Positions 1 through 55,932 of a stretch of 55,932 bases of DNA are shown in pieces. How positions within the stretch are numbered: position 1 is the first letter of the stretch; every line of letters begins with the position of its first letter. A program made the position numbers and the translations under genes. A model generated the notes under the pieces. It searched no databases and had not been told where the DNA came from. It saw only the letters and a list, made by a program, of their open reading frames with translations. The stretch is from Lunatimonas sp. (GTDB taxonomy: Bacteria > Bacteroidota > Bacteroidia > Cytophagales > Cyclobacteriaceae), in assembly GCF_020832325.1 (NCBI RefSeq), contig NZ_JAFIEU010000046.1, positions 1-55,932 on the forward strand. Direction: 5' to 3'.

Positions 1-141
1 GGTTTACTCTCAACGTATATTCTGTCTCTCCGCTATCCTCGTGAATTACCGAGACTACCGGATTTTCTAATCCGTCAATTTCCAATTCGGGAAGGTATCC
101 CAAAGCCTTTTTGGAATAGTTATCTTCTTGGGTAATGGTGA
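1..141. repeat. Terminal direct repeat, left copy (contig self-overlap)
   Basis: These 141 bases are identical to bases 55792-55932. An exact terminal repeat of this length is what a de Bruijn graph assembler leaves when a contig closes on itself with k=141. It lies inside the phosphatase gene, so the overlap is coding sequence and not a mobile-element repeat. Removing one copy gives a 55,791-bp circular unit. Confidence 0.95.
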
Positions 142-2464
142 TGGGCCAACCACCGTATTGGCCCTCGGGATTGGTCAATGGATCCACATACCTGGGCCAG
201 CACTCGATCCGCATGGTACGTTCCTTCTTGTTGAAAACCACCATGCCATAACCGGTAGATCGGTCATAAATCCTAGCCGGCAACCGGTTTGTCTGTCTGG
301 GATTGGCAACTGCATGAACCGTCATCCGATTTCCAAAACCGTCAAAGAAGTTACCCGTGTACTTGGGTTGGCCCTCCAAGGGTTGGTGATTTTCTGGGAT
401 CGGGGGCCACCAACGTCGCGGAAATAGGTTATTTAAAGCGGGTCCAGCAAAGGCAAACCCTGCATCCCCAAATTCATCTATGCCATAGCGAACCACGCTG
501 GCCAAGTGCTGATCTCCAGCAATATGCAACGCAAAGGCCTTCCGCAGAATCCGCAAAGCATTGTCCCTTCCTTTTTGTGGCCAACCATTGGAATCCATAT
601 CACTGGTAGGCGCATCTCCCTGCACATACTCTCCCAGCTTGGGGATGGGGAGGGTGGGGACAATGCTGTCTATGATGCTTCCCTCTGGAAGTGTGGCCAC
701 GGTACAGAAATTGGTCTGGGAAAGCGCCACTTTCATCTCCACTTGATCCCCCCAGTCTTCGGACCACTTCTCTAAGAATTCCATCTGACGGTCTCCCAGC
801 AAATTGGCGTCGATATTGTAATGGGCTTTGATGTCAAATTCCCGGTTTTGAATAAACCCGTTGAGTACTTTAGCTTCCTCAGGCAAAACATTCTTCGGTG
901 CCGACTTGAATTTTCTATCCTCCAAAATGGCCATACTGATCCCTCCATATACCCAATCTGTATAATAGCTGCCTATCCCCTGAGTCAACGGAGAAGGATC
1001 GTAGGGTGTCGGCAGGTGGCCGGTTTGGGTCAATTGAACCATATTTACCCATTCGGGTGGCATCTTGTAACCGCCTTGATCCTGTGAGTCGTAGTTCCAG
1101 CCCAATTCTACAGGGGCTCTTTTTCCACCCTCTCCCCATACATTGCCATGGTACACATCGTGGTCATCCGGGATAAATACGCACGGTATATTCCGGAAGA
1201 TCTCCCGGTAGGACCAACCGAACATGTACCATTTTCTTAAATAGTCTAAACTCGATCGCTCCAAAGGTGCCGTTTCGATCCCAAAACCACCGGTTCCTTC
1301 GTAAAACTGGTCGCCCAGAAATACTGCAAGATCCGGTCGGTGCTTTCCTACATTATCCGACACTTCCTGATCCGGAAAACCATGGTCAGCGTTGCAGCTG
1401 AAAACAGCCATTTTCACCTCGGCCTGCCCTAGGGGTTCAGCGGCAACTTTTCCTTCGTAGTAATACTGTTTTGCACCCTTGGAGAACGGCAAATCCAACC
1501 GGACCCGGTAGGGAATCTCACGGGCGTTGTCCCAGTCTCTCAGAACAAACCGCACCACCCTACCCAAGCGGTTGATTTTGCCTTGGGCCACAGTTTCCCA
1601 AGCGCCATTGCGCTGTAGTTCTAGGTGGATTTCATGATTCACAAAGTTCTCGACCGGAGCCATTTGTGCCGTTAATCTCAGTTCCTTTTTATGCAAGGTA
1701 TAGTAGGCAAAACATACCGGCCCAAATTGTCTGTCTGCGTGGTAATCAAGCTTTTCCCCATTCATCTCCCAGGAAATAAATTCAGCAGATGGCTGGACTT
1801 TGCTTTCGGCCTCTCCACCTGCATGGGAAACCAGTCCCAGTTGGCCTACCAACTGACCAGGCGCAACCCCGGATACCTTTACTACGGACAGCACCTGTTT
1901 GGTAACGGGATCCAATGCCTCCAGTTGCAGGCTAAAAGTACCAGCGTCCGGCACCGCTCGTAGTTGTGTGTGTACAGGCTTTGAAAGATCGTTGATGCGT
2001 GCTTCCGAGACTGTCTCTCCAATGAATAGCCGACCATCTCCCCTGACGCCACAATCCAAGCCCGTACCAAAAACCACGGCAGACCGGTAGTCGTCAAAGG
2101 GCCCCTTTACACCAAGTCGAAGCCCAGCAAAGCTTTCTTCATGCTCTTGGTTGATAAGCGAAAACGCCAATTTACACTGAAACCCTTGCGGGCGGTCGGA
2201 AAGGCGGATGCCCAAATGAAACAAGGTTCGGTTTTTGCCACTGACCACGCAAGTTGCTTTTCCCTCCACAATTTTCCAATCCTGTAAGCGGTTGCCCCAG
2301 TATTCCGGGCCTATCCAGTCAAGGTTGGGCCATTGATCCCAATCACTCTGAAAGGTGTTCTCCAGTGGCTTGGGGGGGATTCTTGATCCAAACGTGTTTC
2401 CGGCAAGCAAGGAGGTTCCTAATCCACCTAATGCCAGCACTTTGACGGCTTTTCTTCTTTGCAT
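1..2464 (-). CDS. PhoD-like alkaline phosphatase/phosphodiesterase, N-terminal 821 codons (continues across the contig join)
   Basis: Exported metallophosphatase of the PhoD type, expected to release phosphate from phosphomono- or diesters outside the inner membrane. The protein starts MQRRKAVKVLALGG, a twin-arginine signal followed by a hydrophobic stretch ending near residue 25, so it should be exported folded through Tat. Residues 30-340 look like a beta-rich accessory region. The catalytic part shows FLGDQFYEG near residue 383, PDDHDVYHGN near 432 and AGDQH near 650, the metal-binding signatures of the family. The reading frame has no stop down to base 1 and resumes in frame at 55791, ending at 55655, for 866 residues in total. 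It begins 7 bp after the SusD stop, so it should be cotranscribed with the SusC/SusD pair. Substrate is not determined. Confidence 0.9.
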   Translation of the reverse strand, partial: MQRRKAVKVLALGGLGTSLLAGNTFGSRIPPKPLENTFQSDWDQWPNLDWIGPEYWGNRLQDWKIVEGKATCVVSGKNRTLFHLGIRLSDRPQGFQCKLAFSLINQEHEESFAGLRLGVKGPFDDYRSAVVFGTGLDCGVRGDGRLFIGETVSEARINDLSKPVHTQLRAVPDAGTFSLQLEALDPVTKQVLSVVKVSGVAPGQLVGQLGLVSHAGGEAESKVQPSAEFISWEMNGEKLDYHADRQFGPVCFAYYTLHKKELRLTAQMAPVENFVNHEIHLELQRNGAWETVAQGKINRLGRVVRFVLRDWDNAREIPYRVRLDLPFSKGAKQYYYEGKVAAEPLGQAEVKMAVFSCNADHGFPDQEVSDNVGKHRPDLAVFLGDQFYEGTGGFGIETAPLERSSLDYLRKWYMFGWSYREIFRNIPCVFIPDDHDVYHGNVWGEGGKRAPVELGWNYDSQDQGGYKMPPEWVNMVQLTQTGHLPTPYDPSPLTQGIGSYYTDWVYGGISMAILEDRKFKSAPKNVLPEEAKVLNGFIQNREFDIKAHYNIDANLLGDRQMEFLEKWSEDWGDQVEMKVALSQTNFCTVATLPEGSIIDSIVPTLPIPKLGEYVQGDAPTSDMDSNGWPQKGRDNALRILRKAFALHIAGDQHLASVVRYGIDEFGDAGFAFAGPALNNLFPRRWWPPIPENHQPLEGQPKYTGNFFDGFGNRMTVHAVANPRQTNRLPARIYDRSTGYGMVVFNKKERTMRIECWPRYVDPLTNPEGQYGGWPITITQEDNYSKKALGYLPELEIDGLENPVVSVIHEDSGETEYTLRVN

Positions 2465-2471
2465 AGGGTTA

Positions 2472-4109
2472 TTATTGAAGTAAATTTGGATTTATATTCG
2501 TTTCTGCTTCTGGAATGGGCCACTTATCATCAACGCCCACTCGGAAGTTCTTGGTAGTTACGTGCCACCTGTGCAGTGGGTCAGGCTTCCTAGACACTTG
2601 GGGCAATCTGGTTGAGTTCGGAAACGCAGCACCCCAAAAATCTCCTGTAAGTACTTCTCCTCCTATTCCCCAGCGAAAAATATCCCATAGCCTTATTCCT
2701 TCAAAAGCTAGCTCTATTCTTCGTTCATTCCTAAGAATTGGGCGTAATTGATCTGCATTTGTTTCAGTGATGGGGGGCAGACCAACAGACATCCTTCCCC
2801 TAATTTGATTGATTGTTTGATCGAGCAACTCTTGGGTGATCGGTTCTCCAGCCTCCATAACGGCCTCCAAATAGCCAAGTAGAACCTCTGCATAGCGTAT
2901 AATCGGAACATTGCCTCCATAATCTGTAATCAAATTGCCTGAGAAGGACTCATCGAAGAATTTTCTTAACCCATAACCTGTCCGAGTGGCCTGCTTCGAA
3001 TAAGTAAGTTGATCTACTGACTGGGTAGAATCAGGATGACAAACATACGTCCTTCCTCCAAAAGTTGTACCGTCCCAAAGGAAGGTATCTCTAAACCTAG
3101 GATCTCGATTAGCGCCCATATCGGCTGTGCTATACCTTGGGTCGTCATAAGAAAAAGGGGAACCATCTTCAAACCCATAGGCTTCTGCTAAACTCCCCGT
3201 TGGGTTTATGATATGCCACCCGCTAGACATTGCCGGATACGCATGTTGGGGCAGGGCATTTGCTGCAAAACCAGACACGAATTGAACACTAAAGATATTC
3301 TCTCGGCTATTCTCATTCGCTGGATAGAAAAGAGATTTATAGTCACTGTCAATGATATTATCACCAAACTCGATAATTTGCCTATACGTTGCTGCTGCCT
3401 TTGTATACTCCCTTTCTCCAAGGTAAAGCCTAGCCAAGAAAGCAAGAGCGGCCTGCTTACTGGCTCTTCCTATTTCAGATGCAGCGAGCGCACTATATCG
3501 TGGTAAATTCTCAATACTTTCAAGCAGTTCGCTTTCTACAAAATTGACGATTTGTTGCTTGCTTGCCAAGCTTACATTATTGGCCTCGTCGGGAGTTAAG
3601 GTATTTACCACTAGTGGTACACTCCCCCAAAACTGAGAAAGATAAAAATACTGAGTAGCTCTTAAGAACTTGGCCTCTGCCCGCATTCTATTTCTAGAAT
3701 CCACTGGCATGGTAGCACTCTCAATATTCTCCAGAAAATCGTTTGCTATTGCAATTCTTCGGTAGGAGCCTGTCCAATAACCCAATACTACGTTATTGTT
3801 CGGTAGTAATGTACCATCTGTCAACCGGTTATAGGTGGAGTTATCGCCCCGTCGGTCATAGGAATTGTCCGTTGCGAATTCCAAAAAGACGATGCCACAA
3901 TAGGTCCACCAATCTGTTGGTACTACTTGTGTACCATATACAATGTTCCCTCTGTAAAGCCCCGTCAAAGCAATCATTGCGTTTGTCTCTGAGGTCCAAA
4001 ATGTATCGCTTGCAAAAGCATTCGTGGGGAATTGATTTAATTTTTCGTCGCAGGAAAAACTAATCAATAGAAAGATGCTGAGAATATATATGTTAAATTT
4101 TGCTTTCAT
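2472..4109 (-). CDS. SusD/RagB-family outer-membrane nutrient-binding lipoprotein
   Basis: Surface lipoprotein that would cap the SusC channel and capture its ligand. The 545-residue protein has a lipoprotein signal with the modified Cys at residue 20 (FSCDEK). Acidic residues right after the Cys fit the Bacteroidota surface-export signal. The N-terminal part has the family pattern (early NQFP, then TPR-like helices with AEAKFLRATQYFYL near residue 145), and the C-terminal part has the typical NERRIELAFEGIRLWDIFRWG stretch, where the residues RRIELAFEG are diagnostic. It lies 25 bp after the SusC gene and 7 bp before the phosphatase gene. Ligand specificity cannot be read from sequence; the phosphatase neighbour argues for a phosphorylated compound. 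Confidence 0.93.
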   Translation of the reverse strand: MKAKFNIYILSIFLLISFSCDEKLNQFPTNAFASDTFWTSETNAMIALTGLYRGNIVYGTQVVPTDWWTYCGIVFLEFATDNSYDRRGDNSTYNRLTDGTLLPNNNVVLGYWTGSYRRIAIANDFLENIESATMPVDSRNRMRAEAKFLRATQYFYLSQFWGSVPLVVNTLTPDEANNVSLASKQQIVNFVESELLESIENLPRYSALAASEIGRASKQAALAFLARLYLGEREYTKAAATYRQIIEFGDNIIDSDYKSLFYPANENSRENIFSVQFVSGFAANALPQHAYPAMSSGWHIINPTGSLAEAYGFEDGSPFSYDDPRYSTADMGANRDPRFRDTFLWDGTTFGGRTYVCHPDSTQSVDQLTYSKQATRTGYGLRKFFDESFSGNLITDYGGNVPIIRYAEVLLGYLEAVMEAGEPITQELLDQTINQIRGRMSVGLPPITETNADQLRPILRNERRIELAFEGIRLWDIFRWGIGGEVLTGDFWGAAFPNSTRLPQVSRKPDPLHRWHVTTKNFRVGVDDKWPIPEAETNINPNLLQ

Positions 4110-4134
4110 GGCTTTGTAATTTGTTCTTCAATGG

Positions 4135-7100
4135 TTAAAACCTAAGATTTACACCTAGCGTGTAGGTCGCTAATATGGGGTAATAGGCGCCCCCTGAGTT
4201 AATCTCCGGATCCCAACCTGGCCAATACCCACTCAAAGAAAGGATATTTTCTCCACTCAAATAGACTCTGGCATTTTGCAAGCCAACTCTGTCTTGAAAG
4301 GACTTTGGCAGCGTGTATCCAACTTGCATATTTTTAATTCGAAAATAAGAAGCATCTACCACCCAAAAGTCAGACAGCACGGTATTTGGCGTACCCGCAT
4401 TGGTTACTTCCTCTAATCTTGGGTAATTGGGGTACCTCACAGGATTTTCAGGATCAAACCTTCCATCCATTTGCCATCTTTGAATATTTCCTAAATTAAA
4501 GAAAGCCCAACCTGCATAACCATCGATCAACCCACTCACACCAGTTACTCCCTGACCGAAAACGGAAAGGTCGAAATTTTTATAACTGGCATTAAAATTA
4601 ATTCCAAACGTATATCTCGGAATACGGCTTCCTAGATAGGTCCTATCATAGGTAGGATCAATTCTACCGTCAGGTTCACCGTTTGGTCCACTAATATCCT
4701 TGTACCGGATATCACCAGGTCTCGGATTTGGGGTGACTGGAGATTGGTTTGCCCAACCCTGAATATCTTCAGCGTTCAGAAATACCCCATCAGAACGGTA
4801 TCCATAGTACATTTCCATGGGAAAGCCAACAAACAAGTTAGAACCGTTACCAACCATACCATTAGGCTGTTGCACATTTCCTAGACCCAAGGAAAGGACC
4901 TCATTGTTAGTGATGGTGAAATTTCCCCCGATTGCATATTTAAAACCCCCGACTTGGTTTCGATGCATCATGTCAAACTCTAAACCTGAATTTCTAACCT
5001 CCCCTGTATTAACTTCACTAATCTGAACTCCAAGCACCGAGGAAACGCTACCAGTGGGTCTGAATAAAATATCTCTCGTGTGCCTATCAAAATAGGTAAT
5101 ATCGGCAGATAACTTACCATCAAAAAACACCGTTTCCAGTCCGAAATCGATAGTCTCCGTTGATTCCCACCGGATATTTTGATCCATAAACACCGAGTAC
5201 GCTGCTCCCGTTGCCATAGTACCGCCAAAAGGATAGTCTCTGCCGGAGGTCAACACCGTTTGATAAGGATAATTACCGATATTTTGGTTGCCCAGTACAC
5301 CCCATGAGGCCTTCAATTTCATATCAGACAGCCAACCAGTTCCCTGAAGAAATGATTCGTCGGAAATCCTCCAGCCGACAGCCATCGAAGGAAAAAAAGC
5401 ATACTTGTTGTTTTCAGGAAATCTGGACGAACCATCATATCGAACGGTTGATTCAAATAGGTATTTATCGGCATAGCTATATCGAACTCTGGAAAACACC
5501 GATTGAATGGCCCATTCCTCGTCAAAGCCCCCTACCCGCTGATTGTCGACTCCCCCCATATCCAAAACGGTATAGTCATTACTGGGAAAATCCTGTCTGT
5601 ACCCATTGAAATACGAATCCATCTGGTTTTCGAAAGAATAACCAAGCAATCCACCAAACGAATGCTTATTTATTTCCTTAGCATATTCGCCGATAAACTG
5701 CGTGGTTTGAAATATTTCCTTGTTACTAAACTGGTTCAGATAAGATTGTCCGTGAAATACGTCATCATTTAGACGCTGTGATGCGAGGTACGACCGCTGT
5801 TCCAACAATGCAAAAGTGTAGCCTCCTATGGCTGAAAACGTCAACCCTGCCAATGGATTCCAATCTAATTTCATGTTAATACCTGCTCGTGTTCTAGGAT
5901 TACGGAGATAAGAAGCTGACTGCAACCAAGATACTGGGGTTCCACTGGTCTCCGGACCTACACCAAAGTCACCATTGGATGCTTGACCAAGGTAAATAGA
6001 AGGATACCTCACTGCATTGGCTATCAATTGATTGGCCATATCTCCTCCTCGATTGGCTGTTGCCTGAGGCTCATTTCGTTCCTCCTGGGATCCAAAAACC
6101 CTGGTATTCAGCGTAAAATTCTTACCCAAATCGCTAATCAGGTTTAATCGGAAGTTATATCGTTTAAAATTATTCTTTTCGATCAACCCGTCTTGATTCA
6201 AGATACCCCCCGATAGGAAGTATTTATGCGTATCATTCCCTCCATTAATTGTCACCGTATGTCCTGTCTGAAATCCTCTTCTGGAAAAGACTTCCTCTAG
6301 AAACCGGGTGTTCGGATAATTATCCGGATCATCCTGTCTTCGGTACCGCTCAATCTCCTCTGGAGAAAAACTATTACTTTCAGAAGCAATATTAAACATC
6401 CGGGCGTAGTCCCAAGAATCGACGAAATCCGGAAATTGTGTAGGTTGATTAAAACCGACATAACCATTGTAGGAAACCGATAGCTTACTTGCCTTACCAT
6501 CTTTCGTGGTGACAAGAATAACGCCATTCGCAGCCCTTGCGCCGTATATCGCTGCCGAAGATGCATCCTTTAACACTGAGATGGACTGAACGTCCTCTGG
6601 ATTGATATCATTCATATTACCCGGAATCCCATCGATTAAAACTAAGGCATCCGGTGTAGCTCCAAAGGACCCCACTCCTCTAACTCGAATTGAACCACCG
6701 CTTTCCCCAGGCCTGCCAGAGCGTTGAATGACGGTAACACCAGGTATTTGACCAGTGATTGCTTGCGAAAGTTGTGTCACCGGACGGTTCTCGATGTTTT
6801 GATTGGATATTTGAGACACCGAGCCAATTACATTTATCTTCTTCTGCGTTCCATAACCAACAACAACCACCTCGTCTAAGGAACTGGAATCCTCCACCAT
6901 ATTCACATCAATGATGCTAGTGACACCCACTGATCTCCGTTGATTTACATACCCTACAAAAGAAAATACCAAAACGGAACCCGGTTCTGCACTAAGTGTG
7001 TACCTTCCATCAATATCTGAAACGGTTCCCGTTGAAGACCCTTCCACGATGACGGTAACCCCCGGCATTGGATCTCCCCGTTCGTCCGTCACCGTACCGG

Positions 7101-7509
7101 TAATCGTCACCGGATCCGCTGCCTGAATCAATGGAGATTCAGCTCCCTTACGCTTCATCACATCAATCCCGTGATTTACTTGACGGAAAGTCAAATCGCT
7201 CTGCCTTGCCACATCGCGTAGTAAATCGATCACCATGCCTTGCCTCTTCTCGAAAGTCAACGCTAACTGCCTGTCCACATCTTGATTCTCATACGAAAAC
7301 TTAAAGGGAGTCTGTCGCTGCACCTCCCTGAAAAACTGCTGTAGCGTCAACGTTTCGTTGGAGAGGGTTACCCTGATCTCCTCAATGGTCTTGTATTGCC
7401 CATTGGCAGCTGTGGCCGAGACCAGATTTAAGAGAAGGGTCTGCATGATCAATCCATACAGAAAGCACTTGGACAACATAATAATTGTCTTTAGTAAGTT
7501 ATTTTTCAT
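4135..7509 (-). CDS. SusC/RagA-family TonB-dependent transporter with N-terminal STN signalling domain
   Basis: Outer-membrane beta-barrel importer of 1124 residues. Domains in order: signal peptide to about 36; STN domain 40-118, the periplasmic element that talks to a FecR partner; carboxypeptidase-regulatory-like beta-sandwich 123-200 (VTITGTVTDERGDPMPG); TonB plug beginning at DEVVVVGYGTQKK (202-214); and the barrel to the C-terminal Phe. The start at 7509 (MKNNLLKT) is preferred over an in-frame ATG 31 codons upstream because it puts the signal peptide at the N-terminus. The STN domain and the sigma and FecR genes upstream make this a signal-transducing transporter rather than a passive one. 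Followed by SusD after 25 bp. Confidence 0.93.
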   Translation of the reverse strand: MKNNLLKTIIMLSKCFLYGLIMQTLLLNLVSATAANGQYKTIEEIRVTLSNETLTLQQFFREVQRQTPFKFSYENQDVDRQLALTFEKRQGMVIDLLRDVARQSDLTFRQVNHGIDVMKRKGAESPLIQAADPVTITGTVTDERGDPMPGVTVIVEGSSTGTVSDIDGRYTLSAEPGSVLVFSFVGYVNQRRSVGVTSIIDVNMVEDSSSLDEVVVVGYGTQKKINVIGSVSQISNQNIENRPVTQLSQAITGQIPGVTVIQRSGRPGESGGSIRVRGVGSFGATPDALVLIDGIPGNMNDINPEDVQSISVLKDASSAAIYGARAANGVILVTTKDGKASKLSVSYNGYVGFNQPTQFPDFVDSWDYARMFNIASESNSFSPEEIERYRRQDDPDNYPNTRFLEEVFSRRGFQTGHTVTINGGNDTHKYFLSGGILNQDGLIEKNNFKRYNFRLNLISDLGKNFTLNTRVFGSQEERNEPQATANRGGDMANQLIANAVRYPSIYLGQASNGDFGVGPETSGTPVSWLQSASYLRNPRTRAGINMKLDWNPLAGLTFSAIGGYTFALLEQRSYLASQRLNDDVFHGQSYLNQFSNKEIFQTTQFIGEYAKEINKHSFGGLLGYSFENQMDSYFNGYRQDFPSNDYTVLDMGGVDNQRVGGFDEEWAIQSVFSRVRYSYADKYLFESTVRYDGSSRFPENNKYAFFPSMAVGWRISDESFLQGTGWLSDMKLKASWGVLGNQNIGNYPYQTVLTSGRDYPFGGTMATGAAYSVFMDQNIRWESTETIDFGLETVFFDGKLSADITYFDRHTRDILFRPTGSVSSVLGVQISEVNTGEVRNSGLEFDMMHRNQVGGFKYAIGGNFTITNNEVLSLGLGNVQQPNGMVGNGSNLFVGFPMEMYYGYRSDGVFLNAEDIQGWANQSPVTPNPRPGDIRYKDISGPNGEPDGRIDPTYDRTYLGSRIPRYTFGINFNASYKNFDLSVFGQGVTGVSGLIDGYAGWAFFNLGNIQRWQMDGRFDPENPVRYPNYPRLEEVTNAGTPNTVLSDFWVVDASYFRIKNMQVGYTLPKSFQDRVGLQNARVYLSGENILSLSGYWPGWDPEINSGGAYYPILATYTLGVNLRF

Positions 7510-7667
7510 ACTTTTACTTTGGTTTATTGAGTAAGACGATTTGGTAAACCCAACCTTGGCATGGTGCCATTCCCCAATGATTCCCATGTTTCGGTTGCGC
7601 ACGATGCCGGAAAGGAGCTCGCTCTTTTCCGGCTTTTTTCTAGGATGTGTCGGGCTTTTGCATCGAT

Positions 7668-8726
7668 TTAAAATTTCATCGTTACACTTTTAGTATCATT
7701 GAGTGTGAACTCAAAGCCCTGTATAAAGGAAATACTCTCCAGCACCTCCTTCAAGGTCTGCTGCCGATATTCTCCGGAAAACTCCCACTTCACACCCGCA
7801 GCATTTTCAAACCGAATCTCCACGCCGTACCACTCCTCGAGGACTCTCTTTACCTCCTGCAGAGAAGCCTTCTGAAACATCAACACTCCCTCCTTCCACG
7901 CAAGCACTTCATTGGGCTTAAATCCTACAACCCGCATGGATTCCGTGGTCCCTTCAAAATCCAGCATTTCACCAGGGCTCATGACGACTTCCTCCCGGGA
8001 GGAGGCTACTAAAACCTTTCCGCTAATCAGGGCAATTTTCGTATTTGTCGGATCTTTCGCGTTTACGTTAAAGCTTGTCCCCAACACCTTTGTGCGAAGC
8101 CCCTCTGTGATGACCAAAAACGGACGAAGACTGTCGTGCGCCACTTCCAAATAGGCCTCTCCCTTTACCGTGATGGTACGTAGATCGGCGTCGAATTTCT
8201 CCGGAAACAGCACCTCACTGGAGGAATTCATCCAAATCTTGGTACCGTCTGCGAGGGTTAATTGAATTTTTTCACCAGCTTCTGTTGTCCTTTGAATGAC
8301 AATGGATTCCTTTTCTGCCACCAGCGAAGGGATGCTCGGATCCGACACAGGAGCCAGCATCCATGCCAACATCATACAGGTGACCAAAATAGCAGCCACA
8401 CGGGTCATCTGACCCAGTTCATTCCAAATAAACTTCTCGGTCTCTTTTGCGGATTGATGTTTATCCTCTACTCGTGTACCAGTATTCGTCGGTTTCAAGC
8501 GAAGTATTTCGGCAATCACCTCCTCCTTAAGCCCTTTGGGCGGTGTCGATCGATCTACCTTCGCCCGTAAAAGTATCTCCTTCGCCATCTTCATCGGCAC
8601 CAACTGCTCCGGATTGGATTTTCGCCACCGATCCCAATAGGCTTCCAATTCCTTATCAGGCTTATTCACCCACCGGATAAACTCCGGGTCAGTCAAAAAA
8701 TCCTCTATGTGCTTCATTTCACTCAC
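7668..8726 (-). CDS. FecR-family anti-sigma factor
   Basis: Inner-membrane regulator of 352 residues that should hold the adjacent ECF sigma factor inactive until the SusC STN domain reports ligand. Residues 1-105 are the cytoplasmic sigma-binding region, a single membrane helix spans about 109-126 (VAAILVTCMMLAWML), the periplasmic FecR domain covers about 140-240, and a DUF4974 domain about 280-350 ends the protein. It lies 77 bp downstream of the sigma gene and about 160 bp before the SusC gene, the standard order in Bacteroidota. Confidence 0.92.
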   Translation of the reverse strand: MSEMKHIEDFLTDPEFIRWVNKPDKELEAYWDRWRKSNPEQLVPMKMAKEILLRAKVDRSTPPKGLKEEVIAEILRLKPTNTGTRVEDKHQSAKETEKFIWNELGQMTRVAAILVTCMMLAWMLAPVSDPSIPSLVAEKESIVIQRTTEAGEKIQLTLADGTKIWMNSSSEVLFPEKFDADLRTITVKGEAYLEVAHDSLRPFLVITEGLRTKVLGTSFNVNAKDPTNTKIALISGKVLVASSREEVVMSPGEMLDFEGTTESMRVVGFKPNEVLAWKEGVLMFQKASLQEVKRVLEEWYGVEIRFENAAGVKWEFSGEYRQQTLKEVLESISFIQGFEFTLNDTKSVTMKF

Positions 8727-8803
8727 AGGTATATTCGTATATGGTGATACATAATGGTATGGTCAAAGGTACTTTACCCAACTGTGGCAGCTCGCCATGC
8801 CGA

Positions 8804-9412
8804 TTAAATCAACTTTCTAAGTTCTCTAATGGCCTTATACATTAAATTCCGAACGCTTTGCTCGCTCTCCATGCCCATGATTTCCCGTATTTGACGGTAG
8901 GTAAACCCTTCAAAGAAACTGTAGTAAATAATCTCCCGCTGTCGTTGCGTCAACTTGGATATGGCCTCGTTTAGTTGGCTTATCTTTTCCGTTGACAACT
9001 GCTTATCGATCAACTGCGATTCATGGGATAGGGTAAATAAGAAATCGCCGGGCAGGGTATCCAAGGATTCTCTACTTCCCTGCCACTTGGATAAATCCCT
9101 GAATAGCCTCCTCTTTAAACAAGTAAATAGATAAAATTTTATCGAATCTGTGGCTCCAAGGTAAGCCCGCCTCTCGCGAAGCTCCACAAACAAATCCTGA
9201 AGTGCGTCTTTGATGGTATGTGAATCGGGGATAATACTATATCCATACGCGTATAACACATCGAAATAGGTCTCGTAAATAAAGATAAAGGCAGATTCAT
9301 TGCCTTGCCGAAACACATTCCATACCTCTGAATCCGAAGAAAAGGAGTGCGACGATAAAGGATAGGGGTCCTGGGTTTTTGGGTTACTTGTTAAAATCTT
9401 TCTTTCAAGCAT
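8804..9412 (-). CDS. ECF sigma factor, FecI/RpoE-like
   Basis: RNA polymerase sigma-70 family factor of 202 residues with only regions 2 and 4. Region 2 is visible around DALQDLFVELRERRAYL and region 4 around LTQRQREIIYYSFFEGFTYRQIREIMG, a helix-turn-helix. It heads a one-direction cluster with FecR, SusC, SusD and the phosphatase, so it should drive that transport operon when its anti-sigma factor is released. The first 25 residues are poorly conserved in appearance; a later start is possible but no better ATG is seen. Confidence 0.9.
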   Translation of the reverse strand: MLERKILTSNPKTQDPYPLSSHSFSSDSEVWNVFRQGNESAFIFIYETYFDVLYAYGYSIIPDSHTIKDALQDLFVELRERRAYLGATDSIKFYLFTCLKRRLFRDLSKWQGSRESLDTLPGDFLFTLSHESQLIDKQLSTEKISQLNEAISKLTQRQREIIYYSFFEGFTYRQIREIMGMESEQSVRNLMYKAIRELRKLI

Positions 9413-9606
9413 TTGGGCTACTCAATGCAGTTAGGTATTGGAAAACCTGTTTAGAAACTACTAAAAACCGCTTAAAACAGCTCCTACAGAATCCTATTTG
9501 GGTTTCGTAAGGTAAAGCAGAATATTTGAAAAATGTAACCTACCTTAAGAGAAAAAAATACGTCCAAAAACACAACTAACTGACTGCCAATTAAAAAAAT
9601 AAAAAT

Positions 9607-10539
9607 CTATTCATTTAATCGGAGCCGAATCACGGTAACTGCAGGATTTCTCGCCATAAAAATCCCCATCCCGTTTTCTACGTTGGTATGCACCAATACC
9701 GGCTGGGATAAAAAATCTCCCCTGTTATAATATTGTAAGTCTGCGGTATCGTAGTACCTGAAATACGACTCGGTGACGTGCGCGAGATTTAGCGTTACTT
9801 CAAGTAATTCATAATCGACGGGAACGCTGGTTCGAAAGACCAGCTCTGCATCCTGCCCCGGCAACAGGGCATCTTCAAACAGCAGCACACTGCGTAACAG
9901 GTGATCCTTTTCAAAAGCTGGATTCACCGGTCTGGGGTATAAGTCTGAGCTATACATCCTCAAAAACGGCTGCCCCTCAAATACCGCGGTGTCGCTCCCA
10001 AAAATCCGCCCTGAAAGCTCGTAAAAATTCTTGCCAGGTGGATCCGCAAAGCGCACACGAAACTCTATCAGCTCTGAATTACCCCACGATCCATCTGGGC
10101 CCAGGCGCACCGTTTCCACCGATTGAATCGGCACAGGGACAGGAAGTACTTGCGATGCCTGAATGGTTTCGTAGCCAGGTGCTTCCGCCACAAGGCGATA
10201 GGATTGATTGGGTAAAAAGCTGAATTCCGACAGACGATAAAAGGCATTGGGATCGAAGGGCCTGCTTCTGTCCACATATTCCAACGGAAACCTATCGCCC
10301 GCCTCCGTCTCCAGATACACATCAGCATCTGAAATCAGGTCGAAAAATTCCTCATATTCTCGCCCCTCCAAGATTCCGCGAGACCGGGTGAGGTACACCT
10401 TGAGGGTATCTGAAGGGTCCAACAGGGCATTTAGCACCATCCTGGGCTCCTGCCCGGGCAAATCCACCTCCAAAAACTGCTCGCATGAGAGTAAAATCAG
10501 CAATCCAACAGGAATTAAACACTTAGATAGGTAGCTCAT
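9607..10539 (-). CDS. DUF4249-family lipoprotein
   Basis: Predicted lipoprotein of 310 residues, Cys19 in LLILLSCEQF, followed by the DUF4249 opening pattern (PRMVLNALLDPSDTLKVYLTRSRG). DUF4249 proteins are nearly always encoded next to a TonB receptor with a carboxypeptidase-like N-terminus, as here; a role as the surface partner of that receptor is inferred. The start codon follows the receptor stop by 2 bp, implying translational coupling. Function and ligand are unknown for the family. Confidence 0.85.
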   Translation of the reverse strand: MSYLSKCLIPVGLLILLSCEQFLEVDLPGQEPRMVLNALLDPSDTLKVYLTRSRGILEGREYEEFFDLISDADVYLETEAGDRFPLEYVDRSRPFDPNAFYRLSEFSFLPNQSYRLVAEAPGYETIQASQVLPVPVPIQSVETVRLGPDGSWGNSELIEFRVRFADPPGKNFYELSGRIFGSDTAVFEGQPFLRMYSSDLYPRPVNPAFEKDHLLRSVLLFEDALLPGQDAELVFRTSVPVDYELLEVTLNLAHVTESYFRYYDTADLQYYNRGDFLSQPVLVHTNVENGMGIFMARNPAVTVIRLRLNE

Positions 10540-10541
10540 GA

Positions 10542-12914
10542 CTAAAAGGTAAATCGGTAGGAGACAGATGGCACGACAGGAAACAAGCTAAACTGCCGCA
10601 ATTGGTTTCGCTGTTGATCATAGTTGAAGGTGATGTCCATAAAGAAGGGATTCAGTCGACTATAGACATTGTAAACCGATACATTCCATGTTCGTCGTCC
10701 CCATTTCTTCGCCTTGTTGAAATTGATTCCTGCGTCCAAACGATGGTAACTACGCATCTGGAAGTTGTTTCGGGACTCGAAATGACCCAGGTATAGGCCT
10801 CCAAAACGCATAGAGCTGTTATTCACTACGGAGGTGGCGTGTTGATACCGCTGGGTGGGGACGGTGATGAAGTTGCCGGTGCCAAATACCCAGGTACCGG
10901 ATAGGTCAATCCGATCATTAAGCTTATGCACGGCAACGACACTAATATCGTGTCTACGGTCATATCGAAACGGAAACCAAGCCCCTTCGTTGAGGTCGTC
11001 GAAACGCCTCTCGGTTTTGGAAAGGGTGTACCCTACCCAACCGGTGGTTTTTCCGGTCTTTTTTTGCAATAATAACTCCACCCCAGAACTCCTTCCTTCA
11101 CCAGCAGTAACCTTGTTTTGCCAATCTTCGGTGGTATTCAAAAAGGAAGCTCCATCCTGGTATTCGATCACTCCGTCCATCGTTTTATGGTAGGCCTCCA
11201 CACTGAACTCCAACCCATAACCCAGATTCTTGAAATACCCCAGTGCAATTTGACGACTTTGCTGCGGTGCAATCCGATCGGTAGAGGGTACCCATAGGTC
11301 AGTGGGCAGGCCCAAACCCGCGTTGGTCAATAGGTGGATAAATTGAGCCATTTCCACGTAGGAAAATTTCAGGGAAGACCCCGGATCCAATAAATACCTC
11401 ATGGCAAATCGGGGCTGAATCGACGTATAGGTTTTGGTCTCTGCCAGAAACCCGGAGGTATGCAATCCTACGTTGAATTTTAGCCTGTCCCCTACCGAAA
11501 AATCATCCTCTAAATAAAGGGAAAATTCCTGGCTATCGGTAGGCGTACCTCCTTCCCGTATTTCCGGACGCTGATATTCCTGCGACACGAATACCCCGGG
11601 GGTAAATCGGTGATTGATCCACATGCCTCCCCAGCGGAAGTAGTGTTGGGGATTGGGAATAAACTCAAAATCGGCTTTTAATGCTACGTCGCGGATGCCT
11701 GAAAAATAATCGGCGCTATAAAAATCCCTGACGGGCGCCTGTCCCTGATTGCTGGTAAATATATCCTCGTATTCAGAAAAGATTTTGAACCGATACTGCG
11801 TGAAGGTCCCCGTGAAATTGGCAAACAGGCGCTGATTAAAGATGTGATTCCAGCGGGCGGCGGCTATGTGATTGCCCCATCCAAGTCCGGCACGCTCCCG
11901 ACTCGAAAATTCTCCCTGTGAGTTCTCCCTATTGGATTGAAACCTCGAATACCCCCTATCCTCGCCCCCGTAATAACTGAGATAGAGACGGTCTTTTTTG
12001 TTAAAGATATGGTTTACCTTGGCATTCATGTCATAGAAATAATACCCTACGCTTTCTCTGCCACCACTACTCCTACGGATAATTGGACTCGCGATCATAT
12101 CCAAGTAGGTTCGTCTGCCGGAAAAAAGAAAGGAGGTCTTGTCCTTGGTTATGGGGCCCTCCACCGTTACTTTAGAGGCTATCAGTCCAAGGCTCCCTTC
12201 CCCCTGAAACTTTTTCATATTTCCTTCCTTCATGGTAATATCTACCACCGAAGAAAGGCGTCCTCCGTAGCGGGCGGGAAAGCCTCCCTTGATCATCTCT
12301 ACGTTGTTTATCGCTCCGTCATTGAAGATGGAGAAAAACCCAAACAAGTGGCTGGCATTGTACACCGGCACCCCATCCAGCAAAATCAGGTTTTGGTCGG
12401 GACTGCCGCCTCTCACATACAGACCGGAAGCACCCTCGGCTCCGGATTGTACACCCGGAAGCAATTGGATTACTTTAAAAATATCCACTTCCCCCATCAG
12501 TGCCGGAAGGTTTTTGATCTCGCGGAGCGGCACATTGACCGCACCCATTTGCGTACTCTCTTGGATGGGGTCGGAACGGTCACTTTCCACCACGACCTCT
12601 CGTAACATCCCTGCTGGCACCATCTCTATGGTAAGAAGGGTGTCCTTGGTCAGCATCAACGGCAAGGCCAAGGGCTCATACCCCACATAACTGAAAACGA
12701 GTGATACCTCCTTCTGTGTAGAGGAGTAGCTAAAGAATCCATAATTGTTCGTTATGGCCCCCTTCTGCTGGTTTTTGTCGAATAGATGTACACCGATCAG
12801 TGTTTCACCACTGTCGGCATCCCTCACCGTTCCGCTTACGGTAACTTTTTGGGCAAATGTACTGGAAACTAAAAACACCAGAAAAACTGGAAAAAGTAAA
12901 ATTAATACCCTCAT
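10542..12914 (-). CDS. TonB-dependent receptor with carboxypeptidase-like N-terminal domain
   Basis: Outer-membrane receptor of 790 residues. After a signal peptide (MRVLILLFPVF to STFAQ) come a CarboxypepD_reg-like sandwich at about 23-100 (VSGTVRDADSGETLIGV), a plug at about 115-240 with VRGGSPDQNLILLDGVPVYN, and a 22-strand-type barrel ending in YRFTF. The start at 12914 is preferred to an ATG nine codons upstream because it gives a clean signal peptide. There is no STN domain, so unlike the SusC at 4135 it is not expected to signal. It is paired with the DUF4249 lipoprotein 2 bp downstream. Confidence 0.9.
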   Translation of the reverse strand: MRVLILLFPVFLVFLVSSTFAQKVTVSGTVRDADSGETLIGVHLFDKNQQKGAITNNYGFFSYSSTQKEVSLVFSYVGYEPLALPLMLTKDTLLTIEMVPAGMLREVVVESDRSDPIQESTQMGAVNVPLREIKNLPALMGEVDIFKVIQLLPGVQSGAEGASGLYVRGGSPDQNLILLDGVPVYNASHLFGFFSIFNDGAINNVEMIKGGFPARYGGRLSSVVDITMKEGNMKKFQGEGSLGLIASKVTVEGPITKDKTSFLFSGRRTYLDMIASPIIRRSSGGRESVGYYFYDMNAKVNHIFNKKDRLYLSYYGGEDRGYSRFQSNRENSQGEFSSRERAGLGWGNHIAAARWNHIFNQRLFANFTGTFTQYRFKIFSEYEDIFTSNQGQAPVRDFYSADYFSGIRDVALKADFEFIPNPQHYFRWGGMWINHRFTPGVFVSQEYQRPEIREGGTPTDSQEFSLYLEDDFSVGDRLKFNVGLHTSGFLAETKTYTSIQPRFAMRYLLDPGSSLKFSYVEMAQFIHLLTNAGLGLPTDLWVPSTDRIAPQQSRQIALGYFKNLGYGLEFSVEAYHKTMDGVIEYQDGASFLNTTEDWQNKVTAGEGRSSGVELLLQKKTGKTTGWVGYTLSKTERRFDDLNEGAWFPFRYDRRHDISVVAVHKLNDRIDLSGTWVFGTGNFITVPTQRYQHATSVVNNSSMRFGGLYLGHFESRNNFQMRSYHRLDAGINFNKAKKWGRRTWNVSVYNVYSRLNPFFMDITFNYDQQRNQLRQFSLFPVVPSVSYRFTF

Positions 12915-12941
12915 ACAATCTCTTTCTGAAAATTTGAGCAA

Positions 12942-13176
12942 AACTAATCATAAAAATCTCTTGCGCAAAAAAACATTGGAGAGAATCTGAAGGGGCCTAA
13001 AAAAGCGATCTCACACCTACTCCGCTGAACAAATGGGTTTATGCTTGAAGCTATTGTCACTTCCTAGGGTGATTACTTCTTGCCTTCCCTCAAGGCAGCA
13101 GGATTATCGGGCGTATACGTGGAGCTTCCAGAAATGACTGGAGGCTCCGTCGACTGCCGCTAGGGTCACGCTTGTG
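12942..13176. other. Intergenic region with one hairpin
   Basis: Separates the HTH gene end from the TonB receptor start. It holds an imperfect hairpin at 13121-13148 (GGAGC..CCAG / CTGG..GCTCC) without a run of T on either strand, so it is not a standard intrinsic terminator. The promoter of the receptor operon must lie here, but no element was identified with confidence. No small gene is convincing. Confidence 0.4.
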
Positions 13177-13395
13177 TCAATTTAACGTACCGCTGTCTTC
13201 AAAAACATAGCTTCGGTCTCTTTCGGAATAGACAATCCGTCTTCGGAAACTCACCTTTACCGAATCCAGAATATTGTACACCGTCCGTTCGGTCACGCCA
13301 AACTTCCTTGCCAGGTCCTTTGGTGAACCGGTTTTGCCTTTCTCGATCAGTTCCAACAATCTCATTGTTCGCTCGTAGTATTTTAATCCAGCCAT
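13177..13395 (-). CDS. Small HTH DNA-binding protein
   Basis: A 72-residue protein beginning MAGLKYYERTMRLLELIEKG, with a winged/HTH_11-like helix-turn-helix (GSPKDLARKFGVTERTVYNIL) and a short basic strand after it. It probably acts as a local transcription regulator. The start at 13395 is chosen because it aligns the first helix at the N-terminus and falls 12 bp after the exporter stop; an upstream in-frame ATG at 13434 would overlap the exporter gene. It is the last gene of the exporter operon, so it may feed back on that operon. Confidence 0.7.
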   Translation of the reverse strand: MAGLKYYERTMRLLELIEKGKTGSPKDLARKFGVTERTVYNILDSVKVSFRRRIVYSERDRSYVFEDSGTLN

Positions 13396-13406
13396 AGTTG
13401 TTTTGA

Positions 13407-15599
13407 TTAAGCGGTTGCGTGTAAATAAGTCCATTCCTGATATGCCTTGGCATACAAATTATCCCCGCCGATCAAGGCCGCGTGGGAACCTCGGGCAGTC
13501 ACCTTGCCCTCCTCCAATACCACAATGCGGTCGCACTGCCTAGCTATTCCCAACCGATGGGTAACCAGCATCAGTCCGACCTGCTTTCGTTTACAATAGG
13601 TAGTTAATAAAGTAAGTACCTTTTTTTCCATGCCAAAATCCATGGCAGATGTGGATTCATCCAGTATCAAATAAGGGGTGCCTTTGTACAAGGCCCTTGC
13701 TAGGCAAACCAGTTGCCGCTGACCGCCGGAAAGGTGCTTACCTTCCTCTCCACAAAGCGTCAACAAGCCCTGACCGATGTCTGCCAACAGGGCATCAAAT
13801 CCCGTCTCGGACAGAAACAACCCGACCTTTTCCAGTTCATTGGGGTCATTGGTCAGCGCGATATTGTCCAGAATCGTCGTGTTGAATACCTTTTCGTTTT
13901 GCCCGACCACGGCAAGGTTTCGCCGCCACTCCTGCACCGACCCCTCCGAAAGCCTCATTTCTCCCATCCGCAAACTCCCCTGTTCCGGCTGATAAAACCC
14001 CTGAAGCATATCCACCAAGGTACTCTTGCCGCTGCCGATTTTTCCAAATACTCCAACGGATTCTCCGGGGAGCAGCTCAAAATTAATTTGGTCCAAGAGT
14101 TTGGATTTTCCGGGAAACCTGAACGAAACCTGCTCCAATCGCAAAGATCCCAGAGGCCGTACAGATTGCTGCTGCACCTGCCCTACCGAAAGGTCCTCCA
14201 CCTCTAGCCTCGATATCTCAAACAACCGATCAAACGCCACTTTGGCTTCTTGCAGTTGAAAATTTACCAAAACCAAGCCTGAAATTGCCGGCATCAAAGA
14301 GCCTCCTACGGTCACCAAGGCCATCATTTCTCCTAATTGCAGTTGATCCTGCAATACCAGCCAAACTCCAAAGCCAAAAATCACTGTGATATAGAATCCG
14401 GCAATCAGTTGAGTAACAAAAGAAAAGGAATTGCCGAGGAGGGCTAGCGAGTAGCCTTTGGTCTGAAAAAAATCAAAGATTCGGTTAATTCGGTCTCCAA
14501 AGACCCCTTCTTTTCCGTAGGACTTGATCGTAGCTATTCCGGACAGGGATTCGATGTATTGGGATTCGTTCACCGAATGTGCCGCCATCATTTCCCGTTG
14601 GGATGCGACAATTGGCCTGTGGTATTTTTTAGCCACCAAAAAATAGACCACCAACCCACTTACTCCGATCAATCCCAATTCCCAGGAGTAATAAAACAGA
14701 TAGGCCAGTGAAACGATGATAACTAGGAAGTTGATCACCATATTGCCGATAACCAATGATACCGCATTTCGTATCCTTCCGGAATCATTTAAGCGGGCAA
14801 TTAAATCACCTGTGCTGCTCCCTTTGAAAAATGATATCGGTAACTTGATAGCCGTGGTAATGAACGACTCTACTAGTCTCACATTCAAATCCTTCCCTTG
14901 CCGGGCCATAAAAATCCCCTGAAGGTATCCTAAAAATGAGCGTATCGCCAATAAAGCTCCCAAAACGGCCAAACCAATCAAAATCATTTGCACATCCTTT
15001 TTTGGCAAAAAATCATCGATCAGCTTCTGGGAGAAAATTGCCGTAGACAGTCCGGTTACCGCTACCAATAGCCCTAAAATCGCAGAAATCAGCAAAATGG
15101 GAATATCTGCCTTGATCAAGGACTGAAACCATTTCCACTGGGACCGCATGGCTTCCCGTGCAGGTTTAAACCGATCGGTAGGAAACAGCTCGAGAAGCGC
15201 CTTGGACTGCCACATGCCATCCAGTTCTTCCGGCAGCAGGTATATGACACCCCAACCCGGATCCCCAACGACAAACTTCCCCTCTTCGAACCCAAAGCAC
15301 ACCACAAAATGAAGTCGGTTGTCTTTTACCACGTGCAATATCACGGGGTGATCCAATGTTTTCAAATGCTCTAAGGAACACTCAAATCCGTTCGCTGCAA
15401 AGCCAATTTTTTGTGCCGCTTGGCACAAACCCAGCAAGGAAGTTCCACTCAAGGTGGTGCCGCTGTTTTTCCGAAGTTCATCCTGAGAACATGCTCCACC
15501 ATACCAGTTGGCCACGGTGCTGAGGCAGGCCAAGCCGCAGGCAAACTCCCCGAGCTGCTTTACATGAATCCGATCAAGCTTTTCTTTAGACAGTTTCAT
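13407..15599 (-). CDS. Peptidase-containing ABC exporter (C39 peptidase, bacteriocin-type)
   Basis: Bifunctional inner-membrane transporter of 730 residues that would cleave a leader peptide, typically after Gly-Gly, and export the core. The N-terminal C39 cysteine protease has all key residues: Gln15, Cys21 in FACGLACL, His97 in LHFVV and Asp113 in VGDPG. The six-helix ABC membrane domain covers about 165-450. The nucleotide-binding domain has Walker A GKIGSGKST near 515, signature LSGGQRQLV and Walker B LILDESTSA. Length fits the family. The gene overlaps the glycosyltransferase gene by 14 bp, so the two are translationally coupled. No precursor peptide with a convincing double-glycine leader was found nearby. 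Confidence 0.92.
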   Translation of the reverse strand: MKLSKEKLDRIHVKQLGEFACGLACLSTVANWYGGACSQDELRKNSGTTLSGTSLLGLCQAAQKIGFAANGFECSLEHLKTLDHPVILHVVKDNRLHFVVCFGFEEGKFVVGDPGWGVIYLLPEELDGMWQSKALLELFPTDRFKPAREAMRSQWKWFQSLIKADIPILLISAILGLLVAVTGLSTAIFSQKLIDDFLPKKDVQMILIGLAVLGALLAIRSFLGYLQGIFMARQGKDLNVRLVESFITTAIKLPISFFKGSSTGDLIARLNDSGRIRNAVSLVIGNMVINFLVIIVSLAYLFYYSWELGLIGVSGLVVYFLVAKKYHRPIVASQREMMAAHSVNESQYIESLSGIATIKSYGKEGVFGDRINRIFDFFQTKGYSLALLGNSFSFVTQLIAGFYITVIFGFGVWLVLQDQLQLGEMMALVTVGGSLMPAISGLVLVNFQLQEAKVAFDRLFEISRLEVEDLSVGQVQQQSVRPLGSLRLEQVSFRFPGKSKLLDQINFELLPGESVGVFGKIGSGKSTLVDMLQGFYQPEQGSLRMGEMRLSEGSVQEWRRNLAVVGQNEKVFNTTILDNIALTNDPNELEKVGLFLSETGFDALLADIGQGLLTLCGEEGKHLSGGQRQLVCLARALYKGTPYLILDESTSAMDFGMEKKVLTLLTTYCKRKQVGLMLVTHRLGIARQCDRIVVLEEGKVTARGSHAALIGGDNLYAKAYQEWTYLHATA

Positions 15600-16998
15600 A
15601 ATAATGGCTTTTAGTTTGGGTTGTTGGATAAAGTAGCTTCGTTTCAGCCAGTAGATCGGCTAGCCGTTTGTGCTCCAGCTCATTTACCGTCCCCATGGTA
15701 TGCCGAAACGCCCGGATGGCTTCCCGATAACTCGTGGCATGATCCAGCATGTGGCGAATCTTTTGCTGTATAACGACACCGCTGTCCTTCCGGATATTGC
15801 CCATTTGCCCCAACCCCAGATACACCAATCGCGCGGCACAACCGGGTTGATCCCATTTAAGAGATAGCGGGTAAGCTAGCATAGGAAGCCCAGCAGCAAT
15901 ACACTCCTTGATTGAATTAATTCCCCCGTGGTGAATCATCAAATCTACCTGCGGCAATAGTGCCTTCTGGGCCACGCTGGGAAATACAGCGACATTTGAC
16001 GGTGTTTTGCAAAGGCGCCTAACATCCAGATAAGCACCTACACTCAATACAAAAAAAACGTCCTGCATATGGCTTGCTAGACGAATCACCTTGTTGAAAA
16101 AACGCTCGCATATCGTCAGATCGGTGACTGTTACGGTACCGAGCGAACAAAAAATCAGCTTTTTACCAGATGATTTGGCCAAATCTATCACCCGGTGCAG
16201 CCGTCGATCCTCCAGTGGCTGACCAAGCAGAACCTCCGGTAGCTTTCCGAAATAATACTTTTCACCTTGATGAAATGGAGCTGCAAAATCAAAGGACTTG
16301 GGGTAGGTAGCTATGATTGGCAATTCATTTATCCCTATTCCAAAACAACGACTGGTGTCTAGACTTAATTTGGACGGGCGATATTTTGCCCTGATCACTT
16401 CCTGGTATCTGCTATTCCCCAGTAAAAGTCTCTTCCACAATCCATTGTACCAGCTAGTTAGGTCTATCCGAAACCACGATGCTCGAACGAGCAGTCTACA
16501 AAAAACCGATCTAGCTGGAAAGCGCACACTTTGAAAGGGCGGGATACCCGGAGCCCGGTGTGGCAATGTCATGGTGGAAACCAACACCGTTGGCAGGCAC
16601 ATGCGTTCATACAAATAGGCTTTCAAAGCAAAATGATCGTCCAGCAATACAAGCGAAGGAGAGAGGGTATGTGTGGCGGCGACATACTCCAATCGGCGCG
16701 TCCTCATTTCCTCCATCAGCCGAGGCTTTCTTCTTCCTGACAATCGCTCCGCCAGCAGGCTGATCCATCCGTTCGCCTCTATCTCCGAGCGCTCTGGAAT
16801 CAATAAAAACGGATTGACCAATATAACCCGATATCCCTTGCTACCTACCAAAGCGGAATAATCGGGAGCAGTCAAAAAAACGACCTCATAGCCCAATTCC
16901 TTCATCCAATCGGCCAGATTTAAGAATGCCTGAACGTGACCCATGGCTGGAAACGGATCCATCAATACTACCGGAGAAACAGATTTTACCGAATTCAT
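15586..16998 (-). CDS. GT1-family (UGT/MGT-like) glycosyltransferase
   Basis: Cytoplasmic GT-B fold glycosyltransferase of 470 residues. The N-terminal half starts with the acceptor-side pattern FPAMGHVQAFLNLADWM near residue 15. The C-terminal half carries the sugar-nucleotide signature HHGGINSIKECIAAGLPMLAYP near 370-391, followed by WDQPG. This is the macrolide/UDP-glycosyltransferase type that sugar-modifies small molecules or peptides. Its position between a thioredoxin-like protein and a C39 exporter, with overlap to the exporter, suggests that the exported product is glycosylated before export. Donor and acceptor are not determined. Confidence 0.87.
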   Translation of the reverse strand: MNSVKSVSPVVLMDPFPAMGHVQAFLNLADWMKELGYEVVFLTAPDYSALVGSKGYRVILVNPFLLIPERSEIEANGWISLLAERLSGRRKPRLMEEMRTRRLEYVAATHTLSPSLVLLDDHFALKAYLYERMCLPTVLVSTMTLPHRAPGIPPFQSVRFPARSVFCRLLVRASWFRIDLTSWYNGLWKRLLLGNSRYQEVIRAKYRPSKLSLDTSRCFGIGINELPIIATYPKSFDFAAPFHQGEKYYFGKLPEVLLGQPLEDRRLHRVIDLAKSSGKKLIFCSLGTVTVTDLTICERFFNKVIRLASHMQDVFFVLSVGAYLDVRRLCKTPSNVAVFPSVAQKALLPQVDLMIHHGGINSIKECIAAGLPMLAYPLSLKWDQPGCAARLVYLGLGQMGNIRKDSGVVIQQKIRHMLDHATSYREAIRAFRHTMGTVNELEHKRLADLLAETKLLYPTTQTKSHYYETV

Positions 16999-16999
16999 T

Positions 17000-17524
17000 T
17001 TAATTGCTGTTAGGTAAGTGATTTAATAATGAAGCCACTTTTGCCGGTCCTTCGAACCTCCAAACCAATTGTCCGTCCATTCCGAATATCATAGAAACCG
17101 GCACCTTGGATACCTGAAACCTAGACGCCACCCAGGCATCCTCATCGCAAACGAAATAGACAGAATTCTCTGATTCCCAGTCAAACGATTGCTTAAACTC
17201 TTCAATATCTGTCCGATCCTCAGAGGATACAAAAACCAACAAGGCAGGTTCAAACGCTTTCCTGTTCTGATTGATTTGAGAGATCTCGTGCCTGCATAGA
17301 TCGCAACCGGAATGAAAATATATTATCATTATCGGCATCTTGCCGACAAAGTCCGATAAGTCTAGAAAGGTCCCCTCTACTGTCTTCATCGGACGCTCTC
17401 CAATAGAAAAACCGGTTGCTTCCAACTTTTGCAATCTCTTGTACTTTCCAATTATAGACCAGCCCAAGACTCCTACGAAAAGGAAAACCAACATTAGTAC
17501 CGTGTATTTTGCTCGTGTGTGCAT
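17000..17524 (-). CDS. Membrane-anchored thioredoxin-fold (TlpA/redoxin-like) protein
   Basis: A 174-residue protein with an N-terminal membrane anchor (about residues 8-25) and a periplasmic redoxin domain. The redox motif is CDLC at 74-77 in FHSGCDLCRHE, and the cis-proline region is KVPVSMIF. It probably reduces or forms disulfides in an exported substrate. The stop is one base before the glycosyltransferase start region, and its own start abuts the stop of the membrane-protein gene upstream (17525), so the genes form one transcript. The preceding Gly-Cys with Leu between the cysteines differs from the usual CxPC, so reductase versus isomerase activity cannot be predicted. Confidence 0.82.
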   Translation of the reverse strand: MHTRAKYTVLMLVFLFVGVLGWSIIGKYKRLQKLEATGFSIGERPMKTVEGTFLDLSDFVGKMPIMIIYFHSGCDLCRHEISQINQNRKAFEPALLVFVSSEDRTDIEEFKQSFDWESENSVYFVCDEDAWVASRFQVSKVPVSMIFGMDGQLVWRFEGPAKVASLLNHLPNSN

Positions 17525-18163
17525 CTACATCATATTTAAGGTAAAAAACATAACCAAGATCACCCAGCAAAACATACCCATGCCATAGGAGGTAACCACG
17601 ATGCGTGAACTTCTGAGAAATGGGATCTCCACTTCCTCCTTTAGAAAATAAATGAGTAGCACGATATACGCCAATTCAAAGGCGTTGACCAATTGCAAGG
17701 GGTAAACAAAAATCTGATGCAGGGTAGAATAGTCAAAAAAACTAATGGCTGAAAGCGGGTAGTATTTCATGAACGCATCATAAGAGAAGTCGCCGGAAGA
17801 GATTACCATGATCTTTATCAGCACGGCGATCACCAAAATACTCTCTGCGTATACAGCCACATTAAACAAGCGTGAAAGTGGCTGATTATGATGGTAATTG
17901 GCAAAAAATAATCCGCTATACAAAAGGGCAGCCACCAAAAATGCCTTTACCACAAAGATCAATACAGAGAAAAGGAGGCTGAATTTACTCCAATATTTTA
18001 GTTGGTCTAGGCCCTCCAAAAGCACATGCTCCGGAATATCCAGATCACCCTGTTCCAGTATCTGACGGAAGATTAAACTCTCCAAGTCTATCAGATAGAA
18101 ATTTACTGCATAAATCACTACCGCGTAAAAGACGATGATCAATAAGCTTTTCATAAAAAACAT
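17525..18163 (-). CDS. Polytopic membrane protein of unknown family
   Basis: Predicted inner-membrane protein of 212 residues with about five hydrophobic helices (around residues 4-24, 55-80, 95-120, 150-175, 190-210). It has no redox Cys pair, so it is not a MauE/DsbD-type electron carrier; it resembles Yip1-type small polytopic proteins only in layout. The start at 18163 (or 18154, MKSLLII) is preferred over a TTG at 18178. It opens the exporter operon and its stop touches the next start codon. A role as a scaffold or immunity protein for the exported product is conceivable but not shown. Confidence 0.65.
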   Translation of the reverse strand: MFFMKSLLIIVFYAVVIYAVNFYLIDLESLIFRQILEQGDLDIPEHVLLEGLDQLKYWSKFSLLFSVLIFVVKAFLVAALLYSGLFFANYHHNQPLSRLFNVAVYAESILVIAVLIKIMVISSGDFSYDAFMKYYPLSAISFFDYSTLHQIFVYPLQLVNAFELAYIVLLIYFLKEEVEIPFLRSSRIVVTSYGMGMFCWVILVMFFTLNMM

Positions 18164-18184
18164 GTTAAAGAAACTCAAACAAGA

Positions 18185-18319
18185 TTAACTAACCTTTCGG
18201 CTAACACCACCTGCCTTCAACACAGAAATGAATACACTTACAAACAAAGGAACGGAACGATGATTTGATAAGAGATTTGGCCAAAAGGAACAAAAAAATA
18301 GTGCTATTCCACTAAGCAT
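18185..18319 (-). CDS. Candidate 44-residue small ORF at the head of the exporter operon
   Basis: An ATG-started frame of 44 codons in AT-rich DNA ends 21 bp before the membrane-protein start. It encodes a hydrophobic stretch and ends in LKAGGVSRKVS. The frame stays open for about 34 more codons upstream without an ATG, GTG or TTG. The Gly-Gly near the C-terminus would leave only six residues after cleavage, so it does not match a normal double-glycine precursor. It is listed because this is where an operon-leading precursor would be expected. Real coding status is uncertain. Confidence 0.25.
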   Translation of the reverse strand: MLSGIALFFCSFWPNLLSNHRSVPLFVSVFISVLKAGGVSRKVS

Positions 18320-18557
18320 ACCAGTTTTTGATCCTTGAAGAAAAATCCCGATAAAATAATCACCTAGAAGGCCTGATGAATTAATACCTTGGTGAATTAA
18401 ACAATATTTACTTACAATTTTTCATCAAATCATTACAATGACATAATATTAGGAAATTCAAGTTAAATAGTCAAGTGTAAAGACAAAAAAATAAAATGAA
18501 CGCCTATAAATGTGATTTCAAGAGCATAATATAATAAACAAACAGATACTATTTCTC

Positions 18558-18576
18558 AAAAAAGAGGCTCGCCTCT
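18558..18576 (-). terminator. Intrinsic terminator after the Crp/Fnr gene
   Basis: On the minus strand the sequence reads AGAGGC GA GCCTCT followed by six T. It lies about 200 bp downstream of the Crp/Fnr stop codon and isolates that unit from the exporter operon. Confidence 0.7.
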
Positions 18577-18780
18577 CTCTTGAAAGAGTTAACATAACCA
18601 ACCATTACCCAAAGGATTTCGGGTATCCATCAAAAGGAATCTGAGAGAATAAAAGCAAGGCCACTTGACTTACTAAATACAAGTGGATATCGTACGGGAT
18701 TGTCTATCGTTTGTTTTTTAGAGGTCACAACTTGTCCCGGATTATCGGAATACCTGCCTTTCTGGTAGACAAGCCCGATC

Positions 18781-19446
18781 TCATTTACTAATCAACTCCT
18801 CAAAATCATCCCGAACATAGATCACATTACGGCCCAGTTCTATCCAGCGCTTTTTCTCCAGTTGCTTGAGCAGTCGGGAAATGACTTCCCTGGAGGTACC
18901 CAGTTCATTGGCGATTTCCTGATGGGTGGTATGCAGTTCATTGGCCCGAAGCTGCTTCATCTTGGTGACGATGTATCGCATCAGCCGCTCATCCATGCGC
19001 TTAAACGCCACTGCATCCAAGGCCACCAGCATCTCCTGAAAGCGGTGCTGATAGGTGCTGGATACGTAATCCTTCCATTGCTTGAATTCATCCGTCCATT
19101 GCTCGTGCAGCTGCACGGGCACCGCCAGGATGGTTGTTTTCTCCTCGGCTACCGCACGGATTTCACTCGGCCTATTGGCACTGCAGCAGGTAAGCGAGAG
19201 GGCGCAGGTTTCGCCCGGCTCCAAATAGTAAAGAAATAGCTCCCTCCCATCTTCATCGGTTCGCAGCACTTTGATGGCCCCCTCCAGGACGATCGGTACC
19301 ATACGAACAAACTGACCGGGTTCCATGATAGCTTTATCGGCTTCAAACTCGATTATTTTACCCTCTTTGGCCAAGGCCTCCAATAAGCGGGTGTCGGTGA
19401 TGGCCGGTAAGCGATCCCGAAGATCCTCTATTTCTATCCTGTTCAT
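18781..19446 (-). CDS. Crp/Fnr-family transcriptional regulator
   Basis: A 221-residue regulator with an N-terminal cyclic-nucleotide-binding-like fold (about 15-135) and a C-terminal winged helix with HTH HQEIANELGTSREVISRLLKQLEKK (about 168-195). It carries a Cys pair in LSLTCCSANRPS near residue 85, within the effector domain, suggesting thiol or sulfur sensing rather than cAMP binding. The DoxX gene ends 6 bp upstream, so the two are cotranscribed. Related Bacteroidota regulators control sulfur or oxidative-stress genes; its target here is unknown, though a palindrome before the universal stress gene (25623-25638) is a candidate. Confidence 0.9.
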   Translation of the reverse strand: MNRIEIEDLRDRLPAITDTRLLEALAKEGKIIEFEADKAIMEPGQFVRMVPIVLEGAIKVLRTDEDGRELFLYYLEPGETCALSLTCCSANRPSEIRAVAEEKTTILAVPVQLHEQWTDEFKQWKDYVSSTYQHRFQEMLVALDAVAFKRMDERLMRYIVTKMKQLRANELHTTHQEIANELGTSREVISRLLKQLEKKRWIELGRNVIYVRDDFEELISK

Positions 19447-19452
19447 GTAAGA

Positions 19453-19854
19453 CTACGATTTATTTTTTGATAAAAACACATCCAGTGAAAAGGTATTGGC
19501 CGGCATAAACTGGATCAGTAGCACAAAAAACCCGAGATGGATCATCTGAGAAGGATAAGCGCCCCAGTTTTCAATGGCTGCTGTTCCCAGCATCAGCAGC
19601 AGCATAAAGGTAGCCCCCACCACGGCAGTCCAGGTGCTCTTGAAACCCAACAGCAGGAGCACACCTAGCGCAAACTCAACAAAGGGAATGGCCAGGCTGA
19701 AAGGCCGAACCAGCAGCACGGGCAGCATGGAGTCCGCAAAATCAGCCACCATCTTGTCGCTAAAGGCGGTAAGCTTGGGTAAGCGTACCAGGCCATGGCC
19801 AAGCATGCTGACCCCAATGCCGAGGCGAATAAATAAAAAGGAAATTGGATTCAT
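19453..19854 (-). CDS. DoxX-family membrane protein
   Basis: A 133-residue protein with four predicted membrane helices and the DoxX opening (FIRLGIGVSMLGHGLVRLPKL, key residues GxxMLxHG). DoxX proteins are linked to thiosulfate/quinone redox chemistry and to oxidative or sulfur stress, but the exact role is unclear. It precedes the Crp/Fnr gene by 6 bp, which suggests that the regulator responds to the same stress. Confidence 0.85.
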   Translation of the reverse strand: MNPISFLFIRLGIGVSMLGHGLVRLPKLTAFSDKMVADFADSMLPVLLVRPFSLAIPFVEFALGVLLLLGFKSTWTAVVGATFMLLLMLGTAAIENWGAYPSQMIHLGFFVLLIQFMPANTFSLDVFLSKNKS

Positions 19855-19894
19855 ACGTTGCTTTTTTTGTCTCTACCCGTATAGGCACCCTTGC

Positions 19895-20110
19895 CTAACG
19901 CGCTGCCCGAATATCCACTGCGTGAGACCCTGTTCCCAAAGTTGCCATAAATTCCGTAAATGCCCAAATAAGCCAGGAGAAGATTACGTAGGGAAAAATA
20001 CCGAAACCAGCCTGGGTCAAAAATAACGATCCGATCAAATCGGCATAAGGAAAAAAAGTAGCAGCAAACGTTGCTACAGCTGGCTGATAAGAAAAAGGTC
20101 CCTTGACCAT
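19895..20110 (-). CDS. Doubtful 71-residue hydrophobic ORF before DoxX
   Basis: The frame encodes a membrane-helix-like stretch (GIFPYVIFSWLIWAF) and ends 40 bp before the DoxX start. Against it: the ATG sits inside the loop of a strong terminator (20091-20123), and a second hairpin with a T-run (GTAGCA/TGCTAC, 20058-20077) falls in its first 20 codons. Either it is a remnant of a larger membrane protein or the frame is chance. An overlapping 104-codon frame is weaker. Confidence 0.25.
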   Translation of the reverse strand: MVKGPFSYQPAVATFAATFFPYADLIGSLFLTQAGFGIFPYVIFSWLIWAFTEFMATLGTGSHAVDIRAAR

Positions 20111-20123
20111 ATTGCCAAGGGAC
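20091..20123 (-). terminator. Intrinsic terminator after the TolB-like lipoprotein gene
   Basis: On the minus strand an 8-bp perfect stem GTCCCTTG/CAAGGGAC with a 10-base loop is followed by CTTTTTCTT. It lies 18 bp after the stop codon at 20141. A second hairpin followed by seven T (20051-20077) lies just downstream and may be a backup. Confidence 0.85.
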
Positions 20124-20140
20124 AGACTGGACGGAATTAC

Positions 20141-21472
20141 CTATTCTCTGGTTACCGGTGACCAAACCGGATGAACCCTCACACTGGCATCGGAAAACAC
20201 CAAGGTCTGTGCAGGCCCATTCACTCGAGTCCTGACCAAGGGGAAACTTGTTGCAAATGCAGTATAGATAAGGAATTCGGATTTATCCGGAGAAAGCGTG
20301 AAAGACCGAAGGATCATACCGGGAGTCAATCCCATCGTGTCACTTAGCTTTGTATCTCCGGTGCCGTCCAGATTTACTTGCCAGATTTCATCTTGATCAT
20401 TTCTGTTGGTTAGCCTTTTCAAATAGAATACGGTATTATCGTTCCCCAGCATGACGTTGAGGTATATGGCTCCCTCATTCACTGTCTGGATATCGGATCC
20501 ATCCATATTGATCGTTGCCAATACCTGACGGGCAGTTTCACCGGGCCGATTGATGACTCTTACACCCAGAAATCTCTTCCCATCTTCTGTGACGGCATGG
20601 GCAACAAATAAATCCTCATTTGTAAAATCAATCTCTGTCCTTTCCTCAGTTTCTAGATCATAGGTTACAAGTTTAAAAAAATTCCGAAAGCTTACTTTCT
20701 TTCCGTCCGGATGCCAGACAGGAAGAAGCTGAGTGGTAAGTGCTGGGTTATCATTTGAAATAAAGGGAATCATTTTCAGGTTCTCCCCATCTACGTCCAT
20801 GACATACACCTGAAGCGTACCTGATTGTTGGTCATTAAAGACGATCCGGGTACCATCCGGAGAAATCCTCAAGCTACTTGGATGGGAAATTACTTGATCG
20901 ATTACCATCCTCTCATCGGTTCCATCTGGCTTCGAACTGTAAAATTTAAAACTTGTAAAATTTTCCCCTTTTCCATACACAATCCGGTCCCGAAGGATGG
21001 CCCTGCAGCCGACCTCAAACTCAACGGTGGCGGTACCGTTGGCCGTCACGTTCACTTCGCGCACCATGTTGCCGGTCCCCATACAGTGGGAGGCAATGCC
21101 GGAAAGCTCTACCTGATACCGGCCAACTTGCCGGTTATTGATCGTCGTTTCCCCGTTGGCATCTACCTCCACGGGGGCTACCCCCTGCACAGTCAGCGTG
21201 TATCCATCCGGATCATCGTCTCCACCCACGGTGGTTACTTTTACCACGATATTGCCGGTAGCTTCCAGGGGATCGGTAACAGGTGGTGCGGGGGAAGCGG
21301 TTTCATCCTCGCAAGAAGGCAAGGTTAGCATCGCCGCGACTACCAGCACCAATACCCCCTTTTTTGAGGCCAAAAAATCCCGCAGGGGCATTTGGGCGGA
21401 TTTGCCTTTTTTTGTGGTGGATTCGGAGTAGCACTCCACCTTTTTCGATTGGATGTTTGTCTTGTTTTTCAT
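20141..21472 (-). CDS. TolB-like beta-propeller lipoprotein with N-terminal Ig-like/PEGA domain
   Basis: A 443-residue exported protein. The hydrophobic segment with lipobox LTLPSC lies at about residues 41-54, unusually far from the ATG; a start at 21391 (MPLRDFLASKKG) would give a conventional lipoprotein signal and 416 residues. Residues about 70-155 form a small beta-sandwich carrying two cysteines likely in a disulfide. Residues 160-443 contain repeated propeller strands with the PD40 pattern (LRISPDGTRIVFND, PVWHPDGKKVSF, TLSPDKSEFLIY). Such proteins scaffold or bind ligands at the cell surface; none is an enzyme by motif. It stands alone, with its own terminator. Confidence 0.75.
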   Translation of the reverse strand: MKNKTNIQSKKVECYSESTTKKGKSAQMPLRDFLASKKGVLVLVVAAMLTLPSCEDETASPAPPVTDPLEATGNIVVKVTTVGGDDDPDGYTLTVQGVAPVEVDANGETTINNRQVGRYQVELSGIASHCMGTGNMVREVNVTANGTATVEFEVGCRAILRDRIVYGKGENFTSFKFYSSKPDGTDERMVIDQVISHPSSLRISPDGTRIVFNDQQSGTLQVYVMDVDGENLKMIPFISNDNPALTTQLLPVWHPDGKKVSFRNFFKLVTYDLETEERTEIDFTNEDLFVAHAVTEDGKRFLGVRVINRPGETARQVLATINMDGSDIQTVNEGAIYLNVMLGNDNTVFYLKRLTNRNDQDEIWQVNLDGTGDTKLSDTMGLTPGMILRSFTLSPDKSEFLIYTAFATSFPLVRTRVNGPAQTLVFSDASVRVHPVWSPVTRE

Positions 21473-22124
21473 AAATCGTATAGTAAGTAGTTGTGAATAA
21501 ACTTGTTGACAAATTCAGGTATCAGGTCCTTTCTGCTCCTTATTCGACAGTACAGGCTGAATGAGATTTTCAACGCAGGTTGTCTATCGCCTCGCGCTCT
21601 CTGCCATGAATCCTCGAATACTCGGGGTGGTCCTACCCCGGCGGGGAACTGGCTTCCTTCACATCTTCAAAATGCCCTACAAAATCACGGCTCGGAAGCA
21701 ATCCAAAATACCTACACCCTATACGACGAAGCTGGTTGCTACCGAAATACGCTCCGGCTTGGAGAAAACAGCCATCTTCCTCCTTGATATGAAATTTAAT
21801 TGGTTGTATTTTATTAAAATTGTAAAAAAGCGAAGCACCGGAGCAAGCAGTATAAAATTTTACAAATTGTGTAAACAAATAGCGGGATTTTGGCGGTAAC
21901 CTTAAAACAACCTGGATTGGATAAGCCATATTTAACGGAAATAGGAGTTAAACTAAATTCAATCCTATATCCGATGGTAAAAAAGTTTGTTACCCTATAC
22001 TACCGCACTTTTTGGAAAAAATGTGACTCAACCAACAGAACTGATATAAGTTGTCGTATCGCCGGGCCAAAAAATAAGCCCGGCATTGAACCGGGCTGGG
22101 AAATTGAAAGTATGGGAGGGCGAA
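21473..22124. other. 650-bp intergenic region, no supported gene
   Basis: Contains the upstream region of the TolB-like gene and the downstream terminator of the 22125 gene. Short open frames of up to 112 codons occur on both strands, but they overlap one another and show no recognisable domain, signal or codon pattern. The region becomes AT-rich towards 21790-22020. Confidence 0.5.
22069..22097 (-). terminator. Intrinsic terminator after the 140-residue hypothetical gene
   Basis: On the minus strand, stem AGCCCGG/CCGGGCT with a 7-base loop is followed by TATTTTTT. It lies 28 bp past the stop codon at 22125. Confidence 0.85.
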
Positions 22125-22547
22125 TCAGCGGGCTCTCCAAAGATCCTTTAGCGATCGTCCGTTAATCTGCATGACAAAGCGCGCAGGGTTAGAAATCAAT
22201 ACAATTCGGACATCCTGCCCGTCAAATTGCTCCGACTCTATGGGAACCCCTTCCTTGCCCTTTACCTCGTAAGAAACGATGCCCCTGGCATCTGCCAATA
22301 ACGGTACATAATGGTTTGCCAAATAGGCTGATGGGAGTAGCACGTCATTATCTGAGTTGAGTGAATCGTAAATGCGCTCCAACTCCGCTTCCAAACCATC
22401 GCCATAGGTTTCGTTGAAATCATCCTCCAGGTCATGAAGCTGCTCCTCTAGATCATCGTAATCGGGATCAGCATAGGTCTTCTTGCTTAGCTTTATTCTC
22501 AATTCAATAATTTCGGTGAGGTCCTTGTCCAGTTGATTTAGATCCAT
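22125..22547 (-). CDS. Hypothetical acidic protein, helical N-terminus
   Basis: A 140-residue cytoplasmic protein not recognised as a named family. Residues 1-65 are strongly acidic and helical, probably coiled coil (LDKDLTEIIELRIKLSKK, DDLEEQLHDLEDDF). Residues 75-140 look like a compact beta-domain (ANHYVPLLADARGIVSYEVKG, VRIVLISNPARFVMQING). It has its own terminator and is divergent from phosphoglucomutase. The coding signal is good: long frame, proper terminator, no competing frame. Confidence 0.7.
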   Translation of the reverse strand: MDLNQLDKDLTEIIELRIKLSKKTYADPDYDDLEEQLHDLEDDFNETYGDGLEAELERIYDSLNSDNDVLLPSAYLANHYVPLLADARGIVSYEVKGKEGVPIESEQFDGQDVRIVLISNPARFVMQINGRSLKDLWRAR

Positions 22548-22798
22548 AGTATATTCAGCTCTTTAAATTTTAAGAATGAAGGTAGATAATATTGCAACAG
22601 TTTCCAAAAAGCCGTAGGCTGAATTGAGGCTCTTGGGCTTCCATAGCGCCAATAATGGGCACACAGCTGCCGGAACCGCCAGGCTACTTTCCAAAAAACA
22701 ACGAATAATTTTTACGTTTCCCATGCGTTAACCCAGATAAATTCCTAATTTCAATCCAACGAACTTACTTCATACAAGAAACAAACTTTTTCCAAACC

Positions 22799-24526
22799 AT
22801 GACAGATGCTTCAATCCTAAACAAAGCCCAAGCTTGGCTGAACAGTAACATTGACGAAGAATCCAAAAACCAGATCAAAGCCCTGATGGCTGCCCAAGAT
22901 TCCAGCGAATTGATCGATTCCTTTTACAAAGACCTGGAATTCGGCACCGGAGGTTTGCGCGGCCTGATGGGTGTCGGTTCGAACCGCATGAACGTCTATA
23001 CCGTGGGTATGGCTACCCAAGGCCTCGCCAACTACCTATTGGCATCCTTTCCAGGGCAGGAGATTTCAGTGGCCATCACCCATGACTCCAGAATCAACAA
23101 TACGCTCTTTGCCGATACCACTGCGAATGTGATGAGTGCAAACGGTATCCACGTAAAATACTTCCGGGAAATGCGCCCTACCCCCATGCTTTCCTTTGCC
23201 ATCAGGCACTATAAGTGCCAAAGCGGCGTGATGGTCACCGCTTCCCACAACCCGAAAGAATATAACGGATACAAAGTTTACTGGGAAGATGGGGGGCAAG
23301 TGGTGCCGCCACACGATAAAAACATCATCACGGAAGTACTGAAAATCAAATCGGTAGACGATGTGAAGTGGACCCGAAACGATGCCCTGATCTCGTATAT
23401 CGAAGAGGACCACGACTTGGTATACCTTGCGGAAGTCAAACGACTGTCCATGTCTCCCGAAGCCATACTGGCCCAAAAAGACCTGAGTATTGTGTTTTCT
23501 CCCATTCATGGTGCTTCTGGTACCATGGTCCCAAAGGCTTTAAAGATTTTTGGGTTTGAAAACATCCATATCGTCAAAGAACAGGCCGAACCCGACGGAA
23601 CATTTCCTACGGTAATCTACCCGAATCCGGAAGAGGCCGAAGCACTTTCCATGTCCGTAGCCCTAGCCCAACAGGTAAAGGCAGACTTGGTCCTGGCCTG
23701 TGACCCGGATGGAGACCGATATGCGGCCGTAGTGCCAAACGAAAAAGGAGAATACGAACTGCTCAACGGGAACCAAACCGGATCCGTCATCGTCTACTAC
23801 CTCTTAAACAAATGGCGGGAACACGGGAGGCTGACCGGCAAGGAATATACAGTAAGTACTATTGTCACTACCGACCTGATTGGTGAAATCAGCAGGGGCT
23901 TTGAAACCGAATACTTCTCTACCTTGACAGGCTTCAAGTATATCGCCGAAGTGATCCGGGCAAACGAGGGAAAGAAGACCTTCATAGCCGGGGGCGAAGA
24001 AAGCTACGGTTTCTTGGTAGGGGATTTCGTGCGGGACAAGGACGGCGTGTCGGCCTGTGCCATCGTAGCGGAAATCGTAGCCTATTACAAGACCAAGGGG
24101 ATGAACCTTATCGATGTTTTGGCCGAAATCTACATGCAGTTTGGGTTTTACAAGGAATCCCTCATTTCCATTACCAAAAAAGGGAAAGACGGTGCCGAGC
24201 AAATCCAACAACTGATGCAAGGCTTCCGCACCAATCGACCCACTGCCATCAATGGGGTGAAGGTGACCAAAATCATCGATGTAAAAGAAAGCAAGGTGTA
24301 CGACATGGTCAGCGGAACCGAAGAACCGCTGCACTTGGACAAATCAAACGTGATTCAGTTCTACCTGGAAGATGGAAGCAAGATCTCCGCCAGGCCATCG
24401 GGTACTGAACCAAAAATCAAATACTACATCTCGGTAAATGAAAAACTACCAAGCCGCGACGCATATCGAACCGTGGAAGCAAACTTGGATAGACGAATGG
24501 ATGAACTGAAAAAGTTCTTTGGGTAA
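22799..24526 (+). CDS. Phosphoglucomutase/phosphomannomutase-family alpha-D-phosphohexomutase
   Basis: Cytoplasmic enzyme of 575 residues that interconverts sugar 1- and 6-phosphates (glucose most likely), linking glycolysis to nucleotide-sugar synthesis. All four family signatures are present: phosphoserine loop VTASHNPKEYNG with Ser149, Mg-binding CDPDGDRYA at 301-309, sugar-binding GGEESYGF near 396 and phosphate-binding RPSGTEPKIKYY near 530. Length and the TASHNPKEYNGYKVYW form match the PgcA-like branch rather than short bacterial PMM. Monocistronic, with a strong terminator. Confidence 0.95.
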   Translation: MTDASILNKAQAWLNSNIDEESKNQIKALMAAQDSSELIDSFYKDLEFGTGGLRGLMGVGSNRMNVYTVGMATQGLANYLLASFPGQEISVAITHDSRINNTLFADTTANVMSANGIHVKYFREMRPTPMLSFAIRHYKCQSGVMVTASHNPKEYNGYKVYWEDGGQVVPPHDKNIITEVLKIKSVDDVKWTRNDALISYIEEDHDLVYLAEVKRLSMSPEAILAQKDLSIVFSPIHGASGTMVPKALKIFGFENIHIVKEQAEPDGTFPTVIYPNPEEAEALSMSVALAQQVKADLVLACDPDGDRYAAVVPNEKGEYELLNGNQTGSVIVYYLLNKWREHGRLTGKEYTVSTIVTTDLIGEISRGFETEYFSTLTGFKYIAEVIRANEGKKTFIAGGEESYGFLVGDFVRDKDGVSACAIVAEIVAYYKTKGMNLIDVLAEIYMQFGFYKESLISITKKGKDGAEQIQQLMQGFRTNRPTAINGVKVTKIIDVKESKVYDMVSGTEEPLHLDKSNVIQFYLEDGSKISARPSGTEPKIKYYISVNEKLPSRDAYRTVEANLDRRMDELKKFFG

Positions 24527-24555
24527 TCCGGTAAAGAATAACATACACCAAACGA

Positions 24556-24596
24556 AGACAGCGCGTCGCCTTATCGGCAACTGCGCTGTCTTTTTT
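24556..24596 (+). terminator. Intrinsic terminator after the phosphohexomutase gene
   Basis: A 9-bp stem AGACAGCGC/GCGCTGTCT is followed by six T, 30 bp past the stop codon. Confidence 0.92.
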
Positions 24597-24679
24597 AAGG
24601 GGCAACCAAAAAGTGTCTGCTATTCAGTCCATTGTTCCCCTCCTTATCCATCTACTCAAAAAGAGCGCTACCTAATTCA

Positions 24680-25540
24680 CTACTTTCCTGCTGTCGATGT
24701 GTCACCTACTAATCCCAGGTTAATCGACCATACGGGCACCTTCAGGTAGGTGACCAAGTTTTCCGTCACGCTGGGTGCGAATAGCTGCTGCAAATCAGAA
24801 CGCCCGTGCGTGGCTACGGCAACCATATCGGCACCCAATTTTTCGGCGAATTGAATAATTCCACGTTCCTCCTTGTAGGCACTGTAGTGATGAACCGCGT
24901 AGTCCGAATCCGCATATTTCTCCAGAAATTCCCCAGCCAGCTGCTCAATCTGGGAATCTTCCAGGAAGTTTGTGGGCGTGTTCACATACAATAGGTGCAG
25001 ATAGAGTCCCATTTTCGCCGCAAATTCCGCCACTTGTTTTAGCGCCTTGCCTGAGTTCTCCTTCAGATCCGTCGCAAAGACGATACGATTAAACGAAACC
25101 GGATCTTCGATATTCTTCACCACCAAAACGGGAACCCGCGCCTTCCGCAACACATGGTAGGTATTCGACCCCAGCATATGCTCCTTCCATCCGTATTGCC
25201 CGTGCGACCCCATCACTACCATGGAAGCATGCTCTCGCTCTACAAAAGAAAGGATCTGATCCTTCCCGTCGCTAAAGCACAGCTGCTCTCCCACGGTGAC
25301 GCCCTTGGTTTTGGCCTTTTCAACCCGCTCCGCCAAGGCCGCTCTCGCCCTGCGGATGGCCTCTTGGGTCTCCGGAAACAACCGCTCTTGGTCTTTGGAA
25401 AGCTTTGCCCAATTCACCGGTGTATGAAGGACATGGAGCAGCACTACCTCCCCCGGCTGCTTTTGGGCCAATTGGATGGCATAATCGAAGGCAGCATCCG
25501 CATGGGGGGAGAAATCGGTGGGAACTAGGATCTTGTTCAT
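24680..25540 (-). CDS. Universal stress protein, tandem UspA domains
   Basis: A 286-residue cytoplasmic protein with two Usp folds. The first domain (1-150) opens ILVPTDFSPHADAAFDYA and has the ATP-binding signature G-S-H-G-x9-G-S (MGSHGQYGWKEHMLGS). The second domain (about 155-280) has a degenerate signature (THGRSDLQQLFAPS), so only the first is expected to bind ATP. Upstream is a promoter-like element with a palindrome at an activator position (25597-25638), suggesting Crp/Fnr-type control. Client pathway is unknown. Confidence 0.92.
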   Translation of the reverse strand: MNKILVPTDFSPHADAAFDYAIQLAQKQPGEVVLLHVLHTPVNWAKLSKDQERLFPETQEAIRRARAALAERVEKAKTKGVTVGEQLCFSDGKDQILSFVEREHASMVVMGSHGQYGWKEHMLGSNTYHVLRKARVPVLVVKNIEDPVSFNRIVFATDLKENSGKALKQVAEFAAKMGLYLHLLYVNTPTNFLEDSQIEQLAGEFLEKYADSDYAVHHYSAYKEERGIIQFAEKLGADMVAVATHGRSDLQQLFAPSVTENLVTYLKVPVWSINLGLVGDTSTAGK

Positions 25541-25596
25541 CTGAAATGGCTCTTTAGAAGATTAATAATGATAAATATAAAAAAAATAGTATATTA

Positions 25597-25638
25597 CAAA
25601 GCTAGTTTGTGTCAGCCTCTCTCATGACTTTGGTCATG
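25597..25638 (-). promoter_or_regulatory. Putative activator-dependent promoter of the universal stress gene
   Basis: On the minus strand, TAGCTTTG (25604-25597) matches the Bacteroidota -7 consensus TAnnTTTG. The -33 position has no TTG; instead it overlaps the palindrome CATGAC-N4-GTCATG (25623-25638), whose centre is about 41 bases before the expected start of transcription. That is the spacing of a Crp/Fnr-type class II activator site. The motif match is seen; the identity of the binding protein is inferred. Confidence 0.5.
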
Positions 25639-25751
25639 CCTGCTAGCTGTCGATCAGTTGAAAAATTGCCGTTCAGCTATTGGGGCTGTGCACTACGCAA
25701 GCCTGTTTTCTGGTGTGCTTAGATTTATTGCCTAGTTGACGAAGTTGAAAA

Positions 25752-26945
25752 ATGACCTGTATCCTTAAAAATCTCTGGCTTTTACCTTTTTTATCTGTCA
25801 CGTGGTGGGGGTGTTCGGAGAATAAAACCGACGATTCTGAGCTTTTACCCACCGTTGTGGTACAAGCTTCCCAAATCCTGCCTTTTGATCAAGCCGCCAC
25901 AGAGGTAAGTTTCATTGCGTTGCGAATTCCGGAAAACCAGGCCATTAACCTTTCTTGTCGTTTCTCCGAACTGACCGTATACGGGAACGAACTTTATTTT
26001 GTCACTAAATGCATGAATCAATTCGCTATCCATGTTTTTGATTGGGAGGGGAACTACCGTCGAAGCTACGAAAAACAGGGAGATGGCCCGGAGGAGTACG
26101 CTTGGCTACAGGGTCTGTACATTAAAGACGACACCCTCACCCTAAGTGCCGGCAAGGGCGAGCTGGTGCAATACCGATTACCCGATTTTCGGTTTTTAAG
26201 GCGGATCGAGGTAGGAAGCTACCTTTTTCTCAACAATTTCAGGGCACTCGGGTCGGACACATGGCTGCTTTCCGGTGAATACGACGGAACGCTGGATGCG
26301 GATGGAAAATATCCCGTTTTCGTAAAAAAAGACGTTCAATCGGAGAAATCTGAGGGAATAGGATTGCTCGGAACCCCTGTATCAGCCGAAATCAGCGAGG
26401 GTGAGATAGCTGACTTTGGCCAAGGATACCTGCTTAACTACGCCTTTTCGGACACTATTTTCCATTTTTCAAATGGGAAGGCAGAACCTATCGTTCGGAT
26501 GCATTACGGAGACAGGCACCCTCCTACAACAGCCATCTACCTGGAGGAGGAGGCATTTTTCGAATCCCTCCAAACCCAACGCATGGCATTCAATATGGGA
26601 AACATAGGACATACTGATGGCACTTGTCGTGTTCGGGTTTTCGGCCTTGAAAAAAAGGCCTCTTTTGACCTGGATGATGCCGCTTCATTTCCTATTTACG
26701 AGGTTTTCTTTTCGATAGACTCCCCAGAACCAGTAGCGATACCCATGCTTGGAGCCCTCAATGCGAAGGGAACCTTCCATGCAGGATATTTTTTCGATAC
26801 ATTACAACCTGAGGACTGGGTCCGTGCACTGGAAACAGGAAGCCTGGGTTCACATGGCGAATCATTGCAGCAGGTAGTAAGCCGGGACAGCGATTTTGAA
26901 GAGCCTGTGATAATCCGCTACCAGGTCAGGACCAACGGTCGCTAA
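25752..26945 (+). CDS. 6-bladed beta-propeller lipoprotein
   Basis: A 397-residue exported lipoprotein with the lipobox at about residues 17-21 (WWGCSEN). The body has the pattern of the Bacteroidota 6-bladed propeller family (PF17170-like): FIALRIPENQAI, then INVFDWEGN-type blades, GDGPEEY near residue 114 (the characteristic Gly-x-Gly-Pro turn) and a GSDTWLLSGEYDG blade. These proteins are common surface components of unknown function. It appears monocistronic; the next gene has its own operator region. Confidence 0.7.
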   Translation: MTCILKNLWLLPFLSVTWWGCSENKTDDSELLPTVVVQASQILPFDQAATEVSFIALRIPENQAINLSCRFSELTVYGNELYFVTKCMNQFAIHVFDWEGNYRRSYEKQGDGPEEYAWLQGLYIKDDTLTLSAGKGELVQYRLPDFRFLRRIEVGSYLFLNNFRALGSDTWLLSGEYDGTLDADGKYPVFVKKDVQSEKSEGIGLLGTPVSAEISEGEIADFGQGYLLNYAFSDTIFHFSNGKAEPIVRMHYGDRHPPTTAIYLEEEAFFESLQTQRMAFNMGNIGHTDGTCRVRVFGLEKKASFDLDDAASFPIYEVFFSIDSPEPVAIPMLGALNAKGTFHAGYFFDTLQPEDWVRALETGSLGSHGESLQQVVSRDSDFEEPVIIRYQVRTNGR

Positions 26946-26966
26946 CGCAGGTAAGCTATAAAAAAG

Positions 26967-27028
26967 GTATTTTTGGGGATTATAATCCCTGAAAATACGT
27001 ATATTTGGGGGTTATAATCCCTAAATAT
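26967..27028. promoter_or_regulatory. Twin palindromic operator overlapping the AAA-ATPase start codon
   Basis: Two related palindromes lie side by side. The first (26967-26998) is a 32-bp inverted repeat with perfect core GGGATTATAATCCC. The second (27001-27028) is a 28-bp inverted repeat centred on TTATAA with flanks ATATTT/AAATAT, and it ends on the second base of the ATG. Their centres are 32 bp apart, three helical turns, so a dimeric regulator would sit on one face of the DNA. No other gene shares the sites, so autoregulation by the ATPase's winged-helix segment is the simplest inference. Confidence 0.65.
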
Positions 27029-28169
27029 GCATATTAACCGAATTCTGGAAGAAAAACTGGCTGAAAAAGTTGATTGGAAAAAGGCCTTGATTCTGCTTGG
27101 ACCAAGGCAAGTGGGAAAATCCACGTTGGTTCATAAATTGGCCCGTACGCTTGATCCAAATTTCCTGCTGTTAAATGGGGATGAAATTCAAACCCAAGAA
27201 CTACTTTCCAATTCAAGCCTTGAGTTCCTTAAGGCCTACTTAGGCGATTCAAAAGTTATTGTTATCGATGAGGCCCAGCGAATTCCGAATATTGGATTAA
27301 CACTCAAATTAATAATTGATAATTTCAACCATGTCCAGTTGATTGTCACAGGGTCATCTTCGTTGGAACTGGCTAGCACTGTAAAGGAACCTTTGACAGG
27401 CAGAAAATGGGAATACCGAATATTCCCTGTTTCATGGGAGGAAATCAGGGGCTGGAAAGGCTTAGCCAAAGCCATGTCCCAACTCGACTCACTTCTGGTT
27501 TTTGGATCCTATCCGGAAATACTAACTCACTCTGGAGAAAAAATCCCCCTACTTCAAAATCTTTCTTCAAGCTACTTGTACAAAGACCTGCTTAATTTTC
27601 AGGGCATTCGGAAACCTGAGTTGCTTGGCAAATTACTTCAGGCGTTAGCCTGGCAAGTAGGTTCAGAAGTCAGTTATAACGAATTGAGCAACACCATACA
27701 AGCAGACAAAGCTACTGTCTCCAATTACTTGGATCTATTGGAAAAGGCCTACATACTATTCAGATTAAACCCCTACAGTAGAAACCTTCGATCCGAAATT
27801 ACAAGTAGCCGAAAAATATATTTCGTAGATAATGGCATGCGCAATTCCATCATTGGAAATTATGCGCCGCTTTCAAGTCGTAATGATATTGGACAACTTT
27901 GGGAAAACTTCCTGATGGCTGAACGTCAAAAATTACTCAATTATCATGGATTTTACGGAAGGACCTATTTTTGGAGAACGGTCAAAGGTCAGGAAGTGGA
28001 CTATATTGAGGAAATAGATGGGGAAATCCATGCCTTTGAATTCAAATGGAGTCCCAAATCCAAAGGAAAAATACCCGATTCGTTCATCAAAACCTACCAT
28101 CCCAAGACGGTCAAAATCGTTCACCGGGAAAACTACTGGGAATGGTTAAGTACCTATCCTTATAGTTGA
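27027..28169 (+). CDS. AAA_14/DUF4143 ATP-binding protein
   Basis: A 380-residue ATPase. Walker A is GPRQVGKST at 25-33, Walker B IVIDEAQR near 78-85, sensor-like IVTGSSSLEL near 107. A winged-helix-like segment follows (SYNELSNTIQADKATVSNYLDLL, about 215-240). The C-terminal DUF4143 domain has a nuclease-like D...ExK arrangement (EVDYIEE...HAFEFKW, about 328-350). Family members are widespread in Bacteroidota and of unknown function; links to DNA metabolism or conflict systems are inferred. The promoter contains two tandem palindromes ending at the start codon. Confidence 0.88.
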   Translation: MHINRILEEKLAEKVDWKKALILLGPRQVGKSTLVHKLARTLDPNFLLLNGDEIQTQELLSNSSLEFLKAYLGDSKVIVIDEAQRIPNIGLTLKLIIDNFNHVQLIVTGSSSLELASTVKEPLTGRKWEYRIFPVSWEEIRGWKGLAKAMSQLDSLLVFGSYPEILTHSGEKIPLLQNLSSSYLYKDLLNFQGIRKPELLGKLLQALAWQVGSEVSYNELSNTIQADKATVSNYLDLLEKAYILFRLNPYSRNLRSEITSSRKIYFVDNGMRNSIIGNYAPLSSRNDIGQLWENFLMAERQKLLNYHGFYGRTYFWRTVKGQEVDYIEEIDGEIHAFEFKWSPKSKGKIPDSFIKTYHPKTVKIVHRENYWEWLSTYPYS

Positions 28170-28274
28170 AATCGAAACTCCTAAGAATAGGCTTGTCGAG
28201 AACTTCCCAGCGTGACCAATATCACCTAAACAAACCGGTAATTTTATTACCTTTAGGTTAAAATCAAACGAACC

Positions 28275-28664
28275 ATGGGATACTACATCGCAAGAACATT
28301 TGAAAAACAAGACATCCAAACGCTCAGGGAACAGGTGGAAGCGGCACTCAAGCAGGAAGGCTTCGGCATACTGACCGAAATAGACATACAGGCCACCATG
28401 AAAAAAAAGCTGGACAAGGACTACAAACCCTACTTGATTTTGGGTGCCTGCAATCCGGTTTTTGCAGATAAAGTGCTGCAGGCGGAACCCAACATAGGAG
28501 CCCTGCTACCCTGCAACGTGACCATTCGTGAAACCGACTCCAACGAAATGGAAGTAGCGGTAATGGATCCGGCAGCGGCAATGATGGCGGTAAAAAACAA
28601 CGCCATCGAATCGCTGGCAAATGAAGTAAAGCAAAAGTTGGAACGGGCACTCGCTTCGTTGTAG
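28275..28664 (+). CDS. DUF302-family protein
   Basis: A 129-residue cytoplasmic protein with a complete DUF302 fold: alternating helix (IQTLREQVEAALKQEGFGILTEIDI), strand, and the KPYLILGACNPVFADKVL core, then a C-terminal helix. Function is not known; members often occur in redox or stress contexts. Followed by a terminator. Confidence 0.85.
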   Translation: MGYYIARTFEKQDIQTLREQVEAALKQEGFGILTEIDIQATMKKKLDKDYKPYLILGACNPVFADKVLQAEPNIGALLPCNVTIRETDSNEMEVAVMDPAAAMMAVKNNAIESLANEVKQKLERALASL

Positions 28665-28703
28665 CCAGTAATGGAAAGTAAAACCTATCGCTTGACCCCT
28701 ATT

Positions 28704-28760
28704 TCCCGGCCTTTTTGTTTCCAGTAACGTGGGAAGAATAGTGGCCGGGACATTTTTTTT
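28704..28760 (+). terminator. Intrinsic terminator after the DUF302 gene
   Basis: Stem TCCCGGCC/GGCCGGGA encloses a long loop and is followed by CATTTTTTTT. The long loop is unusual but the perfect 8-bp GC-rich arms and eight T support it. Confidence 0.75.
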
Positions 28761-29638
28761 CTATTCCATGCTCACTACCTTTAGATAGTGTCTTATCCGA
28801 TAGGCTTGAATACTTCTCTATCGGCGGTAAGGTGTGGGATTCTGCCAGATAAATGCTTGGCGGGCCATCCCAATCTTCGGGATTGGACGTAAAGTGATCG
28901 TTTTAAAACAACCAATAAGCCCATGGTAATCCGATTTTGAGGTATTCGACGAAACCTACGGGAAATATATATCTCACCCAAGGCAGTCCCGCTGATCCGC
29001 ACCAATCACCCAAACAGCATGCCCTTCCTTGCTTGGAGTCAGGAACAGGGCAAATCCCGTTCCGTCAACATTCAGCCCCGCCACGGGCAATAGGCGTCAG
29101 TTTGAAGACAAAAGTTACTGGTGCCCGAAAAAACCGAAGGCTAATTTTCGACCACTTGGATTAGTACAAACTTAGGGACAAGGCTTTGAAAAACCCTACT
29201 CTTAGTTAATACTAAAACGCACCAGTGTCTCTGATGCCAACTCGCGCAGGAGTGCGGTTGTGTTCAAACATCTATACATGCTACTTCACGGCAATCCACA
29301 AAATTCCAAAGAACAGGAATTCTTTTTCTCCATGGTCAACCTGCCAGCAAAACCTATGGCGAGCTATGTAAACCTACTGACCTTCCTCATGGTGGCAACA
29401 ACCCAGCTAAACCGGAAACTTGACAACCCTGAAAATTTACAATTAGACCTTTTTCCACAAAGCAAGAGAGGTAATTTTAACAAACCAAGCAATGTAGCGC
29501 AAATAAACCAAAAATCGTGGGATTTTGGCTATCTTTAAAATTAGTCCCACGCCACTCATCTTTATTAGAATTGATCGACAAAAATTAAATTTCAAAATTG
29601 CTAAGCGTTTGTAGATCATCGAATGTCATAAACCAAAG
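28761..29638. other. Gene-poor region between DUF302 and the tandem repeats
   Basis: Apart from the weak 92-codon frame at 29260, nothing is convincing here. Short antisense frames (for example 28793-29005) lack any domain or signal. The base composition becomes AT-rich after 29540. The region may be eroded accessory DNA. Confidence 0.45.
29260..29538 (+). CDS. Possible 92-residue hypothetical protein
   Basis: A GTG-started frame with a plausible amino-acid pattern (helical centre, then a basic tail with LDLFPQSKRGN), but no recognised family. The frame stays open upstream to a TAG about 50 bases before the GTG, and no ATG is available. It may be the 3' part of a lost gene. It stands alone in a gene-poor region. 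Confidence 0.25.
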   Translation: MFKHLYMLLHGNPQNSKEQEFFFSMVNLPAKPMASYVNLLTFLMVATTQLNRKLDNPENLQLDLFPQSKRGNFNKPSNVAQINQKSWDFGYL

Positions 29639-29826
29639 ATGAAATCGAGCATGACGCAAGCGACACACACTGGGATGACTATCCGCCATGCGAGATTCCA
29701 TGTGACCATTGAAAAATCAACTATAGACACATGAAATCGAGCACGACGCAAGCGACACACGGAGGGACGATTGTAATACGTGCGAGATTCCATCTGACCG
29801 CTAAAGAACAAATTATAAACAGATGA
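29639..29826 (+). repeat. 92-bp tandem repeat, two copies, each holding a 31-codon ORF
   Basis: Two diverged copies start at 29639 and 29731. Each begins ATGAAATCGAGC, shares ACGCAAGCGACACAC and GCGAGATTCCAT, and is open for 31 codons. In both, the stop overlaps the next start as ATGA, and a third ATGA falls again exactly 92 bp on at 29823, where similarity fades after about four codons. Encoded peptides begin MKSS(M/T)TQATH and share ARFH. On the other strand the repeat is also open. Coding status is unproven; a dispersed structural repeat is the alternative. Confidence 0.7.
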
Positions 29827-29845
29827 AAAATAGCGTCTCAGATAT

Positions 29846-31339
29846 TTATTCGGAGCTCTTAATTTCTACCCAAATTCCCCTAAGTTGGTTTACCACATTT
29901 TTAATGATTTCATTCTCTTTCTCTAGGACTTCAGGTTCAGTATTTGCTTCGGGGTATAAATTGTACAGTTGATTAAATTCCTCATCTGACAAACTATAGA
30001 ACCTTTTTCCAGAGTTAGCAACAAATTGTCTTTCAATAGTAACCTTACTGCTTAGGTCGGATTTAATTCTGGAATATTCCTCCACAAGTAATGACCCGTT
30101 TTTTGCCCAGTAATTTGTATCATACGGAACCATGCTTTCTAGCCCGATTCTAGACATTGCTCTTCTCAGATTCTCTAAATCTTCCTTATTAACCGGCTTA
30201 TAGTTTTTAAGATACATCTTTTCGATAATGGAAGACTCATTACCCAGTTCAAATGGTCTGGGACGAAACAAGTTTCTTTCTCCAAAAAACTTAGCTTCCA
30301 AACCTATCTCTCTCGGCAAAATGGTAGCATTTTGTCTATCATAAGCCACCGAAAGAACCCCACTGATCTCCCGGGTTCGGCCACCTCTCTTCAGTGGGAA
30401 ATTCAAATACCTATAACTAGAAAAATTAAATATCAATCTTTCTACCATCTCACCACTACTGGTCAAATAAACTATGCCCTCACCTACCAAAAACAAAGGA
30501 AGTTTATCATCTGCTTTGAATTGATCCTTGACAGTAAAATAAATCACATCCATTCCGTTATCAATACCATATTTGAAATCATAGTATTTCATGCTTTTTT
30601 CATCCAAAGGCCCTGACAGCTCCAAAGCTCTGTAAATCTCCCTTGCATAAAATGGAGAAATCAAATAATCTTGATCCCTACTGACCTGGGTATTAAATCG
30701 ACTGGCAATAGTGTCTCCTGCCAAAATCCAATGGAAACTTCTCCTGACCTCCATGGGAACCAAATGATTATAAGCTTCTCCCGAAGAATTATTACTTGCA
30801 AAATCCCATGGCTTCCACTTGCTATTTCCGGAAAGCAGTGAAAGACCATCTGCCTCATAAAAATCCAAAATTTTTCCATTTTGACTGACCATGAAATGCC
30901 CAGAAAAAGTCCCTAAATGAGGAGAAGAAATATACTCGGAACTTATCTGCTTTGAAAGCTGCTTTATATGATCCCTAGGATCCTTAAAAAACTTAATTTC
31001 AAAAGTCTGCAAAGCCACGTCTTCGTACTCCAAAAAAATTTTTGTCAATCGGTTTTCCACCACTTGGAAAACGGTATCTGAATAGAATAGACTCTTAACC
31101 TGAAAATGTCTCCCCACAGGAAGCGTAACTACACCAACACTATCTGCTAAGGCTTCTACTTCACCCAATTGATTGTATAGCGGTAAAAAGGGGGCAGAAA
31201 TCAAGCTCTTTCCATCTTTGAAAAAAAACTGGACACTTCCTCTACCTTTTTCTACTTCTTGAGAAAACAGCGGCGTGGTTGCAATAATCGTTAATAAGAA
31301 TAAGATTTGGCTTTTAATTGATTGATTGAGTGCTTTCAT
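29846..31339 (-). CDS. Secreted protein of unknown function with N-terminal carboxypeptidase-like domain
   Basis: A 497-residue exported protein with a signal peptide to about residue 26 (TTPLFSQ). Residues 30-110 form a beta-sandwich like the carboxypeptidase-regulatory domain (GSVQFFFKDGKSLISAPFLPLYNQLGE, key residues in the first strand only). Residues 110-500 are not recognised. It has no TonB plug or barrel. It lies 7 bp after the lipoprotein gene upstream and should be cotranscribed. The low GC content relative to neighbours hints at a recent arrival. Confidence 0.6.
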   Translation of the reverse strand: MKALNQSIKSQILFLLTIIATTPLFSQEVEKGRGSVQFFFKDGKSLISAPFLPLYNQLGEVEALADSVGVVTLPVGRHFQVKSLFYSDTVFQVVENRLTKIFLEYEDVALQTFEIKFFKDPRDHIKQLSKQISSEYISSPHLGTFSGHFMVSQNGKILDFYEADGLSLLSGNSKWKPWDFASNNSSGEAYNHLVPMEVRRSFHWILAGDTIASRFNTQVSRDQDYLISPFYAREIYRALELSGPLDEKSMKYYDFKYGIDNGMDVIYFTVKDQFKADDKLPLFLVGEGIVYLTSSGEMVERLIFNFSSYRYLNFPLKRGGRTREISGVLSVAYDRQNATILPREIGLEAKFFGERNLFRPRPFELGNESSIIEKMYLKNYKPVNKEDLENLRRAMSRIGLESMVPYDTNYWAKNGSLLVEEYSRIKSDLSSKVTIERQFVANSGKRFYSLSDEEFNQLYNLYPEANTEPEVLEKENEIIKNVVNQLRGIWVEIKSSE

Positions 31340-31346
31340 TATGGTG

Positions 31347-32516
31347 TCAATTATCCGGTAACTCGAACCTTAAAAGTTTTATAGAATCTTCCTCTTTGTC
31401 TGGACGGTACTTAAACTCACCGTAATAATACGGTGCTTTATACCCTACAAACTGAAAGCCTTTTGGAACCTCTACATCTCCTATCAGTGTATCATCACGA
31501 TAAATCTGCATGCCGTCTACTAATGGATTGGATTTGGTATATCCTCTGAATAAAAGTCCCGTCTCCCTGACATAATCTACTGAATGATAATAGCCATAAC
31601 GATCCCTGTCCAACTTCCATACAGCTTCATACTCTTCTACATCCTCAGCTTTGAAATTTTCGTAAGCTATATTCATTTCCTTGCCAGCCACCCCAAAAGC
31701 ATATTGTACTTCACCAAAACCACTTAACTTATACAAAATACTGTCCGCCTCATATCCTTGGATGTAAGTATCAGCATCTAAATATGAAAATGGAGCCCCA
31801 GTCAAGGTGGATAGAAATCTGTACCGATGATATATGGGAGAATACCCACCATGAATAGATACCTTAGGGTCATCTGGATTCACTTTGCCTAAAACCCTCG
31901 CTTCTTGATAAAATTTTTCATGCCAGAGATAATTAAAATCCGGATGAGGAATAGTGATTGAAAATACTAAATTGCCTCGGTAGTCGTGTCCTAGTTTCAA
32001 ATGTTCAATAAACACATCATAATGACCTACATTGTGGGCCTTAGGATTGTTTAGTAGTTCTTCATAAGATGTATTTTCATGATAAAAATCGAATTGTCCT
32101 CTCTTCACTATCTCCCAATTTTTATTGATAAAAAAATATTGATAGCTACCACCTAAAATTACCAGATAATCATCCATGATCGTTGTCTCTAGGATAATAT
32201 TGTTTATTGAATTTGGACCATCACCTCTTCCCAAATTGGTAGATCGATGAACCAGATCATCCGAAAACACATGAGCTGATACCAATTTCCTGTCTAAGAG
32301 TGTAAGGCTATCATTGAAAATAACCCAGGTTCCAAGCCCTGAGAAAAAAATATCATTATTGATCAGTGTATCTATTTTGATGCTATCGATTGAGATTTCC
32401 TTTTTTGGAGTGAACTCAACAGATTCCCCTAAATACTTCACCCCGTTATCTTCTTGGCAACTTGTACAAATGACTAGAGTTACTAACAAAAAAAAATAAA
32501 CACTTTTGCAATTCAT
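31347..32516 (-). CDS. Beta-propeller-like lipoprotein (DUF4221-like)
   Basis: A 389-residue lipoprotein; start at 32516 (MNCKSVYFFLLVTLVICTSC) chosen because it places the lipobox Cys at residue 20, whereas an upstream ATG at 32573 would add 19 non-signal residues. The body has repeated strands with a Gly-x-Gly-Pro turn (LGRGDGPNSI near residue 95), typical of the 6-bladed propeller/DUF4221 lipoproteins of Bacteroidota. It follows a broken Cys-rich peptide gene and precedes the secreted protein by 7 bp. Function unknown. Confidence 0.65.
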   Translation of the reverse strand: MNCKSVYFFLLVTLVICTSCQEDNGVKYLGESVEFTPKKEISIDSIKIDTLINNDIFFSGLGTWVIFNDSLTLLDRKLVSAHVFSDDLVHRSTNLGRGDGPNSINNIILETTIMDDYLVILGGSYQYFFINKNWEIVKRGQFDFYHENTSYEELLNNPKAHNVGHYDVFIEHLKLGHDYRGNLVFSITIPHPDFNYLWHEKFYQEARVLGKVNPDDPKVSIHGGYSPIYHRYRFLSTLTGAPFSYLDADTYIQGYEADSILYKLSGFGEVQYAFGVAGKEMNIAYENFKAEDVEEYEAVWKLDRDRYGYYHSVDYVRETGLLFRGYTKSNPLVDGMQIYRDDTLIGDVEVPKGFQFVGYKAPYYYGEFKYRPDKEEDSIKLLRFELPDN

Positions 32517-32581
32517 AAATGCTTTGAATAAAGTTTCTAAACAGGAAGGATTGGAAAGTTTCAATCCTCTCAAATTTAAAA

Positions 32582-32722
32582 TTAATTACAATTACTACCC
32601 CATGAATTAAAGTCTCCTGTACCTCCAGAAAACTCAGCACATTTTCTATTGAAGCTAATGTAATTTCCACCACTACAAACTGGCCCATGACACCTACATT
32701 TTAGTGCATCGGTATCTGGTGG
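32582..32722 (-). pseudogene. 3' fragment of a Cys-rich small peptide gene (NVEALA-like)
   Basis: Between a TAG at 32723 and the stop at 32582 the frame encodes 46 residues with five Cys (ALKCRCHGPVCSGGN, then NRKCAEF and GSNCN). Short Cys-rich C-termini of this kind belong to secreted peptides usually found just upstream of propeller lipoprotein genes, as here. The leader is missing: upstream of the TAG the same frame continues for 33 codons without a signal peptide until another TAG. The gene is therefore judged broken unless the TAG is a sequencing error. Family assignment is tentative. Confidence 0.45.
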
Positions 32723-32725
32723 CTA

Positions 32726-33597
32726 CTGATTTTCAATAATTTGGGCCATTACCAAATTCCCCACTTCAATCGGCGCAATAGATGGTGGGACTTTGTCCTA
32801 TTCGAAATCCAAACTGACCATGATGCTCAATACCTCCCGATAGCTATTTCTACAATCCAAATACTCCTACAGCTATACAGCGTAGCCACTTGCTTATTTT
32901 TAGATAGTTTTTAATTACTTTATTGATTTTGTTAAAAATTAATCAAATACCCTAAAATATATTTCTATAAATTATGACTTTTCAAAGAAAATCAATTTTA
33001 TTTCAAAAACCAATAATTCCTCGAAAAAATCACTTAAAGCAATACGCTACGACGTTAAAATTTTTATGGTCAAATGGTTCCTAATTGCAATATTTTTTAT
33101 TGAACAATGTTTTTTAAATCATGACTGATTGAATAAATTTCAGGCTTTCACAATCAGGGAAAAAGTTTTGATTTTGAGACAAATACCTGTAAATCAACCG
33201 ACAAATTTCAATTTTTTATCAAAACAGGTCAAAACCGCTTTATCGGTCACCTGAACGACCACATCCAAACAGCTTTGGAGTATGCCCCGGAGCACTTGAC
33301 ATTGAAAAAAAATAGGGCAAATAAGGAAGGAACGGAAGAAGAAGATCTAGCCATATACAGGAGGCACCAGTATTTTCTTACGAATTCAAATAGGGGCCGC
33401 CAGAAGGGGATCAACCAGCTTCACCTTCTTGCCTCAGGCACCCGTGCGTACCAAAAAAGAAAATAAACGGCCTTCTTGAAGGGAATTAAATAAATTGGCC
33501 TATCCCGGCAGTATACCGAGGCAGTTGGCAAGATCGACAACTTTCAGCTGGCCGTGCAATGGGTAGCTAAACGCTAAAACCTACCGCAATTTAGATC
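32726..33597. other. 870-bp AT-rich region with gene debris
   Basis: Bases 32880-33230 are extremely AT-rich with no frame. At 33240-33580 short stretches look like decayed coding sequence on the plus strand, for example a frame ending NFQLAVQWVAKR at 33574, but no start or domain remains. No complete gene is supported. Confidence 0.45.
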
Positions 33598-33642
33598 AAA
33601 AAAAGGCTCATTTTCACACTCCAAGTGCATGAAAAAGAGCCT
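33598..33642 (-). terminator. Intrinsic terminator after the flavin-barrel-like gene
   Basis: On the minus strand, arms AGGCTC/GAGCCT with further inner pairing (CACT/AGTG) are followed by TTTTTTT. It lies 22 bp past the stop at 33664. Confidence 0.8.
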
Positions 33643-33663
33643 CTTTTGGCACGCATCACCTGA

Positions 33664-35469
33664 TTAGCCCTGACCTACCGGGCTGCTCAGTAAGGAAACT
33701 CCCGCTACTTCTCGCTGAAGTCTCCTAAACTCCGCTCTCAACGTTTCCACACTATCCATCGTATCGACTGCCTGTTGCTCGATCAACTGCTGATAGTATT
33801 GGATTCCATCCAGTAGGTTCTTCTTGAATTTCTCCACGTAGTTCTCAAACTTCTGACTGTTCTCCGCCAACGGCTTCTCAACCTCCCGTTTGATATACCC
33901 TACGTAGAGTTGAAGTTCCTTGACAAACACATGGGGCCGCTGGGGATCGAGGGACAAGCTTATTTTTCCATAGATATGGTCCACCATTTCCTTGAGACTG
34001 AAAACCCCTTTGAAATAGGCCAGGTTTGGTCCCGGACAAATGGTTACGGCGCTCAGGTTTCTTCGTGGGGTATGCCCTTCGTGCAAAATGGCAGGGGCGC
34101 TGAGTCCCTCGCATAGGCAATCCTTTTCCATGGCTTTATCTAGCTCTTTGGCAGAAATCTCCCCTCTCTCCTGCTGCTTTGCTTTCAAATGCAAGTACTC
34201 TCGGGAAGCGGTACAGATGGGTTTGTCTCCAAATTCTGTGCTGAACGACAGAAATTTCTTATAGCAAGGACTTCCTGCCCGTTTTTTTTGGATGCGTGCC
34301 ATGCGTTGTTCCTCCGCGCTGCTGTTTCGCAAATTGTTGAAAGGAACGCCCAAAGGAGAAGCATCGCTCAAGTAATAGTCTGACTGCCGGGACGCCAAAA
34401 TACGCTGAAGAGTATCTTCGTCTACGCTGGTAGCCTCCGGCACCAACAGAAAGGGACTGCCCCAGCCGGTGCCATCCAGCTCGTAATGATCCAGCAGGAA
34501 GCGGTCTTCCTCCGAATTGCCGATGCCTCCTTGGTAGGTGATTTTGGGACGGGCATCTTCCGGCAGACGAAGGCCTTTGGCTTGTAAACCGGCATTGCAC
34601 GCCTCCCTTAGCGTTTGGGCCAGCACCTGCCTATTTGTCTTAAATTCTTCCAGAATGGGCCCAATCAAATACCCATCCGTCGCAAAGGCATGGCCTCCGC
34701 AGTTTAACCCGGACTCCACCCGAAATTCCGACACCCACAAACCCTTCTTGGCCAAAAAGCGGCCTTGAATCAGGGCAGATCGGTAGTCACTGACCTTCAG
34801 TATGATGCGCTTTTTTATGTATCCGTCCTTATCCGGGAAAAAGTCCGAAAAATTCTCCGCATAGCTGTATAGGGCAGGGTTTAGCCCTGCGGAGAAAATA
34901 ACCGATCCATCCAGTTCGCTGTTGGCAAAGCCTCTGAGAGCAGTGAGTGCATCCGAATATTCTCTTGGAAGGGCATTCCCCTCTTTGTCCGTATTTAGCT
35001 TATCCACCTTCGTCATGATATTGACGTCGATGGATCCTGGTACGATATGGCTTCTGAGCTCCTCTTGCAGCCTAACACGCTCGGTACCGGTTTTCGACAG
35101 CATCTGAACATAAAGCGAGTGGACGGGATGGTCGGTGGGCAGGAACTCGAAGTAAACATGGATGTCCCGGTCGGTCTCAAAGTCCTGGTTTTTGAGATCC
35201 GAGCATTGCCGTTGCACCTCGTGATGGAGCAGGTTTAGGTAAGCGGTCGTGCGGAGTGCCTTGTAATCAGGCACCTGCTCGTCTATAGCGTCAAAAGGGA
35301 TACCCAGCTTGCTGCTGTGAATTCGTCGCATGTCTTCCAACAAAAAATCGTCTACGATGGAAACGGCACTCGAAATGCCAAATTTGGCAACTTTAAGGGG
35401 GGTGTCAACAGTAAACCCCAATCCCATTACGGGGATATGAAATGAATGTGGGGAGGTAGTTTGCTTCAT
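33664..35469 (-). CDS. Putative FMN-binding TIM-barrel protein with C-terminal Cys cluster, uncharacterised
   Basis: A 601-residue cytoplasmic protein. The N-terminus (IPVMGLGFTVDTPLKVAKFGI) resembles the start of flavin barrels such as nitronate monooxygenase or glutamate-synthase-type domains. Two further barrel features fit: SGLNCGGHAFATDG near residue 257, like the GGH motif of nitronate monooxygenases, and ITYQGGIGNSEED near 313, a glycine-rich phosphate grip. Residues 400-490 hold a Cys set (SPCYKKF, PICTAS, DCLCEG, ICPGPN) that could bind an iron-sulfur cluster. The last 110 residues are helical. Fold and cofactors are inferred; no function is known. Monocistronic with its own terminator. 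Confidence 0.6.
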   Translation of the reverse strand: MKQTTSPHSFHIPVMGLGFTVDTPLKVAKFGISSAVSIVDDFLLEDMRRIHSSKLGIPFDAIDEQVPDYKALRTTAYLNLLHHEVQRQCSDLKNQDFETDRDIHVYFEFLPTDHPVHSLYVQMLSKTGTERVRLQEELRSHIVPGSIDVNIMTKVDKLNTDKEGNALPREYSDALTALRGFANSELDGSVIFSAGLNPALYSYAENFSDFFPDKDGYIKKRIILKVSDYRSALIQGRFLAKKGLWVSEFRVESGLNCGGHAFATDGYLIGPILEEFKTNRQVLAQTLREACNAGLQAKGLRLPEDARPKITYQGGIGNSEEDRFLLDHYELDGTGWGSPFLLVPEATSVDEDTLQRILASRQSDYYLSDASPLGVPFNNLRNSSAEEQRMARIQKKRAGSPCYKKFLSFSTEFGDKPICTASREYLHLKAKQQERGEISAKELDKAMEKDCLCEGLSAPAILHEGHTPRRNLSAVTICPGPNLAYFKGVFSLKEMVDHIYGKISLSLDPQRPHVFVKELQLYVGYIKREVEKPLAENSQKFENYVEKFKKNLLDGIQYYQQLIEQQAVDTMDSVETLRAEFRRLQREVAGVSLLSSPVGQG

Positions 35470-35812
35470 GGAAATGTGATCAATTTAGCCCAGTATCAGG
35501 CAACGACAAATATATAGTGCACCGCAAAAGCCACCTACGATGAAACTCACCCATAAGTATGATTTAAATCATCTATTTCAGTTGATGGGGATCAGTTCGA
35601 TCCCAAAAAGTCCAGCTCCCTTCCATTCAGTTTAAGGTAAAAAAAGGGAGCTAATGAACCATTTTGGTTCCCCCTCCGAGATTACTACCAAGCGACTTCC
35701 AAAGGCGATTGCCCGTTCCAATGGATCTATCGAAACAGCGCAAAAATAAATCTTGCCGAATCGCTTGTAAATGAAATCTTTTCCGCTACATTTCAGCAAT
35801 TATTCTTTCATT
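35470..35812. other. Intergenic region with hairpins upstream of the transglutaminase-like pair
   Basis: Divergent promoter region. It contains a 9-bp inverted repeat AGCTCCCTT/AAGGGAGCT (35613-35652) and a short hairpin GAACC/GGTTC (35656-35670). Neither is a clear terminator for a flanking gene; they may form leader structure in the downstream mRNA. No gene seen. Confidence 0.4.
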
Positions 35813-37651
35813 ATGAACGCCTTTTTTAAATCGATCTTGGTGCTGTTTTCGATTTTTCGTTTCTGCACCCCCGGGCATGCCAACGAGCAGACTCCCCACT
35901 ACTCCACCGTTAACAAGGAGCAGCACATTACGTTGCTAGATAACTACAGCTACCTTATTTCGCTAAAGCAAATCACCACGATTGTTAACAGTGAAGGTTC
36001 GGCCCATGGAGGGTACCGGTTTGTCGTTGATGAATTCACCAAATTGGAGTACTTCGACCTGCGGATCGTAGACCCTATCAGCGGAAAACTGATCAAACGG
36101 GTCAGGGAAAAAGACCTGAAGTCACGGGCATTGATCAGCGAAGGAACCTTCTTTCAGAACCTCGTCCTGATGTACTTTGACTTGGATCAGGTAAAATTCC
36201 CGGCCCGTGTAGAAATGGAGGTCAAATTACATAAGACCGGCAATTTCAACATGCCCACTTGGTATCCCACCCATTTCTTCAACCAAAAAGTACAGACATC
36301 CACACTCGAAATACAGTATCCGGAGGCGCTGGGCATGCGGTATAAAGCCGTCCATCTGGACGAGCCAAAGGTCTCATCCGTCGGCACCGGACACCATACC
36401 TTTTTTTGGCAGGTCGAAAACATGGATCCCATGGATTCGGAAATCAAATCAGCGGACGTGCCGCGGATTGAAATCGCCCCAAATCATTTTGCCATGCAGG
36501 GATATCAAGCAACGATGGATTCGTGGAATTCTTTGGGCAAGTGGTTCCATCTATTGAATCAAGGGAAGGACAATATTCCCGAGTCAACGAAATCGCTGGT
36601 GGCCGATTTGACGAAGGGGCTGGATAACGACTACGATAAAATAAAGGTTCTCTATCAGTACCTTCAGAAAAACTACCGCTATGTGAGCATTCAGATGGGC
36701 TTAGGAGGTTGGATGCCGATGGCTGCCTCTGAGGTGGTTTCCACCAAATACGGGGATTGCAAAGCACTGACCATGTTAATGAAAGCACTGTTAGCCGAGG
36801 CGGGAATTGAGGCGTACTACACCTTGGTCTATGCTGGAGAAATGGACGAGCCTTTCGACTTGGATTTTCCTTCCAATCAGTTCAACCACGTTATTCTACA
36901 GATTCCGACCCAAGACAAAACCCTTTGGTTGGAGTGTACATCGAGTACCCTTCCCGCAGGGTATTTAGGGTCCTTTACAAAGGACAGACCTGCCTTGGCC
37001 ATTTCACCCGAGGGAGGCAAAATCGTTCATACTCCCTCCTACAACACAGCCGAATACAACACCACCCACCTTACCTTGGAAGTGGAGCTGACCGCGAATG
37101 GCGACGCAGAAATAAAAGGACACCTGCTGCATAAAGGGGCACCTGCGGAATCATTGCACAGCCTGGCCTATCAAACCGGAGGAAGTGAAAAAAAGGATTA
37201 CCTAATCCGGAAAATCGGAGGTGCCGGCCTTAGCTTGGAGGACCACACCCTTACGGTTGGCTCCGAAAAAGAACTTCCTACCGCCGATTTGGCATTTTCC
37301 GGTTGGGTGGGTCGTTTTTCCCAAAATACCGCCAAACGAACGATCATACCGGTCACATGGGCAAAGGGACTACAGATCAACGAAAAAACAGGTTCCGGAA
37401 CGATATCAGAGGAGACAACGGTCATTATCCCCGGCCCATTGGAATGGGAATCCGGATTGGATGGTTGGGAACTGAAAACTGCCCATACCCACACCCAGAT
37501 AAAGCCCGAACTTAGCGAACGTACACTGAAAATTGTAAAAAGCATTCATTATTCATTTCCCGAGGATTTTTCACAGGAGGAAAAGGCCGCCGAATTGAGT
37601 CTGATCAAAGTTCTTTTACAGCAGCAATTTATTTTCAAAAAACAACCATGA
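35813..37651 (+). CDS. DUF3857/transglutaminase-like exported protein (catalytic Cys present)
   Basis: A 612-residue exported protein: signal peptide, DUF3857 domain to about 230, transglutaminase-like core about 250-400 and a C-terminal DUF3858-like beta region. The core keeps Cys316 in TKYGDCKALTM and His359 in FNHVILQI, with the WLECTSSTLPAGYLG stretch typical of Bacteroidota members. It is therefore potentially a periplasmic protease or transamidase. The start at 35813 (MNAFFKSILV) is chosen over an ATG 14 codons upstream to place the signal peptide first. It overlaps the next gene by 4 bp (ATGA). Confidence 0.82.
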   Translation: MNAFFKSILVLFSIFRFCTPGHANEQTPHYSTVNKEQHITLLDNYSYLISLKQITTIVNSEGSAHGGYRFVVDEFTKLEYFDLRIVDPISGKLIKRVREKDLKSRALISEGTFFQNLVLMYFDLDQVKFPARVEMEVKLHKTGNFNMPTWYPTHFFNQKVQTSTLEIQYPEALGMRYKAVHLDEPKVSSVGTGHHTFFWQVENMDPMDSEIKSADVPRIEIAPNHFAMQGYQATMDSWNSLGKWFHLLNQGKDNIPESTKSLVADLTKGLDNDYDKIKVLYQYLQKNYRYVSIQMGLGGWMPMAASEVVSTKYGDCKALTMLMKALLAEAGIEAYYTLVYAGEMDEPFDLDFPSNQFNHVILQIPTQDKTLWLECTSSTLPAGYLGSFTKDRPALAISPEGGKIVHTPSYNTAEYNTTHLTLEVELTANGDAEIKGHLLHKGAPAESLHSLAYQTGGSEKKDYLIRKIGGAGLSLEDHTLTVGSEKELPTADLAFSGWVGRFSQNTAKRTIIPVTWAKGLQINEKTGSGTISEETTVIIPGPLEWESGLDGWELKTAHTHTQIKPELSERTLKIVKSIHYSFPEDFSQEEKAAELSLIKVLLQQQFIFKKQP

Positions 37652-39609
37652 AATCGATCCATTTTTATCCTCTCCTTCTGGCTGGGATCCTCATCCTGTG
37701 CCATAGTGCCATAGGGCAGCAATCAAAGTATGGAAAATACCAGGCAAGCGAATGGGAGCTTACCGAGGTACCCTTTGACCCCGACGCGGATGCGGTGGTA
37801 TTGGACGAAGAAAACATCTCCTTTATTTCCAATTATGTGCTTCTGAGTGAAATAAACCGGCGGTTTAAGGTGTTGAAAGAAAGCGGAAAATCCATCGGGG
37901 ATGTGGTGATCCGGTACTATGCCAAAGACCAAATAGAATCGATCCAAAAGCTTCGGGCCCAGATCGTACAGTTGGAAAACGGACAGGAAAAGGTTACCAA
38001 GCTGGGCAAAGACGACTATTTTGAAGTAGATGCCGGAAATGGTTGGCGGGAAATCCGCTTCACCTTCCCCAACGTACAAACCGGCTCCATCCTCGAGTAC
38101 AGCTATACCAAAAGGGATAAATCGATTGTTTTTATAGACGGATGGGTATTCCAAAATCATATACCAACTCTTCGATCGACTTACCATTTGGAAATTCCCG
38201 GCGAACTCGAATACCGGATGCTGGGCCAAGGCTTTAACGTGATTACCAGTAACTACCGTAAGGAAAAAGGCTCCTACCAGTGGAACCTTACGAATCTACC
38301 CTCCATAAAGGAAGAACCCTACATGAACAATCCGGGGGACTACCTGGAAAAGGTTCAATTCCAGCTGGCCAAACATGAAGCGCAAAGCCAATCCATGGGA
38401 ATCGTGCAATCCAATTCCACCAGCTATTTCCGCGATTGGCAAGATCTGGGCAACTGGTTTATGAACGAAAAATCATTCGCCACGTACCTAAAGCCGGATC
38501 GGAACACGCAGCGAAGTTTGGTTCAGGAACCTGCGAGCGAGCGATCCCCCCTAGACCTGATCCAAAAAATCTATCAGCACGTCACAGATAACTTTACCTT
38601 CAACGAAAAGCCTGGTGTATTCCCCAGCCAAACACTTAAGACAACCTTGGATCTACGCACCGGAAAACGGAGCGACATAAACCTAGCTTTGCTTGCGTAT
38701 CTTCGGGCAAACGGTATCGAGGCCTTCCCGCTGCTGATCAGCAGTAAGGGAAATGGCCGGTCCCACTTGGTTCACGCCCCCTTCGCCGATCAGTTTAACC
38801 AATTGATTTTGGCCATCAATACGGGAGAAAAACTGATTTACGCGGATGCAACCCAAAAAGATCACCCATTAGGATATCTATCACTGCCCTCCTTGGTGCA
38901 TGAAGCCTTCATTTTGCGTGATCCCGGAAGTGGCCTGATCGATATACAGGTGCCCCACCTATCTGGATTTAATCAGTTCGTAAACGTCAAATGGGACGAG
39001 GCCGGCTATTTCAAGAAAGAATCCAGCTTTCGTTTCTCCGACTACGATGCACTCGCTATGGGCGGACTGAAAACCGACGCCGAAAAGGCCGAATTTAGAA
39101 AAAAGATTGTCACTGTAGAGGATGACCAAGTGCTTTCGATAAAATCCGAGCTTACTTCAAAACTTAACAAACTCACCCACGAGTCCACCCTTAGCACCAA
39201 ATTGTTCGCTCCAGAAACAGCACCTTTCCATGTGTTACCGTTTTCCATTACCCGCTGGAAAGAAAACCCGTTTACCTCGGATACGCGTAATTTTCCGGTA
39301 GATTTTAACTACACCGTAACCGACCGCTTTTCCTTCAAAATGGATATACCGGAGGGATATGAGCTGGACGATTTCCCGGAAAATATCAATCTGACCATTC
39401 CGGACGGCACTATGCTGTTTAGCTATGTGGTGACTGCCTTAGAAGCCATTGTGCAGGTGAACATGGTCCTTCAGATAAAACAGGAGTACGTCGATGCCGA
39501 GCAATATCCGCACCTAAAGTACTTTATGGATGTGGTGACAAGCAAATTGAAGGAGCCTGTGATATTGAGAAAAACAGATCTTCAAGCCACTGCCAGCAAC
39601 CACCCCTAG
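37648..39609 (+). CDS. DUF3857/transglutaminase-like exported protein, catalytic Cys replaced
   Basis: A 653-residue exported paralogue-like partner of the gene before it, with signal peptide (ending GQQ near 25), DUF3857 domain and a transglutaminase-like core. At the position of the catalytic Cys it reads TGKRSDINLALLAYL, with Ser at about residue 342, so the enzyme is likely inactive as a Cys transglutaminase. The His region (DQFNQLILAI) also lacks the His. Coupled to the upstream gene by an ATGA overlap, the two probably work as an active/inactive pair. Role unknown. Confidence 0.8.
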   Translation: MKSIHFYPLLLAGILILCHSAIGQQSKYGKYQASEWELTEVPFDPDADAVVLDEENISFISNYVLLSEINRRFKVLKESGKSIGDVVIRYYAKDQIESIQKLRAQIVQLENGQEKVTKLGKDDYFEVDAGNGWREIRFTFPNVQTGSILEYSYTKRDKSIVFIDGWVFQNHIPTLRSTYHLEIPGELEYRMLGQGFNVITSNYRKEKGSYQWNLTNLPSIKEEPYMNNPGDYLEKVQFQLAKHEAQSQSMGIVQSNSTSYFRDWQDLGNWFMNEKSFATYLKPDRNTQRSLVQEPASERSPLDLIQKIYQHVTDNFTFNEKPGVFPSQTLKTTLDLRTGKRSDINLALLAYLRANGIEAFPLLISSKGNGRSHLVHAPFADQFNQLILAINTGEKLIYADATQKDHPLGYLSLPSLVHEAFILRDPGSGLIDIQVPHLSGFNQFVNVKWDEAGYFKKESSFRFSDYDALAMGGLKTDAEKAEFRKKIVTVEDDQVLSIKSELTSKLNKLTHESTLSTKLFAPETAPFHVLPFSITRWKENPFTSDTRNFPVDFNYTVTDRFSFKMDIPEGYELDDFPENINLTIPDGTMLFSYVVTALEAIVQVNMVLQIKQEYVDAEQYPHLKYFMDVVTSKLKEPVILRKTDLQATASNHP

Positions 39610-39628
39610 CGACCGAAGGAGAAATTTG

Positions 39629-39661
39629 GAACCCAATTCGTCGGATTGGGTTCTTTTTTTT
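39629..39661 (+). terminator. Intrinsic terminator after the transglutaminase-like pair
   Basis: A 9-bp stem GAACCCAAT/ATTGGGTTC with a 7-base loop is followed by eight T. It rules out the earlier in-frame ATG (39626) as the start of the dehydrogenase gene. Confidence 0.92.
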
Positions 39662-39679
39662 ACCTTACACGAAAAAACC

Positions 39680-40690
39680 ATGCACTATATCGTCTGTGAA
39701 ACCCCTGGCAAATTAGTCCTGACCGAAAAGGAAGTTCCCGTTCCCCAACCCGGAGAGGTTCTGGTACGCATCAAAAAAGTAGGTATCTGCGGCACAGATA
39801 TCCACGCCTTTGCTGGAAATCAAGCCTTTTTCACCTATCCCCGAATCTTAGGCCATGAGGTGGCAGGGGAAGTGGCAGACCCGAACGGACAGGCCGGCTT
39901 TAATCCTGGCGACAAGGTTGCCATCATCCCTTACGTATCCTGTGGATCCTGTATTGCCTGTCGGGCCGGAAAAACCAACTGCTGCAGCACCTTGAAAGTA
40001 TATGGCGTACATACCGACGGAGGCATGCAGGAATATTTCAGCTTTCCGGCAGAATTGCTCCTGCCCGCCCCCGACCTCAGCTTGGAGGAAATCGCCATAA
40101 TTGAACCGCTCTGCATAGGCTACCACGCTGTGCAGCGGGCACAGTTTACACCAGGTGAGACCGTTCTAATTATGGGTTGTGGTCCAATTGGATTGGCCAT
40201 GATCCGTTTCGCCGCACTGGAAGGGGCGCGGGTAATAGCCGTAGATGTCAATGCCCAACGCCTTGAGAAAGCGAGGTCCCATTTCGGTGCCGCCGAGATA
40301 CTCGTGGCCGGGGAATCGCTGGCAAATCAAGTCTCCGAACTGACCGGTGGCGAACTGTGCCCTGTTGTAATGGACGCTACGGGAAACAAACAAGCACTGG
40401 AATCGGGCCTCAAATACCTAGCCCATGGAGGAAGGTACTTACTGGTAGGGCTCTATAAAGGCGATTTGGCCATCAACCACCCCACCTTACACGCCAAAGA
40501 AGGAGCCGTGATGAGCAGCAGAAACGCCACCAAAAATGATTTCGCAGCGGTGATGGAACTGCTGCGAACCAAGCAGTTCCCCGTAGAAGCCTATGTGACC
40601 CACGAAGCACGCTTCGACGAGATGATCTCGAAATTTGGGCATTGGACCCAAGCCGACAGCCAGGTCATCAAGGCCATGGTCAGCTTTTAA
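39680..40690 (+). CDS. Zinc-dependent medium-chain alcohol dehydrogenase, sugar/polyol type
   Basis: A 336-residue cytoplasmic oxidoreductase. Catalytic zinc ligands are in VGICGTDIHAF (Cys near 38) and GHEVAGEV (His-Glu near 60). The structural zinc loop has four Cys in CGSCIACRAGKTNCC. The nucleotide-binding site is GCGPIGLA near 165. The set matches the L-threonine/sorbitol/galactonate 5-dehydrogenase group; the precise substrate is unknown. The start is fixed by the terminator just upstream. Confidence 0.9.
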   Translation: MHYIVCETPGKLVLTEKEVPVPQPGEVLVRIKKVGICGTDIHAFAGNQAFFTYPRILGHEVAGEVADPNGQAGFNPGDKVAIIPYVSCGSCIACRAGKTNCCSTLKVYGVHTDGGMQEYFSFPAELLLPAPDLSLEEIAIIEPLCIGYHAVQRAQFTPGETVLIMGCGPIGLAMIRFAALEGARVIAVDVNAQRLEKARSHFGAAEILVAGESLANQVSELTGGELCPVVMDATGNKQALESGLKYLAHGGRYLLVGLYKGDLAINHPTLHAKEGAVMSSRNATKNDFAAVMELLRTKQFPVEAYVTHEARFDEMISKFGHWTQADSQVIKAMVSF

Positions 40691-40774
40691 GCCAGAAGCA
40701 CTTAGGTTGGCAATCTAAAAAGGAATGATCCTAGCACTGCTTGATTCAACAATGCCCGGTGCTTCCTATGTGGC

Positions 40775-41428
40775 TCAATTCATGTGTTTTCCAATCACTT
40801 TTGCCCAGATTTCATACCCCTTTCTGTTCATGTGCAAGTTGTCTTCGATAAAGATATCTGGCATGGGCTGGCCGTTTTTACCCAACATGGGCTTCCATAC
40901 ATCCGCGAAGCCGACTCCTTTGGTAGACCTGGCATACCGCTTCATCGCCGCATTCAATTCGTTGTATTGATTGGCGAGGTTCCAGCGGGAGATACTCGGT
41001 TTTGCGCTGATGAACACTACTTCGGTATCGGGTAGGGCTGCGTGAATGGCTCTGACAATTTGATCCATGGTCTGCATGATCTCCCCAGTAGTCTTCTTGC
41101 CAGAAATGTCATTGTCCCCCTCATAAATAAACACCTTCTTCGGCTTGTAATCCAGCACCAACTCATCCAGGTAGTGCATCAGGTCTGTCGCGTGGGATCC
41201 TCCAAAGCCGGTGTTCACAACGCTATGATCGGGAAAATCGGTTGCTAGGTCCTTCCACATCCGAACACTGGAACTCCCTGTAAATACCACCCCTCCACGA
41301 TGCTGATCCGCAGGATATTGGGCCTGGACTCTGCCCACTTCCTCTTTAAACCGAACGGGATCTTGCGCAAAGGAAAAAGACAAGAATGAAATCGCAAATA
41401 GAAGGGTCAATACATATTTATTTTTCAT
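40775..41428 (-). CDS. SGNH/GDSL hydrolase, secreted
   Basis: A 217-residue exported esterase or deacetylase-like protein with a signal peptide to about residue 21 (SFSFAQ). SGNH blocks are clear: block I FTGSSSVRMW (Ser near 52), block II GFGGSHATD, block III YEGDNDI and block V EDNLHMNRKG with the Asp-x-x-His pair. Such enzymes remove acetyl or other acyl groups from carbohydrates. It is convergent with the dehydrogenase and divergent from the DUF4407 gene. Confidence 0.88.
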   Translation of the reverse strand: MKNKYVLTLLFAISFLSFSFAQDPVRFKEEVGRVQAQYPADQHRGGVVFTGSSSVRMWKDLATDFPDHSVVNTGFGGSHATDLMHYLDELVLDYKPKKVFIYEGDNDISGKKTTGEIMQTMDQIVRAIHAALPDTEVVFISAKPSISRWNLANQYNELNAAMKRYARSTKGVGFADVWKPMLGKNGQPMPDIFIEDNLHMNRKGYEIWAKVIGKHMN

Positions 41429-41679
41429 ACTGGGTTTATTTGTCAGGTGTAATGCAAAGATACAACTATCTACCCGAAGAGCAGATTTTCGACTGTCCCA
41501 AAAACGAACAACCGGAAAGGAAACCTATCCCAATATCGGACATCGCTACCTGGTCAGCACCCTCATCTGTAGCAATCATTAAACTATTATTCAGCCACTT
41601 ACAGGTAAAATCTATCTTCTTTTTTAACGGTAGTTTTCTAGCTCGGACTTTGCTGAAAAAACAAGAAACACCAACCCCA

Positions 41680-42741
41680 ATGAACAAACTATCCCATTTT
41701 TTGTGGTTTTGCGCCGGAACCTACCGCCCACTCCTCAAAAGATGCCCCACTGAAGCAAACAAATACGTAGGTATAGGGGGCACTGTTTTATTTACCGCCA
41801 TCTTTGCAGGGCTGGCTGCTGGCTATGCGCTGCATACCATTTTTGACAATCTGGTGGTTACCATCCTGCTGGCATTGGTGTGGGCCACTGCCATTTTCAA
41901 CCTGGACCGGTACATAGTGGGAACCATGCGTAAAAACGGCAAATCGTGGACGGAATTCAAACTGGCTGCACCTAGGCTGGTACTTGCTATCGTTTTAGCG
42001 TTGGTTATTGCCAAGCCGCTGGAGCTGCGGATCTTCGAAAAGGAAATCAACCAACAACTAGCCACCCAAAAGCTGGAACTTGTGCAACAAACGAAATCGG
42101 CACTAGAGGCAAACTATCCAGAAATTGCCGGCTTGGATCTACAAATAGGGGCACTGCAAGAAGAAATAGCGGCAAGCCGCCAATTCAGAAACGAAAAACA
42201 GGGGGAGTATGACGCCGAACGGTTCGGAGTAAAAACGCCCGGAACCTCCGGACGTGCAGGGATCGGTGTGAATGCCCGCAAAAAAGAAGAGCAGCTGGAT
42301 CAGGCCCAAAAAGCCTACGAGGAAACCGAACGACTCAACCGAATGAAGATCGATCAATTAGAGGTGGAGAAAACCCGACTCAATCAGCTCAAAGAAGCGG
42401 CCCTGTTGGATCAGGAGTCGACTATCTCTGAGATGGATGGCATTGCCGCAAGGCTTCAGGCACTTTCTGATCTCTCTAGGAAGCAGTCTGCCATAAACCT
42501 AGCCAATAGCTTTATCATTCTATTGTTTATACTATTGGAAACTGCTCCAATCTTAGTGAAGTGGATGGCACCCCGGGGTCCCTACGACGTACTTTTAGCC
42601 TTTCGAGAGAATGCACTCATCCTCCATACCGAAGATCAATGGCACCAAACGCAAGCAAAAACTACTGCTGGTCGGGAGATCTTTGATTTCCAATTGGCAA
42701 ACCAAACCTCCCTCCAAAAAACCCGGGGACACCCCCTTTAG
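41680..42741 (+). CDS. DUF4407-family membrane protein
   Basis: A 353-residue inner-membrane protein. Two hydrophobic helices lie at about 30-75, one at about 100-120 (LVLAIVLALVIAKPLELRIF), then a long coiled coil (about 125-280) and a last helix near 285-305 (NSFIILLFILLETAPILVKWM). This is the DUF4407 arrangement. The start at 41680 is the first that puts MNKLSHFLWFCAG at the N-terminus; the frame upstream is not coding in character. Function is unknown. Confidence 0.85.
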   Translation: MNKLSHFLWFCAGTYRPLLKRCPTEANKYVGIGGTVLFTAIFAGLAAGYALHTIFDNLVVTILLALVWATAIFNLDRYIVGTMRKNGKSWTEFKLAAPRLVLAIVLALVIAKPLELRIFEKEINQQLATQKLELVQQTKSALEANYPEIAGLDLQIGALQEEIAASRQFRNEKQGEYDAERFGVKTPGTSGRAGIGVNARKKEEQLDQAQKAYEETERLNRMKIDQLEVEKTRLNQLKEAALLDQESTISEMDGIAARLQALSDLSRKQSAINLANSFIILLFILLETAPILVKWMAPRGPYDVLLAFRENALILHTEDQWHQTQAKTTAGREIFDFQLANQTSLQKTRGHPL

Positions 42742-42951
42742 GAACTACTTGAGTACCTTTTGACGAGATTTTGACAAACTATTTTTCGGGTAGCTTCGAT
42801 TTACCGCCAAATTTTCTCATTTTCAGGCATAAATTACGTGCTATTCCTTTGGAACGCCACACAATCGAACAGGGCAAAACCGTCATCCAAAGGAAGGAGC
42901 TATGCTTCATCTGCCAACAGCAGGTGTAACCGATAAAAATATTAGAATCAC

Positions 42952-44421
42952 ATGCGTACCTACCTTATTGGATGTTGGCTTCTTGCCATAGGCGTTTCCT
43001 GCGCTCCAGAGTCGATAAATCACGAACAAACGGTGGAATCCACACCTCCGAATTTGGTCTTTGTATTTGCGGATCAGTGGAGGGCCGATGTAATGGGATA
43101 TGCGGGCAACACCGATGTGCATACGCCCCATTTGGATCAGTTGGCAGAGGAAAGCTTGGTTTTCGAAAACGCAGTAGCTATCATACCAGTATGTGCACCC
43201 TGGCGGGCCAGCTTTCTGACCGGACAATACCCCCTCACCAATGGGCTGTTTTACAACGACAAACCGTTGCCGACGCAGGCAGTCACTATCGGAAAAGTAT
43301 TTAAAGAAGCCGGCTATCAAACCGGTTATATCGGAAAATGGCATGTAAACGGCCATCAGCGAGGGGAAGATCCTTTTAGTGGCAGAAATCTACCGGTACC
43401 CAAAGAAAGGCGTCAGGGTTTTGACTACTGGAAGGTTCGGGAGGTCACCCACGACTATAACAGCAGCTACTATTTCGATGAAAATGACGAAAAACACTTT
43501 TGGGAAGGATACGATGTGTTCCCACAGACAGATAGTGCGGTCAGCTATTTCCACAAAAACAAGGACAATCCATTTTTCTTGGTGTTATCCTACGGACCAC
43601 CCCATGACCCGTATTTCACCGCCCCGCAGGAATACCAGGAAATGTACGCCGGTGTAGATCTTGCCTTACGACCCAATGTCCCCGAGATGTACTTGGATAG
43701 TGCCAAGAGAGTATTGGCAGGATACTACGCGCATTGCACCGCCATCGACAAGGCAGTAGGGAATTTACTCCAGGGCTTGGAAGATGCAGGGATTGCCGAT
43801 AATACCATATTTGTATTTACCTCAGATCACGGTGATATGCTGATGTCACGCGGAGTACTGAAGAAACAGCGCCCTTGGGATGAGTCCATCATGGTTCCTA
43901 TGCTGCTACGATGGCCCGCAAAACTCGGGACCACCCGGAGAGATATCTATGATCCCATCAATACGCCTGACCTGGCCCCCACCCTTTTGGGACTATGCGG
44001 AATAGATATACCGGAAAGCATGGAGGGAGAAGATTTTTCAGCCGCCCTTTTCAGCGGGGAGGACCTGGGCAACGAAGCCGCCCTGATCACCCTTCCTGTG
44101 CCCTTTCACGAATGGCAGTTTATGAATGGAGGCAGGGAGTACCGAGGTATCAGAACCCGGAAGTACACGTACGTCAAAGATTTGTTAGGTCCTTGGCTAC
44201 TCTATGACAACGAACAGGACCCCTATCAACTAACGAACCTCGTGAACGTGCCCCAATACGCCCAGGTGAAAGCATACCTGGAGACCGTACTGAATGAAAA
44301 ACTGCTCGCTACTCAGGATGAATTTCTGCCAGCAGACACGTATATGCGGAGAAGGGCCTACCTCTACGACAGAAAAGACAGCCTTCGCCCTGCAAACTAC
44401 TTGGAGGTAAATAGGGATTGA
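42952..44421 (+). CDS. Type I sulfatase, predicted lipoprotein
   Basis: A 489-residue exported sulfatase with lipobox at about 14-17 (IGVSCAPE). The formylglycine motif C-x-P-x-R is intact as VCAPWRASFLTGQ near residue 82, metal-binding FVFADQWRADVMGYAG at 37-52, and YIGKWHVNGH near 127. It should cleave sulfate esters from sulfated glycans or small molecules. The Cys-type motif needs a separate formylglycine-generating enzyme, which is not in this window. No other polysaccharide enzyme is adjacent, so the substrate cannot be guessed. Confidence 0.9.
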   Translation: MRTYLIGCWLLAIGVSCAPESINHEQTVESTPPNLVFVFADQWRADVMGYAGNTDVHTPHLDQLAEESLVFENAVAIIPVCAPWRASFLTGQYPLTNGLFYNDKPLPTQAVTIGKVFKEAGYQTGYIGKWHVNGHQRGEDPFSGRNLPVPKERRQGFDYWKVREVTHDYNSSYYFDENDEKHFWEGYDVFPQTDSAVSYFHKNKDNPFFLVLSYGPPHDPYFTAPQEYQEMYAGVDLALRPNVPEMYLDSAKRVLAGYYAHCTAIDKAVGNLLQGLEDAGIADNTIFVFTSDHGDMLMSRGVLKKQRPWDESIMVPMLLRWPAKLGTTRRDIYDPINTPDLAPTLLGLCGIDIPESMEGEDFSAALFSGEDLGNEAALITLPVPFHEWQFMNGGREYRGIRTRKYTYVKDLLGPWLLYDNEQDPYQLTNLVNVPQYAQVKAYLETVLNEKLLATQDEFLPADTYMRRRAYLYDRKDSLRPANYLEVNRD

Positions 44422-44743
44422 TCGTTTAACTGCGAGATACAGCAAGATTCTAAAAAGTTCTAACTGGCGGGCCTTTGTCCAATAAGACGTTCTTTAGCAA
44501 TTCATTGCAAATGGCATTGAACGGACTACGACTGCAAAGGAACTTAGGAATAGTTGGGTGTAGCCGATTCTACACCCGGGTGGAGATAGTTTCTGGTTCA
44601 GCAAAATAGTCTACTCTTTTTTAATAGAACTGTTTCACTATTTTTGCGTAATTTTAGCGTAAAAGCTAGGCTTTAGTAAAAGATGCTAAACATTGATAAT
44701 AAGATTTCCGGAACTTAGGAGGGAAAGAGGCTGACCTCAGGAA
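44422..44743. other. Intergenic region before the toxin-antitoxin module
   Basis: AT-rich DNA with a possible -7 element TATTTTTG near 44639. It may be the promoter for the XRE remnant and toxin-antitoxin genes. No frame of interest. Confidence 0.35.
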
Positions 44744-44830
44744 ATGGATGAAACAACAAAAAGGAAGCTTTTCGATATTATTGATACATACATCAGGGAT
44801 TCTAAATCCCGTGCAGCTTATGGCTCTTAA
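44744..44830 (+). pseudogene. C-terminal remnant of an XRE/HTH antitoxin-like protein
   Basis: A 28-residue frame, starting MDETTKRKLFDIIDTYIRD and ending AAYGS. The pattern LFDIIDTYIRDxKxRxAY is the usual C-terminal helix of Bacteroidota XRE-type antitoxins (HTH domain followed by an FLRDxK tail). The HTH domain itself is missing upstream. It lies 12 bp before the next antitoxin gene, so it may be what is left of an earlier module. Confidence 0.4.
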
Positions 44831-44842
44831 AACTCGAAGATT

Positions 44843-45049
44843 ATGAAGGTACTACTGGACATAAAAGACGACAAAGCCCTACACTTGTTGGAAGTGCTCA
44901 AAGGGCTGCCATACGTTAAAACCAAACAGCTTACCGATGCCAAAGCCCAGCTCATGAGCGAGATCAGGGAGGCAGTGGAAGAGATGAAGCAAATCCGGGC
45001 GGGTAAAAAGCAAGCCCGTGACGCAGAAGATTTTCTCAATGAGCTATAG
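44843..45049 (+). CDS. Antitoxin of a type II toxin-antitoxin module
   Basis: A 68-residue, highly charged helical protein (KALHLLEVLKGLPYVKTKQL, then a lysine-rich helix AVEEMKQIRAGKKQARDAED). It overlaps the RelE/ParE-type toxin gene by 11 bp, the standard antitoxin-first arrangement. No DNA-binding fold is obvious, as in many short Bacteroidota antitoxins. Confidence 0.75.
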   Translation: MKVLLDIKDDKALHLLEVLKGLPYVKTKQLTDAKAQLMSEIREAVEEMKQIRAGKKQARDAEDFLNEL

Positions 45050-45368
45050 TGTAAAGTCCATTGAGGTTTTTGAGCGGCAAGCCAAGAAGCTCATTAAAAA
45101 ATACGCATCCCTAAAAACGGAACTGCTGGCCCTGGTACAGGTGCTGAAGGAGAACCCGGACGAAGGCACGGCCATTGGCAAAAGCTGCTACAAAATACGC
45201 CTGGCCATCAAGTCAAAAGGCAAGGGTAAGTCTGGCGGGGCCAGGGTGATCACCAACTTTGTGGTGGCCAATGATGCCGTTTACCTTCTCTCCATTTACG
45301 ACAAGTCCGACCAGGAAAATATCTCCGATAAAGAACTGGACGAACTCCTGCAGTTTGTCCCTGGATGA
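45039..45368 (+). CDS. RelE/ParE-family toxin
   Basis: A 109-residue RelE-fold protein, starting MSYSVKSIEVFERQAKKLIKK, with the family core KSCYKIRLAIKSKGKGKSGGARVI and C-terminal DKELDELL. Such toxins cleave mRNA on ribosomes (RelE) or poison gyrase (ParE); which one cannot be told. The start at 45039 is preferred over 45018 because it opens at the first beta-strand and overlaps the antitoxin stop. Confidence 0.82.
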   Translation: MSYSVKSIEVFERQAKKLIKKYASLKTELLALVQVLKENPDEGTAIGKSCYKIRLAIKSKGKGKSGGARVITNFVVANDAVYLLSIYDKSDQENISDKELDELLQFVPG

Positions 45369-45513
45369 TAAATTCCGGACCTGCCGGGCTTATATCATAT
45401 CATTCCAACGAACATTTGTTTGGCTTGCCTATCAATAACCCGGCCAGCCCCTGATCTGTACCGGGTACTCGGCTTTCTTATAAAATTTTGACGTTAAAAT
45501 TTAATTTTACTGG

Positions 45514-46089
45514 TTATTCAACAACAAGCGTGAAATAATTGGATTTTATAATCCCATCAAATAAAGTATAATTCAGTCTAATTTTATATGGTCTTGTTTC
45601 CAAATCCTTCATTGTATAACTCGATTTTTGTAGATAAACTATAAAGGCTTTATACCTTCCCTTAGGAATTATATAGGAGTCTGAATCTATAAGAATATTA
45701 AGTGAAATTGTTTGCTTTTCGTCTATCAATATTTCATGATCATAATAGTATAATGTATTATGTAATTTCCCGGTTTGTATTTTTTGATCTACATCAATGA
45801 TATGATTTGAATGCTTATCAAACAAAAATAGCGTGAAACCAGGCATCAATCTGTTAATTACAAATGTTTCTTTTTCCACTCGTGATACATCGAAATATTT
45901 ACTTCCCAGCAAAACAACTTTTTCATTTAGGTTGTTTTCAATGCGAATCGGAAGTTGTAAACTAGCTCCTGCCATACTAATATTATCTTCTAATATAATT
46001 AGATTCATATCCTGGGCTAATATTCGTGTATTTGGGATCCCGATGAACATAAAAGCGAGAATCGACAACAATTTAATAGGCAAACCCAT
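45514..46089 (-). CDS. Exported protein of unknown function, candidate immunity protein
   Basis: A 191-residue AT-rich gene encoding a signal peptide (cleavage near residue 26, RILAQ) and a beta-rich body (IRIENNLNEKVVLLG, GRYKAFIVYLQ). No family recognised. Its first codons overlap the end of the HExxH toxin-tip frame by 17 bp on the same strand. That arrangement, a toxin tip followed by an overlapping short gene, is how polymorphic toxins and immunity genes are organised, and export would suit protection in the periplasm. The immunity role is inference. Confidence 0.55.
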   Translation of the reverse strand: MGLPIKLLSILAFMFIGIPNTRILAQDMNLIILEDNISMAGASLQLPIRIENNLNEKVVLLGSKYFDVSRVEKETFVINRLMPGFTLFLFDKHSNHIIDVDQKIQTGKLHNTLYYYDHEILIDEKQTISLNILIDSDSYIIPKGRYKAFIVYLQKSSYTMKDLETRPYKIRLNYTLFDGIIKSNYFTLVVE

Positions 46090-46540
46090 TTGGAATTTTA
46101 TTTAGGTAGTACTCAAAATTAATTAAAGCCTTTTGTAATGAAATGAGCGATGGGTTCAATTTCAGATTTGAAATTACGGATACGGTCCAATCCCATGCAT
46201 AGGCCTCTGTAATGTTTCTGTGAAAATTCCCTCCAAAAGTGGATATCCATGATCCCATCTTGCCTGATATGAAATGATCGACATGCCTCGCCTCATGGCC
46301 GGCAATAAGGTAAAGGTCATGGGGATTATAAAATGCTTTACCTAATATTAATATCCGCTCAATTTTCCCAAAAGCATAACCTGTTGTTTCACCATATTTG
46401 CCACCGGATATTATGCTTCCTCGGTCAATAGACCAATTATAACTTCCATATTCCTCAAAATTTTCAGTAATGAAGCTATTTAAGTTCTCCTGGCTTGCCC
46501 CTCTGAGTGTAGTTTTCCCTCCTTTCTTCCCGGCCCCAGC
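46073..46540 (-). pseudogene. Detached C-terminal metallopeptidase toxin domain (Rhs/polymorphic-toxin type)
   Basis: The frame is open for 155 codons after a TAG at 46541 but has no ATG before 46258. It encodes a zincin-type domain: LIAGHEARHVDHF gives the HExxH motif, and NITEAYAWDW a downstream Glu that could be the third zinc ligand. The first residues AGAGKKGGKTTL resemble the linker between an Rhs repeat body and its variable toxin tip. The rest of the Rhs gene is absent, so this is an orphan tip. A conventional gene call would start at 46258 and lose the active site. Confidence 0.5.
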
Positions 46541-46757
46541 CTAAATCAGTCCACAGGACTGATTATTAACGGCTTGTCCTATCCTTTCCAATCTGCCATT
46601 GGAAATGGCCGGAATCACTCGTAATCGACCTCAATTAACCCTTTCAATCCAGCATGTTCCTTGCGCTCGAACACATGCAATCTTCAGGTTTTAAACATTC
46701 AGACGATGGGGCGAACAAAACCTGTGGTCACGATTAATTCAGACTCAAATCAACAAC

Positions 46758-47732
46758 CTAAGCGTATCCTAGCTTCGTCCTCACCCTATTCAGTACCGAT
46801 GAGGCGATCTCTCTTGCCTTTGCTTCTCCCTCTTTTAGAATCTGATCCAGTTCCCCTGGGTGGGTCATGTAGTGGTCGTACCGCTTTCGTTCTTCCGAAA
46901 ACGTGGTCAGGATCAACTCGGTCAGCTCCTTCTTGGCATGGCCGTACCCAAAATTACCCGCTAGGTATTTCCTTCGCAGCTCCTCGGTAGCTTCCAGCGA
47001 TGCGATTAGGCTAAACAGCTTGAACACATTGCAGGTATCGGGGTCTTTGGGTTCCTCTAGAGGGGTACTATCGGTCACGATTCGATTGACATTTTTTTTT
47101 AACGCTTTTTCCGGCAGGAAAACATCTATGTAATTGTCGTATGACTTGCTCATTTTTCGCCCGTCAGTACCCGGGATGATCATCACGTCCTCACTAATTC
47201 TTGGTTCGGGCAAAAGCAACAGTTCCTCTTCCATCCGGTTGTTAAAGGCAGTAGCGATATCTCGGGTTATTTCCAGGTGTTGCAGTTGGTCCTTTCCCAC
47301 TGGGACTATATGGGCATCGTAGAGCAGGATGTCTGCGGCCATCAAGACCGGATAGGTAAACAGCCCCGCATTGACGTCGGCAAGCCTGTCAGACTTATCC
47401 TTGAAGCTATGTGCATTGGCCAACATAGGAAATGGGGTGAAGCAACTTAGGTACCAAGTAAGCTCGGTAACTTCCGGGATCCGGGATTGCCGATAAAAAA
47501 CCGTACGATTCACGTCCAGGCCAAAAGCAAGCCAAGCGGCGGCTACTGCCCTCACATTCTCCTCTCTTGCCGCACCGTCTTTCAGGGTGGTAAGTGAATG
47601 GAAGTCGGCAATAAATATAAAAGACTCGTTTTCTTCTCTGGAAGCCAAAGCCACCGCCGGAAGAATCGCGCCCAAAATATTCCCCAAATGAGGCTTTCCC
47701 GAACTTTGAATTCCTGTAAGTACTCTTGCCAT
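46758..47732 (-). CDS. trpS: Tryptophan--tRNA ligase
   Basis: Class I aminoacyl-tRNA synthetase of 324 residues that charges tRNA-Trp. The HIGH-type motif is SGKPHLGNILGA at about 11-22 and the KMSKS loop GRKMSKSYDN near 190. Length and the MARVLTGIQSSGKPH start match the family. The start at 47732 replaces an ATG 12 codons upstream that would add a non-homologous extension. It is divergent from the DUF1573 gene and is a core housekeeping gene. Confidence 0.95.
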   Translation of the reverse strand: MARVLTGIQSSGKPHLGNILGAILPAVALASREENESFIFIADFHSLTTLKDGAAREENVRAVAAAWLAFGLDVNRTVFYRQSRIPEVTELTWYLSCFTPFPMLANAHSFKDKSDRLADVNAGLFTYPVLMAADILLYDAHIVPVGKDQLQHLEITRDIATAFNNRMEEELLLLPEPRISEDVMIIPGTDGRKMSKSYDNYIDVFLPEKALKKNVNRIVTDSTPLEEPKDPDTCNVFKLFSLIASLEATEELRRKYLAGNFGYGHAKKELTELILTTFSEERKRYDHYMTHPGELDQILKEGEAKAREIASSVLNRVRTKLGYA

Positions 47733-47801
47733 TGATAATTTTTTGCCGCAAATTAAGGAAATAAACACATACTTCGACCCGAATTTAGCGTTATTTGTAC
47801 C

Positions 47802-48899
47802 ATGATAAAGTACCTAGCTTTTACACCAGTATCCCTTTGCCTCTGGATTTTCAGCTTACCGGCTAGCAGCCAGAACATTGACCAACCGCTTTTGGAATGG
47901 GAAACGAAATCGATCAACCTAGGGTCCATATTGGAAGAGCAGGGCACCGTTACCGCTCAGTATACCTTTACCAACCGAAGTGGTAGAAAACTAATCATCG
48001 AAGAAATCATGACGGATTGTGGGTGCACCACCGCTGATTATACACAGGACACCTTGGCCAACGAAGAAAAGGGGCAGATTACGGTTGCGTTCGACCCGAG
48101 AAGTCGGGGCGGGTCCTTCTCAAAATCCATCTTGGTGAAAGTGGATGACGATCCGAACATGGATACATTAGTACTGGAGGGGTTTAATGTACCCTTCCCC
48201 ACCGAGGCTGCTAAAGCCTATCCCATTGAAAAAGCTGGCTTGGGCTTTCGACTTCCCGTGATCCATATGGGAAATGTCTATACCAACGAGCCCAAAGTGA
48301 AGCAGTTGGATTTTTTCAATTTCCGGGACTACCCGATACAACTCAGCCAAATACAGGACGCCTTGCCCAAACACATTCAGGTAAGACTGAACCCTGCGGT
48401 GGTTACCGCCAAGACTCGTGGAATCCTCGAAGTGTCTTACAGCGGTGAAGAATTGGGAGATTTGGGCTTCTTTGAAGAGGATATCCAGTTTACCGTGCTT
48501 TCGGATGAGAAAGAGGCACTTACCTTCAAGTTAATTGCCAATGTATTTGAATATTTTGCTCCAACCCCGCTGTCTGAGATCAATCAGGTGCCCCGTTTGG
48601 AAATACGGGAAATGGAGGTGGACTTAGCGAAAATAGACAGCAAAGTTCCCATTTCCAGAATGATCACCCTGCAAAACAAAGGACAACAAGATTTGCATAT
48701 ACGCAAAGTCACTGCAAACTGTGATTGTGTAAGCATCCTAATACCTACCAACAGCATATCACCTGGGGGGCGAACCGACATTACCGTTACCTTTGACCCA
48801 AAAGATCGAAAAGGAATTGACCATAAGGCAATTACCATCTTTAGCAACGATCCCGTTCAGCCTGCACAGACCGTTATGGTGAAAAGTAGAATTAATTGA
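47802..48899 (+). CDS. Secreted protein with two DUF1573 domains
   Basis: A 365-residue exported protein with a signal peptide to about residue 23. DUF1573 immunoglobulin-like domains lie at about 30-135 (hallmark DCGCTTADYT) and about 265-365 (hallmark NCDCVSILIPTN), both ending in the FDPxxRxG turn. The region between them is a related beta-sandwich. Function unknown; common in Bacteroidota envelopes. Confidence 0.85.
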   Translation: MIKYLAFTPVSLCLWIFSLPASSQNIDQPLLEWETKSINLGSILEEQGTVTAQYTFTNRSGRKLIIEEIMTDCGCTTADYTQDTLANEEKGQITVAFDPRSRGGSFSKSILVKVDDDPNMDTLVLEGFNVPFPTEAAKAYPIEKAGLGFRLPVIHMGNVYTNEPKVKQLDFFNFRDYPIQLSQIQDALPKHIQVRLNPAVVTAKTRGILEVSYSGEELGDLGFFEEDIQFTVLSDEKEALTFKLIANVFEYFAPTPLSEINQVPRLEIREMEVDLAKIDSKVPISRMITLQNKGQQDLHIRKVTANCDCVSILIPTNSISPGGRTDITVTFDPKDRKGIDHKAITIFSNDPVQPAQTVMVKSRIN

Positions 48900-48982
48900 C
48901 AGGTGTTTAGTTAACTGACTGAAATCATTCCTAAACACATGCTGGATTTCTAATTCTCAAGGTGCAATAGCTTTTTAACCTA

Positions 48983-50110
48983 TCACTTCCTAATAACTTC
49001 CACGGCAGGCACATCGAAGACAGCTTTTGGCTTGTACATTTTCAATCTTAGAAAAGGCCTTTCAATCGCATACCAGCTAAATATGGCAAAGATTAAAACA
49101 ATCGGAAAGGTGATGGTGAAAAACCAAAAAGGCGTCAAATAGGACGAAAAGAACGTCATGATTAATTGCTGCAATGGCCAACCATATAAGTATATTCCAT
49201 ATGAAAAATCACCATGTTTGCTAAACGCAGGGTATTGAAGTTTAGGCATATAGGCGAGATAAAAAAGCAGGTAGGTACCAAAAACCGGAAGAAGCTGATC
49301 AACTAACGAGTACCTAAATGAAACAATGATGCCCAGTACGGATATAAGGGCAAACCACGTATTTGAAGGGATGTTTTCCCGATACAAATACACAACTGCA
49401 CCTAATAGGAAGTACGTAAAAAACCGGAAATAAAAGTAAGGATTACTGATCACCCATAGGTCGGGCCACCCATAGGAAGTAAAGGCAAACCCGAACGATT
49501 GGGCTAGGTAGCATGCGTAAACTACCACTAAGGATACCAATGTCCATCTCCTACTTTTCAACACACCGATAAATCCCAACAGCGGTACGAGAAGATAACA
49601 CACAAACTCATACTGTATGGTCCACAAAGAGTTATTAAGCCCTCTTTGGGGAAGGTTGGTAAAATAGCTCGATTCCTTCGGTGGTTGCAAGGACAACATA
49701 TTGACGAATTCCCGTTTTTTGGGAACTCTGTCCAAAAATTCAAAGTAGCTTCCTACTCCAAGTTCATTAGCATAGCCAACCGGTCCAAATAAAAATAGTC
49801 CAAGCAGAAATACCATGATAAAACCGGGATAAATGCGAAGAACCCGTTTACTGAAGTAGTCCCCAAGTCCACTAGACGATTCGTAGCTTTTTAAAATCAA
49901 GAACCCACTAATTACGAAAAAAAAATTAACCGCAAAACTTCCAATACTGATCTGCCCACTACTCCATTTCATAAAGGGCTCCAAAACTACAAATTGTTCG
50001 TACCCATACAAAATAACATAACTGTGGCATAAAATAACTGATGATGCCAATAAGAACCTGATAATATCAAAATTATTGAGGCGCAGGTCCTGTTTAATCA
50101 ATCTCTCCAT
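48983..50110 (-). CDS. Acyltransferase-3 family membrane protein
   Basis: A 375-residue polytopic membrane protein with about ten helices. The N-terminus has the family motif NNFDIIRFLLASSVILCHSYVI with the catalytic-type His, and RVLRIYPGFI is the second conserved stretch. Such enzymes O-acylate cell-surface polysaccharides. The start at 50110 (MERLIKQDLRL) is used because the upstream residues do not align. No glycan gene cluster surrounds it. Confidence 0.88.
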   Translation of the reverse strand: MERLIKQDLRLNNFDIIRFLLASSVILCHSYVILYGYEQFVVLEPFMKWSSGQISIGSFAVNFFFVISGFLILKSYESSSGLGDYFSKRVLRIYPGFIMVFLLGLFLFGPVGYANELGVGSYFEFLDRVPKKREFVNMLSLQPPKESSYFTNLPQRGLNNSLWTIQYEFVCYLLVPLLGFIGVLKSRRWTLVSLVVVYACYLAQSFGFAFTSYGWPDLWVISNPYFYFRFFTYFLLGAVVYLYRENIPSNTWFALISVLGIIVSFRYSLVDQLLPVFGTYLLFYLAYMPKLQYPAFSKHGDFSYGIYLYGWPLQQLIMTFFSSYLTPFWFFTITFPIVLIFAIFSWYAIERPFLRLKMYKPKAVFDVPAVEVIRK

Positions 50111-50211
50111 ATCCTTCCCTAAAAAAAACCCGGTATATAAATTTGATTTCAAAAATACATATTGTTTTAAGTATTACAAATATATTATAATGTATTTGGA
50201 AAAAAAATTGG

Positions 50212-50243
50212 AAAAAGATTCGCAGCTTACCTGCTGCGAATCT
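50212..50243 (-). terminator. Intrinsic terminator overlapping the ABC permease stop codon
   Basis: On the minus strand an 11-bp perfect stem AGATTCGCAGC/GCTGCGAATCT encloses the stop codon (50227-50229) in its loop and is followed by five T. Confidence 0.9.
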
Positions 50244-51273
50244 CTCTTCTCATAAATGAATAGTACGCCAAGCCAAAACAGGCCATCGTAGCGGCTATTA
50301 ATGCAGTGAGTTGTGCCCACACTAACAGTACGCTCTGTCCCAAGGGCAACGGACTAGGCAACGCGCCTATCACCTGCTCAGAACTCAAAGGCCCTAGGCT
50401 CCTCACCGATGGCATCAGCAGAGTGGTAGTGGCATCGCTGTAAAGCTGACTGGGCACTACACGTAACAGGTTGGTGATAAACTGTTGGTATTGGATAATC
50501 TGTTGGGGATGGGCATAGCTGGAGGGGGCTATGGCATTGGCAATCAGGTTTACTATGATCCCATAAAAGACTGTGAAAAAAAGCCAAACCGCAATCACCG
50601 CCAAGGCGGAGGTAGCCGCCTGTCTGAACTTCACAGAAAATAAAATGGAGAGGTTCAGCCAGAACCCGACGTAACATATGGATACCACAATAAATAGTAG
50701 AATCCTCAAAAATTCCTCCGGTGTAGGCGGAATACCGATTCGCAGAATTCCCAACCCAACAAATAGTAGGGTAAGACTAGACAGCAAAGCGGCTACTACC
50801 AACAATCCGGCCGCAAACTTTGCATTGAGCCACTGATCCCGGAAAATAGGCTGTGACAGGACCCTCGCCATGGTACCCCTACTTACCTCCGAATTTACCG
50901 AATCAAAACCCAGGCCAATTCCCAACAGGGGGCCAAGAAAGCTGATAAACACTACAAAGGATGGCAAGCCTGATCCCGAGGCGGAAAAGAGCTTTAAGAA
51001 GAAAAACGCATCCTCTGGATCAGTGACCTTTACAAAATCATTGAAATGCAACAACCCAGTGATTAAGGAACCGAGGCAGGCCAGCACAATCACCGTCATC
51101 AGGATGATCAGGCGCCAACTATGGATATGATCCGAAACTTCTTTACGTACAATCACCCAAAATGGGGAGCGGGTTTTGTTGGCAGTTACCGAGTTTGTTT
51201 CTGTTAGCTTGTTCCATATAGCCTGCCAACGGGCTGCATGGAGCGGAACAGGGAGCTCATTGAACCATTTCAT
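50227..51273 (-). CDS. ABC-2 type transporter permease
   Basis: A 348-residue inner-membrane protein with about six helices. The N-terminal region WVIVRKEVSDHIHSWRLIILM and the RGTMARVLSQPIFRDQWLNAKF loop are typical of ABC-2 (NosY/DrrB-type) permeases. It overlaps the ATPase gene by 17 bp. The start at 51273 (MKWFNELPVPLHAARW) lies inside the ATPase end; a longer start at 51312 is possible. Confidence 0.85.
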   Translation of the reverse strand: MKWFNELPVPLHAARWQAIWNKLTETNSVTANKTRSPFWVIVRKEVSDHIHSWRLIILMTVIVLACLGSLITGLLHFNDFVKVTDPEDAFFFLKLFSASGSGLPSFVVFISFLGPLLGIGLGFDSVNSEVSRGTMARVLSQPIFRDQWLNAKFAAGLLVVAALLSSLTLLFVGLGILRIGIPPTPEEFLRILLFIVVSICYVGFWLNLSILFSVKFRQAATSALAVIAVWLFFTVFYGIIVNLIANAIAPSSYAHPQQIIQYQQFITNLLRVVPSQLYSDATTTLLMPSVRSLGPLSSEQVIGALPSPLPLGQSVLLVWAQLTALIAATMACFGLAYYSFMRREIRSR

Positions 51274-52225
51274 AAACCTTCTTTTCTTCAAAATACCGTT
51301 GATAGATTTCATCTAATCCATAGGTCTTCCGGGTGAGTTCGTGCAGGGTAGCACCGCTGTCCAGAATGACCCGTGCGATCTCGGAGGATTGATCCGACTC
51401 GCAGCCAACTTCCAAGTGACCTTCCGCTGTCCAAACAACCTCCTTGATTCCCTCAGACCGCATCAAAGCCGCTTCCAACTGCCCGCGATCTACGTGGGCT
51501 GGCAGTGATATGTTGGCCTGAAGTTGGAAGGGATAATGCGAAAACAGCTGTCGTGACAATTCCTGCACCGTGCCACAGGCTATGAGTTTACCAGACACAA
51601 ACAGCCCCACCCGATCACAGACTTGCTGGACCTGATGCAGGTGATGTGAGGAAAGCAACACGGTCAACCCCTTACTACTGGCAAGGTGCGATATCAGACT
51701 GAGCAGTTCCTTGACTCCCTTTGGATCTATGCCAAGTGTAGGCTCGTCCAATATAATCACCGATGGATCCTTGATCAACACATCAGCCAATCCCAAACGC
51801 TGACGCATCCCTCGGGAATAGGTCTTGACCCGCTTGTCTCCGGCCGATTCCAGCCCGACAGTTTGTAGTAAGTTTTCAACTTTATGGCTAGCCTGATCCT
51901 CGGGAATTTGGTTTAACCGAGCGGTAAACATCAGGTTTTCCCGCCCAGATAACTCATCGTAGAAACCTACATCTTCTGGTAAATACCCTACCTTCTTCTT
52001 CACTTCCACTGGTTGAGTAGTCGCATTGTATCCACACACCGTAACCAGGCCAGAACTGGGATCGGTTAAACCCAACATCATTAAGATGGTCGTAGATTTC
52101 CCCGCGCCATTTGGACCCAACAAACCGAAGACTTCTCCTCTATGGATCTGCAAATCCAACCCGTCTACCGCTTGGAAGTTTCCGTATGCCTTGCTGAGCT
52201 TGTTCAGTTCTATCACAGGGCTCAC
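51257..52225 (-). CDS. ABC transporter ATP-binding protein
   Basis: A 322-residue ATPase partner of the permease downstream. Walker A GPNGAGKST near 38, signature YSRGMRQRLGLA near 138 and Walker B VIILDEPTLGIDP near 155. The extra C-terminal 90 residues match the CcmA/DrrA-type group. It starts with GTG, preceded by a clear GGAGG eight bases upstream, unusual for this phylum. Confidence 0.93.
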   Translation of the reverse strand: MSPVIELNKLSKAYGNFQAVDGLDLQIHRGEVFGLLGPNGAGKSTTILMMLGLTDPSSGLVTVCGYNATTQPVEVKKKVGYLPEDVGFYDELSGRENLMFTARLNQIPEDQASHKVENLLQTVGLESAGDKRVKTYSRGMRQRLGLADVLIKDPSVIILDEPTLGIDPKGVKELLSLISHLASSKGLTVLLSSHHLHQVQQVCDRVGLFVSGKLIACGTVQELSRQLFSHYPFQLQANISLPAHVDRGQLEAALMRSEGIKEVVWTAEGHLEVGCESDQSSEIARVILDSGATLHELTRKTYGLDEIYQRYFEEKKVYEMVQ

Positions 52226-52228
52226 CGC

Positions 52229-53395
52229 TTACCTCCTTCCATATTTGCTGAACAACTGAAACACACCACCAAAGACACCCAAGATCAACATCACACCTAG
52301 CCACCCCCAGACCACAGGGGTTTTGACAGACACCCTAAATGCAGCCTTCTCGGTCACTTCCGGGTTGGTGGCTTCCAATGTAGCCATGTAATCGCCAGCG
52401 ATGGCCTTCTTGGAAGCTTGGATAGTAGCGAATACCTGAGCCGATTGTCCCGGCTCCAAGGTCGCGATTTCAGCTGGCTCGTAGGTCACGTCCCAATCCA
52501 TAGGTACCTTTCGGTCCAACTTAAGACCATTGATCGTGGAGGATCCGTTATTCCTCACCACCATTTCCAGTCGCTTGGACTTACCTGCGGTCACACTGGT
52601 GCTCAGCATTCCAGTAGGTGTCGTAAATTCCATTTCGTAGGATCCCTTGATGACTGCCTCCAAGTCCAAATTAGCAGCAGTGTTGGCCGTAATCGCACGT
52701 ACGGGCACCTTGTAGTTACCCGCTGCAGTTTTCTTGGGAGGTGTTACCTCGATGGAAACATCCTGGGTCTGATTGGCTTCAATGCTTACGGAACTGACCT
52801 GCTTACCATTTGCTTTAAACACCACATTCCATCCACGGGGTGCATCGGTGGAAAGGGCATACAATTGAGGCTCTGAGGTCATGTTTTTGAGCTTTGCATT
52901 ATAGGAAAAAAGTGCGGAGGAATGTCCCTCTATATTGGGTTGATTCGAGGTGAACTCCGTTTTGAAGGTGCCCGTTTCGGACACATTCACCGTAATAGGC
53001 AGGGTATATAAACCGGTCGCAATCACCTGAAACCGGTAAGTGCCTTTCTCCACCTTATGGGGAACATCCACCTTGAGAGCTAGGGTTTTCTTTTCCCCCG
53101 GCAAAACAGAGACTTTAGTGACTGTCCATCCTCCTGACTTCAGGGAATAATCCCATCCTTCTGGCATGCCGGATAATAGGATGGAAACATCCCGGATACT
53201 TCCGGAATTGTTGATCACATCGATGGAATAGTCGATGGATTCACCGGGAGGCACCGCTATTTCAGGGTAAGGCGTATACAAAGCCACGGTATTTGCAAAC
53301 GCTACGTGGCCACCGAGAAGCAATATCCACAGGCTGTGGACCAATCTGATAAAGAGCGAACTTTTCGTACAAGTTGACAGTAAAAAACGTTTCAT
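52229..53395 (-). CDS. Membrane-anchored NEW3-domain protein
   Basis: A 388-residue exported protein with a signal peptide (to about 35), several Ig-like domains of the NEW3 type (VSILLSGMPEGWDYSL, LSTDAPRGWNVVFK, LDRKVPMDWDVTYE) and a C-terminal membrane helix (WGWLGVMLILGVFGGVF). It lies 3 bp before the ABC ATPase gene, and NEW3-plus-ABC-2 operons recur in Bacteria. It may present substrate to, or receive it from, the transporter on the outer face; this is inferred. Confidence 0.82.
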   Translation of the reverse strand: MKRFLLSTCTKSSLFIRLVHSLWILLLGGHVAFANTVALYTPYPEIAVPPGESIDYSIDVINNSGSIRDVSILLSGMPEGWDYSLKSGGWTVTKVSVLPGEKKTLALKVDVPHKVEKGTYRFQVIATGLYTLPITVNVSETGTFKTEFTSNQPNIEGHSSALFSYNAKLKNMTSEPQLYALSTDAPRGWNVVFKANGKQVSSVSIEANQTQDVSIEVTPPKKTAAGNYKVPVRAITANTAANLDLEAVIKGSYEMEFTTPTGMLSTSVTAGKSKRLEMVVRNNGSSTINGLKLDRKVPMDWDVTYEPAEIATLEPGQSAQVFATIQASKKAIAGDYMATLEATNPEVTEKAAFRVSVKTPVVWGWLGVMLILGVFGGVFQLFSKYGRR

Positions 53396-53994
53396 AATCT
53401 TTTAAAGGCTTTAGTACATGTGACAAATTTAAAAATCCCGAAAAAATCGCTCAAGTGCCCACATGTTAAAAATTGTTAAAGAATATTATTTGTATTTTGC
53501 AAAGTAAACAGCCTCATTGATACAAATTAATGATATATACACAACATTGTTCCACAGAATCGAACTCATCCATCATACAGGCAAACCCATCAAACAAGTT
53601 GGTTTTCAGATTATTCGGCATTATGACGTAAAATCCCCGCTTAATCAGGACATGAAAGATGCCTCGTTCGTCTTCAATATAGAGGGTCCGCATGGACGAG
53701 ATTGTATCGCATGATTTACAGAAATTGATTATTAAGGATAAAAGATAGCTGATAAAAGACAGACATAAGGAGACATAAGACGATAGACGTAAGATTTAAG
53801 ATTCGCGGAATGTACGGTCCCAAATCCTTTCCAAAACCCCGAATCCGAAGCGAGCCTACCATCATAAACGTAACCCAATATCTCGCCGCAGGCGTATATC
53901 TACCAATATCGCGAAGCTTATATCATTTCAATATTTCACCGAAGGTATATAAATCGACCATTTGCCTTACCTTTGCACTCAGATCCAAGGTAAA
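53396..53994. other. Intergenic region with purine-rich repeats and hairpin array
   Basis: Upstream of the NEW3 operon (minus) and the HipA-like gene (plus). Bases 53736-53805 are a purine-rich stretch of imperfect AGATAAAAGA/AGACATAAG repeats. Bases 53877-53955 hold a three-unit hairpin array described separately. A frame at 53517-53714 is not convincing. A -7-like TACCTTTG lies at 53968, 27 bp before the HipA-like start. Confidence 0.5.
53877..53955. repeat. Array of three hairpin-forming repeats of 25-28 bp
   Basis: Three units begin AATAT at 53877, 53905 and 53930. Each can fold: ATAT..CGCC/GGCG..ATAT, ATAT..GCGAAGC..ATAT, and ATAT..CACC/GGT..ATAT. A fourth, isolated unit similar to the second lies at 55528. 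The arms covary in sequence while the AATAT/TATAT ends are kept. No CRISPR-like constant repeat and spacer pattern is present. Confidence 0.6.
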
Positions 53995-54798
53995 ATGACC
54001 GATAAAACGATATTCCATCCCCTACGTACGGTTCAGGTAATGCGTTATATCATGCCGCTGCGGGAAGGAGGTTCGCTTCCGGCACTTGCGGATGCCGACG
54101 ATGGATTTAGCTATGTACTCAAGTTCAAGGGTGCAGGACAACGGGAAAAAGCACTAATTGCAGAGCTGCTAGGTGGGGAAATCGCACGACTTTTGGACTT
54201 CAAAGTTCCCGAACTGGTATTTGCCTACCTAGATGAAGCCTTCGGTAAATCGGAAGGCGATGAGGAAATTCAGGACCTACTCAAGAGTAGCCAAGGGTTG
54301 AACCTAGGGCTACATTTTTTATCCAAAGCAATGACCTTTGACCCCGGGGCGAGTCAGGTAGATCCACTGTTGGCTTCAAAGATTGTCTGGCTAGACGCCT
54401 TTATCACCAACGTGGACAGAACCTATCGGAACACGAATATGCTCCTTTGGAACCGGGAACTTTGGCTAATTGATCATGGAGCTTCATTTTTGTTTCACCA
54501 TACCTGGGACAATTGGGAGAGGCAGTCACAAAGCCCTTTTCCGCTGATCAAAGACCATGTGTTGCTCCCCCAGGCGCTCTACTTGAAGGAAGCTGACCAT
54601 GAACTGCGGCAGTTACTCAGTGAGGAAAAAATCGACCAGTTAGTTAATCTGATCCCCGATGAATGGATACTGGCTTCCAGGGACGTGGAAACTCCTGCGG
54701 AAGCTAAATCGGTATATTCAGCGTTTTTGAAGATCCGTTTAAACCATTCGGAAGTATTTGTAAACGGAGCAGAAGATGCAAGGAAAGCACTTATATGA
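53995..54798 (+). CDS. HipA-like kinase family protein
   Basis: A 267-residue protein with HipA-like kinase features in the right order: EKALIAELLGGEIARLLDF near 48 (ATP-grip helix), WLDAFITNVDRTYRNTNMLLW near 134-155 (NxDR..N catalytic loop) and LWLIDHGASF near 157-166 (metal-binding DHG). It lacks the N-terminal HipA cap. The gene overlaps the DUF3037 gene by 23 bp. The start at 53995 follows a -7-like element; the 11 codons before it do not align. Substrate unknown. Confidence 0.8.
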   Translation: MTDKTIFHPLRTVQVMRYIMPLREGGSLPALADADDGFSYVLKFKGAGQREKALIAELLGGEIARLLDFKVPELVFAYLDEAFGKSEGDEEIQDLLKSSQGLNLGLHFLSKAMTFDPGASQVDPLLASKIVWLDAFITNVDRTYRNTNMLLWNRELWLIDHGASFLFHHTWDNWERQSQSPFPLIKDHVLLPQALYLKEADHELRQLLSEEKIDQLVNLIPDEWILASRDVETPAEAKSVYSAFLKIRLNHSEVFVNGAEDARKALI

Positions 54799-55162
54799 GT
54801 ACGCGGTGCTGCGCGTGGTACCTAGGGTAGAGCGGGAAGAGTTTGTCAATATGGGTGTGGTTATCTGCTGCAAAAAAGAGAATAGGCTCACCTGTAGAAT
54901 CAACGAGGACCTGTCAAAAATAGTGGCCTTGGATACTCATGCGGATTTGGAGGTTATTGAAAACTACCTAAGGTCCTTTTTCCGTATTTGCCTGGGCGAA
55001 GAGGCCGGCAGTCCCATTGCCAAGCACGATGCCACCTCCCGGTTCCGGTGGTTGACGGCAAACCGAAGTTCCATGATTCAGACCTCCCGACCTCATGTTG
55101 GTTTCACCGATGACTTAGAAAAAGAGTTGGAGCGCCTGTACGAGGTTTTGGTAGAAGCATAG
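54776..55162 (+). CDS. DUF3037-family protein, partner of the HipA-like kinase
   Basis: A 128-residue protein with the DUF3037 pattern: YEYAVLRVVPRVEREEFVNMGVV at the start, CRINEDLSKI, and the C-terminal RFRWLTANRSSMIQTS stretch. DUF3037 genes are regularly coupled to HipA-like kinase genes, as here with a 23-bp overlap. The pair may be a toxin-antitoxin or regulatory module; that is inference. Confidence 0.85.
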   Translation: MQGKHLYEYAVLRVVPRVEREEFVNMGVVICCKKENRLTCRINEDLSKIVALDTHADLEVIENYLRSFFRICLGEEAGSPIAKHDATSRFRWLTANRSSMIQTSRPHVGFTDDLEKELERLYEVLVEA

Positions 55163-55654
55163 AATAACAAGCCGAATCCCTGTTAGATTATTCAAATTGT
55201 CCAGCAATGGGTTTTGGTTACAAAAAATAGCCCGCCAATTCGAGTAAATTTCAAGGTGGGCTGCATAGGGAAATTCTCGAATCGTTAGACAGTTGAATCG
55301 AACACCTGATCCTACCGAACCTAATATCGTCGAATAAAAGAGTTATAAAAAAACCTGACCTTGAAAGGGTCAAAGAGCAATAACCCCGGGCGGTGCCCGG
55401 GGCACTAACCCGATCTAAAACACCGTTTTGGCCGCTAAAACTCAGCCATAAATGAGCTACCCCAAAGATCTTGGGGAATTGCGAAACCTAAAAGGCTAAT
55501 ACGAAACTAACCTCCAAAACCCAACTCAATATATCGCGAACTATAAATCATTTCATCCCTTCATTTCATCCCTCCATAGGATTAGTCGGGACCGTTTGTT
55601 ATAGCCTGCATCAATTAATCGATTCGTTCATTTTCAAACAGGGAACTACGAACT
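55163..55654. other. Structured intergenic region
   Basis: No gene. Several hairpins follow one another: GACC/GGGTC at 55349-55364, an 8-bp perfect GC stem CCCCGGGC/GCCCGGGG at 55384-55402, and CCCCAA/TTGGGG at 55460-55476. None has a T-run on either strand, so they are not standard terminators. A fourth hairpin unit at 55528 resembles the array at 53877. Confidence 0.55.
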
Positions 55655-55932
55655 CTAAACAACGCGAATCGAATTGGTGCCAACGGTATCTATAGAAAGC
55701 CCAGCTAGTGTCTTGGTAACGCCTGCATCACTGCTTTCTACCTGTACCCGATAGGTACCATTACGAAACACTTTGGGACGGAAATGACTTCGGTTTACTC
55801 TCAACGTATATTCTGTCTCTCCGCTATCCTCGTGAATTACCGAGACTACCGGATTTTCTAATCCGTCAATTTCCAATTCGGGAAGGTATCCCAAAGCCTT
55901 TTTGGAATAGTTATCTTCTTGGGTAATGGTGA
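55655..55932 (-). CDS. PhoD-like phosphatase, C-terminal end (start lies across the contig join)
   Basis: The frame enters from the contig end and stops at 55655. Bases 55792-55932 duplicate bases 1-141, so only 55655-55791 add new sequence: 45 codons plus the stop and part of the joining codon. They complete the phosphatase begun at 2464. The tail is a beta-rich region ending IDTVGTNSIRVV. Taken alone, a caller would report a false 79-residue gene starting at a TTG at 55894. Confidence 0.9.
   Translation of the reverse strand, partial: TITQEDNYSKKALGYLPELEIDGLENPVVSVIHEDSGETEYTLRVNRSHFRPKVFRNGTYRVQVESSDAGVTKTLAGLSIDTVGTNSIRVV
55792..55932. repeat. Terminal direct repeat, right copy (contig self-overlap)
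   Basis: Exact copy of bases 1-141. See the left copy for interpretation. Confidence 0.95.

Follow-up and report, generated by a model that had tools for sequence, protein, structure and literature searches.

A Lunatimonas operon resembling bacteroidetocin maturation loci, with a candidate peptide glycosyltransferase and scattered putative precursor genes

Five consecutive genes in a 55,932-nucleotide stretch of a Lunatimonas sp. genome (NZ_JAFIEU010000046.1, hereafter the window) appear, on balance, to form a bacteroidetocin-like maturation and export hub for precursor peptides encoded elsewhere, one that includes a probable peptide glycosyltransferase. Bacteroidetocins are peptide bacteriocins of Bacteroidota and are described as having a double-glycine (GG) leader of 15-16 residues and at least two cysteines in the peptide (PMC6671954). 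We see about an even chance that the Lunatimonas system makes so far undescribed Bacteroidota bacteriocins: two-cysteine peptides closed by a disulfide and carrying a sugar added by a GT1 rather than a SunS-type enzyme, with a changeable, scattered repertoire matured by one operon and controlled by its HTH protein, the GT1 having been recruited more than once.

The initial annotation described a compact five-gene operon, and all five ORFs are indeed present and intact on the minus strand in the ORF list of the window. The first gene encodes a membrane protein (MEM; 17525-18178, with a TTG start and in-frame ATG codons at 18163 and 18154). It abuts the gene for a membrane-anchored thioredoxin-like (redoxin) protein (17000-17524), which is spaced 1 bp from the GT1 glycosyltransferase gene (15586-16998), and this in turn shares the proposed 14-bp overlap with the gene for a PCAT-type C39 peptidase-ABC exporter (13407-15599). 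The small HTH gene that closes the operon was also found, but not necessarily overlapping the exporter gene as first described: the ORF spans 13177-13434, and alignment places the start at 13395 (MAGLKYYER), so that a short gap separates the gene (13177-13395) from the preceding exporter gene. The same five genes occur in the same order in L. salinarum (L063) and in G095 (L066), which argues against a chance arrangement. Upstream lies a conserved non-coding leader (18179-18500, minus strand) that is 85% identical to L063 over 269 bp and 70% identical to L066 over 304 bp, with a promoter-like TTGACT-N17-TAATAT at 18446-18474. None of its six frames is conserved as coding in comparison with L063 and L066, and an Rfam search for an RNA element gave one chance-level match (E 0.71). 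The same six-frame comparison applied to the window's two intergenic gaps gave no conserved coding sequence that could be a precursor.

The exporter combines Peptidase_C39 (1.6e-26), ABC_membrane (7.1e-42) and ABC_tran (1.2e-26) Pfam domains in a single protein and matches PDB 4ry2 (2.7e-87). It carries all four of the residues Gln15, Cys21, His97 and Asp113 reported earlier. With these catalytic residues intact, the C39 domain would very probably cut after the GG and the ABC part export the core, acting on substrates supplied in trans. The thioredoxin-like protein (Pfam AhpC-TSA, 8e-07) has one N-terminal hydrophobic segment and a CDLC motif formed by Cys74 and Cys77, and the CxxC is retained in all 11 aligned homologues. 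MEM was annotated earlier as an unknown membrane protein, and searches of Pfam and NCBIfam at E 0.1 assign it to no family. A simple hydropathy scan, with overlapping segments merged, gives it five hydrophobic regions, and it has one cysteine; homologues with 40-81% identity occur in 11 other genomes among the 148 searched. By position and topology, MEM appears to be the counterpart of the five-TM bacteroidetocin protein. A plasmid search using a relative's membrane protein as query returned only two Flammeovirga records. The TM protein and the oxidoreductase are both described as needed for full bacteroidetocin activity (PMC6671954). From these published knockouts of the counterparts, we infer with good confidence a periplasmic step in which the anchored CDLC protein would close a disulfide with help from the five-segment membrane protein.

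The window holds no precursor gene, and none of the three Lunatimonas genomes (this one and two congeners) has one within or next to the operon. In other genera, GG-leader, two-cysteine peptide genes do lie beside MEM-thioredoxin-C39-HTH genes; the check proposed in the initial annotation, a small ORF conserved in the flanks of homologous operons, is positive in relatives. We found 11 orphan precursor genes (E up to 1e-3) scattered across the three Lunatimonas genomes, so the absence of a precursor of known family, noted earlier, applies to the window but not to the genome. The predicted peptides begin with a leader, M[KR]ELSxxxMExxxGG, of some 15 residues; the short core that follows is hydrophobic and rich in Gly and Ala, with a cysteine near either end. 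Cores have a median of 51 residues and differ greatly within one genome. Two core cysteines were present in 20/20 precursors filed as GT1-associated, a class to which the Lunatimonas precursors were assigned by genome rather than by adjacency, and in which two members (G807 and L316) adjoin a GT1 gene in a stretch without a C39 peptidase. A precursor profile of 20 rows matches 24/148 genomes, 13 of which had supplied rows; of the other 11, seven carry a MEM match at a distance of 5 kb or less. Outside the family, thioredoxin and C39 exporter genes are present in the cluster at 9/11 fetched MEM loci that have no GT1 gene. Several precursor genes are followed by genes for ABC or small membrane proteins, which would be likely immunity determinants.

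How might scattered peptide genes be linked to one operon? The palindrome ACTGAAA-N5-TTTCAGT lies upstream of 9/11 orphan precursors, within 100 nt and about 60 nt before the start codon; it is missing at the C13 precursor and at one G018:C100 precursor, and is absent before the operon itself. The three Lunatimonas genomes contain 28, 25 and 27 sites, against 2, 7 and 5 for a reversed control pattern, and most sites have no recognisable precursor downstream. The operon's HTH protein gives weak HTH matches, and relatives carry a strongly conserved counterpart immediately behind the exporter. Across these relatives, its recognition helix co-varies with the palindrome in 15 classed pairs; the exception to this rule is the unclassed L068 copy, with a partial HTH (KERMVYM) and the site GATGACA. 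This co-variation points to the HTH protein as the likely regulator of the scattered precursors, which it would control through the palindrome, and ties those precursors to the operon.

The GT1 protein matches EryCIII-like_C (3.3e-07) and UDPGT (9e-05) in Pfam, and its GH and HGGxNSxxE...DQPG regions are invariant in five aligned cluster members. We lean toward a cytoplasmic step in which GT1 would add a sugar to the precursor. The enzyme is an optional component, since no such GT1 is found in 7/12 genomes with MEM at >=40% identity and 19/44 GT1 loci examined show no C39 peptidase nearby (25/44 do). The neighbor of the GT1 gene in one Flammeovirga cluster is, instead, a gene of LanC type. We also compared six residues by three measures as candidate sugar acceptors, after dropping five of 60 peptides (two of HlyD type, a truncated one, a dubious ORF and a near-duplicate) and adding two from the GT1-locus survey to the remaining set. 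No residue stands out among the GT1-associated precursors; 18/20 of them have a Tyr no more than 7 residues from the last cysteine, against 22/37 others, which, with an uncorrected p of 0.018, is a lead only.

It is possible, if doubtful, that GT1 merely shares the transcript and modifies something else, be it lipid, surface sugar, small molecule or immunity target, while the peptides are exported unglycosylated. Bacteroidetocins are described as unglycosylated, characterised GT1 relatives use macrolides and other small molecules, most related clusters have no GT1, and the acceptor comparison agrees. Against this, the window GT1 belongs to a clade of six (support 100/99) found only in MEM-thioredoxin-C39 peptide clusters, in three different gene orders and with one member from another family. 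On its starred branches, the GT1 tree requires the C39+MEM label to change four or more times, so this association was gained or lost repeatedly, and other GT1 relatives have GG peptides, C39 exporters and VKOR-thioredoxin proteins as neighbors.

A second C39 exporter of this genome, with HlyD, is encoded at G000:C40. The palindrome lies 71 nt upstream of its operon, unlike the window operon, and an HTH gene follows this exporter too, so this system may be the one that exports or controls the orphans, leaving the window operon to serve other peptides. We regard this as unlikely: the orphan leaders and two-cysteine cores match those beside window-type operons in other genera, and it is the window-type helices that co-vary with the palindrome across genera, whereas the peptide beside the C40 exporter has a longer leader, lacks cysteines in its core and fits the lactobin/cerein 7B model. 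More improbable still is that the peptides are pheromones. C39 exporters are also used for pheromones, the PDB matches include ComA, and some 25 palindrome sites per genome would make a sizeable putative regulon; yet the cores are hydrophobic, have a median length of 51 residues and are very diverse within one genome, ABC or small membrane genes stand behind several precursors, and the bacteroidetocin precedent kills. The product of the proposed hub would probably act against other Bacteroidota.

The operon suggests a maturation site for the orphan double-glycine peptides of these bacteria, which mining restricted to the neighborhood of the exporter would miss. The palindrome offers a DNA signature for locating peptide genes far from export genes, and the GT1 clade provides candidate peptide glycosyltransferases.

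The initial annotation likened the operon to a glycocin maturation system. Classic glycocin precursors have at least four cysteines for two disulfides, whereas the 20 GT1-associated cores each have two; GT1 does not match SunS-type TIGR04195, and nothing in the genome exceeds the cut-off of that model. What stands is peptide maturation and export, a disulfide-related function and a GT1 tied to the exporter, but not glycocin membership. Glycocins such as sublancin, glycocin F and pallidocin (PMC12457901, PMC6405829) share with our operon a glycosyltransferase, a C39 exporter and a thiol-disulfide oxidoreductase, while Lunatimonas differs in having GT1 rather than a SunS-like enzyme, two-cysteine cores and a putative sugar. 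Bacteroidales RiPP clusters likewise contain glycosyltransferase genes and PCAT exporters, but are mainly radical SAM or LanC clusters (PMC10352776). As first annotated, none of the operon's five proteins matches LanB, LanC, LanM or radical SAM enzymes. The bacteroidetocin set comprises a five-TM protein, a thiol oxidoreductase and a C39 ABC exporter (PMC6671954), all likened to the Lunatimonas proteins by topology, motif or domain content, and a GG leader of similar length and at least two cysteines are also seen in the Lunatimonas precursors. Lunatimonas adds GT1 and an HTH gene, and its peptide genes are scattered, with none in the region. By this analogy, the bacteroidetocin system appears to be a closer known relative of the operon than the glycocins.

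The operon on the minus strand at 13177-18178 (contig 28 of a 5.34 Mb genome) carries the five genes that the initial annotation had described, and open reading frames and family matches bear out each of them: a membrane protein (MEM) with five hydrophobic regions and one cysteine, a thioredoxin-like protein with a CDLC motif and a single N-terminal hydrophobic segment, a glycosyltransferase (GT1), a C39 peptidase-ABC exporter (PCAT) and a small helix-turn-helix (HTH) protein. The exporter retains Q15, C21, H97 and D113, and in a PDB comparison is similar to a solved bacteriocin PCAT (4ry2, 2.7e-87). The best PDB match of GT1 is a 'glycosyl transferase' (10zg), followed by YjiC and, lower down, oleandomycin glycosyltransferases. 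By synteny with L. salinarum KCTC 42988, the window belongs to Lunatimonas (Cyclobacteriaceae, Cytophagales) or a close neighbor of it. Upstream of the operon lies a long non-coding leader (18179-18500), kept in three species, with a consensus-like promoter string, TTGACT-N17-TAATAT, at 18446-18474.

The same five genes, with the same flanking genes, are found in Lunatimonas salinarum (L063) and a third Lunatimonas genome (G095; L066). Compared with G095, the operon is more diverged than its neighbor genes, the HTH gene excepted: MEM has 61% identity, thioredoxin 44% (108 residues), GT1 42% and the exporter 63%, against 88% for HTH, 93% for a CRP-like protein, 92% for a TonB-dependent receptor and 85% for a DUF4249 protein. 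Compared with L. salinarum, only thioredoxin (59%) and GT1 (68%) stand out as low, one flanking gene being equally low (69%); the exporter and HTH proteins share 89% and 88%.

In a tree built from 46 GT1 proteins (44 loci), the window GT1 falls into a clade of six (support 100/99), made up of three Lunatimonas proteins and those of G100, G031 and G345 (the last from another family), and all six are encoded in MEM-thioredoxin-C39 clusters. The gene lies between the thioredoxin and C39 genes in Lunatimonas and G345, immediately before C39 in G100, and after precursor and ABC genes in G031. Clusters of this type also contain other GT1 lineages, in genus g285 (L300, apparently a Flammeovirga pectinis plasmid, and L304, L308 and L309) and in G705 (L307). 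A further lineage adjoins C39 exporters and Cys-rich peptides with double-glycine (GG) leaders; the two neighbors tested there are a VKOR-thioredoxin protein and a C39-VKOR-thioredoxin protein. At L258:10290-11997, C39 peptidase, VKOR and thioredoxin domains form one protein, encoded beside GT1 and Cys-rich GG peptides. We found a C39 peptidase in 25 of 44 GT1 stretches, window counted, and none in 19, including that of the other strong GT1 of the window's genome (C36, L079). Apart from the longer window, these stretches span 20 kb at most, and contig ends shorten some of them; the expected rate is about 0.7% per 18 kb (two C39 genes in the genome). GT1 matches outside these 44 loci include at least G136:C25:347916, G102:C350, G332:C13, G677:C84 and weaker matches. 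GT1 is an optional part of MEM clusters: 12 genomes have a MEM of at least 40% identity, and a GT1 of this kind is present in five of them (the G102 copy cut by a contig end).

Across the phylum, 26 of 395 genomes have a match to a MEM profile (E 1e-6). Eleven MEM loci without GT1 were fetched; thioredoxin and C39 exporter genes are clustered with MEM in nine, and seven contain a GG peptide that the precursor profile recognizes. The F. pectinis plasmid cluster at NZ_CP034564.1:43934-51369 (L338) combines a MEM homologue, redoxin, ABC exporter, small ORF, GLPGLI protein, LanC-type gene and GT1.

A small ORF beside homologous operons, which the initial annotation had proposed to look for, is present in related genera, where it follows MEM-thioredoxin-C39-HTH and encodes a leader (e.g. 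MRELSIEKMEMVSGG) and a hydrophobic core with two cysteines. No small precursor ORF was found near the operon in the window, L063 or L066. A profile of 11 such peptides from relatives (E up to 1e-3) instead recovers orphan precursors scattered elsewhere: three in the window's genome (C7, C16 and C13, the last with a stop inside its leader), three in G095 and five in G018, one of which is interrupted by a stop. These orphans would be exported by the window C39 exporter. Precursor-like ORFs with in-frame stops (G000:C13:32056-32220, G000:C7 near 2283, G018:C100:882-1058) suggest quick gain and loss of precursors. One genome has tandem cassettes (L068:2900-13100), among which fragmentary MEM and exporter ORFs occur; every cassette contains an HTH ORF, partial in one case, and a GG precursor preceded by a palindrome variant of its own. 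A 20-row precursor profile matched 24 of the 148 genomes of the family. By our own count 13 of them supplied its rows and were bound to match; among the 11 that did not, seven carry a MEM match no more than 5 kb away on the precursor's contig, and four lack one at that distance. These peptides fall under no curated family; the models that come nearest, for GG-leader bacteriocins and type 2 lantibiotics, score below cut-off. Across 57 peptides the core has a median of 51 residues, with the outer cysteines about four residues from either end, and the peptide probably carries a disulfide.

The palindrome ACTGAAA-N5-TTTCAGT (up to 3 mismatches) stands within 100 nt upstream of 9 of the 11 orphans; it was not found in that interval before the C13 precursor or one of the two G018:C100 precursors. 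The three genomes hold 28, 25 and 27 sites, whereas the reversed pattern occurs 2, 7 and 5 times, and by our own arithmetic 80 sites in 16 Mb would give an expected site in about 0.05% of 100-nt stretches. Most sites have no recognizable precursor downstream. Small membrane proteins or ABC genes follow some of them, decayed precursors follow others, and one site lies before a second C39 operon; many fit none of these groups. Arrays of the variant ACTGAAATTTCATTTCAGT occur at G000:C31:5766-10313 (L150) and G095:C109:4111-8486 (L181), spaced about 0.5-1.8 kb, with a lipoprotein-like ORF beginning near one site per array; no precursor was found beside either.

Precursors of other genera have a palindrome at similar distance with different letters. 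By our own grouping of 60 rows, a palindrome of this general form precedes 20 of 27 precursors from genomes or loci with a window-type HTH gene and 1 of the remaining 33, two of which are HlyD-type Lunatimonas peptides. HTH helices ERTVYN (window, L063, L066, L076) or KERMIYN (L075) accompany ACTG...CAGT; KRMVYL/M or KRMIFL (L067, one L068 copy, L070, L072, L074, L215) accompany (G/A)GTGAAA...TTTCACC; and KRTVYR (another L068 copy, L069, L071, L200) accompanies GGTGACA...TGTCACC. Helix class and outer palindrome letters agree in 15 of 15 pairs (naive chance 1 in 3003; by genus 1 in 84), with classes drawn by us after the alignment was seen and L068 pairs assigned by position. Helix and site change together between two tandem L068 copies; a third, with partial HTH ORF KERMVYM and site GATGACA, breaks the rule and is excluded from the 15. 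We infer that the HTH protein binds DNA. The binder of the Lunatimonas palindrome could instead be the HTH protein of the second C39 operon, G000:C40 (L078:6044-10184), which encodes an exporter with a HlyD-type partner and a cerein 7B-like GG peptide, and which has its own HTH gene and a palindrome 71 nt upstream of its first gene.

Glycocin clusters, in excerpts of the published accounts, share the functions of the window operon but use a SunS-like enzyme (PMC12457901, PMC6405829). The window operon, first described as glycocin-like, fails as a glycocin on enzyme type, GT1 not being SunS-type, and on cysteine number. A published study reportedly covers glycocin clusters beyond Firmicutes. 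GT1 probably places a sugar on the peptide. RiPP clusters of Bacteroidales with glycosyltransferases are already published, according to part of one such paper (PMC10352776); within the portions of the open-licence literature covered, we found no paper on GT1 together with bacteroidetocin-type genes. The bacteroidetocin region, as portrayed in sections of PMC6671954, comprises a five-TM protein, a peptide, a thiol oxidoreductase and a C39 ABC exporter; deletion of the TM protein or oxidoreductase weakens activity, neither protects a sensitive strain, and relatives fall into four classes with leaders of 15-16 residues and at least two cysteines. BamA is named, in the excerpt concerned, as the target of bacteroidetocin A. 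The Lunatimonas peptides are predicted to kill. The window operon appears to work as the bacteroidetocin region does, but without a local peptide and with GT1 added.
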